Shown piece after piece: positions 1 to 64,000 of a stretch of 64,000 nucleotides of DNA (position 1 is the stretch's first letter; each line of letters opens with the position of its first letter). The stretch covers positions 992,001 through 1,056,000 of the forward strand of contig NW_026251388.1 of assembly GCF_025118155.1 (NCBI RefSeq), written 5' to 3'. The notes below the pieces were generated by a model. It was not told the DNA's origin and did no database searches. It saw nothing but the letters and a program-made list of their open reading frames with translations. The translations under genes and the position numbers were made by a program. This DNA is from Cokeromyces recurvatus. Taxonomy: Eukaryota > Mucoromycota > Mucoromycetes > Mucorales > Mucoraceae.

Positions 1-1
1 T

Positions 2-555
2 TTATTCAATCAGCCAACCACTCGTAATGAAGTTATACCAGACAATCCTCAGACTTTGACAGATGAAAATTTATCATTACTGAGAAATGATAGCTTCTTT
101 CCAACTTACAGTGATTATAGTCGAAGAGAATCGGTTATAAGTAAAAGCAGTTCTACTTCTCATGATGATGAAGCTAATGATGGTGATACAATCAACAGAA
201 GTACCTCTAGTTTAGAATTCAATATGAGTGAATTAATTCAATATGATGAAGAGCAAGATACCAATAGTTATAGTAGTAGTGATAGTGATGGAGATGAAGA
301 AGTCTCTACATATTCTATGCGTCGTCAACGTAGACGTTATAAAGCTTCACGAAAAAAGCCGAATAATGATCAAGATCTTGGACCTGATGGTATCTCTTAT
401 ATAGAAAGAAGAGGTAGACAGTATTTACAAGAAAAATTCAAAGTATATGGCGATGATCAAACAATAGTTATCGTAAGTCATTTAGTAACTTACAAATTCA
501 TTAAAATTGTATTTTAACTTGCTTTTTATAGTATTTAGCTACTTGTGTTATTTAA
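2..555 (+). CDS. 3' end of an unrecognised acidic/basic low-complexity protein (partial)
   Basis: The reading frame is already open at the window edge, so the 5' end lies outside. About 157 codons are visible up to 472, rich in Ser, Asp and Glu, followed by a basic stretch (MRRQRRRYKASRKK) and a last segment with YIERRGRQYLQEKF. A GTAAGT donor at 473 and a TTTTATAG acceptor ending at 531 suggest a 59-nt intron. The final exon would then add only YLATCVI and a stop at 553-555. Without splicing the frame stops at 517. I recognise no domain. The alternation of acidic low complexity and a basic patch suggests a nuclear or cytoplasmic regulatory protein, but this is only an inference. The reading frame is secure; the function is unknown. 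Confidence 0.6.
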
Positions 556-562
556 GTTATTT

Positions 563-605
<43 letters not shown>

Positions 606-877
606 ATACAAAGGAATGTTATCAATCACCAGATTATTGTGAAGAAAATATTATAAATACTTCCATACAGTCGACACATCTTGGTTACAATAAATATACT
701 ATTAGATGTATGAGCTCTTTAATTTTTGTTTAAAATATACAAGTGCTTTTTTTTTTTTTTTTTTTTTTTTTTGGCGGGAAAGAATAATAAATTGCATAGG
801 GAAAATGGGGAAATTGTGGAGGGCCTGTTTATATATTTTATTTTATTTTTATTTTTTGAATATTTTGACATTTTAAA
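556..877. other. Intergenic spacer, homopolymer rich
   Basis: This stretch holds T10 followed by A35 (560-604), a second T-run near 748-771, and otherwise AT-rich sequence. It is probably the terminator region of the upstream gene and the promoter of the TACO1-like gene. No gene is seen. Confidence 0.5.
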
Positions 878-1994
878 ATGTTACATCGAATATCAATCAC
901 TAACTTAACAAAGTTGAATGCCTTTGGAAGAGTCCAGCCTCTCTGGAAATATTCTTCAATTTATTTGCAACAACAACAACGATTTGCTGTAATTAATAGA
1001 TTTTTCTTCACACCATTACATCTTTTTTTATTTTTTCATTAATGTTTACAAATTAGGGTCATAATAAATGGAGTAAAGTAAAACATACAAAGGGTGCAAA
1101 AGATGCGAAAAAGAGTGTCCTATATTCTAAAATATCCCTTGAAATTGTTTCTGCAGTCAGAGGTAATACTAAATTTTCATAAAAATATATACACATATAT
1201 ATAATTCTTTCTGCTTATATTGTATGTAGCCGGTGGACCAGATCCAACAGTCAACAATTCGTTACAAGCAGTTTTAAATAGAGCCAAAGCTGCTAGTATG
1301 CCAAAAGATAGCATAGAAAATGCTTTTAAAAAGGCGCAAGATAAGAACAAAGATGACCTCGAGAAAATAACCTATGAATGTATTGGTCCTGGAGGTATTG
1401 CTTTGATTGTGTAAGTTATATTTGTTAAAATAAATAAATAAAAAGGGGGAGATGATTCAAACTTATTTTTATATAGTGAGGCACTTACAGATAAAAAGTC
1501 TAGAACTGTTAAAGAAGTGAAAGAAGTATTAAATAGAGTAGGGTAAATAGCAAGGGAAAAAAAAAGAGGAGGAGGAGAAGAGGCAGCGAATACTATGTCG
1601 ATATATTAATGAATATTGGTTGATTAGTGGGTCAGTATCTTCAGTTGGTTATTTATTTGATAAAAAGGGTAAAGTAGTATTTTCTGCTGGAGAAACAGGC
1701 CACAGTTTTGAACAAATTATGGACAATGCAATTGATTGTGGTGCTGAAGATATAGAGGAAGATCCTGGAGAGAATTTAATAGAAGTAACTTGCGAATTTT
1801 CAGAGCTTAATACTGTCTCAAAAGCCTTGATGGATCATCAATATGAAGTTCAAAAAATTGAAGCGGCATATATTCCATTAAGTACAGTTGAAGTAAAAGA
1901 CGAAGAGACAATTGAGTTAGTTGAAAAATGTCTGGATAATATGGAAGACCTGGGTGATGTTGTAAAAGTTCATAGCAATGCTGTTCTTGATTAG
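878..1994 (+). CDS. TACO1/YebC-family mitochondrial translational activator
   Basis: Five exons: 878-988, 1057-1162, 1230-1410, 1477-1542 and 1628-1994, giving 276 aa. After a basic, hydroxylated N-terminus that looks like a mitochondrial presequence comes the YebC core: RFAGHNKWSKVKHTKGAKDA, then NRAKAASMPKDSIENAFKKA, then YECIGPGGIALIVEALTDKK, then GSVSSVGYLFDKKG. The family is known: bacterial YebC/PmpR, and TACO1, which promotes translation of COX1 in mitochondria. The start at 878 is chosen because it is the first ATG in the frame that runs without a stop into the GHNKWS exon. The ATG at 918 is in another frame. All introns are GT-AG and 66-85 nt. The identification is secure; the exact mitochondrial target is inferred from the presequence. 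Confidence 0.93.
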
Positions 1995-3695
1995 AATATA
2001 AAAATATAAATAATAAATAGCAATATGCTTAAGCATTAGAATGGCTCTTATTATATATATATGTAAATAATTTAGGAGGCCTTACTAAGAGCAGTAATAG
2101 TCATACAATCTTATCACATTATGAATTAGAAATAATAGGTCAGTTAAGATAATAAAATGTTATTCTATAGTTATAATTATCACGTCTAAAATTCTTTATG
2201 TGATCAATTCTCGATTGTTTTGCTTGCTTATTTATAAAGAATTGGGTCTTACATAAAAAGCATGTGTCTCTTAAAAAAAAAGCATCTAATAATGATTTCA
2301 GAAGGTCTACTATTATGTCTCATTTTGAAAGTTTGCAATGATCTCTAATAAAAATAAATCTGCCCAATAAACTTTTTGCAATCGTCTTGTTTTAGGCTAA
2401 AATCCTGTAAATAATGATCGACTGAGTCGATGGCCAGGTAAAGCTGTGCTCTGTTTAGCAATATACACGATAGATCACTCAACATTTTATTCATTTCTTT
2501 CTTATTATCTATGAATAAAAATGAAAAGCATACATCACACAAACCTCTAGTGTATCCATTCTACGAAAATAAAGTATAAGGGTGCTAACATCATACAACT
2601 TGTGTGGCAAATAGAATTGCCCCAACAAAGTAAAGGGGTAAAAGCTTATAAAATGAGGGCTTTATCACAAATAACCAACATTTGAAGATAGTAACAGCTG
2701 TCATGAATATTACAAGAAAAAATATAAGAATATTATTGGATGCTACATTTTAATAGTAAATACTTTTATAAGAAAAATAATTTTTATGTAGGTGATTGCG
2801 GGGATTCTTCAGATTAATTGCCGTAAGTTAAAATTTTGGAACTAATATATTCACAAACAAAACAATCAAAGTATCACAGTTAACATGTGTACTCCTTTGA
2901 CACGTCCGTATCTCATATCCACCTTCAAACAGTATATCACAAATAACATTGTCGTCAATAAAAATGCATGCGATTTTATTCGTGTTTCATTATATTCACC
3001 AAACACATATCAGCCTAACAGGGTTTTAAAATTGGTTCCTTAGTTTGACTACTATTTTGAATCTACTTCTCTAAAAAAGGCATCAGACAATGTTTTACTC
3101 CAATGGATAGCAATGCAGCATCAGTTATACAATTAAAGATATGCAGTTAAAAATTATATAGCTTGATTGAATTCTTGGACTGTTGTTAATTCCAGCATCA
3201 CGGGTGTTCACAGAATAGGCTACGTTTTCCACAGCGCAGTATTCAACCAGATTATGGCGAAATTTGTATTTTGGTAGTTTAGTTAGTTTAGTTAGTTGTT
3301 AAAGCCAAACTTTGAATATGGGTTGGACTTTTAATCTCGTAAATGATTGGCAGGGATAAGTAACTTGTATATCACTTGATGTTGGAAATCTATACCAGTA
3401 TTTAAATCAACAATTGTAGGAAAGTTTTCAATTTAGCGTTTTTACTTCTTAAACAACTAAAATGTCTCTGTATTCGCTTGGCTTGTCTTTGATGTCATTA
3501 TAACCAATGTTTTGGTTCATATGGGATATCTTTTATGTTCTTCCATGTCTTTCATCAGCCCACACAGCTTCACTCAAAGAACTACAGATGGATAATATTC
3601 ACTGTTAGCTAATAATTGTTGTCTTTGTTGCTGCAAATACAAATACATATTTACAGCTTCTTTACGTATGTTAGGTTCATGATGTACTTTAATTT
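1995..3695. other. Gene-free stretch with decayed coding pieces
   Basis: AT-rich sequence upstream of the inverted-repeat element. Two minus-strand stretches are open longer than expected for this composition: 2345-2542 and roughly 3100-3260. The second contains YKFRHNLVEYCAVENVAYSV. I recognise neither. They may be remnants of one dead gene or transposon. No intact gene is seen. Confidence 0.4.
2345..3260 (-). pseudogene. Possible decayed coding sequence
   Basis: Two separated minus-strand open stretches. One spans 2345-2542 (65 codons; includes QLYLAIDSVDHYLQDFSLK). The other, at about 3100-3260, has ordinary amino-acid composition. They are in different frames with stops between them and have no splice sites I can join with confidence. 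They may come from a dead gene beside the inverted-repeat element. No family is recognised, and chance open frames cannot be ruled out. Confidence 0.2.
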
Positions 3696-4366
3696 CTAAA
3701 ATACTACTCGTGGTTGGGATCGAAGACTCAAAAGCGATCCCACCTGGGATATATTCGAGAAAAAAAAACAAAGTCAACCATAAGGTTAGACACTCTATAT
3801 TTAAAGGCAAAGAAGACTTGAAAGTTAGAATAAAAGAAGTCTGCGATAATACTCCAATTAGACATTTACAAGCATTTATTCAACATTCTGTCACAAACAC
3901 TTTGAGGATTGTTTAATTAAAGTCACTATTTAATTTTTGTTTTCAAAACGGTTAATTGAGGTAGTGAGAACTACAATTATAAAAGATATATATACACACA
4001 TATATATATATAAAATACATATAACACAGATTCAGATATTAAATAAAGAAATTGATATACACAAACTAAGGCTCAAGACTCAAAGTAGTAATACATACAA
4101 CTGTGCAATATTTTACAAAAGTTTTATTCAAATAAGTTTGTTATTCTAAATTTGAATAATGAAGATCTTCCAAGTAGATATTCATTGCGCAAGTATTGAC
4201 AGAAATGAGTTTATCTAAAAGACAATCAAATCTTCAAACGTAAACTAATATGTTCTTTCAGTTTCAACCAGGTGCACCACGTGGAGGTAGAACATAGGAA
4301 AGCACCCATTTTCGCAATCGCTTGTGATTACGGGGAATTTCAACCCTTAATAGCAGCAATGATCAT
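3696..4366 (+). repeat. Left inverted arm
   Basis: Reverse complement of about 7355-8021. It contains a perfect 8-bp stem (TGGGATCG at 3715-3722, CGATCCCA at 3735-3742) about 20 bp from its outer end, then AT-rich sequence with a TA microsatellite near 3997. Near the inner edge is GGTGCACCACGTGG. Identity falls away after about 4358-4366. The 70-codon open frame at 3937-4149 occurs in both arms and is not treated as a gene. Confidence 0.85.
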
Positions 4367-4485
4367 GTATGTATCGATTTGTATTGCTAGGCTAAATTAG
4401 AAAGTTTGTTAGTAAATGGATTTTTTTTTTGTATGCTCAACTTTCCTTTCCTATTATCCTAAATTATCAATATGCATGGTCAAAG

Positions 4486-4692
4486 CTGTTTATACCTGTC
4501 GCTACTACCATGAGGCAACGAGAGTCAACAATAAACTCTCACCACAACATACTAGGATTTGTCGGACCCAAGAACAGGTACCAAGCTCTCAAGATATAAA
4601 CTGGGGGTGGCGTAATACCATATCTTTTTAAATCCTTTAATATGATACCACCCTGTTCAACTTTTTATCGTAATAACCCCTCATTTTTCTTG
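4486..4692 (+). repeat. 207-bp repeat unit A, set inside a palindrome
   Basis: It begins CTGTTTATACCTGTCGC and ends TCATTTTTCTTG. It is repeated at 4710-4916 with two substitutions seen by eye. It is flanked by GGTCAAAG (4478-4485) on the left and CTTTGACC (4693-4700) on the right, a perfect inverted 8-mer. Inside is an imperfect hairpin from GGGTGG to CCACCC with CATAT/ATATG in the stem. Its nature is unknown; a miniature mobile unit is one possibility. Confidence 0.7.
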
Positions 4693-4709
4693 CTTTGACC
4701 CATCACTGA

Positions 4710-4916
4710 CTGTTTATACCTGTCGCTACTACCATGAGGCAACGAGAGTCAGCAATAAACTCTCACCACAACATGCTAGGATTTGTCGGACCCAAGAACA
4801 GGTACCAAGCTCTCAAGATATAAACTGGGGGTGGCGTAATACCATATCTTTTTAAATCCTTTAATATGATACCACCCTGTTCAACTTTTTATCGTAATAA
4901 CCCCTCATTTTTCTTG
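4710..4916 (+). repeat. 207-bp repeat unit B, set inside an imperfect palindrome
   Basis: Near-identical copy of 4486-4692. It is flanked by CATCACTGA (4701-4709) and TCAGCAATG (4917-4925), which are inverted matches at 7 of 9 positions. The right flank of unit A directly abuts the left flank of unit B, so the 17-bp gap is exactly the two half-palindromes. It lies about 600 bp upstream of the cargo gene start and could also contribute to its promoter. Confidence 0.7.
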
Positions 4917-5538
4917 TCAGCAATGTTTTGCATATAGTGAGATATCTAGATGACCAGAAATAAACTAGCAATGAGCACAAGCCTGTAAGAATTCGCATAA
5001 TATAATTAGAACTAGATGTGTCGCAAGTTGAAGTATAAATAGATTGTCATCAATAAAGTCTAATGTTTAAATTGAAATATTTTTGTTAAAAGTAAGGTTA
5101 TCATGAATTGCTGTGTGTAATAAAATTACTAAATTGTAGTAATTGCCTTGTTGAGTATCAATGTACACGCTATAAAGCTTGATAAAAAATGTTAATGAAA
5201 GTCGTTACAAATTGAAAGAAATGAGAACAAGTTGATAAAAATAAAGGAGGAAAATGTGACTTTTTTTTCAGCAGCAGCGTTCGGAAATCCTTTTAAGTAT
5301 AAATTAAACAGGTACAGGCATGCATTAGGGTGTTTATGGAATGGGTAATTTGTGATCCCTAAAGAGGACATTAGTAGCACACAGGAATAGTATAACCCAA
5401 GTTTGCTCTATCAGCATGATTATCAAATCAAATATTCTCCTATGTTATGTATAAATCTTGATTGCCCTGTAAAGTATTATCTTCTACTTTTTTAACTTAT
5501 TCTTTTTATAATATTTGATCGTTCTATATCGCTTTAAA

Positions 5539-7355
5539 ATGTCTTGTCCTCAAAAATACGTTGGTGCTAAAATAGCTGTTCCATCCTATGTCAAAAACAG
5601 CGAGTTTTTTGCTAATAATTGTGTTAACAAGTGGTCTTTCAAAGACTATTTAAACACTTGCACTGAGTTAGAAAATCCATCGCTAAAAGATATTAAAGCC
5701 AAAAGACAAGAGTATATCAATAGCTTGAAATCTCTTAAGAAAAATGTTAACTTGGATTCTGACATTCTATCTTTTATAAACGATTTGGCTAAAGCAAAGG
5801 TAACGTTGTTTCTGGAATAAAGAGTAAATAATAATATTCAACTCAATTCAATTATTTAGGATTCGGATTTGAATCTTATATCCATACTTCGTGAACTTGC
5901 CACAGCCCCTAAAATAAATATTATCAACTCAACAGTAACCAATTCTAATGTTATCGCCCTTAGAGGGAATGTCTATGAGAATAAGGTTGAAAAGAATAAT
6001 ATGATGATTATTAAAATTGAATCTTTTAGATATGTTATTAACTCATTATTAGGGAAAGCGAAAGTTAGACGAAGAACAAGATGGTAATATCAACACTAAT
6101 TCTCTAATGCAAACTAATTTTATAACTTTTCATATATGATTTTTAGAGAACTTCGTGTCTATACTTAAAAACAAGAAAAGCTATTGCTTTATAAAACCTA
6201 AGACACCAGAAATACACTATAATATCAATAGTCCTTCATTCACAGAACTTGAAAAAGAAATGATTGACGATGTTGTATTCATTAAGCTCGACGACACCTC
6301 CTTGTGTAATAATGAAGAAATTGCACAAGAATATAAGAATAACAAAACTGAGCAACAGCAAAACCATTTTATGGTGCAACTGCCAGTTGCAATGAAGTTT
6401 TTAGAGGGTGCATTAGATCAACAACTTAATCAACTACTCTTCTGGATGGGAAGCAATGGATTTAATTCCAGTCAGTCCGAAGACGAAAAAAAAGCAATAC
6501 TATTTATTCGTTTAGTATTGAATGATTTTTATGCTAATTGCATAAAACCTGTAGTCAATAATGTCTTGAATGAACGTACGCCCTTTGTCGAATATGTGGT
6601 ACCTGTATTCAAATATTTCAGTGCTGCATATAACGCTATTGCGTTTCAATGGTAAAACTAGTTAATCAATGTTAATTGCTAAATCGATTATTAATATAAA
6701 TTTAGGTGCGAGAAGGGTGTAGAGACAAATAAGTTTGTCTCCTTGTACCACAAAGAAACAAATGGAAGAAGACGTTTTGCTGACGGTATCGGGTATATCG
6801 TGGATGATCATTCTGAAGCGTTACTGATTGAGTCATCTGGGTAAATTATACAAATCCATAAACATAAAACTTTAATGAGCATTGACACATTTCACCATTT
6901 ATAGTGAAGAAGACACCAGCCATGCTAAAGAGGACACGTTAAAGCTGTTGGAATGCAGCATTCGTGCTTTGAAGATGGAGATGGAGAAGTTGAAATTTGC
7001 CTCTCTGAATACCTTCAAGGCGAGAAGGTTTTACACGATGTTGTACTCAAAAGATAAACTAACAATGTTGAGTACTTCTCTTGTTGATTCCAGTCGTTGG
7101 GGTTTCACCTTCGTCAGAGAGGCAACTTTTCCAAGAACATGGAATAAAAGACACGGATGGCTCTCAGTATTTGAATTAGTCTTGTGTCTGAATGTAAGTA
7201 TTTTTCTATAGTTGTATAATCTCGATTAAATCATATGTTTCGCTTATTAGGACAAGCTGAAGAAGCAGCAAGAAGTATCGCTTTTGCTGTTAAAAGAGCA
7301 TAATGGCTGGGTGAAGGTTGAAGATGGTGATGCTATTAATGATTTTAATAGATAA
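5539..7355 (+). CDS. Orphan cargo gene of the inverted-repeat element
   Basis: Seven exons: 5539-5799, 5860-5985, 6053-6083, 6147-6651, 6706-6840, 6905-7193 and 7251-7355, about 483 aa with no internal stop. The end of exon 2 is uncertain: donor GTTGAA at 5986 or GTCTAT at 5971, both in phase. An intron is needed there because the continuous frame stops at 6085-6087. The short third exon encodes a basic KRKLDEEQD segment that may be a nuclear signal. The middle part has the motif LPVAMKFLEGALDQQLNQLL. The C-terminal half reads RRRFADGIGYI, EALLIESSG, KEDTLKLLECSIRALK, RWGFTF. The spaced D, E-x-S and K resemble a degenerate PD-(D/E)XK nuclease core, but that is a guess. I have a general memory of similar uncharacterised proteins in Mucorales. 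The stop codon abuts the right arm. Confidence 0.75.
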
Positions 7356-8021
7356 TCATTTCTGCTGTTAAGGGTTGAAATTCCCCGTAATCACAAGCGA
7401 TTGCGAAAATGGGTGCTTTCCTATGTTCTACCTCCACGTGGTGCACCTGGTTGAAACTGAAAGAACATATTAGTTTACGTTTGAAGATTTGATTGTCTTT
7501 TAGATAAACTCATTTCTGTCAATACTTGCGCAATGAATATCTACTTGGAAGATCTTCATTATTCAAATTTAGAATAACAAACTTATTTGAATAAAACTTT
7601 TGTAAAATATTGCACAGTTGTATGTATTACTACTTTGAGTCTTGAGCCTTAGTTTGTGTATATCAATTTCTTTATTTAATATCTGAATCTGTGTTATATG
7701 TATTTTATATATATATATGTGTGTATATATATCTTTTATAATTGTAGTTCTCACTACCTCAATTAACCGTTTTGAAAACAAAAATTAAATAGTGACTTTA
7801 ATTAAACAATCCTCAAAGTGTTTGTGACAGAATGTTGAATAAATGCTTGTAAATGTCTAATTGGAGTATTATCGCAGACTTCTTTTATTCTAACTTTCAA
7901 GTCTTCTTTGCCTTTAAATATAGAGTGTCTAACCTTATGGTTGACTTTGTTTTTTTTCTCGAATATATCCCAGGTGGGATCGCTTTTGAGTCTTCGATCC
8001 CAACCACGAGTAGTATTTTAG
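7355..8021 (-). repeat. Right inverted arm
   Basis: Reverse complement of 3696-4366. The matching 8-bp stem lies at 7975-7982 and 7995-8002. The arm begins at the stop codon of the cargo gene and ends at the G of TAGTATTTTAG. Beyond 8021 the flank differs from the left flank apart from a few scattered bases. Confidence 0.85.
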
Positions 8022-8851
8022 GAATGGTGAATTGGTGCAGGAAGGACTGTTAGTATATAATATAGATTCAAGAGAGAGACTTTGATTTAAAAGAGTCTCT
8101 GTAAGCCTTTTGTTTTGTAAGGGAGAGATTCTGAGTAAAAATAAACCTATATATTAAAATCAGTTTATTCAATTGATATAAGCACAAAAAAAAAGGCAGA
8201 AGCTATCAAGGTTTGAGGATAAAATAGTTTGTAAAGTTTTAGTACAACTTAAAGCTGATAGAATATTATGGAGTTATTGGCATTCTCTTCAAAATTATAG
8301 AGATGAGAGAAGCCCTTCTTGATTATAAATGTGGAAAAATTCAGAATATGAGTATGGATGATGTTATAAAGTCTATTTTTTAGAGAATATTTTTCATAAT
8401 CGAAATGTCCTTTATATATGTATGTTATGAGATACTTTGGCAATACAATTTGAGTGCATAATATGTAATTATACATACTGTATGTCTATTGTTACAGTTT
8501 AGATTATAATTACATTTAAAAGAATTAATATAAAATATATGCTTCAGCGTGATTAATTTATCTATTTATATACGTGTAAAATAATGCTAGTTTAATAGAA
8601 ACTTTAAAGAAGTAATGTTCTTTTATGAGTAACAGGGAAATGTAAGATGACTATAAAAAATGAAAAGAAAAATGGATGTAAAATGGGCTAATACCATCAA
8701 GGCAATATGTATTAATACATATACACATTTTTCTTAAAGGTATATGTACATTTAAGGTTAGTAAATGAATTTTGAATTAAGTCACATATTTCTATTTTAT
8801 GTCAGGTAATAAAACAAAACAAATATACACTTTTCTATATATCTCAACAAG
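8022..8851. other. Intergenic stretch, nothing firm
   Basis: AT-rich sequence between the inverted-repeat element and MIC12. A 75-codon minus-strand open frame (8249-8476) is of low-complexity composition and not convincing. It presumably includes the MIC12 promoter. Confidence 0.4.
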
Positions 8852-9297
8852 ATGTCTAGATTGTTGACAGTGTTTGCTGGAATGACTTTAGTTACAGCAA
8901 TCACTTTTCAATCACGCATTAACTTAATTTCCAACACGGCCAACGTTCAACAAAAAATAGATGAAGCAAAGGAAAAAGCAGATCTTCTTACTAGAAAGAA
9001 TAATAAAGAGCAAATCATTCGACTATCACTTAAACGACCTTCTAGTTCTGTTGAGCAATTATTAGATACTACAAGATCCTATTATAAAAATCGACTTATA
9101 CCTTCAGGTATATATCAAAACATTAAAAAAAAATGCTTTGTTTACTAAATGGTGTATTTTTATATTTTATAAAAGTAAAATCATCTTGGAATGATCAAAT
9201 TATTAACTTTACAGGGACTATAATTCGATCAAATTTACCTACAAGAATTAATCGATTTATTGCTGTAAACGTATTTGGATACAGCAAAAAACAATAA
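8852..9297 (+). CDS. MIC12: MICOS complex subunit Mic12/Aim5-like
   Basis: Two exons, 8852-9107 and 9176-9297 (GT-AG intron of 68 nt), giving 125 aa. The N-terminus MSRLLTVFAGMTLVTAITFQ is a single hydrophobic segment, as expected for this small inner-membrane protein. The C-terminal part, YYKNRLIPSVKSSWNDQI, matches the family's conserved NRLIPxVKxxWN block, and the joint lies exactly inside it. In yeast the protein belongs to MICOS, which forms crista junctions. It ends with a lysine-rich tail. The family is short and divergent, so the identification rests on this block, the membrane segment and the length. Confidence 0.8.
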
Positions 9298-9459
9298 TAC
9301 AATAGACTTCTATTTATTTATATACTATTTATGCACAACAAAATAAAACTAATACTTTTGCATATTCTTTTTTTTTTTTTTTTTTTTTTTTTTATACATG
9401 TATAAATATTATAATAAAGGAAGGAAGGGGGAGATAATTTACAATGGTATGATATACAC

Positions 9460-10716
9460 TTAAACTTCTAAAACTTTAGTTGCAGCTTTTCTCAATCTAT
9501 TCATAACAGCCATACCCTCTCTATCTTCAGGAATACCTTCAACAAATATAACATTAACAGATCGTCCATCTAATTCACGAAGACCTTTAAACATGCCACG
9601 AGCAACTTCTTCAGGGTGTCCATATCGACCCATTTGAAGAGAAATACATTTTGTTTGATCATCCACCATAGATATTGTTTCCCAAGTAGCCGTCTTTCCT
9701 TCTTGTGTTGTACGCAACATACCAATCTTGGACACAACCATGCCTGATGTTCGAATTGCATTCAATTCCTCTTTCCATGCTTTTTCAAAATTTTCCTCAA
9801 ATTCTTTGCTATCCCTTTTACGATCAATTAAGATCACCATGGCTTCCGGTGAATAATGTCTATATTTCATGCCTGGCGTTGTAGGTGCCATTTCTAATTC
9901 TTTATCTACAAAATCTTTTCTATATACCTGTAATTGCTCCATACCTTTGATTTCTTTGAGCTCTTCATATGTTAGACCTCCTGGTCGCAAAATAGCAGGT
10001 GGATTACGTAATCCATCTAATACAGTACTTTCAACACCCACATTGCATGATCCACCATCAAGAATGAACGGAATACGACCTTGAAGATCATGGTAGACAT
10101 GACTAGCTAGTGTAGGTGATGGCTTACCAGAAGAATTGGCAGAAGGTGCAGCTAAAGGAAATCCACAGGCTTCAATCAGGCTTCGAGCAACAGGATGTGA
10201 AGGAAAGCGAACAGCAACAGTAGGATGACCGCAGGTTACGGAATTGGGAATTAATTGGGAAGTAGGAAGAACGATGGTCAATGGTCCTGGCCAATGCTTA
10301 CGAATAATTGGTAAATAAACTTCAGGAATTGTGTTGTCAGGTAAGATACTCTTTAACATGTTGATCGATGACACATGGACAATTAATGGGTTATCTTGAG
10401 GACGATTTTTAGCAGCAAAAATTTTTGAAACAGCATTTGCATCAAGTGCATTAGCAGCAAGACCATAGACAGTTTCTGTAGGAATACCAACTGCTTCACC
10501 TTTCTTTAACCACTCGACTGCTTTCTCAATGGCTAACTTATCGTTTTTGGTACTAATGACACTGTTCGCATTTAATTCAGAGAATTCATCAGTTCCTATG
10601 GACTTTTTAAAGGTAAAATTTTCTGGAACGACTTTTAATACTTGTGTATCAAACATAGTTGAATAAAAAGAGCGTTGAAAAAGATGTGTAGAAGCAGTCC
10701 TAAAAAGAAACTGCAT
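9460..10716 (-). CDS. SUA5: Threonylcarbamoyl-AMP synthase (Sua5/YrdC)
   Basis: Intronless, 418 aa. The enzyme makes threonylcarbamoyl-AMP from threonine, bicarbonate and ATP, the first step of t6A formation on ANN-decoding tRNAs. Seen: the YrdC fold with KKGEAVGIPTETVYGLAANA, KNRPQDNPLIVH, PSANSSGKPSPT and LDGGSCNVGVESTVLDG, then the Sua5 C-terminal domain introduced by TTPGMKYRHYSPEA. The first ATG (10716) adds 20 residues, MQFLFRTASTHLFQRSFYST, which look like a mitochondrial presequence. The second ATG (10656) would give a cytosolic form starting MFDTQVLKV. Dual targeting from two starts is known for human YRDC and is inferred here. It ends 162 bp from the stop of MIC12, with which it is convergent. 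Confidence 0.95.
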   Translation of the reverse strand: MQFLFRTASTHLFQRSFYSTMFDTQVLKVVPENFTFKKSIGTDEFSELNANSVISTKNDKLAIEKAVEWLKKGEAVGIPTETVYGLAANALDANAVSKIFAAKNRPQDNPLIVHVSSINMLKSILPDNTIPEVYLPIIRKHWPGPLTIVLPTSQLIPNSVTCGHPTVAVRFPSHPVARSLIEACGFPLAAPSANSSGKPSPTLASHVYHDLQGRIPFILDGGSCNVGVESTVLDGLRNPPAILRPGGLTYEELKEIKGMEQLQVYRKDFVDKELEMAPTTPGMKYRHYSPEAMVILIDRKRDSKEFEENFEKAWKEELNAIRTSGMVVSKIGMLRTTQEGKTATWETISMVDDQTKCISLQMGRYGHPEEVARGMFKGLRELDGRSVNVIFVEGIPEDREGMAVMNRLRKAATKVLEV

Positions 10717-12279
10717 TTAAGCTTGTCGCTAATAAATAAAACAAAAAAAAAATTCATTTATAGCTTGTTTGTCTCACTTTGATGGTTACACTATACCCTA
10801 AGCCACTAATAGTTGACCGACATTTTAGAAACTGTCCAATAAGAAACGAAAGTAAGTGTATTACAAATTTTAATTTCTTGTGGAGATAATTGTAAATCAG
10901 ATAAGAATTATCAACTTTATTTTTAATCTCTCTACATGCATTATAATTTAATAAAAGAAAAAACTAAAATAAAAAAGTTAACCCTAATATGTAATAAGCT
11001 CATATAAATAAAACACTTGAAAAAAGATTATTTTATATGAATGCATGTTAAGACTTATTCAAATAATATAATTATAGTCTTATTTCCAATAAAATTAGTG
11101 TGATAATAAATAGATTCATATTTTTTTTTTTTCGTTTAAATACATGTTTTAATATATTATCTCGAAAATATATATATGAGTATACCATTCAGTATTAAAA
11201 ATGCCGTTCTATATCCCTGTCTTCAACGAACTCTTCTTCTGACTTTATATGTAACATTAGTATTTCGTAGTAACTTCATATATATAATATAAAGCTACTA
11301 TTTATTATTATTATTTCTAAAACAAAAAAGGGCAAAATAATAAGATAATATAGTGACTATTTATTTCAAATATGAATATTTAAGGCGATATCCTAAAGTT
11401 AGAAAAGTATTTAATTACAATCGCTTAATATTTATTGTTATTAAGGAAGTGTCTAGTATCTTTGAAACCGTAGACTGTACTGCATTGCTATATTTAATAC
11501 CTTCAAATCCTATAGACTTGGTAAATTAGAAATGTGTAACCTGTGAATAACAATGCAATTATTTCATAACCAAGGTTTAAAATGAGACTCCATAAATGCA
11601 GAATTTATAATTGTCAGTATTAACTAGTACGAATATAAGCTAATGTTCATATACTCTTCTACACACAGTCTTTCAAAATCTAACCGAGGAATATATAAAA
11701 AGAACTAGTTTAGACACTACTCACAAACCTTGCATAGCCAAAGCATTTTAGATCAGTTAATGTTAAAGAATACTCAAGTAGTATTAGCTATATTGAAGCA
11801 TAATACGAATATTTATATATTCTTTGTTGAATTAAGTTGATGTATTTGCTGGTAGCATTGTAATCAATTTAGCTTATCTTATCAAATACCCTATGCATGA
11901 TTATTGACAAAATAATCTTTCACTCATTATCTTTTTATATCATTTTATCTCTAAATTCCAGGAATATTTTATATTTCTTCTTTTAAAAACACGGTTTCTA
12001 TAGTAAAACCATACTCTATTTTTAATATTCTTTGTTATCCATTCGTTAATTTCATCCTTTAAAATCGCTTTCACTACCATAATAACCTAAAAAAAAATAA
12101 AATAAAAGGGTCTTCAGCGACCATTAAATTAATCCAAGCAAAGTTAGTATACCATTCAACATGCTGTGCCCAAATAAAGGGGCTCAAAAATTAAAATATC
12201 CCGCATGCACTTTTTATAAAAAATAAATAAATACATATTTATTCATTTTTTCTTTTTTTGTATTAGGATATTGACAAAA
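10717..12279. other. Divergent intergenic region SUA5 / ERV46
   Basis: About 1.56 kb of AT-rich sequence separating two divergent genes, with short A- and T-runs. It must hold both promoters. I see no open frame, repeat or RNA gene in it. Confidence 0.5.
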
Positions 12280-13880
12280 ATGGTTTCTAAATCGTTTTTA
12301 AAACGATTTCGAAAACTAGATGCATATGCAAAGACGTTAGATGATTTTCGAGTTAGGACGGCAACTGGTGGCACAGGTAAAGGATAAAAAATAATGTAAA
12401 TCAAGCATTCATTAAAATTCTAAACGGATGTAAAAAAAAAAAAAAGTTACCTTAATTAGTTTTTTCATCATTATTTTACTTGTGCTTTTTGAAGTAACAA
12501 GGTATATGACGCCTATAATGAAGTCAGAAATCATTGTCGATGGTGGAAAAATGGTATATTTATTATAAAAAAAATCATAATATATTTGTCTAATCTAATG
12601 GTCTCTCCTTCTCTCTCTCTTTTTTTTTTTTTTTTTTTTTTTAAAAAAAAATAGGAAAAAATGCCAATTTCATTCGACATTACTTTTCCTCATCTGCCTT
12701 GTTACAGTAAAGTATTTATAATCATCTATTTTCACCATTAAGCTTACAAATTTGTAAATAGTGCTAAGTTTGGATATCATGGATGAAAGTGGTGAGCATA
12801 TTAGTGAATATGATCATGATGTATATAAAGAAAGACTTGATTCAAGTGGCAAAACTATTTTAAAGGAAAAATCAGACGGTAAAAAAAAAAAAAAGATATA
12901 TGATAATGGAACATAACAGTATATTGATACATCAAGTATAACAGATCCGCGAAACGAAGCAGCAAAATTAGTGTTAAATCATAACGGTGATTTACCCGAT
13001 AATTACTGTGGGCCATGTTATGGAGCAAATCCTGAAAATAAAGAAAATCCTTGTTGTAATACTTGTGAAGAAGTTAGACGTGCATATGCTGATATGGGTT
13101 GGAGTGGAGATGCTGATAAATTTGAACAGGTTATATTCTGTTTTTTGTTTTGTTTTTTTAAATATACAGATATATGTGTGTGTACTCACATTTCTAGTTA
13201 GTGCGTAAGAGAAGGATGGAAAGAAAAGACGACAGCACAATCAAGAGAAGGATGTCGTATGCATGGTACATTATCCGTTAATAAATTACGCGGTAATTTC
13301 CATTTCTCTGCTGGTAGAGCCTTTAGTCAAGGTGGTACTCATATTCATGATATGTCCCAATTCTTACATAATGAGTATAACCAAAACTTTATGCATGAAA
13401 TTCATCACTTACAATTTGGATCTCATGAATATAATTTACATAAGCAAAAGCGTACAAAATCAAGTACTCTTGTTCACCCTTTGGATAATACAAAATGGGG
13501 AAATATGCAAGGTAAATACATAAATATTCAACTAAGAGAAAATAGTAATAACTTTAAATGTAGCTGCCATGATGTATCAATACTTTATAAAAATTGTTCC
13601 TACTGAATTTGATTTCCTTAATGGTAAACAAACAAGAACTTTTCAATATTCGGTTAGTAAGCAAGATCAGTTAGTAACAAATGGTGGGGGACTTCCTGGT
13701 GTATTCTTCATGCTTGATCATTCGCCAATGCGTATCATTTACTCAGAATGGAGACCTACTCTTGGTAGCTTCTTAACTAGTCTATGCGCTATTGTTGGTG
13801 GTGTATTTAGTGTAGCTAGTATAATTGATAGTGCTCTTTATAGAGCTGAAAGGATATCCAAGCAAAGAAAACAATTATAA
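12280..13880 (+). CDS. ERV46: ER-Golgi cargo receptor Erv46/ERGIC3
   Basis: Seven exons: 12280-12376, 12447-12553, 12655-12706, 12762-12878, 12945-13129, 13202-13511 and 13564-13880, giving 394 aa. The N-terminus KSFLKRFRKLDAYAKTLDDF is the ERGIC N-terminal signature. It is followed by the first membrane helix, then ITFPHLPC and LSLDIMDESGE, the Cys-rich lumenal part (DNYCGPCYGA, NPCCNTCEEVRRAY, QSREGCRMHG), NKLRGNFHFSAG and the second helix near the C-terminus (GSFLTSLCAIVGGVFSVASI). Erv46 with Erv41 cycles in COPII and COPI vesicles and retrieves ER residents. The second intron-exon joint uses an acceptor directly after an A-run (AAAAAG at 12446); it is chosen because only that frame keeps GGTVTLISFFIIILL. 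The C-terminus is KQRKQL, without a classic KKXX. Confidence 0.93.
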
Positions 13881-14077
13881 TAAAGACATTCCCCCTTTTT
13901 TTCTAGGGAAATATAATTTGTGTCATTTGTTTAGCTTATTCCCACGTACATAAAATGGTAACTACGAAATGAATGTACAACAATAGTAATCATAAAATTG
14001 GTATGCCGATCACAATGATTTTTTTGTGTATACAAATATTTTTTTTCTATTTTTTTTTTTCTGTTTCTGTTTCTTTT

Positions 14078-14112
<35 letters not shown>

Positions 14113-14147
14113 TACATAAATTCACATTTGCTCGATTTAAATTTACT

Positions 14148-15176
14148 ATGGCCGCCATCACTGAAGCAACCTATAAAGCTAGTTCAGATTATCTCATTTC
14201 AAAATTGCCAGAAGATTTTCATACAGTTAAATTAGGTGTTATTTGTGGATCTGGTTTGGGTGGTTTAGTCGATACGATTGATCCAACAACCAAGGTCGAA
14301 TTTTTATATAAGGATATTCCTGGTTTTGTTGCTAGCACAGGTAATTAAAATACATCCTTTTCTTGTTCAATTGTCAAATTACATTTGATGATCTAATTAT
14401 CATTTATAGTTGTTGGACATGCGGGTAAACTTGTATTTGGTCATTTAGGAGAATCTCGCACACCTACTGTATTTATGGTAGGTCGTTATCATTTTTATGA
14501 AGGTTATACAATGCTTCAATGCACTTTCCCTGTTCGTGTGATGGCTCTTATGGGAATTCAGTATCTCATTGTTACAAATGCAGCTGGAGGACTTTCATCT
14601 GATCATAAAGTAGGAGATTTGATGATTATTAATGATCATTTTTCGATGCCCGGGATGGTAGGTAACAATCCACTTGTTGGACATAACTTTGATTCATTTG
14701 GCACCCGATTTCCCGCAGTTTCAGATGCTTATACATATGCACTTCGTAAATTAGCTTTTAAAGCTGCATTCGAAGTGGGAATCAAGACTGAAGATATTCG
14801 TGAAGGTGTCTATGCAATGGTTTCCGGGCCTAGTTTTGAAACTCGTGCCGAGGCTCGTTATTTGGCTACGATTGGTGCAGATGCAGTTGGCATGTCAACC
14901 GTACCTGAAGTTGTCATTGCCCGTCATGCGGGTATTAAAGTCTTGGGTATCAGTTTAATTACAAATGATGTAGTGAGAGCAAGGGGTAAAGATGCTAAAT
15001 TAGAAGTCTTGCAAGAAATGGGATTATCAACTGAAGTAGATCCTGAAGAAGACACCGAAAAATCATTTGCTAATCATGCAGAAGTTTTGGAAACAAGTGC
15101 AATGAGATCAAATGATTTGCAGCGTTTAGTTACCCGTTTCACTGATTTATTAGCTGAATCAACAAAAGAAAATTAA
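14148..15176 (+). CDS. PNP1: Purine nucleoside phosphorylase
   Basis: Two exons, 14148-14340 and 14410-15176, giving 319 aa. It is a trimeric-type PNP that cleaves inosine and guanosine with phosphate, in purine salvage. Seen motifs: LGVICGSGLGGL (phosphate loop), VVGHAGKLVFGHLGE, GRYHFYEGY, VTNAAGGL, and EGVYAMVSGPSFETRAEARY, followed by GADAVGMSTVPEVVIARH and SLITND. The base-binding Glu and Asn of the family are present in FETRAE and LITND. The gene starts just after a pyrimidine-rich tract, which several promoters in this window also show. The C-terminal tail LAESTKEN is short and charged. Confidence 0.95.
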
Positions 15177-15424
15177 TTTATATTGTAATGATATATATTA
15201 TTTCTATTTCATTATATTTATTGAATTATTCTTTGATACATTAGATGATAAAAAAATATCAAACAAAAAAAGTATAAAATTACGTAATTTCTTTATTTTC
15301 TTTTTTAAAAAAAATAGAATGTTTGTGTGCTATAATACATGTATATAAATCAAAGAATCACTAAGTTTAAAGATGTATTTTATTTAGTTTTATGCATGCA
15401 CATATTTTGCTCAAATGATGTCAC

Positions 15425-15428
<4 letters not shown>

Positions 15429-15469
<41 letters not shown>
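15429..15469 (+). repeat. A41 homopolymer
   Basis: An uninterrupted run of 41 A, downstream of PNP1 and just upstream of the LTR-like repeat fragment. Confidence 0.9.
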
Positions 15470-15470
<1 letters not shown>

Positions 15471-15553
15471 ATTAAAGTGCTGTATCCCTTTAGAAAAAGT
15501 ATCACACGACTCATGAAAAACAGTATCATACTTTTCAACAAAAAAAAAAAAAA

Positions 15554-15733
15554 GGTCGTAAAGCAGCCATCAAAACATTTAATGGAATAACATACAACCA
15601 GGTTGATGATCTGTTTCTTACGGGGCTCAGTGAAGCTTGGCACCGAGTCGCTGTAAATGTACGTGTTATAGAACAAGCTCTGGATATAAGCATAAGTAAT
15701 ATTATAATAGATGAATTACATAATAAAGGATAA
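15554..15733 (+). pseudogene. 3'-terminal coding fragment running into an LTR-like repeat
   Basis: A 60-codon open frame that starts right after an A-run, without a start codon, and stops at 15731-15733. It contains GRKAAIKTFNGITYNQVDDL and ends DELHNKG. Its composition is that of real protein. From 15664 the sequence belongs to the direct repeat also found at 22462, where the same frame (VIEQALDIS...DELHNKG) is kept open to its stop. It therefore looks like the tail of a transposon protein whose end overlaps the repeat. No family is recognised. Confidence 0.45.
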
Positions 15734-16223
15734 ACTATAAGCCTGAATATGAAATAAAACTCTGTACGTAACATCTTGTAAATAATATAAAACTTATTGA
15801 CATCCAATCGTCTAGATGTATCAATTATAAGACATCGTATCATTTCTACATATTTATTTTTGTAGCCTTGACAAAGGATTTAAGTCGTCTTTGATCCACT
15901 AAAATAGACATCAGGAACCTATATACCCAGATCAAACAATTTAAATCTTAAATCAGATTATTACAGCACCCAATATATAATCCATAAATCAGTCTCTTGA
16001 ATCAGCACAATGTATAGCTGAATACTAACACTGTTTCATGACTTGTCTTTTTTATAGTTATTTTTACTTCTTTGATTTAGGATCCATTAGTATAAATACA
16101 AGCAGTTATGTAGACACAAAATAGTCTTTATATCATTCTTTTTACATTGAATAAACAAGTCTCAAACTATACTTCCTTCTGTTCTCTTTCTCTTTATTTT
16201 CTTCTGTAAGTCATACCATCACA
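15664..16223 (+). repeat. LTR-like direct repeat, copy 1
   Basis: Begins TGTTATAGAACAAGC and ends CCATCACA, so it has TG...CA ends. It is repeated with moderate divergence and indels at 22462-23067. It contains a TATA-like TATAAATACAAGC near 16091 and an AATAAA near 16149, the layout expected of U3 and R in an LTR. The first 70 nt are coding. Bases before copy 1 (GTACG) and after copy 2 (TTACG) agree at 4 of 5, which could be a target-site duplication of one 7.4-kb element. The interior shows no gag-pol frame, however. Two solo LTRs are equally possible. Confidence 0.55.
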
Positions 16224-18184
16224 TTTACCACGCACATGATTTGAACACTCACTGCTGTTATAATTTTTGTCAATTATCCTCATATATGTGATAAACGACT
16301 TTAATGACTTCACTCAATAAAGTAAAGGATTATCCATATCAATTACATCCATTATATGGATTTTAGTTTCGTGCTGATTGGAGACTAGCAATTAAGAACT
16401 TATCAAAAGCTTCAGCATCTGTCATATTAGAGATACCCAATTTTAATTTTTAGAGACTTATGTGTACATTAATCAGAAATGAATGATATTTGTTTTAACG
16501 TTAGAATTCGTTCTGAAAACATCAAAAATAAAAATTGTCTTTTTTTTTATGTTTTAAAATACGCCCATAACTTTCATTTTAACGATATATAGCCTTGATC
16601 CATAGGTTCTTTGTCTTGTATAACCAAGTTTTGGTATTAAATATTTATCGTAGAATTCACTAAGGTAGTAGCAGATTTACCTATTTGATCATTGTCACAA
16701 CTCCTAAAGGTTTTTTAGCTCTCTACATTTCTTACCCAACTACCAATGTTAAAATGATTCATATATCTTCTATCATTTTTATCAGCTTTGGCCACTAAGT
16801 CAATATCCTTCCTTATTAAAGTAATTATTTTTAGTGTTGGATAGCTTATGTGATGTATCAGCTATAACAAGTCTGCCATCAGTTTCATACTATTTTTTGC
16901 GCTATCGATCCTTCTTTGTGTCCTCATCATTAAAAATTTGCTATTTATTTTATATTATTGTTGTTGTTTTTTAATTTGTTAAATTTAATAATATCTTCTT
17001 TGTTTGTCAATTCTTTACATAATATTTCTTCTATTTCAAGTCTTTGAGTATAACCACACAAGTAGTTTATACTATTCCCTTACTGTTACATATTATAATT
17101 TACAAGTATTCTGTAACCGCAACAAGTATGACAGTGGTTCTAAATAAATAATGTGTAACTTTTTATAGCAATTGTACTACACAATACGTATTAACTTTAG
17201 AGCCCATCCTCCCTTTTTCATTTTTTTTTTTATTTTATATGAGAAAAAAAAATTATTGAAGAGGAAGTCCTTTATAGTGTAGAGGTGGATTAGATTCTGT
17301 TCTTGTTTGCTTCTACTACAGCCGTGTTACTCCCAGGAATTCTCTCAATGCTGCGGGCTTTCCTCTCTTGCATGGTAGGAAATTTCCCCGCGATTTAACA
17401 ACATCTTTTTATCGACCTCCATTGAAGGCCTGGTGTTGAACATTGGATCCTGGAAGGTAGCATGTTATCATTAAAGCTCAGAACTAACCCCGATTTTATT
17501 ATTAAATCACTCCCATCTACAGCTAACAAAGTTCATCTCTCCATGATCGCCGCTTGGCCAACAGAAAGGCGCTACCCTTTCCGATCAAGTTATTTTATTT
17601 ACCACAATTTTTTTGTTTATAAACCCAAGATTTTAGGTGTAGTTGCTGAGTTGTGGTATTCAAAAAAAATAAAATAAAAAAACATTTCCCTTTTATGCAT
17701 GCATATATTATAATCTCATATCATCAAACAATTTTTTTAATAAGAATTCAACGACCATCGAAATAAATAAGCATAGTCAGTGTCACTTACTCTTCCTTTA
17801 TTAATTTTAGATTTAAAGTACCTGGACAAATAGTATAAAGGAATGCGGCTTCAACTTATTTATGTATTATACTTTTTCATGTTACATGAACTTAAGGAAG
17901 TTGGTACACTCTACTGACAATACTAAATAGGATTATTCTGTCGTAACTAATACTTTTCTAATGCCTCTCTGACTATAGATATTCTTATATGAACACCTAA
18001 CTGTTAAAATCATAGATAAAACTGTAGTATTACTTGTAAAATATCAAATAATATAAAGACAAAAGAAAGTCAAGGAGAGCGAACAATAGTTCTAAAGTTA
18101 ATATTTTTTATTTAGCTATTTATAAGAATTGTTAAAGAAGTCTGACATAAGATGTGAATCAGAAAAGTGTTAGTTACTACCGAA
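16224..18184. other. Gene desert, part 1
   Basis: AT-rich with no intact gene. One island of higher GC, about 17265-17620, contains TAGTGTAGAGG, which fits the RNA polymerase III A-box pattern. I find no matching B-box, and no tRNA cloverleaf can be folded. A 71-codon open frame at 17462-17677 lies in it and is not recognised. Confidence 0.4.
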
Positions 18185-18304
18185 TAAGATATGTTGTAGA
18201 TAACGAAGTGTTGGAGGTTTTTAATATTATTTGATGGAGTGGATCAAGAGAGTTTTTCAGGGGAATCTAGATAGAATTCCTTGATCCGCTTGTTTAATCA
18301 AGGT
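18185..18304 (+). repeat. Short dispersed repeat, copy 1
   Basis: Shares AAGATATGTTGTAGATAACGA and GAATTCCTTGATCCGCTTGT with about 20509-20554; copy 2 has one T for C and an internal deletion of about 70 bp. Its inner end forms a 7-bp stem, CCTTGAT ... ATCAAGG. It may be a miniature element. Confidence 0.45.
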
Positions 18305-19766
18305 ACATAACATTATAAGTCAGTTCATGACAAAATGTATAAATGCAGATTATTTTTTATTTTTTTAAAAGAAAGAAACAAGGTGTACATTACCGCTGTT
18401 GAAAGGGTCTATTCTCTCAAAAGGATTACCCACGAACGATATTTGCTAGTTGGCTAACTTCATGCGTCTATTTCATACAATAATTAGTCATCTTATCAGC
18501 TTAAGTATGGCACGTTGTATTTAGATTGATTTCTGTCATATTGTTTGGATTAAACATACTTCATATGCTTGTCAGAAAAGAAAAGAAAACAAAAGAAAAA
18601 AGGTTCATGTAGTCATTACCAAAAAGTATATGTGTATATATGTACATGTAATGGGCTACTTATTATGTTTGCTTACTTTTTCTTAGAGAGTATAGCAGAA
18701 ATGTGAAACTCACTTAAATTCTTTGGCACGTCAAAGTTACGTTATTATTAGGTATATCAAATACATCTTCGTTAAAGTACTGTTGTTGTAGCGTTCTCTT
18801 CCCTACTTTCTTTTATGTACACTGTATTTCAGTAATGGTATTAAAGTCGTTTAACAATTTACTATGTAGATTCTTTTTTTTTTTATAATCCTAATGATGT
18901 TAATATACTCATACTTTTTGTTTTTCAGTAGAAAACTAGTGCAAAGTAATGTTCGTTATCATAATAAAGAAATAAAGAAAGAAAGAAAGAAAAAGGAGAT
19001 TAATAAGGGACATTAGAACATCATTTACCTTCGTTTGCTAATGACTGTCGTTGAGAAATAGGTTGCTCGAGAAAAGAATCAAAAGTTGTTTCTACATTAG
19101 AAATAGCTTGCTTAAATATCTACTCCCATTTTGAAGTAGTTTCACTAAAACCAAAGAAACTACTCATTATTAAATCATTTAAACGCTTTATATGAATGGG
19201 ATTTCAAAAAAAAAAAAAAAAAAAAGAAATATGTAATATAAGTTTTAGGAAAAGCGGAAATTAAGTCTCTTTTTCAATATCCTTAATATATTGTACTCAT
19301 CTTAGTTAATTTTTGATAATTTGATTGTAAAGGAAGAATAATAATCATGATAGTTTCTCTGATAAAATATTAGTCAATAGTTTACATAATCACTACTACA
19401 TTACATCTTATATCTCCTATATTATTTAAGTCAATTATTTTATAACTTCTCTACTTGTTTTTATACTTCTTAAAGTCAATTTGGAGCAAAAAAATATTTT
19501 ATTATACAAACAATAGTTAAAGAAGGCACAATATTATTAAAAGACGCGTAAAAAAAAAGATATATTTATTTATTGTATTTTATTTTCATTTTTATTTCAT
19601 ATATAAAAAAGTGAATCCCCAATTCGTCAACAGTAAAAATAATATTTACTGCAGTCCAAAGGTGGCCGCGTGGAGGCTAGGATTCTTTGCACCTTCTTTG
19701 TTCTTGTATTTTTTATTTTTACTAGGAGGTTAGAAAAAACCCACAGCTAGCACAATATGTAACGCC
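18305..19766. other. Gene desert, part 2
   Basis: AT-rich sequence with short A- and T-runs and a GAAA microsatellite near 18970. A higher-GC island begins at about 19650 (GTGGCCGCGTGGAGGC). No gene is seen. Confidence 0.4.
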
Positions 19767-19841
19767 CTCTGAATCAACAAGATACCCTACAATGTCCTCC
19801 TAATTCAAGGAGGGCAAGATAGGGTGTCTTCCTCATCAGAG
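19767..19841 (+). ncRNA. Long imperfect hairpin, candidate structured RNA
   Basis: Three stacked helices can be paired: CTCTGA (19767-19772) with TCAGAG (19836-19841); GATACCCTA (19781-19789) with TAGGGTGTC (19820-19828, one G-T); CCTCCT (19796-19801) with AGGAGG (19808-19813) around a 6-nt loop. The segment lies in an island of higher GC than the surrounding desert. It could be a structured transcript, a small-RNA precursor or the end of a dead foldback element. No known RNA family is recognised. Confidence 0.35.
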
Positions 19842-22461
19842 CCGGTACATAAGTGGTAACCATGAGAAAAAGAATTTCCTCCTAGGGCAGGGAAGAAGAA
19901 GAAGAATAAAATAGTATTATTTAATGACTTACCTATAGAAGAAATAGTAATAATAAAGAAGATAAAGAAGAAAAAATAACTTTGAATATCTACTTTTTTA
20001 TAAGAATAAGGAGGTCGTTGTTGTAAATTACAGTCACAATCATATGAAATCGATAAGAATATGTGTTACCCCACATTTAATACACACATACACACAGTTA
20101 CATTATTTAATTTTCTTCCTTTCTTATAAAAAGTAACAATGTGTAAAATAGTAAAATGTTGTCAATTTTGTATCTTTTTATGGCTATATGAAATGTGTTT
20201 ATGTTAAAGAAAAGTAAAGTAAATAAAATAAATATCTTTTCTTTTTCACTTTTTTGTTTATATTCTCATCAACTTTCTTTTCCTATTTAGGCAACTAATA
20301 TGCATCTCATTTGTACAATATACAACTATTTCTAACAAGGGGTATTTGATAAGTCTAGTCTCCCTTATGTCGTACTTAAAATCATTCTTTTGCCCAAATG
20401 ATGTTGTAAAGATTAACAATTTTAGCTTCTTTGATGTATGCTATGAAAACCAGTTTAAGTATCTTTGACTTGCATTCACAGTAATATTTTCCACCCCCTT
20501 TTAAATACTAAGATATGTTATAGATAATGAATTCTTTGATCCGCTTGTTTAATCAGTTCATAACATCAAGTCTTGAAAAAGCCCATCAATTAGACAAGCA
20601 AATAATGTGGTGTAGTTAGGTGTTTGGGAGCATAATCCTTCAGCTATTCACTTTTATACACGTCAAGGTTTCTATAAAGTGGGAAGCCAGACATTCAAAT
20701 TAGGTTCACAAAAAGATACAGATTATATCATTATTTATTTTATTTAACGTACATTAAAATGAATTGGTTCTATTCCAATGATTATAATGGCTTTAAAAGA
20801 ATCTTATAAAAATTAAAAGAGAGATAAGAAGAATGATAGAGAACATGTTACAATATACCAAATATAAAGGAGGAAATGCATTTCTTTTTTCAAATCTCTA
20901 CTGTTGCTACATTTCAGCTCAGGAACAGTATAATCATCTCTTTTTTGTAACAAAGATATCAATTAGAATAGTTTGTTCTGATGATGCCTATTTTTTCCTT
21001 AAAAAAATAATAATAATCCATAGCAATAATGTTCATATTACTGCTGTCTTCCCTGTATAATTTACAGCTTTTGAAATATTATCCTTAACCTCTTTTAGCC
21101 TTCAGGTTTGTAGGCATTGACAAGTATTTGATAATATACTACACGGAACAAGGGATTTATTAGGTAATTCATTTCAACTTTTTTTTTTTTTTTTTTGATG
21201 AGGCAAAATATTAACTTTAGATGTAAAATTGGATAAAGGAAGAGCTAAATTATTCATTTTGATTATACAACATCTAGATAATGTTTCAGTAAAATAAAGT
21301 AAAAGGAAAAAATATTGAATATTCTTAGAAAAGAAATATCCTTGCATTTATTACTGTTACAGTGACAGAATTGTTATATTTGTCAATATCTTCTTTTTTT
21401 GAAGTAATCAGGAACACTCTTCTTTACACTAGTTTATAGAGAGATATTCATTGTTATCACAATATTCTTGGTAGATCTTTTTAAGTCTTTATTCTTAAGT
21501 AAGCCATAACATAATGTATATTATTAGCTAGAGAAGCTTGCTAATCAATTAAATGAATCTGTACATTACGTTTACTTGTGATTATATCCTGAGAGGTTGA
21601 TTATGATCAAACACAGCAACTATAGATTTGTATCTGTATGTGCTTAAAATAAGGCTTTTTAGACACTCTATTATCTTTTTATGTCTTGAGGACCATAATG
21701 ATACCAAGGTACATAGTACACATTCATGTGTAAGAATTTATTTCTAATATATAATCTAACTATAATAGTGTCAGGTAATAATAGCAAATTTGTATTTACT
21801 ACTGTTCCTCCTGTACCTACTACCGTTGCTTGGTAGAATATAGTCATAAAACATCATTACTCATGCTGCTGCTGCTGCTTGAAAAAAGAAAAAAAAAAGG
21901 AGTCGCTGGTGTAGTACAAAAAATAAGAATAAATAAAAAAATTAAGGGTTCATTTGATTTGGTGGGGAACCCTTGAAGTGATTCGATTCCACAGCCTAGG
22001 CTTGGGCTAAATATGCTGCGAATTCTAGTCACTCTCCAAACACCCGTGTTACTTTCATCAGAAATAGAGGATACACATAGGGCTATGTTTACTGTAAACA
22101 CACCACTTATACCACCACCGCCATTTATACCTACAACTACAATACTACTACCAACACATCCTTACAAATGTTAATAATCACTACACAATACCAGTGTTAC
22201 TTACTACCACTACTACTACTACTACTACCACTACTACTACTTTGATTTGCCTTCATTTTTTTTGTAATCCTTATCATTGGATTATGGAACAGTCTATAAT
22301 ATACATGTATGAACAGGAAAAAAAAAAAAAAAAACTACTTCTTTTATTATTAACACTTACTATTATTATTATTATTATAAATAAGCTATATTGGAACATC
22401 AAATGATATACTTTGCTATATCGGTTGGGTTATAGAATATATAAAACTTTTTATGATATTT
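19842..22461. other. Gene desert, part 3
   Basis: AT-rich. It holds the second copy of the short repeat (about 20509-20554), CTA/TAC-type microsatellites near 22200-22240 and a higher-GC island at about 21890-22110. That island has an 85-codon minus-strand frame (21844-22101, including SIFSPSLGCGIESLQG) and, on the plus strand, GATTCGATTCC, one mismatch from an RNA polymerase III B-box. No gene can be supported. Confidence 0.4.
20509..20554 (+). repeat. Short dispersed repeat, copy 2
   Basis: Matches 18185-18304 at both ends (AAGATATGTTATAGATAATGA and GATCCGCTTGTTTAATCA) but lacks the middle of copy 1. Confidence 0.4.
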
Positions 22462-23067
22462 GTTATAGAACAAGCTCTGGATATAAGCACAAGTAATATT
22501 ATAAAAGATGAATTACATAATAAAGGATAAACTATGAGCCTGGATATATAATAAAACTCTGTATATAACATCTTGTAAATAATAGAAAACTTAGGGACAT
22601 CCAGTTATCTAAATGTGTCAACTAAATAAGATATCGTATCATTTCTTAATATTTATTTTTATAACCTTGACAAAGGATTCAAATTGTCTTTGATCCAATA
22701 AAGTAAAATACAAAAATATCAGGAACCTGTGCTCAGATCAAACAATAAAGTTTTTATTTAAAGCCTCAATCAGATCATTATGACACCCAATAGATAATCC
22801 ATAGATCAGCACTTTGAATCAACACAATGTATATCCGAATACTAACACTGTTTCATGACTCATGTTCTTTGACAGCTATTTTTATTTCTTTGATTCAGGA
22901 TTCATTAATATAAATACAAGCATTTGTATAGACACAAAATAATCTTTAACCTTCAATTCTTATTCTTTATTTGATTTTTCTTTATTGAATAAAAACAGTC
23001 TCAAACTATACTTCCTTTTGTTCCCTTTCTCTTTTCTTTTTTCTTTATTATATTACGTTCCATCACA
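22462..23067 (+). repeat. LTR-like direct repeat, copy 2
   Basis: Second copy of 15664-16223, in the same orientation, with TG...CA ends. It keeps the coding tail at its start (22 codons and a stop), the TATAAATACAAGC box and a TTGAATAAA signal. Divergence from copy 1 is visible throughout, so the pair is not recent. Confidence 0.55.
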
Positions 23068-25094
23068 TTACGGATGCCCTGCAGCTTTAGGTATTCTCTT
23101 TGTCTCTTCTTTCTATTTTCCCTTTTCTTTTTGAGGTTCTTGGGTTTTTAGTCTAACCCTCTTGTCTTCATTAATATGATATGTTACTTTATATACATTT
23201 TTAGTTCACTTTAGTTAGCAATAATGTTTTTTTTAAAAAAAAAAACGAATGCATACTAACTAATAAAAACCATAAAATTTTCGTCTGATGCTTCAGAGCG
23301 TTGTTATTCAGATTAGCTTTTGAAGATGTAAAAAAATTAATCTAAAGCAGAAACTAGCCTAATTGCATACGAATGCTTATTCTTATCGTTCTTTTATGTT
23401 CCATTAACTTGGCAAGATCTAACAATTCCACAAGCATACTTATTGAAAGCTGATAAAAGCATATAAAATAATAGGTTGAGCTTATTTAGATAATGCAAAA
23501 GTTGACAATGTGGGGGTAGTGACGTAAGTCGTGACCTTTTTTGCTTAGAATAACTGAAATTTATTAATATGGGCTTATTTTCCTGCATTTCTTATTTCTT
23601 GTTTTTTGTCATAAAAAAAAAAATACTAACACATCATAGTCGCAACTAATCATTATGCAACTAAATGATAAGGCTGCAAAGAGCTTATTTTTCTGTTAGA
23701 TCTTTTTAACTTAATCACTTAAATATAATAGTTATACTTTTTTTTTGTTGATACTCTTTTTTTCTAAAGGGGTCTAAGATGCGTATAACTGTAGTAGTGC
23801 AAATATAGTAATTCATTATTATTGAATCACGAGTTAATATTACCTACTATTTTCTTTTCCACAAAACAATTAAATTAAATGCATAATAAATGTACAAGTG
23901 TTTGTTTATTTATCTATTTTTAATTTTACTTTTATTTTTAATTCTACTTTTATACAAAATTGTAAAAAAATAAACAAAAATTACTTACTATTTTTTATCG
24001 GTATTTATAATAAAATCAATAGAAGAAATTCCAGTACAGTCAAACGTTGTCATAACAAAGAAAAAAAAAATAGAAACAATGATAAATAACAATTACGCTG
24101 TTTTAAGTAAATACAGAAAATAGAAATAAACAAATAAATACAAATAAAAATATAAATACTAATATAAATAAAAATAAACTATGTACTATAATTATCCTAC
24201 TAACAATTAAATTAATATTGTCAAGGTATTCTGTTTATTTATTACCTATTATTACTTAAAGTCATCGGATTACGGGTTTAAAACTAATGACCTTATCCGT
24301 TTCCTTTCTTTCTTTATATAATATATCATAAATATTAGTTTATAATCTCCCAGAAAGAATAAGTTTGTTTAACATGATATTATCACGAAACTTATATTTT
24401 GAATTTTGGCAGCTTCTTGTACAATCTTTAAGAAAATACTTGGAACATTTATTTATTATTGCTTTGTTAACTTAAAATAAACAGATACCTTAATTCTATA
24501 AACAACTAGTAGATCTCTTTGATTCGACAAAATCTAGAAATATGTTTTTTTTTCTTTCTATTTGAATACATGGAATTATTTAGTTTTCCTTTTTTTTTTT
24601 TTTTAATGACCAATGATCCTATAACAGTTTAATTATAATCTGTTGCCCTGGCCAGTTCAAAAAGGAAAAGAAAATAAAAAAGAAAATGGAACAGTAATGG
24701 TGAATAACATATTGGGTCGAAAGTGCATATGGAGAAATTTGATAGAATGCTTATGGGTAAGACACGACTGAGGAACACTACTTGAAAGCCAACTAAGACG
24801 CCAACAAAAAGCACGACTACACTCAATGTGAGCCATTGGTAACCAAAGGATTGAATCCTGTACTAAAAAAAGGATAGCAAGCCAAGACTAATTTGATTTG
24901 GTAGCAGAGGTTGCAGTAAAGTATCTTCAGATAACTTCATTGAGCAAAGGATAAATTTTGCTCGTAAAATTAAAACACGATCTGCTATTGAGAAAATAGA
25001 TACCATATTTTAATAAAATTACGATGAATTTACTTTTTTTTTGGGGGGATAAAGCAACCTTACGAATTTAGACGAAGACTTTTAAGCTGATTTA
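23068..25094. other. Gene desert, part 4
   Basis: Very AT-rich sequence. Around 24110-24180 there is an A/T stretch of AAATAAA-like repeats. A somewhat higher-GC piece at 24640-24900 shows no open frame of note. No gene is seen. Confidence 0.4.
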
Positions 25095-25428
25095 ATTTTA
25101 TGAGTATAACTTTGCTTACTAAATTTTTTTATTTTTGTGTGTCAGTTTTCCCGGTTTTGCATAGTAAGCTTTTTATTTGTGTATAAATTGGGGTAATGAA
25201 AAAAAAAAATCTTTCTGAAAATATCACAGCTAAAGATTGTTAAGTGATTTGCGTTTAAAATTTAAGATTTTATGAAATAGCCAATAAAAAAAAAAGAGAA
25301 ATCCTGAAGTCTAATAAAGTTTTTGTTGGTTGAATGATAAAAGTTTATGGGTGATCAGTAAAATATTTTTATCATCAATAAAAAAAAAGAGATACCGTGC
25401 TTTACGATATTCAGTAAGCTAGTGAGAG
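25095..25428 (+). repeat. Left arm of the second inverted-repeat element
   Basis: Contains AACTTTGCTTACT near the outer end, GTGTGTCAGTTTTCCCGGTT, then an A/T-rich body and TACCGTGCTTTACGATATTC at the inner end. Its reverse complement lies at 27637-27962. Confidence 0.75.
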
Positions 25429-25449
25429 TTAGAAAGCATGCTTATAACA

Positions 25450-27620
25450 TGGCTCGGTTACAAGTAGTTAAGGATCAAGAGGCAACGATTGAAACAGCAA
25501 ATCGCAATGATGAATATTATTACACATATTCCGATCCTACGGGAAATATTCATATTATGAAATTAAAAAGAATTGAAGAGACCTACAAAAGCATAGATAG
25601 ATGCAAGGTGTACAAGATACACTGTACAGCTACAGAATTCATTATACTCTAGAAAATCAAGCACATTCTTTTATTATCGATACCAGTGATAAAAACCTAT
25701 AAGCCTTTAATATTTTCGGTCAAGAGGAGTTAGATGTAATTGATTCATTATGACGCCAAGCATATCTATAACCTTTTGCAACTATTTGAAGTTATACAAT
25801 AAGAACAAATCTGATGATATTCATTGACTGTTGTTTAAAAGAGAGAAAAAAAAAAGTTACTAAATTAATCCCAGCTGTCAATTGTGTTTCTAATGCTATA
25901 TATCTGATTCAAGCACTAGTAACTGAAATATAACTCTTCTTTAGAACTTATGGATGATATAGAATTGATGTGATATGGATTCTGTACCAAGACGTACTTC
26001 ACTAACATCTTCTAATTATTCTTCTAGATTGCAGTATTCGCTTAAGTACAGAGGTTATTTATAATTGCATGTTTAACTAGGATGAAGATAATATTCCGTA
26101 TAATTTATTAGTCAACTGATTTATTTCATGTTAAGTATTTTACACTATTGAGTAATTATTCTTCTTTAATGTTTAAAAGTCCATTATATGTCATTCCGGT
26201 AACCTTTATGGTTTCATTCTTACACAAGTGTCTCATATACTGAAGTAGAGTTGTACTACATACATAAAGTGTACCACTCATGTTTATGATACCGCTATCT
26301 CTGTTTGATAATGATAATTGAATATCTATATGATATTTTGTAGTACATCATTATATATACAATATTGACAAGTTTTTAATCAAGAAATATTTGATCAAAA
26401 TTACAACAAGGAAACAAACTTTGATTATGGCTGAATAAGAAACTCCTGCTACAATCTACTCTTAGAATATGAAGCCAGCAGTTTCAAAATAAGACTCAAT
26501 GAAGAATGGTATAAAGCTCATGACTGGATCTTTAATAACACTTGCTTCAATCAAACAACAGCTGAAGTAGCAATGTCAGTAATATATTTTTAGATATATT
26601 TACGTAGTGCTTCAGATCTTCTAATAAAATTTCAACTTTTTTTAAAAAAAAAAAATAGAGGGAAGATCTCCTCATTGGAGTCATTTAAGCAAAAGAACAG
26701 TGATAGGTATTTTGATTCAACTGAAGATATAACAAGAAAGAAGATGGACACTCGTTGTGATATAATTTTCCGAGAGGAGTTCAATAATATTGAAGAGTTA
26801 AGGGAATACGGTGCAAAATAGTAAGCTCTTGACAGAAGGCTACTTAAAACTACCAATAGCGTTAAAGGATATGCTATATCAGCGTTTTTTTTTCTATCTT
26901 TATTCAAAAGCTAATAAGGATGTTGTTGAAACAGTAGGAATTGTTCACTCTAGTCTTTTCTCTCACACTTTGCGTTTGTGTATAAGAACTCATACTATTT
27001 TATGTATTGTATGAAAACTATCTTTTCAATAAACACCTTGTGTATGAATATCAAGGTATGCGTCGCTTTTTTAAATATTTACCTCATTATTATGATCTAT
27101 TATAGATGTTCCAAAGGGTTGACTCACAACTTCAGCAAAATTAACTTCATCTGAATGACACATTCGTTTTGAGTGGCCAACGAAATTTTTCGTAAGATTT
27201 TTATTTTTATTGTTACTTTTATTTTTCACTCATCTCAATGGCTTTTAGCTTGCGCACAACTTCGTATAAAATGTCAAAAAGAGAGGGAGAAAAAGAAACT
27301 TGATTTAACTTTGTATAACAGTGGCAATAGTCGGTGCCCCTGCGCTCAGAACAAGAAGCGCTTGATATCATACTGATATTAAATCCTGCTTCATCAACAA
27401 AGTCACAACTGCCAAGATGGTTAATATTAGTTACTTTAACTTTTTGAACCCATTTAAATCTCCCTCTTCCTTTCTAGCAGCAGAGTGTCTAGTAGGCCTC
27501 TTGATTTAATGGTGAAAAGATAACGACTTTTAATATTAATTGGAGGAATGTATTTTTTTCTCCTCATACAATCATAGACCGCCAATTAACGCTGGAGGCA
27601 CTGTCAATGGTGCTTGATGA
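25450..27620 (+). pseudogene. Decayed single-gene interior (transposase-like layout)
   Basis: An ATG at 25450 opens MARLQVVKDQEATIETANRN and runs to a point near 25638, where a one-base slip is needed. The frame then continues as YTLENQAHSFIIDTSDKN, an in-frame stop, then AFNIFGQEELDVIDSL, and further stops. Later pieces (for example EEWYKAHDWIFNNTCFNQ near 26490-26550) are in other frames. Most in-frame stops could come from CAA, CAG, CGA or TGG by C-to-T or G-to-A change. The product was probably the element's own protein. The family is not recognised. Confidence 0.45.
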
Positions 27621-27636
27621 AACGAATAAAATCTCA

Positions 27637-27962
27637 CTAACTTACTGAATATCGTAAAGCACGGTATCTCTTTTTTTTTATTGATGATAAAAATATTTTA
27701 CTGATCACCCATAAACTTTTATCATTCAACCAACAAAAACTTTATTAGACTTCAGGATTTCTCTTTTTTTTTTTATTGGCTATTTCATAAAATCTTAAAT
27801 TTTAAACGCAAATCACTTAACAATCTTTAGCTGTGATATTTTCAGAAAGATTTTTTTTCATTACCCCAATTTATACGCAAATAAAAAGCTTACTATGCAA
27901 AACCGGAAAAACTGACACACAAAAATAAAAAGAGTCAGTAAGCAAAGTTACAAAATTAAAAT
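27637..27962 (-). repeat. Right arm of the second inverted-repeat element
   Basis: Reverse complement of 25095-25428 with a few substitutions and A-run length differences. Confidence 0.75.
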
Positions 27963-28466
27963 AGATGTGCAAAAAATAAGATAAAAACAGATGCACAAAT
28001 TCATTGGAAAAGAAGCAATAAATAAAATAAACTGTCCGAAAAAAAAATATAAAGTAAAATCGACGCAGTTTTAATCTAAAATCCTATATGAAAACCCCTC
28101 CTCCCCCAACTCTTTTTTAACCCTTTCCCTTTCCCTTCCCCCTTTTTTTTTTTTCTCATATGATTTTGAAGTTTCACAAGAAAATAGTACAGTTCTAAAC
28201 AATAAAATTTATTTTAATGTCGTTTTTTTATAAATAAAAAAGCAGGTCATTCTTTTGCTGCTAAAAGGAAGAAAATAACAATATTGAGTTTCTTTATTTT
28301 AATGGTTTATTATTTTGTTTCTCCTTTTTTTTTTTTTTGTCGTGTAATTTTTTTTCCTTTTTTGATAAATATACATAACACACAAACATTTATATTTAAA
28401 GAAGGTCCTATTTATTTCCTTTTCTTTTTTCTTTTTTTTTTTTTTCTGTTAATTAATTAATTTAAA
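27963..28466. other. Upstream region of the acidic membrane protein gene
   Basis: AT-rich with strong pyrimidine runs (C/T blocks at 28097-28155, T-runs before the ATG). Such runs precede many genes here and probably belong to the promoter and 5' leader. Confidence 0.4.
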
Positions 28467-29936
28467 ATGTTATCTACTGTACAACATACATTACAAGGAA
28501 ATGAAGTAGCAGAAGAACAATATCATTTTCTTAGTCAATATCAAAGTCATACATCTTCTAATAGCAGATCATTTATTCATTCTTATCACTATGATTCTAA
28601 TTTTGAGGTCGCTAATCGCGCGTTTTATGCGACCATTAAAAAATTTACTAGACAAAACTGTTCTAATGGTTCTCAACGTCGATCTTCTCCTTATTCGTTT
28701 CTAGAGAACTGGCATTTGCATAGTATGTATAGTAAATCACAGCAAACATTACTCGGTATTACGCCCGTTAGACCCTCTGTCATTTTGTCAGGTGATGACT
28801 TTATGTTTACACTCCCTTTTATTGAACAAGAAATAGAAGAACAAGAAGAAGAAGAAGAGGAGGAGGAGGAGGAAGATGATGATGAAGAAGAGTATAACTA
28901 CGATGAAGACTGGGAAGATTCCTATTATAGTCTTAGTCCTTGTCCTAATTCAATAAATCGGTCAGAATTCTTTTTTTATGATAATAATGATGATGAGGTA
29001 ATTCAACACATTAGCGATAATGATGAGGAGGATAAGGAAAGGTTTGAAAATATCAATAGACTATTGGCTTCAACATATTCACCGACATTACTTAAAGATA
29101 TGAATGAAGAAGAAGATTATAATTTTAATTCAGTTATTTGTAATCAAAACTATTATTCAGATAGTTTACAAATGAATAATAATCATGAACGTCGTCCAAA
29201 GATTCTAAAGGAATATGAGCCAATAACCCTAACAAATGATCATTGTCCTTTAATAATTGATACCTTCTTGCAACAACATGACGATGCTGTAGTATTAGAT
29301 ATGGATCCACACGTGCCTTCTCTTCACGATGTCCCTGAGTTATCGCCTACTTCTATTTCCTCCAATGAATATGATACCATAGTTACGGATGTAGGTAGTA
29401 ACGATAGTACAACATCTCTCATGAATTTAACACGTTTGTCCACTGATCATATAATACAATGTCAAGATGTTACACCATTTGACCCTATGACTTGTTCAAG
29501 TCAAAAGTCTACAAAAAAAGACAGTTCATATCAATCATTAGCAGACCTTATACCATCAAACGCAACAACGTCATCGATAACATCTGATAATACAACAACG
29601 TCATCGATAGAATCTGATAATACAACAAGCGTCATTGCGCCTATGCCTATGCCTATGCCTATACCTATACCTATGCCTACGACTACGCCTATGACTACAA
29701 CTACGACTACGACTACGACTACGAATCCAACCTTTTATGGATCTATCGATAATACAACTCAAACTCGAAATCCAATGACTTTTTTCGATTCTATTATCCA
29801 ACAGGGAATATCAATCGAAATTTTATTTATTTGTATCATGTATGTCTGGCAATTTTTAGTGCAAGTAAAAAATATGCTTTTTAATAATTCAATAACAACA
29901 ACAAGGTCAGAAGAAGAAACTGACTATTTACTTTAA
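28467..29936 (+). CDS. Hypothetical acidic protein with one C-terminal membrane segment
   Basis: Intronless, 489 aa. The N-terminal 110 residues are rich in Ser, His, Tyr and Gln. An acidic run of about 25 Glu/Asp follows near residues 128-155 (EEEEEEEEEDDDEEE). Around residues 360-420 there are short tandem repeats: TTSSI(T/E)SDNT units, then (PM/PI)n, then a Thr run. A single hydrophobic segment (ISIEILFICIMYVWQFLVQV) lies about 20-40 residues from the C-terminus, which would make it close to tail-anchored. No catalytic or binding domain is recognised. The codon pattern, the length without a stop and the clean promoter position make it a real gene; its role is unknown. Confidence 0.75.
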   Translation: MLSTVQHTLQGNEVAEEQYHFLSQYQSHTSSNSRSFIHSYHYDSNFEVANRAFYATIKKFTRQNCSNGSQRRSSPYSFLENWHLHSMYSKSQQTLLGITPVRPSVILSGDDFMFTLPFIEQEIEEQEEEEEEEEEEDDDEEEYNYDEDWEDSYYSLSPCPNSINRSEFFFYDNNDDEVIQHISDNDEEDKERFENINRLLASTYSPTLLKDMNEEEDYNFNSVICNQNYYSDSLQMNNNHERRPKILKEYEPITLTNDHCPLIIDTFLQQHDDAVVLDMDPHVPSLHDVPELSPTSISSNEYDTIVTDVGSNDSTTSLMNLTRLSTDHIIQCQDVTPFDPMTCSSQKSTKKDSSYQSLADLIPSNATTSSITSDNTTTSSIESDNTTSVIAPMPMPMPIPIPMPTTTPMTTTTTTTTTTNPTFYGSIDNTTQTRNPMTFFDSIIQQGISIEILFICIMYVWQFLVQVKNMLFNNSITTTRSEEETDYLL

Positions 29937-30295
29937 AAAAACTTGTATATTTTCCCTATTTCCTATCTCCCGCTTAATTTTACCCTCTACTGTTTATATT
30001 GTTTATAGCTAAAATTTTGATTTTTTGTTCATATTATAAAATAAATCATAGTTATCCTTTTCTTTTTTTTTTTTTTGCCTATTTACATAAAGCCTTTAAA
30101 CCAAGATATATCTTTACACTATTATAAATTCCTTTCTCAATATGAATAAAACCTTATTCTGTACAAAATAAAGTAAATTAACTATGCTACATGCATCCTA
30201 ATTGAAATAATTAGATTACGTTGTCGAAAATAAAAATTATAAGGATTTATTGTTTAATGCTATCTTTTTTTTTCCCTTCTCTTTCTCCTCCTTTC
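29937..30295. other. Convergent intergenic region
   Basis: Short AT-rich gap between the 3' ends of the acidic protein gene and TMA20. It contains AATAAA-like signals. Nothing else is seen. Confidence 0.4.
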
Positions 30296-31184
30296 TTAAA
30301 TATGAATAACTTCCTTATAAAGAGGATCAGTCAAGTAATGAATATTTTCTACACCAATCCCCTTATTGACCATTTTTCTAAAAAGAATAAAATAAAAAAA
30401 AAAAAGTAAATAAAATTGTTTTCTTTAAACGAGTCCTTCTTTTGCAACAAAGTAAAACTTACATTTCTTGTGTACTCATTTTAAGTAATCCGATAGCAAG
30501 GGCGTTTTCTTTACCCTCAGCCATAATAGCAGCAACAGCACCAGCAGGTAAATCAACATCCATACGTGCACCTTTGGATGTTAAACCGGGACACATTATA
30601 TTAGCTCCTGATAAAACAAATTTAATAGCACCACGATCAACTTGTAACTTGGGAAGCATATCAGGATCTATATTAGACACACACAAAAATAAGTTAAACA
30701 TGTTAATGTATACAAATTAAAACAAAAAAAAAACACAATACTATACATTTGTGTAATAAAGCAAGAGTTGGAAGAAAAGGTCCATCAAAGTGTTGAAAGA
30801 AGAGGATTTCTCCATTTACAGAAAGGAAATTAATGTGATCATGACTATAATAAAAAGATTCAACGTATTAGACCATTCGCTTTGTTTCAGATTTATATAT
30901 GATGTATGTATACCCCTTAATTTGGATAATAGGTGTTTTTTTGGGCATCAATTCTTCTAGAACAGACTCAATTGTAGGGTATAGTTCATTTAGTTTCGCA
31001 CGAATGTTACGTTGAACTGAAGACTTTAATTGAGATTGTCCAGCAATATTTTCTGAAAAATTAAACCTAATATACGCTTAATGATGTTAACTACTTTTTT
31101 TTTTCTTTTATTTTTATTTTTTTTTTTTGTAATAAAGTCATTAGTTTATTTCTATACACTCAATACGGCTTACTTTTTAAACAT
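30296..31184 (-). CDS. TMA20: MCTS1/Tma20 ribosome recycling and re-initiation factor
   Basis: Five exons on the minus strand: 31174-31184 (11 nt), 30914-31066, 30747-30844, 30463-30667 and 30296-30377, giving 182 aa, the family length. Sequence in order: [56 protein letters not shown], then the PUA domain ([40 protein letters not shown]) and [12 protein letters not shown]. Human MCT-1 with DENR, and yeast Tma20 with Tma22, release tRNA from 40S subunits and help re-initiation. The 11-nt first exon encodes only MFK and two bases of the next Lys. The joint to TTAG|GTTTAAT is needed to restore the conserved FKKF start. Confidence 0.92.
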
Positions 31185-31386
31185 TGCGTGCTTATAATTT
31201 ATTTCAAAAAAAAAAAGAAAGGGATAAGAAAAAAATGAAATAAAAGTGTATACATTTTTTTTTTTTGCTATAGAAAATTAACTAAAAAGGCAGTCCCAAA
31301 TGACTCTTTTTGACATTTTGTTAGTAAAATGATTCAGTTTATTACACTACATTGTAGTATTTTGTTTCTTATTATAGAGAACTTCT

Positions 31387-32520
31387 TCAAAGAAAGGATT
31401 TTCCAATAGAATTTGATATTTGTTGTGGAATAAGCCAAGAAATAGCATCAAAAGGCATATAGCGTTGACTGTAAGTATGTTGATTAATAGGCTGCTTATG
31501 CGTTTTACGACTATGGCTAGTGCTATTCATATTCCTTTGTGATAAAGCTTGATAAAGAAATGAATTTCCTTCTTTTAATAACGATGGTTTTATTGACGAT
31601 GAATCATGATTTTCTTCATCCAATTCTTTTAACAATTGCTCTAGTGCATTATTTAGTACTATCAACTTGGTTTTCTCATTTCCTCCTTCTTCATTTTTAT
31701 TAAACTGTTTCAATTTAACCAACTCTTCTTCATGTTCTCGATGTAATTTATGGATATAGTTTGTATGAGATGCATTTAATTGGTCTATTTGACAAGTATG
31801 ATTTGTTAATAATTTTTGATGTTTGGCTTGATAGCTCTTAATTGCTTTCTCTTTCTCTTTCTTTAATTGTTCATGTAATTTAGTTTTCTTTTTAAATTCA
31901 TCTTCTCTTCTCTATTGACATCCATAATAATAATAATAATAAAATGGTTACTCTTATCTAAAGAAATAGATACTAAATATGTTCAAAATTGTGTATAGAT
32001 AGAAATACCTCAAATTCATTCTTTAACTTGATAATTTGATTTGTAGGGAAAATGAGCATTTGATTATCATTGCATAGTGAGTCTTCTTTTTTATAATTTA
32101 AAAGTTCCTATACGTATGTAGTAGTTATGATTAAATAAATAAATAAATAAACGGTTTATTTCTTTACCTTTATTTGTTCATTCACCTCAGCAAGCCTTTT
32201 TTCAAGTCTATCTTTCTCTACAAGTTGCTGTTGAAATTCTATTTGAATCTTATCACTTGTTAAAGAGGAAGAGAATAAGGAATGATTGTCTGTAGACTAT
32301 AAATACATATAAATAAATATATATACATATATATACATATATATATATGCGTGTGTGTATAGGAAGCAAATGCTAAATTCATTTATATCTTGTGTACCTT
32401 ACTTTCTCTTGAAAATTCTGTATCTTTCTTTTCAAACAGTATAATAGGAGAGGATGTATGAATTGCTTGAACATTTGTAACACAAGTAGTATTACACTTT
32501 AATATACTTTTGGTGTTCAT
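31387..32520 (-). CDS. Coiled-coil protein of unknown function
   Basis: Four exons on the minus strand: 32398-32520, 32168-32296, 32009-32107 and 31387-31911, giving 291 aa. All joints are phase 0 and GT-AG. The middle of the protein is highly charged and heptad-like: QIEFQQQLVEKDRLEKRLAE, EFKKKTKLHEQLKKEKEKAI, HREHEEELVKLKQF and NALEQLLKELDEEN. This indicates one long or several short coiled coils. The C-terminal 90 residues are Ser/Thr/Gln-rich and not structured by eye. No membrane segment or enzyme motif is seen. Cytoskeletal or septum-associated roles would be usual for such proteins, but I cannot support a specific one. Confidence 0.75.
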
Positions 32521-32865
32521 TATTATATGAGTTTTGTTATTAAATAGCAAACAAAAATAAAAGAAAAAAAAAAGACTTTTAATTATTATTCATTATATAT
32601 AAAATTGATTACTTACACAAATACCAAATGAGGCTATGATAGAATAATAATAACAATAATAATAATAATAATGATATAACAATTCATTGGGGACCCAATC
32701 TCTCTAATTTTATTATTGCTCTTGTTAATGTTTGTCTCTTAACTCAATTTAGTAAGCAATACAATGCTCCAAAAAAAAACAACAAACATAAATAGTTTCT
32801 GTTATTATATATTTTTTAATTACTGCTCCTCAATCGATCAATCACTCACTCACTCACTCACTCAC
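32521..32865. other. Spacer with CTCA microsatellite
   Basis: It contains TAA/ATA microsatellite-like sequence near 32645-32670 and a CTCA tandem array (about 32844-32876) that overlaps the stop codon of the Sel1-repeat gene. No gene is seen. Confidence 0.6.
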
Positions 32866-34941
32866 TCACTCACTCACCGCCTCCTCTTTCCTCACTCTCT
32901 TTTCTCTTTTCTCTCTCTCTCTCTCTTTTTGTTTTGCTTTCAATTCAATAAACTGCATTGCCCCAATATGACCTAGAACTGCTGCTCTTTCAAACCATAT
33001 ATATGAATCTTCTGTACTCTTATTTGGTATAATAATATCTCTTTCGATGTAGATGCCTACTAGGAAAAGGGCCTTTGATAGACTCCAACGATCTTCATGC
33101 TGACATTCAATTGCTTTTCGAGCCCAAAGGTAAGCTTGTTCATCAGACTGAGAGAGTAGAGTTAAAGAAGATCCAGTCAAGTACCAAAAGGATAATGCTA
33201 TTGATGCATCTGAATTTCCTCTTTTTGCAGCCTGTGTATACCAATAGATAGAGAGTGCTTCATCTACTTGAATAAACCCTTCAAGACCTACTTCATATAA
33301 CTCGCCCAACTTGGCTTGGCTAGGGGAATAACCAAGATGAGCTGACTTTTGTAAGAGTTCAACGGCATAGGCTTTATCTTGAATAAGTAAGGTGTCATCA
33401 AGAGAATAATGATCATTAGTGTTATTCGATAATTGAAGCAAAGCTAAAGCATGACTGGCTTGAGCGTGTTGTGAAAGAGGAGTCATTGTTGTTGTTGTTG
33501 TTGTTGCTGTAGCTGTTGTAGCTGCTGCTGCTGCTGCTGCACGTTGTAACCAGGCGATGGATTCTCGCGGATGACGTTGTGTCTCATAAAGGCCACAGAG
33601 TAAAAAGAGACTCAACTTGTACATACTAGCAGGGTGAGCATATTGAGTAGCGGCTTTCCGATAAAATAAGATGGCCCGATGAGGATCCCTGTTGGTGCCT
33701 ATGCCTAATTCATAACATACTCCAGCTCGATAGGTGGACTCTGGATGATGACTTTGCTTGGATGCATAAAGATAAAGTGAAAGGGCCCTTTCGTGATCTA
33801 AAGGTAATCCAAGACGACCTGTTCCGTAATAATTAGCAAGTAAGAATTGTGCATCACCACTATCTGAGCCATAATGACCATTTCTTGCTAATCGTTTTAA
33901 AATCCTTTGCGCCTCTAACGTCAGAATCTCTTCTAATACAGGAATTTGTTCATCGTCATTACTACTTTTTTTACGACGATTACCTTGAAAGAAGTGCGAG
34001 TTAGTAGTAGTAGCAGTAGTAGTAGTAGTAGTAGAAGAAGAAGAAGAAGAATAAAGAGGATAATGTGTACTATTGAATAGCATGGATAATGAAGAAGAAG
34101 CGGAAGAAGAAGGGAAAGCACCACCGCCCCTTTGAGGTGGATGACTACTAAAGTTGGATGATGCAGTCTCAATCATATTTCTACACAAATTGAATCGATT
34201 TTGGTTTGAAGTCGTCTTTTTTAATTTTTTTCGAAATTCATGTATTTCATCGATGGAGGTGGGGACTGGCCATGGTTCTTCCTGGATCTGGATTTCATTC
34301 TTATTATAGGGTGTCGAAGAGTCATGTTTGTTAACAAGCCTTGTAAGTGCAGTTAAAGAGGCAGAACGATACTTCATCCAACTACCTTCTCTTTTCGATA
34401 ACAGAGGATGTTTTCTTCCTCTTTTGTTATGAGGTATATCATCTTTATGGGCTTGTGCATGTTTTTTTACTAGATGAATTGTATTATTTTTAGAAGGCGA
34501 AAGACTAGGCATACTTTGATGTCCCCATGGTTGAATAGAATGTGAGATATGTGTTGAATAGGAATCATCAAGATTTTGAATACTCATACTCGAAGGCTGT
34601 GAGAAAGTAACAGTAGAAATAGACTCTCGTTCATCATGAGTCAAATTACTGGGTTTATCTTTATGTTTGGCCATTAAGAAAAGAGTAGTTGCCTTTTCTG
34701 GAGGAATTGCAATAGACATCAATGATATGGAATGACTGTCTTCTTTTTCCTTTTGTTGGTGTACGGATGAATACATTGGTTGTTTATCGTTCTTCATCCA
34801 TTCTTTTTCATTTGGAAAGAAGGTGGTGATGTCACGATTTTCTTCAAACTGTAAAATTTTCTGAAGAATGGAGGGTAAAGGTTTAGTAGGAATATCCATC
34901 GGATATTTGGAATTTATCAGCAAGTTATTTTTATTTCGCAT
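32866..34941 (-). CDS. Sel1-repeat protein, Skt5/Chs4-type chitin synthase activator
   Basis: Intronless, 691 aa. The N-terminal 340 residues are Ser/Thr/Lys-rich and mostly disordered. From about residue 350 Sel1-like repeats follow: GDAQFLLANYYGTGRLGLPL, YRAGVCYELGIGTNRDPHRA, YKLSLFLLCGLYETQRHP, AVELLQKSAHLGYSPSQAKL, IYWYTQAAKRGNSDASIALS, YLWARKAIECQH and SYIWFERAAVLGHIGAMQFI. The order and wording of the repeats match Skt5/Chs4, which recruits and activates chitin synthase III at the bud neck or hyphal septum. One repeat is split by an Ala/Thr homopolymer run of about 25 residues. The C-terminus (KREKRVRKEEAVSE) lacks the CAAX box of yeast Chs4, so membrane attachment would differ. The ATG at 34941 is the first in frame; a second Met lies at residue 15. 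Confidence 0.85.
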   Translation of the reverse strand: MRNKNNLLINSKYPMDIPTKPLPSILQKILQFEENRDITTFFPNEKEWMKNDKQPMYSSVHQQKEKEDSHSISLMSIAIPPEKATTLFLMAKHKDKPSNLTHDERESISTVTFSQPSSMSIQNLDDSYSTHISHSIQPWGHQSMPSLSPSKNNTIHLVKKHAQAHKDDIPHNKRGRKHPLLSKREGSWMKYRSASLTALTRLVNKHDSSTPYNKNEIQIQEEPWPVPTSIDEIHEFRKKLKKTTSNQNRFNLCRNMIETASSNFSSHPPQRGGGAFPSSSASSSLSMLFNSTHYPLYSSSSSSTTTTTTATTTNSHFFQGNRRKKSSNDDEQIPVLEEILTLEAQRILKRLARNGHYGSDSGDAQFLLANYYGTGRLGLPLDHERALSLYLYASKQSHHPESTYRAGVCYELGIGTNRDPHRAILFYRKAATQYAHPASMYKLSLFLLCGLYETQRHPRESIAWLQRAAAAAAATTATATTTTTTMTPLSQHAQASHALALLQLSNNTNDHYSLDDTLLIQDKAYAVELLQKSAHLGYSPSQAKLGELYEVGLEGFIQVDEALSIYWYTQAAKRGNSDASIALSFWYLTGSSLTLLSQSDEQAYLWARKAIECQHEDRWSLSKALFLVGIYIERDIIIPNKSTEDSYIWFERAAVLGHIGAMQFIELKAKQKEREREKREKRVRKEEAVSE

Positions 34942-36516
34942 ATAGTAAATCCATCTATCAAATAATAATATATATATATGTGTATATAATAAAAGAAGAA
35001 GAAGAAGAAGAAAAAGAAAAAAAGGGGGTGTGTGTGGAAAAAAGACTTAATATTTACATATTACATCTTTATATATAAATATGTTATTGTATTTAATGGT
35101 TGATTTTTAAAATTCCATAATAAAGTATAATAGTTTCTTTCTTTCTTCAGCTATAAAAAAAAATAAAAAATTACGTAAAAAATAAAAAATAAATATTTTT
35201 TTCCATAGTTTATCTCATTGCACATGATGATGACGAAATACGATCTGATAATTATTTTATTTATGTCTGACGATGAATATAGTTTGTGTGTATTGTGGAG
35301 GGGAAAAATGTTTAAATCCATATTGAATCTAGAGTACGTCCTGGAATGATTCACAGCCTTTTTTTTTTTTTTCTGTCAGCAACTAATAAATTATGATAAC
35401 TATTTAATTTAGCACCTCGAATATTTTTTTTTTCCTGATTTGTCACATTCAAAGTAAGATAGATACGATACATCTTTACTTGAATATTAAATAATCGACA
35501 CAAGGATTCTTTTAATATAGTATTTAACCATGTTACGCTTAGAATGAACAATAATACCTTGCTTCTACAATCTTTGAGTGCAGCTTTCTCATTGATACCA
35601 CGCTCACGTGCTACTTTTGAAAGTTCTTTTTCAAGTAAAGCGCATATTGATTGAAATTATAATCTGTGCTAATAGTTTCTTGATACCTTTTCTTGTTGTG
35701 CTGATAATTGCTATCAAAAGCAATGTCCATAGGATTAAATGCTTTTTATTTTATTTTATTTTATTTTATTTTATTTTTTTTCATTGTTTACTTTATTTTA
35801 TCTTTATTAAAACTAACAAAGTAAATGGTTATAGTTTATTATTATTAGATCGAGAGCAACTGAAATAGATAAAGAGACTGCCAAACAGCCTTTCATGGTT
35901 ATGCTGTACTAAGAATAACGGAAATGAACGGAGACTTAAAAATTTCGATTAATCATTTAAACGTATTATTTTCTACACTACTCAATTCATGTTTGACAAA
36001 AGATGCGATTATATTAAATAATTTAAAGGTCGAGAAAGAAGTACACATCATTATGTCCTCTATTTTAACATGGTTCGAGTTTTTTTTTTTTTTTACTACT
36101 AATAATAAGCAATGCAATAAAAGAGATGCATGAATTGTATCAGTGATAACTTTTTTTTTAATAGATTTGAAGTATATCTGTTAATAATACAAAATATGAC
36201 ACGGCTGTGTTCACAGGAAATTCATCATATTCCATGTGAACACTTTCCGAGGACTTCCTTTACCCCACATTAAATGGAGTCAATCTAATTGGCGGGTCTT
36301 TTGTTTAACTTGAGTCGGAGTTATATTATTTGGTGTGTGAAGCGATCAAGAAAGCAACGAAAAAAAAAACAATGTGATATCCAGATAGCATATGAAAATT
36401 ATTTAAATATATACTTTTTTTTTTTTTTTTTACTCGGTATTTTATTTTCCTCTTTCTTTATCTTTTCTTTTCCTTTTTACTTTTACTTTTACTTTTCCTT
36501 TTTCATTTCTATTAAT
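34942..36516. other. Intergenic region with one broken open frame
   Basis: AT-rich, with microsatellites (AAG near 34990; TTTTA near 35745-35780) and T/A runs. It contains the frameshifted fragment at 35351-35730. A CT-rich block just before 36517 is the likely SFC1 leader. Confidence 0.4.
35351..35730 (-). pseudogene. Frameshifted open frame, unknown
   Basis: Minus-strand ATG at 35730 opens MDIAFDSNYQHNKKRYQETI and ends at a stop after about 40 codons. A shift of one base near 35650 gives a second frame that stays open for about 100 codons to 35351 and includes EKELSKVARERGINEKAAL and GAKLNSYHNLLVADRK. No intron restores the frame. It looks like a once-coding sequence with one indel, or a short gene carrying an assembly error. 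No family is recognised. Confidence 0.35.
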
Positions 36517-36997
36517 ATGAGCAAAACCGGCGATAATAAGCAAAGAACTCCTCTTCTCACACATCTTGTTGCAGGTGGTGCTGCTGGTTTCATGGAAGCA
36601 TGTACTTGTCATCCCCTTGATACAATTAAAGTTAGAATGCAATTAGCTAAAAATGCTGCTAAAAATGCTAATGTACGTAGAGGAAGGAGAAGAAAAAGAA
36701 CTTTATTTAATAAATAAATCAAGAATTAAACTCTCTTTTTGTTTTTTTCGAATAGGGCAAACCGCTTGGTTTCCTTGGCGTAGGTGCAAAAATAATTAAA
36801 ACCGAATCATTTTGGGCTTTATATAAGGGTCTTGGTGCTGTTGTTTCCGGTATTGTACCTAAAATGGCTATTCGGTTTAGTTCTTTTGAATTATATAAAC
36901 AATGGATGGCTGATAGTGATGGGAAAGTCAGTACGACTGCCGTTTTTGTTGGTAAGTTGATTTTTTATTTTGATTTTCTAGTAAATGAGAAAAAAGA

Positions 36998-37053
<56 letters not shown>

Positions 37054-37931
37054 AATACGGGAGGGAAATTAATAAAAAAATATATATATCTATATGATAG
37101 CTGGTCTTGCTGCTGGTACTACCGAAGCCATCTTAGTCGTTTCACCAATGGATCTTATTAAAATTCGTCTTCAGGTATATATAAAAGAAAGAAAAAAAGG
37201 CAATTCAAATTTAATTGATTGAATTCATGATGTAGGCTCAAAGACACTCTATGGCTGATCCTATGGATATTCCTAAATATCGTAATGCACCTCATGCTGC
37301 TTATACAATTGTTCGTGAAGAAGGTATTCGTGCGTTGTATAAGGGTGTCACATTAACTGCTTTAAGACAAGGTTTGTTTGTTTGCACGCTAATTTGATTT
37401 ACATGATTTTCCTTCTGCTCCCCCCCTAATTCTATTTCCTATATACATCTATTTTTAGCTACTAATCAAGCTGCTAATTTCACTGCTTATCAAGAATTTA
37501 AGAAATGGGCCAAGTTTTATCAAAACTTAGATGAACTTCCTTCCTATCAACATTTAATTCTTGGTGGTGTCTCTGGTGCAATGGGTATGTCTCTTTTTTT
37601 TTTCTTCTTCCTGATAATATATAATTTTATTAATCACTATAAATTAGGTCCTCTTTCTAATGCACCTATTGATACAATTAAAACACGTATTCAGAAATCA
37701 AGTGCTACTGGATCTGGATGGGAACGGTTTAAGATCGTTACATCCGAGATCATGACAAAGGAAGGCCCCAGAGCTTTCTATAAGGGATTGACACCTAGAT
37801 TATTAAGAGTTGCTCCTGGTCAAGCTGTTACATTCATGGTTTATGAAAAGGTAAAATCGTGGCTTGATAGGTTTCAAGAGAAGGTGAATGAAGGTGAAGT
37901 TACAACACTTGCATCTACTGCAAAAAAATAG
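36517..37931 (+). CDS. SFC1: Mitochondrial succinate/fumarate carrier Sfc1/Acr1
   Basis: Six exons: 36517-36672, 36756-36951, 37101-37174, 37236-37371, 37459-37584 and 37648-37931, giving 323 aa. It is a mitochondrial carrier with three repeats, each with the PxDxxKxR signature: HPLDTIKVRMQLA, SPMDLIKIRLQ and APIDTIKTRIQK. The wording GAVVSGIVPKMAIRFSSFEL, AILVVSPMDLIKIRLQAQ and PRLLRVAPGQAVTFMVYEKV closely follows yeast Sfc1, which exchanges cytosolic succinate for fumarate and is needed on acetate and ethanol. Intron 2 (36952-37100) contains an uninterrupted run of 49 A. The ATG at 36517 is the one that begins a normal carrier N-terminus. Confidence 0.95.
37004..37052 (+). repeat. A49 homopolymer inside SFC1 intron 2
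   Basis: Forty-nine consecutive A on the sense strand of the intron, between donor GTAAGT and acceptor GATAG. Confidence 0.9.
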
Positions 37932-38868
37932 GGATACATCTAATATGTCATAACCCAAACTTCTTTGGTGATAAACAAAAAAAAAAAAAAATTCTCTTTT
38001 CTAATTTATCTATTTTTCTCCTTTTTTATTTTATTTTATTTTATTTTTTTAACAGCTATTTGTAATACTACCAGCAAACACACTCTTTTACATTAAAAAA
38101 AAAACAAAACAACTTTCACTATTTAGATATTATAAATACATACATACATACATAAGTTACACACATAAATAAATGTATAAAAGTAAAAGAAAATATTAAC
38201 CAACATCTTTGGGTATTTAACTTTTAATTGTGAGTTATTCTTTTTTTTTTTTGTATACTGATCAAAGGAGTATCAAGTGTATGAATTTGAGTAACAAAAA
38301 TCCAAGAGAATATTTATCAAGGGAAAGAACTGGAGAGAAGACAGATAGAGTATGGGCCAAGTTCATAGAGCAATGATGTCAAATAGTTTTATACGATAGG
38401 TAATATCAATGTGCAAGGGAGAAGAATCTAGATGAGCAACAAACAATGACCCGTCAAAATTTATTATATCTATTAGTTACCTTATTGAATCCATGTAGAA
38501 TTCATATTCAAGCATAGTAACTAGATAATGATATAATATTTTCTCTTTCTCAAAGCTTTGGGATTCAAGTATGCTTCACAATATTCGTTACTTTTTATGA
38601 TTTTTATTTCACTTTTGGACTATATTCCTTCAAATAAGGTCATCGCTCAGACATTAGATATTCTTCTTGACGTACGTACAAAAAAAAAAAAAAAAAATTA
38701 CTTTCAGGAACGAAAAAAAAACAAAACAAAACAAAAAAAATACGTTTATACCCTCTCTCCTCATTATACGCTTTTCTCAATATAGAAATTTTCTCAATTT
38801 GTCAATAAAAATTTTCTTATTTATTTATTTATTTTTTTTTTTATCTTTCAGATCTACTTGAAATAAAA
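37932..38868. other. Intergenic region SFC1 / TAN1
   Basis: AT-rich, with TTTTA and CATA microsatellites (near 38024 and 38142) and several A- and T-runs. No gene is seen. Confidence 0.4.
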
Positions 38869-40081
38869 ATGTCTAAACGTGCAATTCAAAATGGAGGAAA
38901 TAAAAAAAAGAAACAAAAAATCTACCATTGTTCTAAAGTACATTTATAGAAAAAAAAATACTTGGTATTAGATTTGGCGAATTGATTGCTATTTTTTTTT
39001 AATTCACTCAGGAAAATCAAAACAATGGAAGTAATAAAAATAAATTAAACATTACACCTGAAATGAAAGGTGTTCTTGTCATGTGTACTCGTAGTAAAGA
39101 AGCTCGTGCAGTTAAAGAGGCTTTAGATATTTTATCAAGAGTAAAAAAATAAAAATAAAAATAAAATAAAATAAAAATGCTTACTTTTTTTTTTATAATA
39201 ATATATAGTATGCAGATAAATTGTATCCAGCAGATTCTGAGGAAGTCATAAGTGATGATGATTTAGAAGCGTCTATTGCTAAAGAAGTAGCTTCCTTGAA
39301 GCAATCAAGCGAGAAAAAAAAGTTAGCTAATATTACTACAGGCATTGATTGTGGTAATATTGCAACGTTCTTTTTTAATTTTTTTGATCTATCTTTAATA
39401 TTGACTCCCTCTTTCTCTCTTTTTTTTTAAAAAAAAAGTTGCATTTATTAGAGTAAATCCACCAATAGAGCCAGTTAAATTGGTCCATACGATGCTGTCA
39501 GATTTAAAAGAAAAACAAGAAAAGACGACGAGATTTATTTCTAGATATTTACCTGTAGAAAAGGTTTGTCATGCTAACCTGCCTGATATTGAATTGGCTG
39601 CAAAATCGATTTTTAAACCTCATTTTGATCAAAGGGACGATGAAGGCAAACTTATTTCTAAAAAGGCAAGTCTTTTATACATCCTATATTGTAAAAAAAA
39701 AAAAAAAAGGAAACATTGACAAGAATATATATAGTTTGCCGTTGTTTGCAGAGTGCGTAATTGTTCAAAGTTAGATCGTATGAGCGTTATTACTACATTA
39801 GCTTCTGCTGTAGGTGCTGGTCATAAGGTAGATTTACAAGAACCAGAATTGACGATTATTGCTGAAATATGTCAAGTAAGTGAAAAATGAAATAAATATT
39901 AACTTTGAAAATTTGTTACTCATAATTACATAATTAGACTATTTGTATGCTATCTGTTGTAAAGGACTTTAATGAATTAAAGAAATACAATATCGAAAGT
40001 ATCTTAGGGATCAATCAAAGTAATAGTCATGAACCAAAAAAAGAAAATGACAAGGCTGAAGTTGAGGCTGAAGCTGACTAA
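38869..40081 (+). CDS. TAN1: THUMP-domain tRNA acetyltransferase adaptor Tan1
   Basis: Six exons: 38869-38937, 39012-39140, 39209-39353, 39439-39665, 39735-39875 and 39938-40081, giving 284 aa. Tan1/THUMPD1 binds tRNA and with Kre33/NAT10 makes N4-acetylcytidine at position 12 of tRNA-Ser and tRNA-Leu. Seen: an N-terminal basic stretch, KGVLVMCTRSKEARAVKEAL, the acidic linker DSEEVISDDD, VAFIRVNPPIEP, TTRFISRYLPVEKVCHA, then the THUMP core FAVVCRVRNCSKLDRM, GAGHKVDLQEPELTIIAEIC and MLSVVKDFNELKKYNIE. The intron after 39665 begins GCAAGT, so it is a GC-AG intron; no GT donor preserves the frame. The C-terminus is Glu/Ala-rich. Confidence 0.92.
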
Positions 40082-40313
40082 ATAAATAAATAAATAATAA
40101 ATAGTACATAATAAAAAAAAAATAAAAATAAAAAAAAGGGGGTAAAATGCATTGGAAATTCATTTTAGGTACTTTCAGGGATCATTATTACCAAATAGAT
40201 TTCTGTTTGGTTCCTTAAAGACAAAGAAGATCCTTTTTGTACAGGAAATTGTTTCTTTTATAAATCAAGATTCATATTCTTTTTTTTTTTTTTCCTTTAC
40301 TTTCTTCTCAGTT

Positions 40314-41742
40314 ATGAGTAATTCAGAAAGAAATGATTATGGATCGATAAATATACAAGTACCCACTTTTGTGCCATTACCAATAGAAACTATTTTAATA
40401 CCTCCTCCTTCTTCATCTTCTTTTGTTACTGTTACTACTACTACTATTAATCCTCCAGTATGTTTTAATTTTATTAGAAATTATATATAACAAAATAATG
40501 ATTTCTTTTTTTTTTCTTTCTTTCTTTAAAGATAACAACTACTACTACTGAGGGTAACGATCCTTCTTCTTCTACTAATATTATTACTACTACGACTACA
40601 AATGGTAGGCAGAGTACCATTACTACTACTATTAATACTAATACTATTACTACTACTACTACTATTATTATTATTACTACTGCTACTACTAGTAGTAGTA
40701 GTAGCTCAATGATAATTACGCCTACTAAGCATAGTAGTAGTAAAAGTAAAAGTAAAAGTAAAAATAAATAATAATAATAATGACTTTTTATTAATCTCTG
40801 ATATAAACTTCTTCTACCATAGAGCCTATTTCTACTACGTCAACTAGCTATACTACACCCCCTCCAGATAGGACTACGAATGGTCCTACATCAATTGTAA
40901 GGACTACACCCATTGTTCGAAATCCTAGTAGTCGGACTACTACTACTACTACTACCACCCTACCATCATCCTCTATCACAAGGACTAAGAATATCATTAC
41001 ATCGACTCCCGTTCCTATAGTAACCGTTACATCCTCAGGAACATTTATTTATACATATACTTCAACATCCTATCGCAGTTATGAAACTGAAATTATTACA
41101 ACAGATCCAATAGATGATAACAACAACAAAAATGAAGGTGCCATTGTAGGCGGTGCTGTAGGAGGTGTAACATTTATTGTTCTTATAGGTTTTATTGTGG
41201 TTGTACTAACTAAGCGTCGTCGTAAGACAAGTAAACACAACACTAGTAACACAGCATCAATGGACGACGATGAAGGACTAGACCAAAATGCTTTTATTAT
41301 GGATTATAATAATAATACAGCAAATCATCATCCATATAGCAGTCACTCTCATACCTTTGTTTCCAACACGAATGGATCGATGAGCACCAATAGTGTCATC
41401 GCCCATAAAGCAAAGCCTAGACCGTTTATTCAGGCTTATAATCCTAGTACAGATGAACATTATGATGATATATCAGCACATCATCATCAACAACAACAAC
41501 AACAAGAGTCTTATTATAATAATAATAATAATACAGGTTATTCATATGATGTTTATTATCAGCAACAAGAACCTATGATACACATTTCAAATTCTACAAA
41601 TAGCATGGGTCGAAATGTGCCAGATGAAAATGATTATCATAAATATGAAAGAACCCTTAATAGGAAGATTTCAAGACATGTGCCTGATGAAGTGACTAAG
41701 CAGTCTACTACATCTAATAATAATTTAATTTATCATAAATAA
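40314..41742 (+). CDS. Ser/Thr-rich single-pass membrane protein, Mid2/Skg6-like layout
   Basis: Three exons are proposed: 40314-40457, 40532-about 40745 and 40823-41742, giving about 425 aa. A donor at 40605 is also in phase and would give about 378 aa. A Thr/Ser-rich outer part is followed by one membrane helix (AIVGGAVGGVTFIVLIGFIV) with Gly zipper, a basic stop-transfer (TKRRRKTSKH) and a His/Gln/Asn-rich tail of about 170 residues. This is the layout of fungal cell-wall sensors and Skg6/Axl2-type proteins. No signal peptide is visible: the N-terminus is MSNSERNDYGSINIQVPTFV. The function is inferred from layout only. Confidence 0.7.
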
Positions 41743-41767
41743 AGGCTCTTGGTCATTTTATTTCTAT

Positions 41768-42697
41768 TTATAATTGCTGAGCTCGCCAATCATCCTCATC
41801 GTCACTATCTTCTTCTTCATCTTCATCCATAAAAATAGATGCTTCTCTTTCTGTAAATTTATTACTTTTCTTTAGAATTTCCCTCACACTTGATTTAAGT
41901 TCTACTCGTATATCATCCTCACTGTCTTGTCTTAATGACTGTCGTTGATCTTCTATTACAGCCTTTCCCTCTTGACGACGCATTTGTTTTAATTTTTCAA
42001 CCCTTGAATCAAATAGAGCTTGTTCCCTAACCATTAAATCTAAATGACGTTCCTTCCAAAGAAGTTCATCATCTTCATCTTGTACTTCTCTTGATTCCTT
42101 TGTAACTTCAATCATGTCTTGATTAAATAAAGCCATTTCTTTATCTAATTCTTCCTTGATTTTTTCTGTATCTTGAACCTCAGTATCTGCTTCTGGATTA
42201 TCAAAGAATCCGACCGGAAGTCCATTTGGATTATAGACTGTTGCTTGTTCTTGTTCTTCTTCTTCTTCTTCTTGTGGTTGTTGTTCTTGTGTATTATCAA
42301 AAAAGTCAGATGGTAAAGCCATTTCTTCGTCTTCGATAGCGTCTTCATTTACCTCTAGGTCCTCTTCTTCCATCCTCAATCGTTTGTTACTACTGTCATG
42401 ATTAGCTGATGATGATGATGAAGGTGGTGGTGGTGGTGGTGATGGTGAAGCAGGTCGTTTTAATTGTTGTTTTTGTTTGAGAGCTTTTAATTTTTGAATG
42501 TTTTCACGATGATGTAAAGAACCCAAATGGGCTTGCCAAACAATGGTTTCTGATTTTACAGGTGCATTACATACAATACAAATAAGTCGTCCAGTTTCAT
42601 CATATTTAGCAAAAGGATGTGTTACTTTGGACAATTTATTTCTTTCAGCTTGTTGTTTTTTTAACAGTCGACGTACATCAGTCTTGGGTGACGACAT
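41768..42697 (-). CDS. ZNF830/CCDC16-like C2H2 splicing factor
   Basis: Intronless, 309 aa. The N-terminus MSSPKTDVRRLLKKQQAER leads to a single matrin/U1-type C2H2 finger, CIVCNAPVKSETIVWQAHLG with the His pair in HLGSLHH. Low-complexity Pro/Ser and Glu runs follow, then LPSDFFDN and LPVGFFDN repeats, a coiled coil (KIKEELDKEMALFNQDMIEV) and an acidic C-terminus. The finger plus two DFFD/GFFD blocks plus C-terminal coiled coil is the plan of ZNF830, a spliceosome-associated protein. It is convergent with the Ser/Thr-rich membrane protein gene, with only 25 bp between stops. Confidence 0.85.
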   Translation of the reverse strand: MSSPKTDVRRLLKKQQAERNKLSKVTHPFAKYDETGRLICIVCNAPVKSETIVWQAHLGSLHHRENIQKLKALKQKQQLKRPASPSPPPPPPSSSSSANHDSSNKRLRMEEEDLEVNEDAIEDEEMALPSDFFDNTQEQQPQEEEEEEQEQATVYNPNGLPVGFFDNPEADTEVQDTEKIKEELDKEMALFNQDMIEVTKESREVQDEDDELLWKERHLDLMVREQALFDSRVEKLKQMRRQEGKAVIEDQRQSLRQDSEDDIRVELKSSVREILKKSNKFTEREASIFMDEDEEEDSDDEDDWRAQQL

Positions 42698-42740
42698 GTT
42701 AAATTAGCAATCAATATGTAAAAGAGAAAGAGTGAAAGAC

Positions 42741-42742
<2 letters not shown>

Positions 42743-42800
<58 letters not shown>
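42743..42800 (+). repeat. T58 homopolymer
   Basis: Uninterrupted T run of 58, about 45 bp upstream of the ZNF830-like start codon, so it reads as poly(A) on that gene's sense strand. Confidence 0.9.
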
Positions 42801-42804
<4 letters not shown>

Positions 42805-43350
42805 GTACATAAAGATGATGATTATTTACAATCAAAAATCGGTAGTCACGCACATGGAAAGGGAAAATTATTTCTCTTTTAAGAAAATGCATAATAATAA
42901 TTCTATTGAATTGAATTATTTCGCCCTCTCCCCTCCCCCTTAATTAAAAGAAGACATGTTAACTCTAGATATCAAAATAAAAATAAAATAAAAAATAATA
43001 ATCATATCCATAGTTATTATTTAGAGTGGATATATAAAAAAGAAAGGGATCCTATATGTTATAAATAATAGCTTACAAGACTTTAATATAAAGCTTATAA
43101 TTCAAACAAATTACAACTGCCATTCTCTTTATTAGTCACTTTTTTTTTCTATTGGCCTTTTCTTATTATTCGTTGTTGATTTAACTGATTCTCCACCATT
43201 TTTTTTTTTAAATCCTTAGTCGTGGCTTTTCCAAATTCGGATGTGACTTGCTTATCGTACTCTTCCTTAAAAAAAAAATAATAATAATAATGAAAAACAT
43301 GGAATAAATAACCTTTTTTTTTGTTCATATTACAAAGATTATTTGAAATA
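42801..43350. other. Divergent spacer ZNF830-like / NOP13 with possible coding fragment
   Basis: AT-rich. On the minus strand around 43149-43270 there is a stretch after an AAG acceptor that reads EEYDKQVTSEFGKATTKDLK and then runs into an A-run, where the frame depends on its exact length. It could be the last exon of an unseen small gene or chance. I could not find a first exon. Confidence 0.3.
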
Positions 43351-44717
43351 ATGGGAAAAAAAGATAGAAAAGAAAACGATGACTTTAATATTCTCGAGGA
43401 ATTACCTTCACTTAATGTAGATGAAGAAGAGAAAGCACGTTTAGATGCTAAGGCTGAAAAAAAGAAACTTAAAAAAAAGGAAATGACTGAAGAAGAAAAG
43501 GAGGAACAACGTAGAATTAATAGAGAAAATCGAAAAAAGAAAAAACTTCAAAAGGAAATAAATAAAAAAAGAAAGGTAAAAGAATTTGTTATTATTTTTT
43601 TTTGTGACATTGCAAGTTGTTTTGTATTTCTTGTCTAATGTGTGTGTGTGTGCGGGCTTCCTTTTTTTTTCTTTAGAGAGGAGAACTACAAGAAGAAGAA
43701 GAAGAAGAAAATACTGAAACAGAACAAACAAAAGATGAAAATGAAAAAGATGATAAAGTTATTAAAAAGCCCAAGGTTGAAAAGAAAAAGAAAGAGATGG
43801 AATATGGTATTTGGGTTGGTAATCTTTCTTATGCCACAACAGTAGATACAATAAAAAGTTTCTTTAAAGAATGCGGTGAGATAACTCGTATCAAGTGTCC
43901 AAAGGGAAATGGAGTTAAAAATAATAATAAAGGGTATGAAAGTAAGAAAGATAAATAGATTTATTTCTCGACTCGAATCCACTCACTTTACTTTACTACT
44001 TTTATTTTCAGTTTTGCTTATGTCTTCTTCTCCACTCCAGAAGCAGCAGCAAAAGGTGTCTCCCTGTCAGAACAAAAATTAGAAGGTCGTTCACTTTTAA
44101 TTAAAGACGCAGATAACTTTGAACGTGCAGATGGTACAAAACCACCAACAGCAGCTGAAAAGAAAGAGATTAAGAAACAAAAGAATCCACCTTGTCCAAC
44201 TCTTTTTTTGGGTAATTTAAGTTTTGATACAACAGAACAATCTATTCGTGAACGCTTTGAATGGGCAGGTGATATTCGTAAAGTACGTGTTGCTACCTTT
44301 GAAGATTCTGGTAAATGTAAAGGTTTTGCCTATGTTGATTATCATACAGTTGAATCAGCTACAAAGGCTATTCGTGCTCCTGATAAACATACCTTGGATG
44401 GACGTAAGGTGAGAGTAGAATTTGCTAGTGAGGAAGCACACATGAGATCCAAGCCTTGGTTAATGCGTGAAAAGAAACAAAAGCAACCCAGTCAACAAGA
44501 TAACACGAATACAAGTGAAGTGCAAGAAGAAGAAGAAAAAGAAGAAGAACGACCTAGAAGAAAGAGAGTAAATCACGAAGATAGAAAATTTAATAACAAG
44601 AAACCAGCTCATACACAACATCAAGGAAGAGTGAAATCTGGAGAGGCTTTATCTCAAGCTCAAAGACAAAAACCCACTGTACAAGAATTTAAAGGCACTA
44701 AAATTGTCTTTGATTAA
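43351..44717 (+). CDS. NOP13: Nucleolar two-RRM protein Nop13
   Basis: Three exons, 43351-43575, 43677-43933 and 44012-44717, giving 395 aa. A Lys/Glu-rich N-terminus (ENRKKKKLQKEINKKRK and an acidic run) is followed by RRM1, with RNP2 GIWVGNLSYA and RNP1 KGFAYVFF (the joint lies in the G of KGF). RRM2 has RNP2 TLFLGNLSFD and RNP1 CKGFAYVDY. The tail is basic and ends with VQEFKGTKIVFD, the conserved end of the Nop13/Rnp24 group. Yeast Nop13 is found in pre-60S and 90S particles. The ATG at 43351 (MGKKDRKEND) is preferred over the upstream non-ATG frame. Confidence 0.9.
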
Positions 44718-45009
44718 TTATCTTTTTTTTTTTTATTATAGACCAGATAAATATCCTAATAATAATATAATCTCTCTTTTATTACCATCTTATTTGTTGA
44801 ATAAATGTAGTATACAATAGTATTATTTTATATGATTATATAATACTAAATGAATATTATAAATGTGTCAATGTTGATACTATTATGATGATGTGGTGTA
44901 TATAGCAAGTATATATGAATCTATTATTTATAAGCGCAAAAATTAGAAAAAAAAAAAAGTAACTTTTACAAGTCTATTTTGACATTTTTGAGTGTGTAAA
45001 ATAATAATA

Positions 45010-46063
45010 ATGGCTAATAATAGTGATAAACGACCATCTGTAATTCTTGATACCTCTATGGGATCTATTCATGTTGAACTTTATTGGGATCATGCACCAA
45101 AGTACACATAGAATTAATAATACATGGATATATAGATCAATATTTATTGATTTTTTTTTTTTTAATTAAATAATTTAGAACATGTAAAAACTTTTACGAA
45201 CTTGTAAATATAATTGATCTTATATTAAATGTGATTGACTTATTAGACTATTGTTATTGATAATAGGCTAAACGTGGTTATTATGATGGTGTTAGTGTGA
45301 GTATATATGTATATTATATGTATAACTGAATAGACTAACAATTTAATACAACTATAGTTTCATCGTATTATTGCTGTAAGGGATTATAATTATTCATATT
45401 TCAAATGAATTAAACTACTAATAATATTTTATCTTGTTAATTAAGGATTTCATGATTCAAGGTACTGATTTAACAAGATGAAAAAAAAAAAAAATAAAGT
45501 CTAATTTATTTATCATTTAGGTGGTGATCCAACTGGTACTGGACGTGGTGGCGCTTCTATTTATGGGTAATAAAACAGTGATAATAATAAAAATTATATA
45601 TAATAACTTTATCATGTTTAACTAGTGAAAAGTTTGAAGATGAAATTAACCGTGAACTCAAACATACGGGTGCAGGCATTCTTAGTATGGCTAATGCAGG
45701 TCCTAATACAAATGGTTCACAGGTATAAATATATGGAAGGAAAGCTACATACATAAATTTAATATCTATTATATAGTTCTTTATTACATTAGCACCAACT
45801 CCATGGTTGGATGGTAAGTTTTATTTAAATTGGATGACATTATAAAAAATAAATATTATTTTATATAGGCAAACATACAATTTTTGGTAGAGTAAGTGAT
45901 GGAATGAATGTTGTGAAGAGAATGGGCTTAGTAAGAACAGATGCTAATGACAGGTAAAAGATAACTAAACTAACTAATTCTATTTATTATTAATATTAAT
46001 ATAAATATAAATAGACCTAAAGATACTGTTCGTATTGAACGTTGTCGTATTGAGGATATATAA
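45010..46063 (+). CDS. Cyclophilin, PPIL1 type
   Basis: Ten exons: 45010-45101, 45179-45203, 45267-45296, 45358-45375, 45446-45461, 45521-45566, 45626-45722, 45777-45813, 45869-45953 and 46015-46063, giving 164 aa. It is a peptidyl-prolyl isomerase of the spliceosomal PPIL1 group: [99 protein letters not shown] and [15 protein letters not shown]. Active-site Arg, Phe, Gln, Trp and His are present (FHRI, FMIQGG, SQFFI, PWLDGKH). Exons 4 and 5 are only 18 and 16 nt. All ten joints are GT-AG in matching phase. The stop lies 2 bp from the stop of the next, opposite gene. Confidence 0.92.
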
Positions 46064-46065
46064 TC

Positions 46066-46346
46066 TTAAATAATAGGATCATATCTTGCATTATGTTCAT
46101 GACGATTACTTAAAAGGCTATAAAAATAAAATTAATTGAATATGCATGTATTATACATACTTTTAATATTACTTACAAGTAAAGAATTAACCCTACTACG
46201 GGGAAAAAAAAGACTAAAAGAGACCAACCTAATTTACCCGAGATTGTTCTATTCGAGTTCATAACTTCAAATATAACAATTAAATCAAGAATCAAGATGA
46301 TGAGACCAAGGATCCCACCGCTATAAGAAAGCATATTATCCTTCAT
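46066..46346 (-). CDS. Small PLDc_N-domain membrane protein
   Basis: Two exons on the minus strand, 46177-46346 and 46066-46117, giving 73 aa. It has a first helix, GGILGLIILILDLIVIFEVM, then the conserved NSNRTISGKLGWSLLVFFFP turn, the second helix (VVGLILY) and a basic SNRHEHN tail. This is the PLDc_N (phospholipase D nuclease N-terminal) pattern of two helices with a W/P signature. In bacteria it caps cardiolipin synthases and bacteriocin immunity proteins; here it stands alone. The function is unknown. It was too short for routine gene finding and is supported by an intact intron and the motif. Confidence 0.75.
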
Positions 46347-46693
46347 TTTTGTTTTATTTTTCTTGTTGCTATTGTATTTAATATAAAATAAACAAAAAGA
46401 AGAAGAAGAAGAAGCAAAAGGATTTTCTATTTTATTTTATTATGCAATAGTAATCATTTCAATAGAATGACATATTTACTTAATTTCCTTTTATAGAAAA
46501 GTGGGATTGTTACTATTGCTATTATTATAAACTTGGCTAATAGAAGTAGTAGTAGTAGTAGTAGGATAGCAATAAAAAAGAAATAATAAATAGGCTTCTT
46601 CTTTTATTATATTTATATCTATACAAAAAGAGGGAAGAAGAAGAAAAGAAAAGTACAAGTTGATAATTAAAGTCGTATATATTACATGATGAA

Positions 46694-48601
46694 TTAATTA
46701 TCATCATCATCATCATTAATTCTAGCTAAAGGATGAATGGATGGAGGAATATGTACAATAGTTGATAAAGAAGAATTAGCTGTGGTATGATTATCAAAAT
46801 GAATAGTGCTATTATTATTATTATTATTATTATTAGTATCCATGTTGTAATGATGAAGTATAAAGTCAGATAGCATCCCTCCTTCTTCTATATTTTTCTG
46901 ATTATGAAATCCGCAATGGATTAGAATCCAATGAAGAACAGAAGCTACACGAGGATGTTTATAAGGTACAAATATATTTCCATGAGCTGTATTTTCATCT
47001 TTGTTATAGTCATTTGTTGTTATTATAGGCAAAGATTCTCTTGTGGAGGATGTTGATTCATCAAGATAGGCAAGACCATGATGGATAGGTGAGATCATAA
47101 AGGAATGGTCGCTTGAAATAAAAGTAGACTGTTTGCTTTCTTTTCTATTATTATAATAATGGTGTTGAATTTGACTGTTATAAACTGAAAGAGGGACACT
47201 CATACGACGCATCGGAATAGTAGTAGAATATAAATTAGTACCTTCTGTTATACTTTGTGAATGTTGAATAGGATATGTATCTTCAATATGATGAAATCGA
47301 GCCTTTAAAGGCATTTTAATAATAGAATGACGTGATGAGATAGGCTCTCTATGTTGATTTAGAGTGTCTATTTGATGATGGTGGATTCTGTCTTGCGATA
47401 AACTCATAGGAATAATTTCTATTTGGCCATCACTATATTCACGAATTTGACTGTAATCATCTACATATTTTTGTTTACATAATTTCCATTGTTCATTCAT
47501 AAAACTTGTCATTGCTGGATCACTAAAGAAGACGATAGCTGTAAAGAGTCCCTGAAGACTTTTAAATGTTACATCTACTAATGCTAATGGATAATTTGGA
47601 GTATTTGTTGATGTATCCGTAAGAATAATCTGGAAAATAAAACCCCAAATGTTACTTAAAAGAGGAACTATATATAGATAGATGCATCTATAAATATGTA
47701 TGAAAAAAAAAAAAAAAAAAAAAGAAAAAAAGAAAAGGAAAGGAAAGGAAAAAGAATAGATACCTAATGGATAAATAATACATCTTGAAACGACGCGAAT
47801 AAATACATTGGATTGATATTTTATACGTTGCTGAATAGTATTATTAGCTGTTTCAACTGTTTGTGAAGTGGCAGCAATGTGAACAAATTTTCTAATGACC
47901 ATCCTGTTTTCTCTTAATAATTTAAAAAGTGCCATAGTTGAACAAGCAAATGCAATGACAATTACAAAAAATAAAAATCCATAATAAGACATCTAATAAA
48001 AGTAAATCATCATTATTTAAATTAAACTAATATTGTTATTATTTACCCATAGTAAATTACCAAAACCAAATCGATAATACTGAATAAAATAATAACATTG
48101 AAGATGTTCACTTGAGAATGAATCATTGGCTTCTTTTACAATTGGTATAATAAGTGTTATTAACGCATAAATAAAGGCAAAAAGATAGTAAGTTCGTTCT
48201 AATTTATGTGCTGGACAAGAAATGTGAAATACAAAGACCAAGACAAGATTCACACCAACAATTGTCAAGAGATTAGTACTCATGATTCTCGAGAACATGA
48301 TAAAAATAATACTTGTTCTGCATATTGCTGTATCACCGTATATTAGAATAATGATGATAGAAAATACTGTATTCAGTAAATCCATAAAAGTAGCAAAAAA
48401 TACGCAATGTAAAGAGACTCTATTTGCTTTATCAGGATGTGATATACGCAAATAAAGATAAGAAAATACAACTGCAAAAGAAGAAAATAAGGATATACTT
48501 GATGTGACTAAAACTAATTTCATTAATGCTTGATATTGTTTTGCAGTATATATAAGTCCTGCCGGAATATTTTGACGTCTTTTAGATAATGAATAAAGCA
48601 T
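46694..48601 (-). CDS. Seven-helix receptor, cAMP-receptor-like class
   Basis: Three exons on the minus strand: 48047-48601, 47764-47992 and 46694-47667, giving 585 aa. Seven hydrophobic helices can be placed: KLVLVTSSISLFSSFAVVFS, VSLHCVFFATFMDLLNTVFS, then IIFIMFSRIMSTNLLTIVGV, TYYLFAFIYALITLIIPIV, YGFLFFVIVIAFACSTMALF, VSRCIIYPLVPLLSNIWGFI and SLQGLFTAIVFFSDPAM. The short loops, the IIYPLVP motif in helix 6 and the long Ser/His/Asn-rich cytoplasmic tail fit the fungal and Dictyostelium cAMP-receptor-like GPCR group. The ligand is unknown. The start is the first true ATG, 48601. The second intron (47668-47763) is 96 nt and free of in-frame stops, so an unspliced form would add 32 residues inside helix 6. 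Confidence 0.85.
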
Positions 48602-52920
<4,319 letters not shown>

Positions 52921-53185
52921 AGTATGAAAAAACAACAACAAATGTATCTGAAATTGCATTTATTCCTATTATCTTAAATATCTATGTCGTTTTATTATTT
53001 TTTTTTCTCCTATTAATTAATAAAAATACAACTGTGTAAATAGTGTTATTTCTTTATATTATCCAATCAATTACTGAGGTTTATTTTTTTGAATTTAGAC
53101 AGACAGGGGGCATAAGTGTTCATTATTTCCTCCGCCCCCCTTTTTTTTTTTTTTTTTTTTTTTCTGTTGTAATATAGAATCAAAG

Positions 53186-53732
53186 ATGACAGAAATCAAT
53201 GAAGAGCCTAAAGTATCCTTAAACGATTTAAAAAAATTTGAGAAATGGACAAAAGCACTTAAATACATTACAGGACTTGGTATGACAGAGGCTGAAAGGA
53301 AAGATTTTAAAAAGCGTTTAGAAACAGATTTGGAAGATTATCAATGCCGTCAATGTGAAGCATGGAGAGATCAACTTGTAAAAAACAGTAAAGTTATTTT
53401 CTAAATGTGTTGTATAGATATTTATATATATCTATTTAACCAGTTTTTTTTTCTTTTAAAAAAAAAAAAAAAATAGGTCCACCTGTTCGATTTATGTTGG
53501 ATGAACTTAAAAAGATCAAAAGTCCAATGAGTCGAGATGATTTTGAATGTATACCATGTGATGAAACAATGTCAGGAGGATTTTCACCTACTGAAGGTGT
53601 CATATTATGTCAAAATCGTCTTGCTTCAAAACGTCATACAGAAGTTACTATGGTTCATGAAATGGTTCATGTGTATGACGACAAGAAATTTAAAGTAGAT
53701 TGGTATAATTTGAAACATCAAGCTTGTAGTGA

Positions 53733-53787
<55 letters not shown>

Positions 53788-54069
53788 TACAAATATAAAA
53801 AAAAACGTGACATTATTTAAGAATTAACTAGAATTAAATATAAATAGATTAGAGCAGCTAGTCTAAGTGGTGATTGTCGTTGGACAAAGGAAATTCAAAG
53901 AGGATTCTTTACATTTACAAAACAACATCAAGAATGTGTTAAAAGAAGGGCCATTTTAGCGGTTACGAAAAATCCAAGTTGTAAAAATGAAGAAGATGCA
54001 GAACGTGCAGTTTTGAGTGTTTTTGAAAGTTGTTTTGCAGATACAAGGCCATTTGATGAAATATATTAA
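53186..54069 (+). CDS. ATP23: Mitochondrial inner-membrane metalloprotease/chaperone Atp23
   Basis: Three exons, 53186-53387, 53477-53733 and 53848-54069, giving 226 aa, the usual family length. The zinc-binding HExxH motif is HEMVH at about residues 128-132, in [20 protein letters not shown]. Conserved cysteines surround it: [58 protein letters not shown] and [15 protein letters not shown]. Atp23 processes the Atp6 precursor, assists F0 assembly and is imported by the Mia40 route through its cysteines. Intron 2 contains a run of 49 A. Confidence 0.95.
53736..53784 (+). repeat. A49 homopolymer inside ATP23 intron 2
   Basis: Forty-nine consecutive A starting two bases after the GT donor of the intron. 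Confidence 0.9.
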
Positions 54070-54281
54070 AACAAAACAAGCATAAAAAGAAAAAGAAAAA
54101 GAAAAAAAAAAAATCACGTATATATTTTGGACATGTTACACTTCGTGACGCGATCTTTTTAATTTATTATAGTTTACTTCCCCCTTAAAATAATAATAAT
54201 TTTTTTTTTCCTTTTATTCCCTTTCTCTTAATTTTATTTATTTAATAAAAAAAAAAAAAAAAAAATAAAATAAAATAAAAA

Positions 54282-54963
54282 ATGGCAACTGTTAGCCCTT
54301 ATAGTGCACAAGGTATTCAAACAAAGGTAAAAGATATCCTTGGACGTGTTGACAATGAGTTATCCAAGTACAAGTTGGTAAATGATTTTGAACGTAAAAC
54401 GGGCGTTCCTAAAAGCTATGTTGCTCTTGGTACCGGCGGTATTGTCTTTTTGATGATCTTTTTTAATTTGGCTGGTCAATTGTTAACAAGTGCTATTTCT
54501 TGGCTTTATCCAGGTATGTATAAATATATAATAGATGTGTGTATTTGATATGTAAATTTACCTTCATTTGGGATAAATATAGCTTATGCATCTTTTAAGG
54601 CTATTGAAACTGTAGATAAAAATGATGATAAGCAATGGTTAACTTATTGGACTGTTATTGGCTTCATCCAAATGATTGAATACTTTTCTGATATTCTTCT
54701 TTATTGGTTCCCTTTCTATTATCTTTTTAAGACATTGTTTGTTCTTTACTTGGCTTTACCTCAATTCAAAGTAAGAAAAAGCTTTTTAAAAAAAAAATGC
54801 GCCTTATTGATGTATTCTTCTATTATTTTAGGGGGCTGAAGTTATTTATAGTCGTTTCTTACGTCCCTATCTTCTTAATGCTCAAGGAGATATTGATCTT
54901 CATGCTAATAAGCTTAAGGCAAAGCTTAATGAATTCTCTTCTACTACTGACAAGACAGAGTAA
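54282..54963 (+). CDS. YOP1: ER-shaping REEP/Yop1 protein
   Basis: Three exons, 54282-54513, 54583-54770 and 54832-54963, giving 183 aa. The TB2/DP1/HVA22 domain is clear: KTGVPKSYVALGTGGIVFLM, ISWLYPAYASFKAIETVDKN, DDKQWLTYWTVIGFIQMIEY, ILLYWFPFYYLFKTLFVLYL, LPQFKGAEVIYSRFLRPYL. The hydrophobic hairpins bend tubular ER membranes, with reticulons as partners. The C-terminal helix (DLHANKLKAKLNEF) is amphipathic, as in the family. The protein is the expected length. Confidence 0.95.
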
Positions 54964-54970
54964 ATAATAA

Positions 54971-55004
<34 letters not shown>

Positions 55005-55415
55005 ATGTATGTATGTATGTATATTATATGATTATATACATGTAATAATAAATGCAAAATATATCTTTTTTTTTTTATTCAATTAACTGCTGACAAATGC
55101 ATAGAAAAAGGTGGGATTGACTTCATATGTTACGCATATTTGTTAACTTTGCCCTTACTCTTATTGTGGCTTGTGTATGTTTTATCATTGTATCTAAAAA
55201 TTAAGGTGTAATCAAAAACACATTCAATGGATTATATATCTTTAAAGTTATATCATCTTTTTTTTTTCATAAATAAACCACGTATACAGCGACTCTATCC
55301 TCAAAGTTCATTTTTTTATTGGCCAAAGTTTGCTTTTGCAAATAGCTCATATTCGCTTTTATATCACTCAAAATTCGTTTTTGTTCGCTTTATTTATTTA
55401 ATTTCAAATGAACAG

Positions 55416-55418
<3 letters not shown>

Positions 55419-55472
<54 letters not shown>
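55419..55472 (+). repeat. T54 homopolymer
   Basis: Uninterrupted run of 54 T in the second gene desert. Confidence 0.9.
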
Positions 55473-55477
<5 letters not shown>

Positions 55478-56095
55478 GATAGACAGGGCAATATCTTATA
55501 CGAGCAAGACAATAAGGCAATGGATTTTGTTGAGAAAGTCAACCCTTACAATAAGGGTTCAATAATAAACATTCTAGATATTTCGAAAAGTGAAAAGTGA
55601 AAAATACATGAAGAATCATTGTTCTTCCAACTTAGGTTATGTTTCATATTTCCTATGTTTTTTAAACTTCAAGATGCTAGTTTTTGATGACAGTTCAACA
55701 ACATCTGCTCTTATCTATATCAAAGCATTTAAGGAGCAAAAAGCGTTCAAAAAAAAGGAGATCACTCATTTAATAGATAGTAAAAGGAAGTATAAAAAGT
55801 CTAGCGATACAAAGAAAGAAGAAAAAAAAAGATGAAAAGCAAGAGACAAGTAAATAAGAAGCAAAAGACGACATAGGTAAGCATAGGACACATATGTGGT
55901 GATCCTTGATGAAATGTAGTGTCTGGTTCTCCCCATGTTGACCGTAATGAACGCCAGGCTATATCTCACAAACTACATTTATTAAGTAAAAGAAAAAAGA
56001 AGCATCTATAAGAAGAGGTATTAAGTTTTGTCGTTGGGAATAACAGCTCTTAACGACTGTATACAGAGATTAAATTTAGGGAATTACCTTCTTAG

Positions 56096-56446
56096 CTATT
56101 GATGAGAGGGATGAGGAGGGGGAGGGTTTACTATTGCTTTAATTGACAACAAGCGTAGACATGTTAATATTTTAACTTTAAAGATAAAATAAGAGGACCC
56201 ACTTGTCTCGTTATTAACATATGAGGAGCAGTGATTGGATAATACATGCTTATTAAATGGTAAAACACTGTTAAATAAAAACTTTCGAGTGTATATTATG
56301 CTTGGCATGGTTGCTTCATCCATTCTGGGTGAGAATCTTGGGTAACAGCTTTTCATATCATCTAGATTTATTCCTTCATGTTTTATCATTGATCTTGAAA
56401 CTGCAGCATTGACGAGTTTCACTTTACTGTAGTCTTCAACTGACAT
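56096..56446 (-). pseudogene. Unrecognised 116-codon open frame, possible gene remnant
   Basis: The frame begins MSVEDYSKVKLVNAAVSRSM and continues with NLDDMKSCYPRFSPRMDEAT and SIIYTRKFLFNSVLPFNKHV. The composition in the first 80 codons is protein-like, while the end (VNPPPPHPSHQ) is not. No start context, intron or neighbour supports it as an active gene. It may be part of a dead transposon or duplicated gene. No family is recognised. Confidence 0.25.
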
Positions 56447-56464
56447 CGATACTTTGACATATCT

Positions 56465-56500
<36 letters not shown>

Positions 56501-58154
56501 TAGGCCCTTTTTTCAAGTTGATTGTTACTGAATTTTTACTTCTATTGCTTACAAGAGGCATGCATTAACCGGAAAAGAGGAGAGAGCATTTGAAAAAAAA
56601 AATGAATTGCTATATCGTATTTCCTCTATTAGATCAACTAAGATTACATTTCAATAAAATCAATTTATAGTTGCCGTTACTGGAAAATAGTAAGTCTATT
56701 GTTCTCCTAATACTTTACTGAGTAATTATAATATTTGTTAATAAGGTTACAAGGAGCGGATGTTTATTTCGACTTTTCTTTTAAACACTGGCTCATATAA
56801 AATGATCTTGATTTCTTTTCACTCAAAATCTCCTCTCACTTACAAAACAAAGGGCTTACATAGACTCGTTTAAATCAAAGTCCTTCTCTTAAATCTATAA
56901 TTTATATTACTTCAAAACTTATGCCAACCAAAATCTTTCACGCAAGAGGGCTGATGATAAGGCAAAGTAAGTTCAATATTATAGTGTAATGTTATGAGTA
57001 ATCTAAACAAGCTCAGCTTATTTCAACAGAAATTTTTCACGTGTGGTAATGTCTCATCCTTTTGTTGTATATAGGCATTATTTTGCATCGTTATGGACAA
57101 ACCATCATCCATCATTTGGTTAGGCATATGAGCAGAAGATTATGTAGTTTTTTTGCTTGCGACGTAATTACCATATAACGTTTATCTGCAAAACAAACAG
57201 CCGTATCTTGTAGATAGATAGTTTATCTACAGATGGTGTTTCCTGACTTCTGTTTAGGTTTCTGTAGCCATTCTTCATGAACTAAAGCAACGATCGACGA
57301 TAGCTTGTTTTGTCTTCCCAAGCTCTCTAGTTTTCACCTTTAACCAAGTACGATTTCATTTTGACCCTTCTATATTCAATTACACATTTATATTTTACTT
57401 TGACAAACTTGTAAATCTGGATGTGTTGTTATTAAAATGAAAAATTCAATAAAGTATACATAAAAGGAGAAGTAACAGACGACAAAAAAAAACCCCCAGT
57501 CAGATAGGAATGCAATAGATCTGAATCAGCATGCTGTTGAGTTAATAATGTGAAGTAAAACTTTGCTTGCATTAATTAGAGAAAAGAAAGCAAATGCCAC
57601 CAAAAAATACGTGCACGAAGATTTGTTCAGTAAAACTTTTTTTCCTGTTGAAACTTACATAATTTTATACATACCATTTAGTAAATATCAACAGTCATGA
57701 CCTTTCAAACGGTGGTTTGGCCTGCCGTATTTATTGAATGCCGATATTCTTTACATTATTTTGTTGTAAGCATATTGATTTAGAGCGAAAAAGTCGCTGA
57801 AGATTTTTAATACATGTACACATCTGTTAACAGGTGATAACGATAAAATCAGATAAAGTGTCCACCAAAGAAACTCTAAAAGGAGATAGAAAAGCATATT
57901 TTCTTGACATCTTTACTCAATAAAAAACGTATGCATGTACATTCGATATATAACTGTAAATATAGACGTATAATTTTCTTTTAATAAGCATTCTAATGTT
58001 TTTAAAAATAAATAGTAAAAAGTTGAATTTCAATTATTATTATATTTTTTTTTGACTTGTATATGTATCAAATACTGGAGAAAAATAAATAAAATGTAAA
58101 CTCCCAATTTATAAAAGGACAACTATTTTTTTTTTTTTCATTTATATTTGTTAT

Positions 58155-58275
58155 TTCTGAAATGGACGTATCTAAACGATAGTCACACACTCTATCACAC
58201 CTCTGAGGAAAATATGCGATCTGAAGAGACACTCCAGGACCTTGGGGCCCAGCCATCTCACGGTCGTGGAATAGT
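58155..58275. other. GC-rich islet, candidate small RNA or fossil exon
   Basis: About 120 bp of near 50 percent GC inside very AT-rich DNA. On the plus strand a TATAAAAGG (58109-58117) lies about 40 bp upstream. On the minus strand the islet is open for translation (MAGPQGPGVSLQIAYF) within a 73-codon frame. A 17-nt minus-strand stretch, TCTCTTCAGATCGCATA, resembles the 5' strand of U5 stem-loop 1 as I remember it, but the U5 loop GCCTTTTAC is absent. Its nature is undecided. Confidence 0.3.
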
Positions 58276-59396
58276 CGGTTGATGATCATAAAGAAAAAAT
58301 GAAAAAAAAAAATGGGGATCCTACAGTTTTTTGATCCCTTCCCCCTTTTTTTTTATTTATTTTGTGAAGTAGCATCTTTTGCATGCTGTTTTTGTTATTA
58401 ATATTCATGCATGTGTGTAGATTACATATTTGACAGTTTTATTAAGATATAAAGTTAATGAGACTTAACAATTATTTTCTTCTTAAATGATGGAGGGTAG
58501 ACGTATTTATATAAGAATAAATGAGGTCAGAGAGAACCGTGTTATAATAACATTTATTATTAAAAAATGAAATAGATAACAACATTCCCCCCCCCAAATT
58601 CATAAAACATAAAGAAGTATATGCAATCAAGTTGAAAGTACTTTTTTCATTATATTATTTATTCATGGGCTATTGAATAAAAAAGAGTCAAGTTATTATT
58701 TCTTATCAGATTGTAACAGCATATAAAAAAGCTTTAGTCACGCTTTTTTTAATTCCCTTTTTTAAGAATTAAAATCTGGTAATAATGAAATAGTAATTGA
58801 TGAAAAGAGATAAAAAATAAACTTAGGACACATGTACACAAATTGAGAAATCAAAAAAAAAAAAAAAAAAGTACCTCATCAAATTAAGAATTTAATTTCT
58901 TGTAAAGTCGCAAATTTAGCTACTGTATTTGGTATATCTTCTCTTTTGTATAGTTTTTAACCGCTCATTTTGTTTTCCTTATTATTCGTATTGTTAGCTG
59001 TTATCATTGATCTGATATATATCTTACTATTTGATTTCCTTGAAGCTGTCTAACCACCTTTTTTAATAGCAAAAGAGTTGTTGAATAATTTTATACTTGA
59101 CTTAGTTAAAGTTATTAAAAATTGACAAACAGAAATGAAAATCAACTACTTAAATAAAATAGCTTTTTTTTGTATGAATAATACGTTTAACAATTATAAT
59201 CTTGGAGCTGTTTATTTCCGTTCAATTCATTGTACACTCATAAAAGTAAAGTCAAAATGGAAAAAAAAAAAAATAAATAATATAAAAATAGGATGGATTA
59301 GCAAATACTACTGACCAATTATCATTCTGTATTTTAAATATTATACAAATTTATTGTAATATTAGCTTTTATTCTAATATTGTTTTTTTGCTAATT

Positions 59397-61823
59397 ATGC
59401 TAGTCCCTTCTGAATCCCAACTACCGATTGGGGATAATAACGACGAACTACTTGAATTACTCGCAGATTCTTGGGATAATTCACTTAAAACAAAAGTGCT
59501 TGATTCAAAATGGACACGTGAATACTTGACCCAACTTACCTCCTTACCACTTAATAAACTCTTGCAAGAGCCTCATGAATTAGAAGAGGAACAGGCAAAG
59601 ATCAAACGTAGTGCACAACAACTTGCCTTTCGTGAATACCCTTCTTTTCTTCATGCACAAACGTGTCGACATCAGGCGAAGGATACGTTTGATAATCTCG
59701 ATACTCAATTAAATAACTTTTCATCATCTATACCTGAGTTACAGAAGGCTTGTGAACTATTTAATAGCCAGGCAGAAGAGATAAAAAAGGAACGTGAAAA
59801 GATTAAGAATGTACTTGACGTTCAACATGTTTTGACTGAATTGTTAGAGATTCCTCAATTGATGAAGACCTGTGTAAGAAATGGTTATTATTCAGAAGCT
59901 ATGGATCTTGCTTCCCATGTACGTTTGTTACAGGTACGATACCCATTATCAATTGTCAAAGGCATTCAACAAGAGGTACAAGCCTCTTCAGATCTTATGT
60001 TGGTTCAACTTATTTCTCATTTACGTAAACCAATACGACTTGCAGCTGCTATGAACGTTGTAGGATTTTTACGTCGTATGGACGTGTTTGATACAGAAAT
60101 AGAATTACGTATGGTATTTTTAAGAAGTAGACATGATTTTTTACAGCAACGATTGGCACGTATAAAACGAGATATCTCTGAGGACAGTCGACAGAAGAGT
60201 TCTGACGCATTTGAATATTTAAAGAGATTTATGGATGTGATGCGCGAACAATTATTTGAAATTGGTACTCAGTATATTTCTATTTTCTCTAACGAGCAAA
60301 GCACACTCTTACCAGATTATATGATTCATGTGATTGAGTTAATCAAGACAACCTTAAACACCTATCTTCCAATGATCGAAGATAGTTCTTCTTTATCCTC
60401 TATTTTAACTCAGCTTCAGTATTGCGGCATGTCATTAGGACGTATTGGATTAGATTTTAGACACATCTTTGTGCATCTATTTGAAGAGGCCTTAGAACCG
60501 TTGATAATAAAATGGATCAACACGGCCACTGAGGAGCTTACAGTGACGATTCAAAGGGCTACAGAAGAATGTTTAGCGCCTAGTGCTTGGATGCTATCCA
60601 AACTTATCTCCCAGCAAAGTAATTTGCATGGTGATGAGTCTAGACGGCATACCTTTCAGCCTCCTATGTTATTGGTCGACTATCCTTCACTTGCCATCTT
60701 TACCAATGGTATTTTATCCGTTTTTAATTCATTACGACTTTTACCAGCAATTAGTTTATACGAAACTATCCAACACCATTTAGAGTCCTGCTTTTTAGAT
60801 ATTGGGATTGCTCTTAAGCAATACTGTGATCAAGCCCTTTTACAAATACCAGAGGAAATGAACTATCTCCAACTCTATTCTGCTGTTTATGTTCGATGTT
60901 GTCTACCTTATTTAAAGTCATGTCTTATGGATGGTATTTATGGTAACTTGCCTGTTCCATATGTCATGAGTGAAGATATTGAAAAGCTATTAGTGACGTA
61001 CTTACCAGTAATGGAAAAGGAAGATACGAAAGAAGAAGATAATGAAGTGAATGATGTTGTTGAAGACAAAAGTAAGCGAAAAGATGTTGAGGAGGATTGC
61101 GATATTATAAAAGAAGAAGTAAAAGCAGATGAGAGCGAAAAAAGGGATATTCAAGTAGAAACGAAGAATACTAAAGAGGAAGAGGATGTAGAAAATGATA
61201 TACAAGAAGAAAAGCCTAGGAAAAGTAGCTTGAAGCAAGGAGAGAATATGAATGAAGATCTTGAGGAAGGAGATACTAGAAAAGTAGATGATGTAATAAA
61301 ATATGCAAATACTTCTGATAATAAAGATATAGAAGATAAGGAGACAGAATCAAAAAAAAGTGAAAATAAGGAAAATCACGTTGAAGTTAACTCTAAATTA
61401 GAGCAAAACAATGATAATAATTATGAAAATAATACAAATGAAGAAGAGAAGAATAATGAAAATAAAGAGAACATTACTGTCTCTAATTTAGTATCAACAA
61501 ATGACAAAATAGTAGAAATAGAAACTGATAAAGAATGCAATTCAGAAAATAGTATAACTATGCAGCAAGAAGAAGAAAAAAATGATACCCAAGAAAATCT
61601 AAGCAAAGAAATAGAAGATAAAACTAGGCTCGATCAGAGAGCTGAAAATGAAGTCATCTCGGATAAAACTAATAGCGAGGACATAAGGGATAGTAATTTA
61701 AAAGAAAATTACTCTGATAATAAAAATAGAGAAAAAGATGAGCCAAAACAACAACAGAGAAAATCCCTACCTACAAACAAAAAATCTAAAAAGCATAATA
61801 AAGGCAAAAAAGGCAGGCGCTGA
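59397..61823 (+). CDS. COG8: Conserved oligomeric Golgi complex subunit 8 (Dor1 family)
   Basis: Intronless, 808 aa from the first true ATG (59397). The N-terminal 530 residues fit COG8/Dor1: WTREYLTQLTSLPLNKLLQE, FREYPSFLHAQTCRHQAKDT, the coiled-coil part ACELFNSQAEEIKKEREKIK, VLTELLEIPQLMKTCVRNGY, HVRLLQVRYPLSIVKGIQQE, HLRKPIRLAAAMNVVGFLRR, YCGMSLGRIGLDFR and NGILSVFNSLRLLPAI. COG tethers retrograde vesicles at the Golgi. From about residue 540 the protein becomes a Glu/Asp/Lys/Asn-rich tail of about 260 residues ending in a basic cluster (NKKSKKHNKGKKGRR). I do not recall such a tail in yeast or human COG8. The tail has no stop and ordinary codons, so it is probably translated. Confidence 0.88.
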   Translation: MLVPSESQLPIGDNNDELLELLADSWDNSLKTKVLDSKWTREYLTQLTSLPLNKLLQEPHELEEEQAKIKRSAQQLAFREYPSFLHAQTCRHQAKDTFDNLDTQLNNFSSSIPELQKACELFNSQAEEIKKEREKIKNVLDVQHVLTELLEIPQLMKTCVRNGYYSEAMDLASHVRLLQVRYPLSIVKGIQQEVQASSDLMLVQLISHLRKPIRLAAAMNVVGFLRRMDVFDTEIELRMVFLRSRHDFLQQRLARIKRDISEDSRQKSSDAFEYLKRFMDVMREQLFEIGTQYISIFSNEQSTLLPDYMIHVIELIKTTLNTYLPMIEDSSSLSSILTQLQYCGMSLGRIGLDFRHIFVHLFEEALEPLIIKWINTATEELTVTIQRATEECLAPSAWMLSKLISQQSNLHGDESRRHTFQPPMLLVDYPSLAIFTNGILSVFNSLRLLPAISLYETIQHHLESCFLDIGIALKQYCDQALLQIPEEMNYLQLYSAVYVRCCLPYLKSCLMDGIYGNLPVPYVMSEDIEKLLVTYLPVMEKEDTKEEDNEVNDVVEDKSKRKDVEEDCDIIKEEVKADESEKRDIQVETKNTKEEEDVENDIQEEKPRKSSLKQGENMNEDLEEGDTRKVDDVIKYANTSDNKDIEDKETESKKSENKENHVEVNSKLEQNNDNNYENNTNEEEKNNENKENITVSNLVSTNDKIVEIETDKECNSENSITMQQEEEKNDTQENLSKEIEDKTRLDQRAENEVISDKTNSEDIRDSNLKENYSDNKNREKDEPKQQQRKSLPTNKKSKKHNKGKKGRR

Positions 61824-61961
61824 ATTTAAAAAATAATAATAATAACAATAATAATAATAATAATAAAAAGGCTAATAATAAAACAGGAAAACAAATTTAG
61901 ATTAAAAATGATTTTGTTGCTGCTTTTATTTTATTTTACTTTTTTTTTGTAAATAGACTAA

Positions 61962-63002
61962 ATGGACTCCTTTATATGGTTGTTACTACTAAGTCTAGCT
62001 ATGCTAGTTGGTAGTTACATTTCTGGTTCTTTACCTTTAACAACAAAATTATCTGATAGAAAGATTCGTTTCTTAAATGCACTAGGCGCTGGTTTGCTTA
62101 TTGGCACTAGCTTAATAGTTGTGATACCTGAAGGTGTTGAAACTATTTATGGAAGTCAATCAGCCAACATTATTGCTTCTAATGTTGACATTAATAATGT
62201 ATCTAAAGTTAATACCGCAATTATTCCAGAACTATCATTCATAAATTTGAAAAATAACTGGACGTCAGCTGATGATGAAGTTCAAATTATAGAGAAACGT
62301 GCACCTTCTGAGCAGCAACAAGAAGAGGAAGAAAAGGAAAAAAGTCATATAGCAATTGGATTGTCTTTATTACTAGGATTTGCATTGATGTTTATTATTG
62401 ATCAGACAAGTTCTCTTCATATGCCTTCATCTACAGGTGGTAATTCAACTGCAGAATATTCAGAATTAAATACACTAGGTAGCAATTCATTTGATCCCGA
62501 TGAAGGAGATGTTTCAAACAGAAATAACAATGTTAGCCATCATACATCAATGACACCTACTGTTGGATTGATAGTTCATGCTGCAGCTGATGGTATTGCG
62601 TTAGGTGCAAGTGCAAATCATCCAGAATTATCTTTAGTCGTCTTTCTTGCTATTATGCTTCATAAAGCGCCTGCGTCGTTTGCACTTACATCTGTTCTTT
62701 TAGCAAGTGGATTAGCGCATAATACTATTCGTAAACATTTATTAGGATTCGCTTTAGCGGCACCATTAGGTGCTCTTTTGACTCATTTTGCATTATATTT
62801 CTTTTCTTCATCAACAAGCAATAATCTTGAATATTGGACCGGCGTACTTTTGGTTTTTTCTGGAGGAACTTTCCTCTATGTTGCAATGCATGCATTGCAA
62901 GAAGTATCTCATGATAATCATTCAAAAGACAAAACACAAATGTTTATTATTTTAATAGGCATGGCTATTCCAACTTTACTTAGTTTGTCACATTCTCATT
63001 AA
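61962..63002 (+). CDS. ZIP-family zinc transporter, SLC39A9 (ZIP9) type
   Basis: Intronless, 346 aa. The N-terminus MDSFIWLLLLSLAMLVGSYI and RFLNALGAGLLIGTSLIVVI, followed by PEGVETIY, are the ZIP9 signature. Helix 4 holds the metal site HAAADGIALGAS and helix 5 HKAPASFALTSVLL. The last helices are LGFALAAPLGALLTHFALYF, GVLLVFSGGTFLYVAMHAL and FIILIGMAIPTLLSL. The cytosolic loop between helices 2 and 3 is acidic and Gln-rich rather than His-rich. ZIP9 proteins export zinc from Golgi or vesicles to the cytosol. The C-terminus ends HSH, which could bind metal. It is convergent with the cytidylate kinase gene, 42 bp between stops. Confidence 0.92.
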   Translation: MDSFIWLLLLSLAMLVGSYISGSLPLTTKLSDRKIRFLNALGAGLLIGTSLIVVIPEGVETIYGSQSANIIASNVDINNVSKVNTAIIPELSFINLKNNWTSADDEVQIIEKRAPSEQQQEEEEKEKSHIAIGLSLLLGFALMFIIDQTSSLHMPSSTGGNSTAEYSELNTLGSNSFDPDEGDVSNRNNNVSHHTSMTPTVGLIVHAAADGIALGASANHPELSLVVFLAIMLHKAPASFALTSVLLASGLAHNTIRKHLLGFALAAPLGALLTHFALYFFSSSTSNNLEYWTGVLLVFSGGTFLYVAMHALQEVSHDNHSKDKTQMFIILIGMAIPTLLSLSHSH

Positions 63003-63044
63003 TCCGCATGTTTTTTTTTAATGTAGTTATAAAAAAAAAGAAAG

Positions 63045-63928
63045 TTATATACGTTCATAAACCATATTTTCAATTGCGTTTACTTGTTCTTCAATAGTCA
63101 AATAACTTGTATCCATCATGACTGCATCTTTTGCTTGTAAAAGTGGGGCTATTTTTCTTGTTCGATCAGCCAAATCACGTGCTTCCAAATCTTTTTCTAC
63201 TTGATCTAATGTGTCAGTCAAGGCAGCGCCCTGTCTTTTTTTCAGTTCATCAAAGCGACGTTTTGCACGAATATGAACATCAGCAACAATAAATACTTTA
63301 AGTTCAGCATTAGGTAGAATGACAGTACCGATATCACGGCCATCCATAACAACTCCTTTAATAATACCCTTCCCCTCTCTTTCAAAGCCATTAGAGACAG
63401 CGCCAGGCAATTCACCTTTAGCCATTGCACGCTGTTGGTTTGCTAAAACTTCACGCACATCAGGATTGGATGCTATTAAACTAATATTTCTTGTAATATC
63501 AGAAGTACGAATTAATTCACTAACATCCTGGCCATCTAATTCAACTTTCCCTAATGAAGGGAAACGAATCTTACATCTTTTTGCTATTTCGACTATCTTA
63601 TTATGTGCGCTTATATCATTTGGATTAACATTTTCAAGTTGGCATTTTAATGTAACCTGAATTAAGAGATTACATAAATTATGTTATTATTATTAGGTGA
63701 TTGCCTTTTTTTTTTTTTTTTCATTACTGCTCGAAACATGGCACCAGAATCAATATAACTAAAGCCTAATTTCTTTGCTAGCAATTTAGCAGTTGTACCT
63801 TGTTATGAATATAAATATTTAAGAACATATATAAAAAAAATAAGTTATTTATTGATTCCTTTTTTTTTTCTTTTACTTTTCCCGGATGCTGCTGGACCAT
63901 CAATTGCGATTCTGAATAATCTTGACAT
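63045..63928 (-). CDS. Bacterial-type cytidylate (CMP) kinase
   Basis: Three exons on the minus strand, 63877-63928, 63728-63798 and 63045-63656, giving 244 aa. The start MSRLFRIAIDGPAASGKSTT is a bacterial Cmk P-loop, followed by AKKLGFSYIDSGAMFRAVTL, VELDGQDVSELIRTSDITRN, the insert region with ASNPDVREVLANQQRAMAK, VVMDGRDIGTVILPNAELKV and DRTRKIAPLLQAKDAVMMDT. The enzyme phosphorylates CMP and dCMP. Fungi normally use the unrelated Ura6 UMP/CMP kinase, so this is an extra, bacterial-type enzyme. Two introns show it is resident in the nuclear genome. Residues upstream of the ATG, in frame, read SSLSILTSNIKNLP with no ATG in the window. A mitochondrial presequence from a further exon beyond 64000 is possible. 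Confidence 0.92.
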
Positions 63929-64000
63929 TGGCAAGTTTTTTATATTAGAAGTTAAAATTGAAAGAGATGAACACTTCTTAAATGTTTAAACATCCGACTT

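What the first reader, a model, noticed from the sequence alone, without database searches (positions are those of the whole stretch)
3696..8021. Long-arm inverted-repeat element carrying a single intact orphan gene and no transposase
Two arms of about 667 bp in reverse orientation are near identical, while the gene between them is intact across seven exons and its stop codon touches the right arm. High arm identity suggests recent movement, recent gene conversion, or selection to keep a foldback structure. No known transposase motif is present. A gene enclosed between large arms could be a cargo-bearing non-autonomous transposon, an element whose cargo is itself the recombinase, or a structure that makes double-stranded RNA.
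Basis: partly seen in the sequence, partly recalled or inferred. Interest (0 to 1): 0.75.

Follow-up and report, generated by a model that had tools for sequence, protein, structure and literature searches.

The report
Ribozyme-tipped inverted repeats around nuclease gene
In a mould's genome, two identical mirror-image pieces of transposon debris, each probably carrying a self-cutting RNA, flank an intact gene for an undescribed DNA-cutting-enzyme-like protein; it is not the simple jumping-gene package it first seemed.

Summary
The inverted repeat is real: 3696-4350 and 7368-8021 are identical but for one A and enclose an intact seven-exon gene. The genome matches Cokeromyces recurvatus, Mucorales.

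'Orphan cargo, no transposase' does not hold. The gene belongs to a multicopy Mucorales family. A model of a relative (pLDDT 79.7) matches PD-(D/E)XK endonucleases; E, D, E and K are nearly invariant, but the canonical lysine position is changed.

Each arm encodes a 41-residue transposase end. Its inner end holds a ~100-bp motif, found at three other loci, with covarying stems and the layout of an HDV-like ribozyme, below curated score cut-offs. The right copy lies just behind the gene's stop, on its strand.

Arm ends are not matching TIRs; the full arm occurs only here. Near-identical arms of other sequence occur at 5 of 12 family loci fetched, this one included. I favour repeated inverted duplication in transposon-rich DNA. 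No background rate could be measured; self-cleavage and nuclease activity are untested.

The parts
3696..4350 (+). left arm, identical core (655 bp; one A more than the right arm)
7368..8021 (-). right arm, identical core (654 bp), inverted copy of the left arm
3773..3895 (+). C-terminal 41-residue piece of a DDE_3 (IS630/Tc1-mariner-type) transposase in the left arm
   Evidence: (E 7e-7)
7823..7945 (-). the same transposase piece in the right arm
   Evidence: (E 5e-7)
7372..7469 (+). conserved structured motif in the right arm (also at C6:502522, C56:294711, C56:733347): two hairpins, then the ribozyme-like core; follows the gene's stop on the gene's strand
7411..7469 (+). HDV-like ribozyme candidate (P1 begins with G.U; predicted cut 7410/7411)
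4249..4307 (-). HDV-like ribozyme candidate in the left arm (predicted cut 4308/4307), pointing away from the gene
5539..7355 (+). gene, 7 exons, 483 aa, family with predicted PD-(D/E)XK fold; intact
4351..7367 (.). spacer; its upstream part 4351-5538 is single copy; spacer ends form a 22-bp imperfect inverted repeat (18 of 22)
4486..4916 (.). tandem repeat, two copies of 207 bp at 224-bp spacing, 99% identical, in the left part of the spacer

Best explanation
The structure is a locus-specific inverted duplication of transposon debris on either side of a resident nuclease-fold gene. Shown: each arm runs from a transposase 3' piece (outer side) to a conserved structured motif ending at TTAA (inner side); the gene fills the right half of the spacer and its stop lies 12 nt from the identical arm; the family occurs at many loci, often beside such transposases. 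Inferred: the second arm arose when a break in or near the element was repaired by copying the existing arm in reverse, recently or with later gene conversion keeping the arms identical. Inferred: the motif is an HDV-like self-cleaving ribozyme. The two copies face outward, so a transcript leaving the spacer on either strand would be cut just outside it. The gene's own mRNA would be cut 55 nt after its stop, in its 3' UTR, lowering its expression or setting its 3' end. Inferred: the protein binds and nicks or cuts DNA and is tied to mobile elements, since some relatives carry recombinase-type or (below cut-off) zinc-finger domains.
Against: Both arms stop at the same outer point, which is easier to explain if the arm is a mobile unit with two ends. 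Ribozyme: scores are below Rfam's gathering thresholds (10.5-17 bits against 37-44); at 3 of 4 loci the best match is a viral-pseudoknot model, not an HDV one; wider scans listed no HDV-like model; for the ribozyme helices alone 3 of 17 pairs change on both sides and 58 of 500 shuffles reach that; P1 and P3 never vary; P4 is not evident; only four different sequences exist; single-sequence folding is not unusual (z -0.8 to 0.4), and the reverse strand of the window copy folds slightly better (z -1.7). Protein: Foldseek found no PDB match at E 0.001 or better; the canonical E-x-K lysine is missing; the model is of a relative, not of the window's protein.
Confidence: 0.55

Rival explanations
1. 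A composite or long-TIR transposon: the two 655-bp arms are the ends of one mobile unit (TA at both outer ends), mobilised by a Tc1/mariner-type transposase elsewhere in the genome, with the nuclease-fold gene as cargo.
For: Sharp ends at the same point in both arms and full identity; a TA just inside each outer end; 151 related transposase matches in this genome; transposase piece in the arms.
Against: One full-length pair; outer and inner ends of an arm share no terminal repeat; TA is not informative in DNA of about 30% GC; at C12:890k and C23:197k inverted pairs flank the transposase alone and exclude the gene.
Confidence: 0.2
2. The arms are independent insertions, in opposite orientation, of one short ribozyme-bearing element on either side of the gene (like paired insertion sequences).
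For: Both arms end at TTAA on the inner side next to the conserved motif; the motif recurs at three other loci in front of mostly unrelated downstream sequence.
Against: No third full copy was found in the genome; C6 shares about 280 bp, and the two C56 loci about 100 bp.
Confidence: 0.12
3. The arms are selected or retained as a hairpin source of double-stranded RNA that silences the family and its transposons.
For: At 4 of the 5 family loci with strong arms, the arms contain gene or transposase pieces.
Against: No small-RNA data; outward-facing ribozymes would cut read-through transcripts; no family coding piece was detected in the window's arms.
Confidence: 0.08
4. Assembly artefact.
For: This assembly contains a stretch present twice (C18 and C27 are 100% identical over the 17 kb compared).
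Against: Both arms sit on a 1.5-Mb contig and differ in one A-run; the spacer's upstream part is single copy.
Confidence: 0.05

Closest known systems
Galileo / Foldback-like elements (P superfamily, Drosophila)
   Same: Long inverted arms that have taken up the end of the transposase frame; defective copies there are explained by aborted, slipped or template-switched gap repair (PMC4168063, passages seen).
   Different: Galileo is dispersed in many copies; here one full pair was found, arms differ between loci, the transposase is DDE_3-type, and an intact unrelated gene lies inside.
HDV-like ribozymes of retrotransposons (R2, L1Tc/SIDER, drz-agam-1)
   Same: P1 starting with G.U, P2, 3-bp P3, conserved L3, conserved C before the P2 3' strand; P4 can be absent, as in silkmoth R2 (PMC3774820, passages seen).
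   Different: No reverse transcriptase frame was noticed by eye next to it at the three other loci (not searched by model); an extra conserved ~40-nt two-hairpin stretch lies 5' of the predicted cut; here one copy lies in a gene's 3' UTR.
PD-(D/E)XK nucleases (type II/IIG restriction enzymes such as DrdV, BpuSI)
   Same: Predicted alpha-beta-beta-beta-alpha-beta core with conserved acidic residues on the second and third strands.
   Different: Serine or cysteine replaces the usual E-x-K lysine; an invariant lysine sits 16 residues on, in the next helix; no PDB sequence match and no Pfam match over a cut-off for the window protein.
Tc1/mariner-type transposons of this genome
   Same: The arms carry a piece of such a transposase.
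   Different: No intact transposase and no matching TIRs bound the structure.

Membership tests
HDV-like ribozyme | P1 beginning with a G.U pair, crossing P2 as a pseudoknot | tested here: met
   6 P1 pairs in 4 of 4 sequences, first pair G.U; invariant, so without covariation
HDV-like ribozyme | P2 helix supported by compensatory change | tested here: met
   3 of 8 P2 pairs changed on both sides, 93.8% of cells paired, 1 pair broken in 2 of 4; over all 17 ribozyme pairs 58 of 500 shuffles reach 3
HDV-like ribozyme | 3-bp P3 with conserved L3, and invariant C (catalytic by analogy) before the P2 3' strand | tested here: met
   ACC/GGU, UCCACGN, ACURA; but the Rfam match at C56_729 aligns a later CUAA
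HDV-like ribozyme | P4 helix (absent in some known members) | tested here: inconclusive
   too few nucleotides for a clear P4 in A4; absent also in silkmoth R2
HDV-like ribozyme | Rfam family model at gathering score | tested here: not met
   10.5-17 bits against 37-44; so not a member of RF01787 or RF02682 as curated
HDV-like ribozyme | self-cleavage | not testable with these tools
   needs in vitro transcription
PD-(D/E)XK fold | core fold | tested here: met
PD-(D/E)XK fold | D and E/D on neighbouring strands | tested here: met
   D226 28 of 28, E242 28 of 28 rows with a letter (30 rows)
PD-(D/E)XK fold | lysine at the E-x-K position | tested here: not met
   S or C there in the rows seen; K258, 28 of 28, lies in the next helix
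Tc1/mariner transposon | matching terminal inverted repeats at element ends with TA duplication | tested here: not met
   outer and inner arm ends do not match; TA present but uninformative
Tc1/mariner transposon | intact transposase | tested here: not met
   41 residues detected in each arm
Foldback/Galileo-like element | several dispersed copies with the same long arms | tested here: not met
   one full pair, five partial matches

The most novel reading that the evidence does not exclude
A new kind of ribozyme-bounded element in Mucorales: the unit between two outward-facing HDV-like ribozymes carries its own PD-(D/E)XK-fold protein, and ribozyme cutting on both strands defines the RNA of the unit (for regulation or for movement), with inverted arms kept identical by conversion.
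Probability: 0.12. Interest if true: 0.9.

Novelty: new variant of a known kind. Interest (0 to 1): 0.6.

Why it matters
It puts a testable, probably self-cutting RNA directly behind a gene of a fungal nuclease-fold family for which Pfam gave no match over its cut-off, inside inverted arms made of transposon debris. If the RNA cuts, it is a candidate HDV-like ribozyme controlling a gene's 3' end in Mucorales. If the protein cuts DNA, a whole family across Mucorales gets a function. The recurring locus-specific arms at family members would also be a good system for asking how identical inverted repeats arise and persist.

Tried and rejected
Arms as TIRs of a two-gene transposon: local inverted-repeat searches around transposase plus gene found nothing above shuffles at the six loci tried (C12:890k, C12:812k, C23:15k, C23:201k, C64, C4). 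Inverted pairs around the transposase alone were clear at C12:890k and C23:197k, slightly above shuffles in AT-rich sequence at C23:13.5k (18.5 against 15.0), and not found at C64, C12:812k, C4 and C16. At C18 a separate imperfect pair (309006-309123 / 315453-315546) encloses gene and arms; not followed.

Family function by sequence: the only Pfam match of the window protein is below cut-off (SRP1_TIP1, E 0.06), taken as chance, as are two further weak ones in relatives. No PDB sequence match. First model too weak (pLDDT 55.7). Foldseek PDB and viral searches with the better model gave nothing at E 0.001 or better. Absence of other folds from the VIA list is not evidence.

The motif as a tRNA: ARAGORN found none in the window. 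Tobamovirus-type pseudoknot models score weakly on it and rank first at 3 of 4 loci (also 92), and a twister model third at one; I took these short or weak matches as chance. miRNA matches elsewhere in the fetched loci were ignored.

C16: an N-terminal frame that I first took for a transposase was not supported, so it is not among the 7 of 12. C27 is a 100% copy of C18 over the 17 kb compared and is counted once. Weaker arms beside a family gene at C56:270-273k (85-88%) and at C56:729-735k, which is not a family locus (90%), are not counted among the 5.

Literature: no paper with restriction endonuclease-like + Mucorales + transposable. For HDV-like ribozyme + fungi + retrotransposon, 3 were listed. 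In one search the 10 listed of 4,655 do not contain the two ribozyme terms. I therefore do not claim that it is unpublished.
Full report
Observation. The window holds an inverted repeat with arms 3692-4370 and 7348-8025. The core 3696-4350 is identical to 7368-8021 except for one A (654 identities, no mismatch, one gap). Searching the whole genome (28.05 Mb, 64 contigs) with the left arm gives both arms at full length and five partial matches: C6 (282 query positions, 89%), two on C56 (about 100 positions, 83% and 79%) and two short ones on C63 and C8. The spacer's upstream part, 4351-5538, is single copy. The gene has seven exons and 483 residues. The closest database protein is annotated in Cokeromyces recurvatus on a contig of 1,517,640 bases, the length of C12, which carries the window; it is this same gene with one exon junction predicted differently.

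The gene is not an orphan. A protein search gave 13 proteins at E 1 or better, the gene itself and 12 relatives; a profile search gave 27, query members included. 23 of those 27 show an organism, each of a genus that I know as Mucorales (Rhizopus, Mucor, Parasitella, Thamnidium, Helicostylum, Apophysomyces, Fennellomyces, Phycomyces, Cokeromyces); four show none. In this genome, three protein queries give 16 distinct places once C27 is merged with C18, plus two weak ones (C7, C1); some are broken. A tree of 21 proteins puts five Cokeromyces copies into several lineages shared with other genera (four label changes; 171 of 500 shuffles as low, so not clustered). The window and C12:890k copies have introns; C18, C64 and C16 copies are single open frames.

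What the arms are. Frames that I picked by eye next to family genes match each other; those of C12:890k, C12:812k and C23:197k also match DDE_3 (PF13358), one over its cut-off. With these as queries, both window arms encode the same 41 C-terminal residues (E 5e-7 and 7e-7). Of 12 fetched family loci, 7 have such pieces within 3 kb, each matching a query from another locus: the window, C12:890k, C12:812k, C23:15k, C23:201k, C4 and C64; not C16, C18, C22, C56:274k and C6:296k. The relative orientation of transposase and gene differs between loci. The transposase is common: 151 matches from 348 candidates, 149 of them scored, in 28 Mb, so by my own rough reckoning from 348 about one chance neighbour is expected among 12 loci. 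At C12:890k and C23:197k inverted pairs flank the transposase alone and the gene lies outside.

Inverted arms at family loci. Self-comparison gave strong arms at the window (679 bp with margins, 99.1%), C18 (440 bp, 98.4%), C22 (308 bp, 97.7%), C23:15k (1317 bp, 99.2%, 9.9 kb apart) and C64 (798 bp, 99.5%): 5 of 12. Their sequences and ends differ. They contain the gene's 3' end in C18, its 5' end and transposase in C64, its middle in C23 and a transposase piece in the window; no piece was detected in those of C22. At C64 one end of the arm lies in the broken transposase stretch and the other inside the gene's frame, which points to inverted duplication. Weaker pairs (85-88%) lie beside the C56:274k copy. 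The window was chosen for its arms, so the unbiased count is 4 of 11. In the fetched DNA, strong arm pairs without a family gene were the window's second pair (25.1-27.96 kb) and a 232-bp perfect pair around a transposase at C23:1800-3489.

The structured motif. At the inner end of each arm, and at C6:502522, C56:294711 and C56:733347, lies a motif that begins near TA with GGGTTGAAATTCC. Over four sequences it is 80% identical, with several stretches invariant and stems changing in pairs. For three helices named after inspection, 7 of 18 pairs have changes on both sides and 95.8% of cells pair; no shuffle of 500 reaches this, and partners slid by 1-3 columns give 0-2 such pairs; the number of further pair types is not raised (9 against 9.4). 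Since I named the helices from these sequences, the slid control is partly favourable. Some pairs are G.U when read in the stated direction and would be A.C on the other strand. The 3' part has the order P1-P2-P3-P1'-P2' of HDV-like ribozymes (order recalled), with an invariant C before the P2 3' strand. Counted alone, these helices pair in 97.1% of cells, but only 3 of 17 pairs change on both sides and 58 of 500 shuffles reach that. In small-stretch scans, Rfam's HDV-F-prausnitzii was among the two or three weak matches of 4227 models at 4 of 4 loci and drz-agam-1 at 3 of 4; one equal stretch of the same arm gave neither. All scores are below curated thresholds, a viral-pseudoknot model ranks first at 3 of 4 loci, and wider scans (window 3600-8100; 27 kb of three loci) listed no HDV-like model. 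Single-sequence folding energy is not unusual. A covariance model made from these four sequences found the five known copies in 235 kb searched (21 sources), plus one match at E 0.9. A silkmoth R2 study reports absent P4 and the need for the C (PMC3774820, passages seen). Upstream of the motif at C6 and both C56 places lies another conserved block, repeated in tandem at two of them. Downstream, among the six pairs compared, only C6 and the window are alike (about 200 bp).

Reading. The right-arm ribozyme would cut the gene's mRNA 55 nt after the stop; the left one faces the other way. Two AATAAA signals lie further on at 7590 and 7838, so an uncut transcript could be polyadenylated in the arm. 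The most economical history is an inverted duplication of an already broken element next to the gene, recent or kept identical by conversion. It leaves unexplained why both arms stop at the same outer point and why the spacer ends form a 22-bp imperfect inverted repeat (score 12 against a shuffled maximum of 8.5 in 30).

Rating. HDV-like ribozymes, PD-(D/E)XK proteins and long-armed elements are all known kinds; the combination and the Mucorales gene family are not known to me. Hence new variant of a known kind, interest 0.6.

Noticed in passing
window 25107-25430 and 27629-27950: Second near-identical inverted repeat (about 324 bp, 97%), with no further match in the genome, 2.2 kb spacer with a decayed piece of the same transposase type on the - strand (E 4e-5) and no family gene detected.
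   Followed up: partly
L047 (C6:502.1-502.5k), L045 (C56:294.7-295.0k), L048 (C56:733.2k): A conserved block just upstream of the ribozyme-like motif, repeated in tandem at two of the three places; possibly part of a longer structured RNA.
   Followed up: partly
C18 and C27 (L030-L033): 17 kb compared are 100% identical in reverse orientation, and other matches keep nearly the same offset: a duplicated contig in the assembly or a very recent duplication.
   Followed up: no
L037 C23:1800-3489: A transposase-like frame (judged by eye) between perfect 232-bp inverted repeats, probably a recently moved Tc1-type element.
   Followed up: no
window 18048-20553: About 2.5 kb repeat, 89% identical to C56:295490-298024 and 84-91% to C64:205378-206998, next to C64's right arm; no frame of 110 residues or more seen there.
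   Followed up: no
L049 C23:196001-203490: 99% direct repeat of 717 bp, 6.8 kb apart start to start, around a transposase, a frame that looks like a histidinol dehydrogenase end (recognised by eye) and a family gene.
   Followed up: no
P0013 (Rhizopus delemar), P0029 (Mucor saturninus): Gene models joining the nuclease-fold domain to a tyrosine-recombinase-type or an NDC10-type domain.
   Followed up: partly
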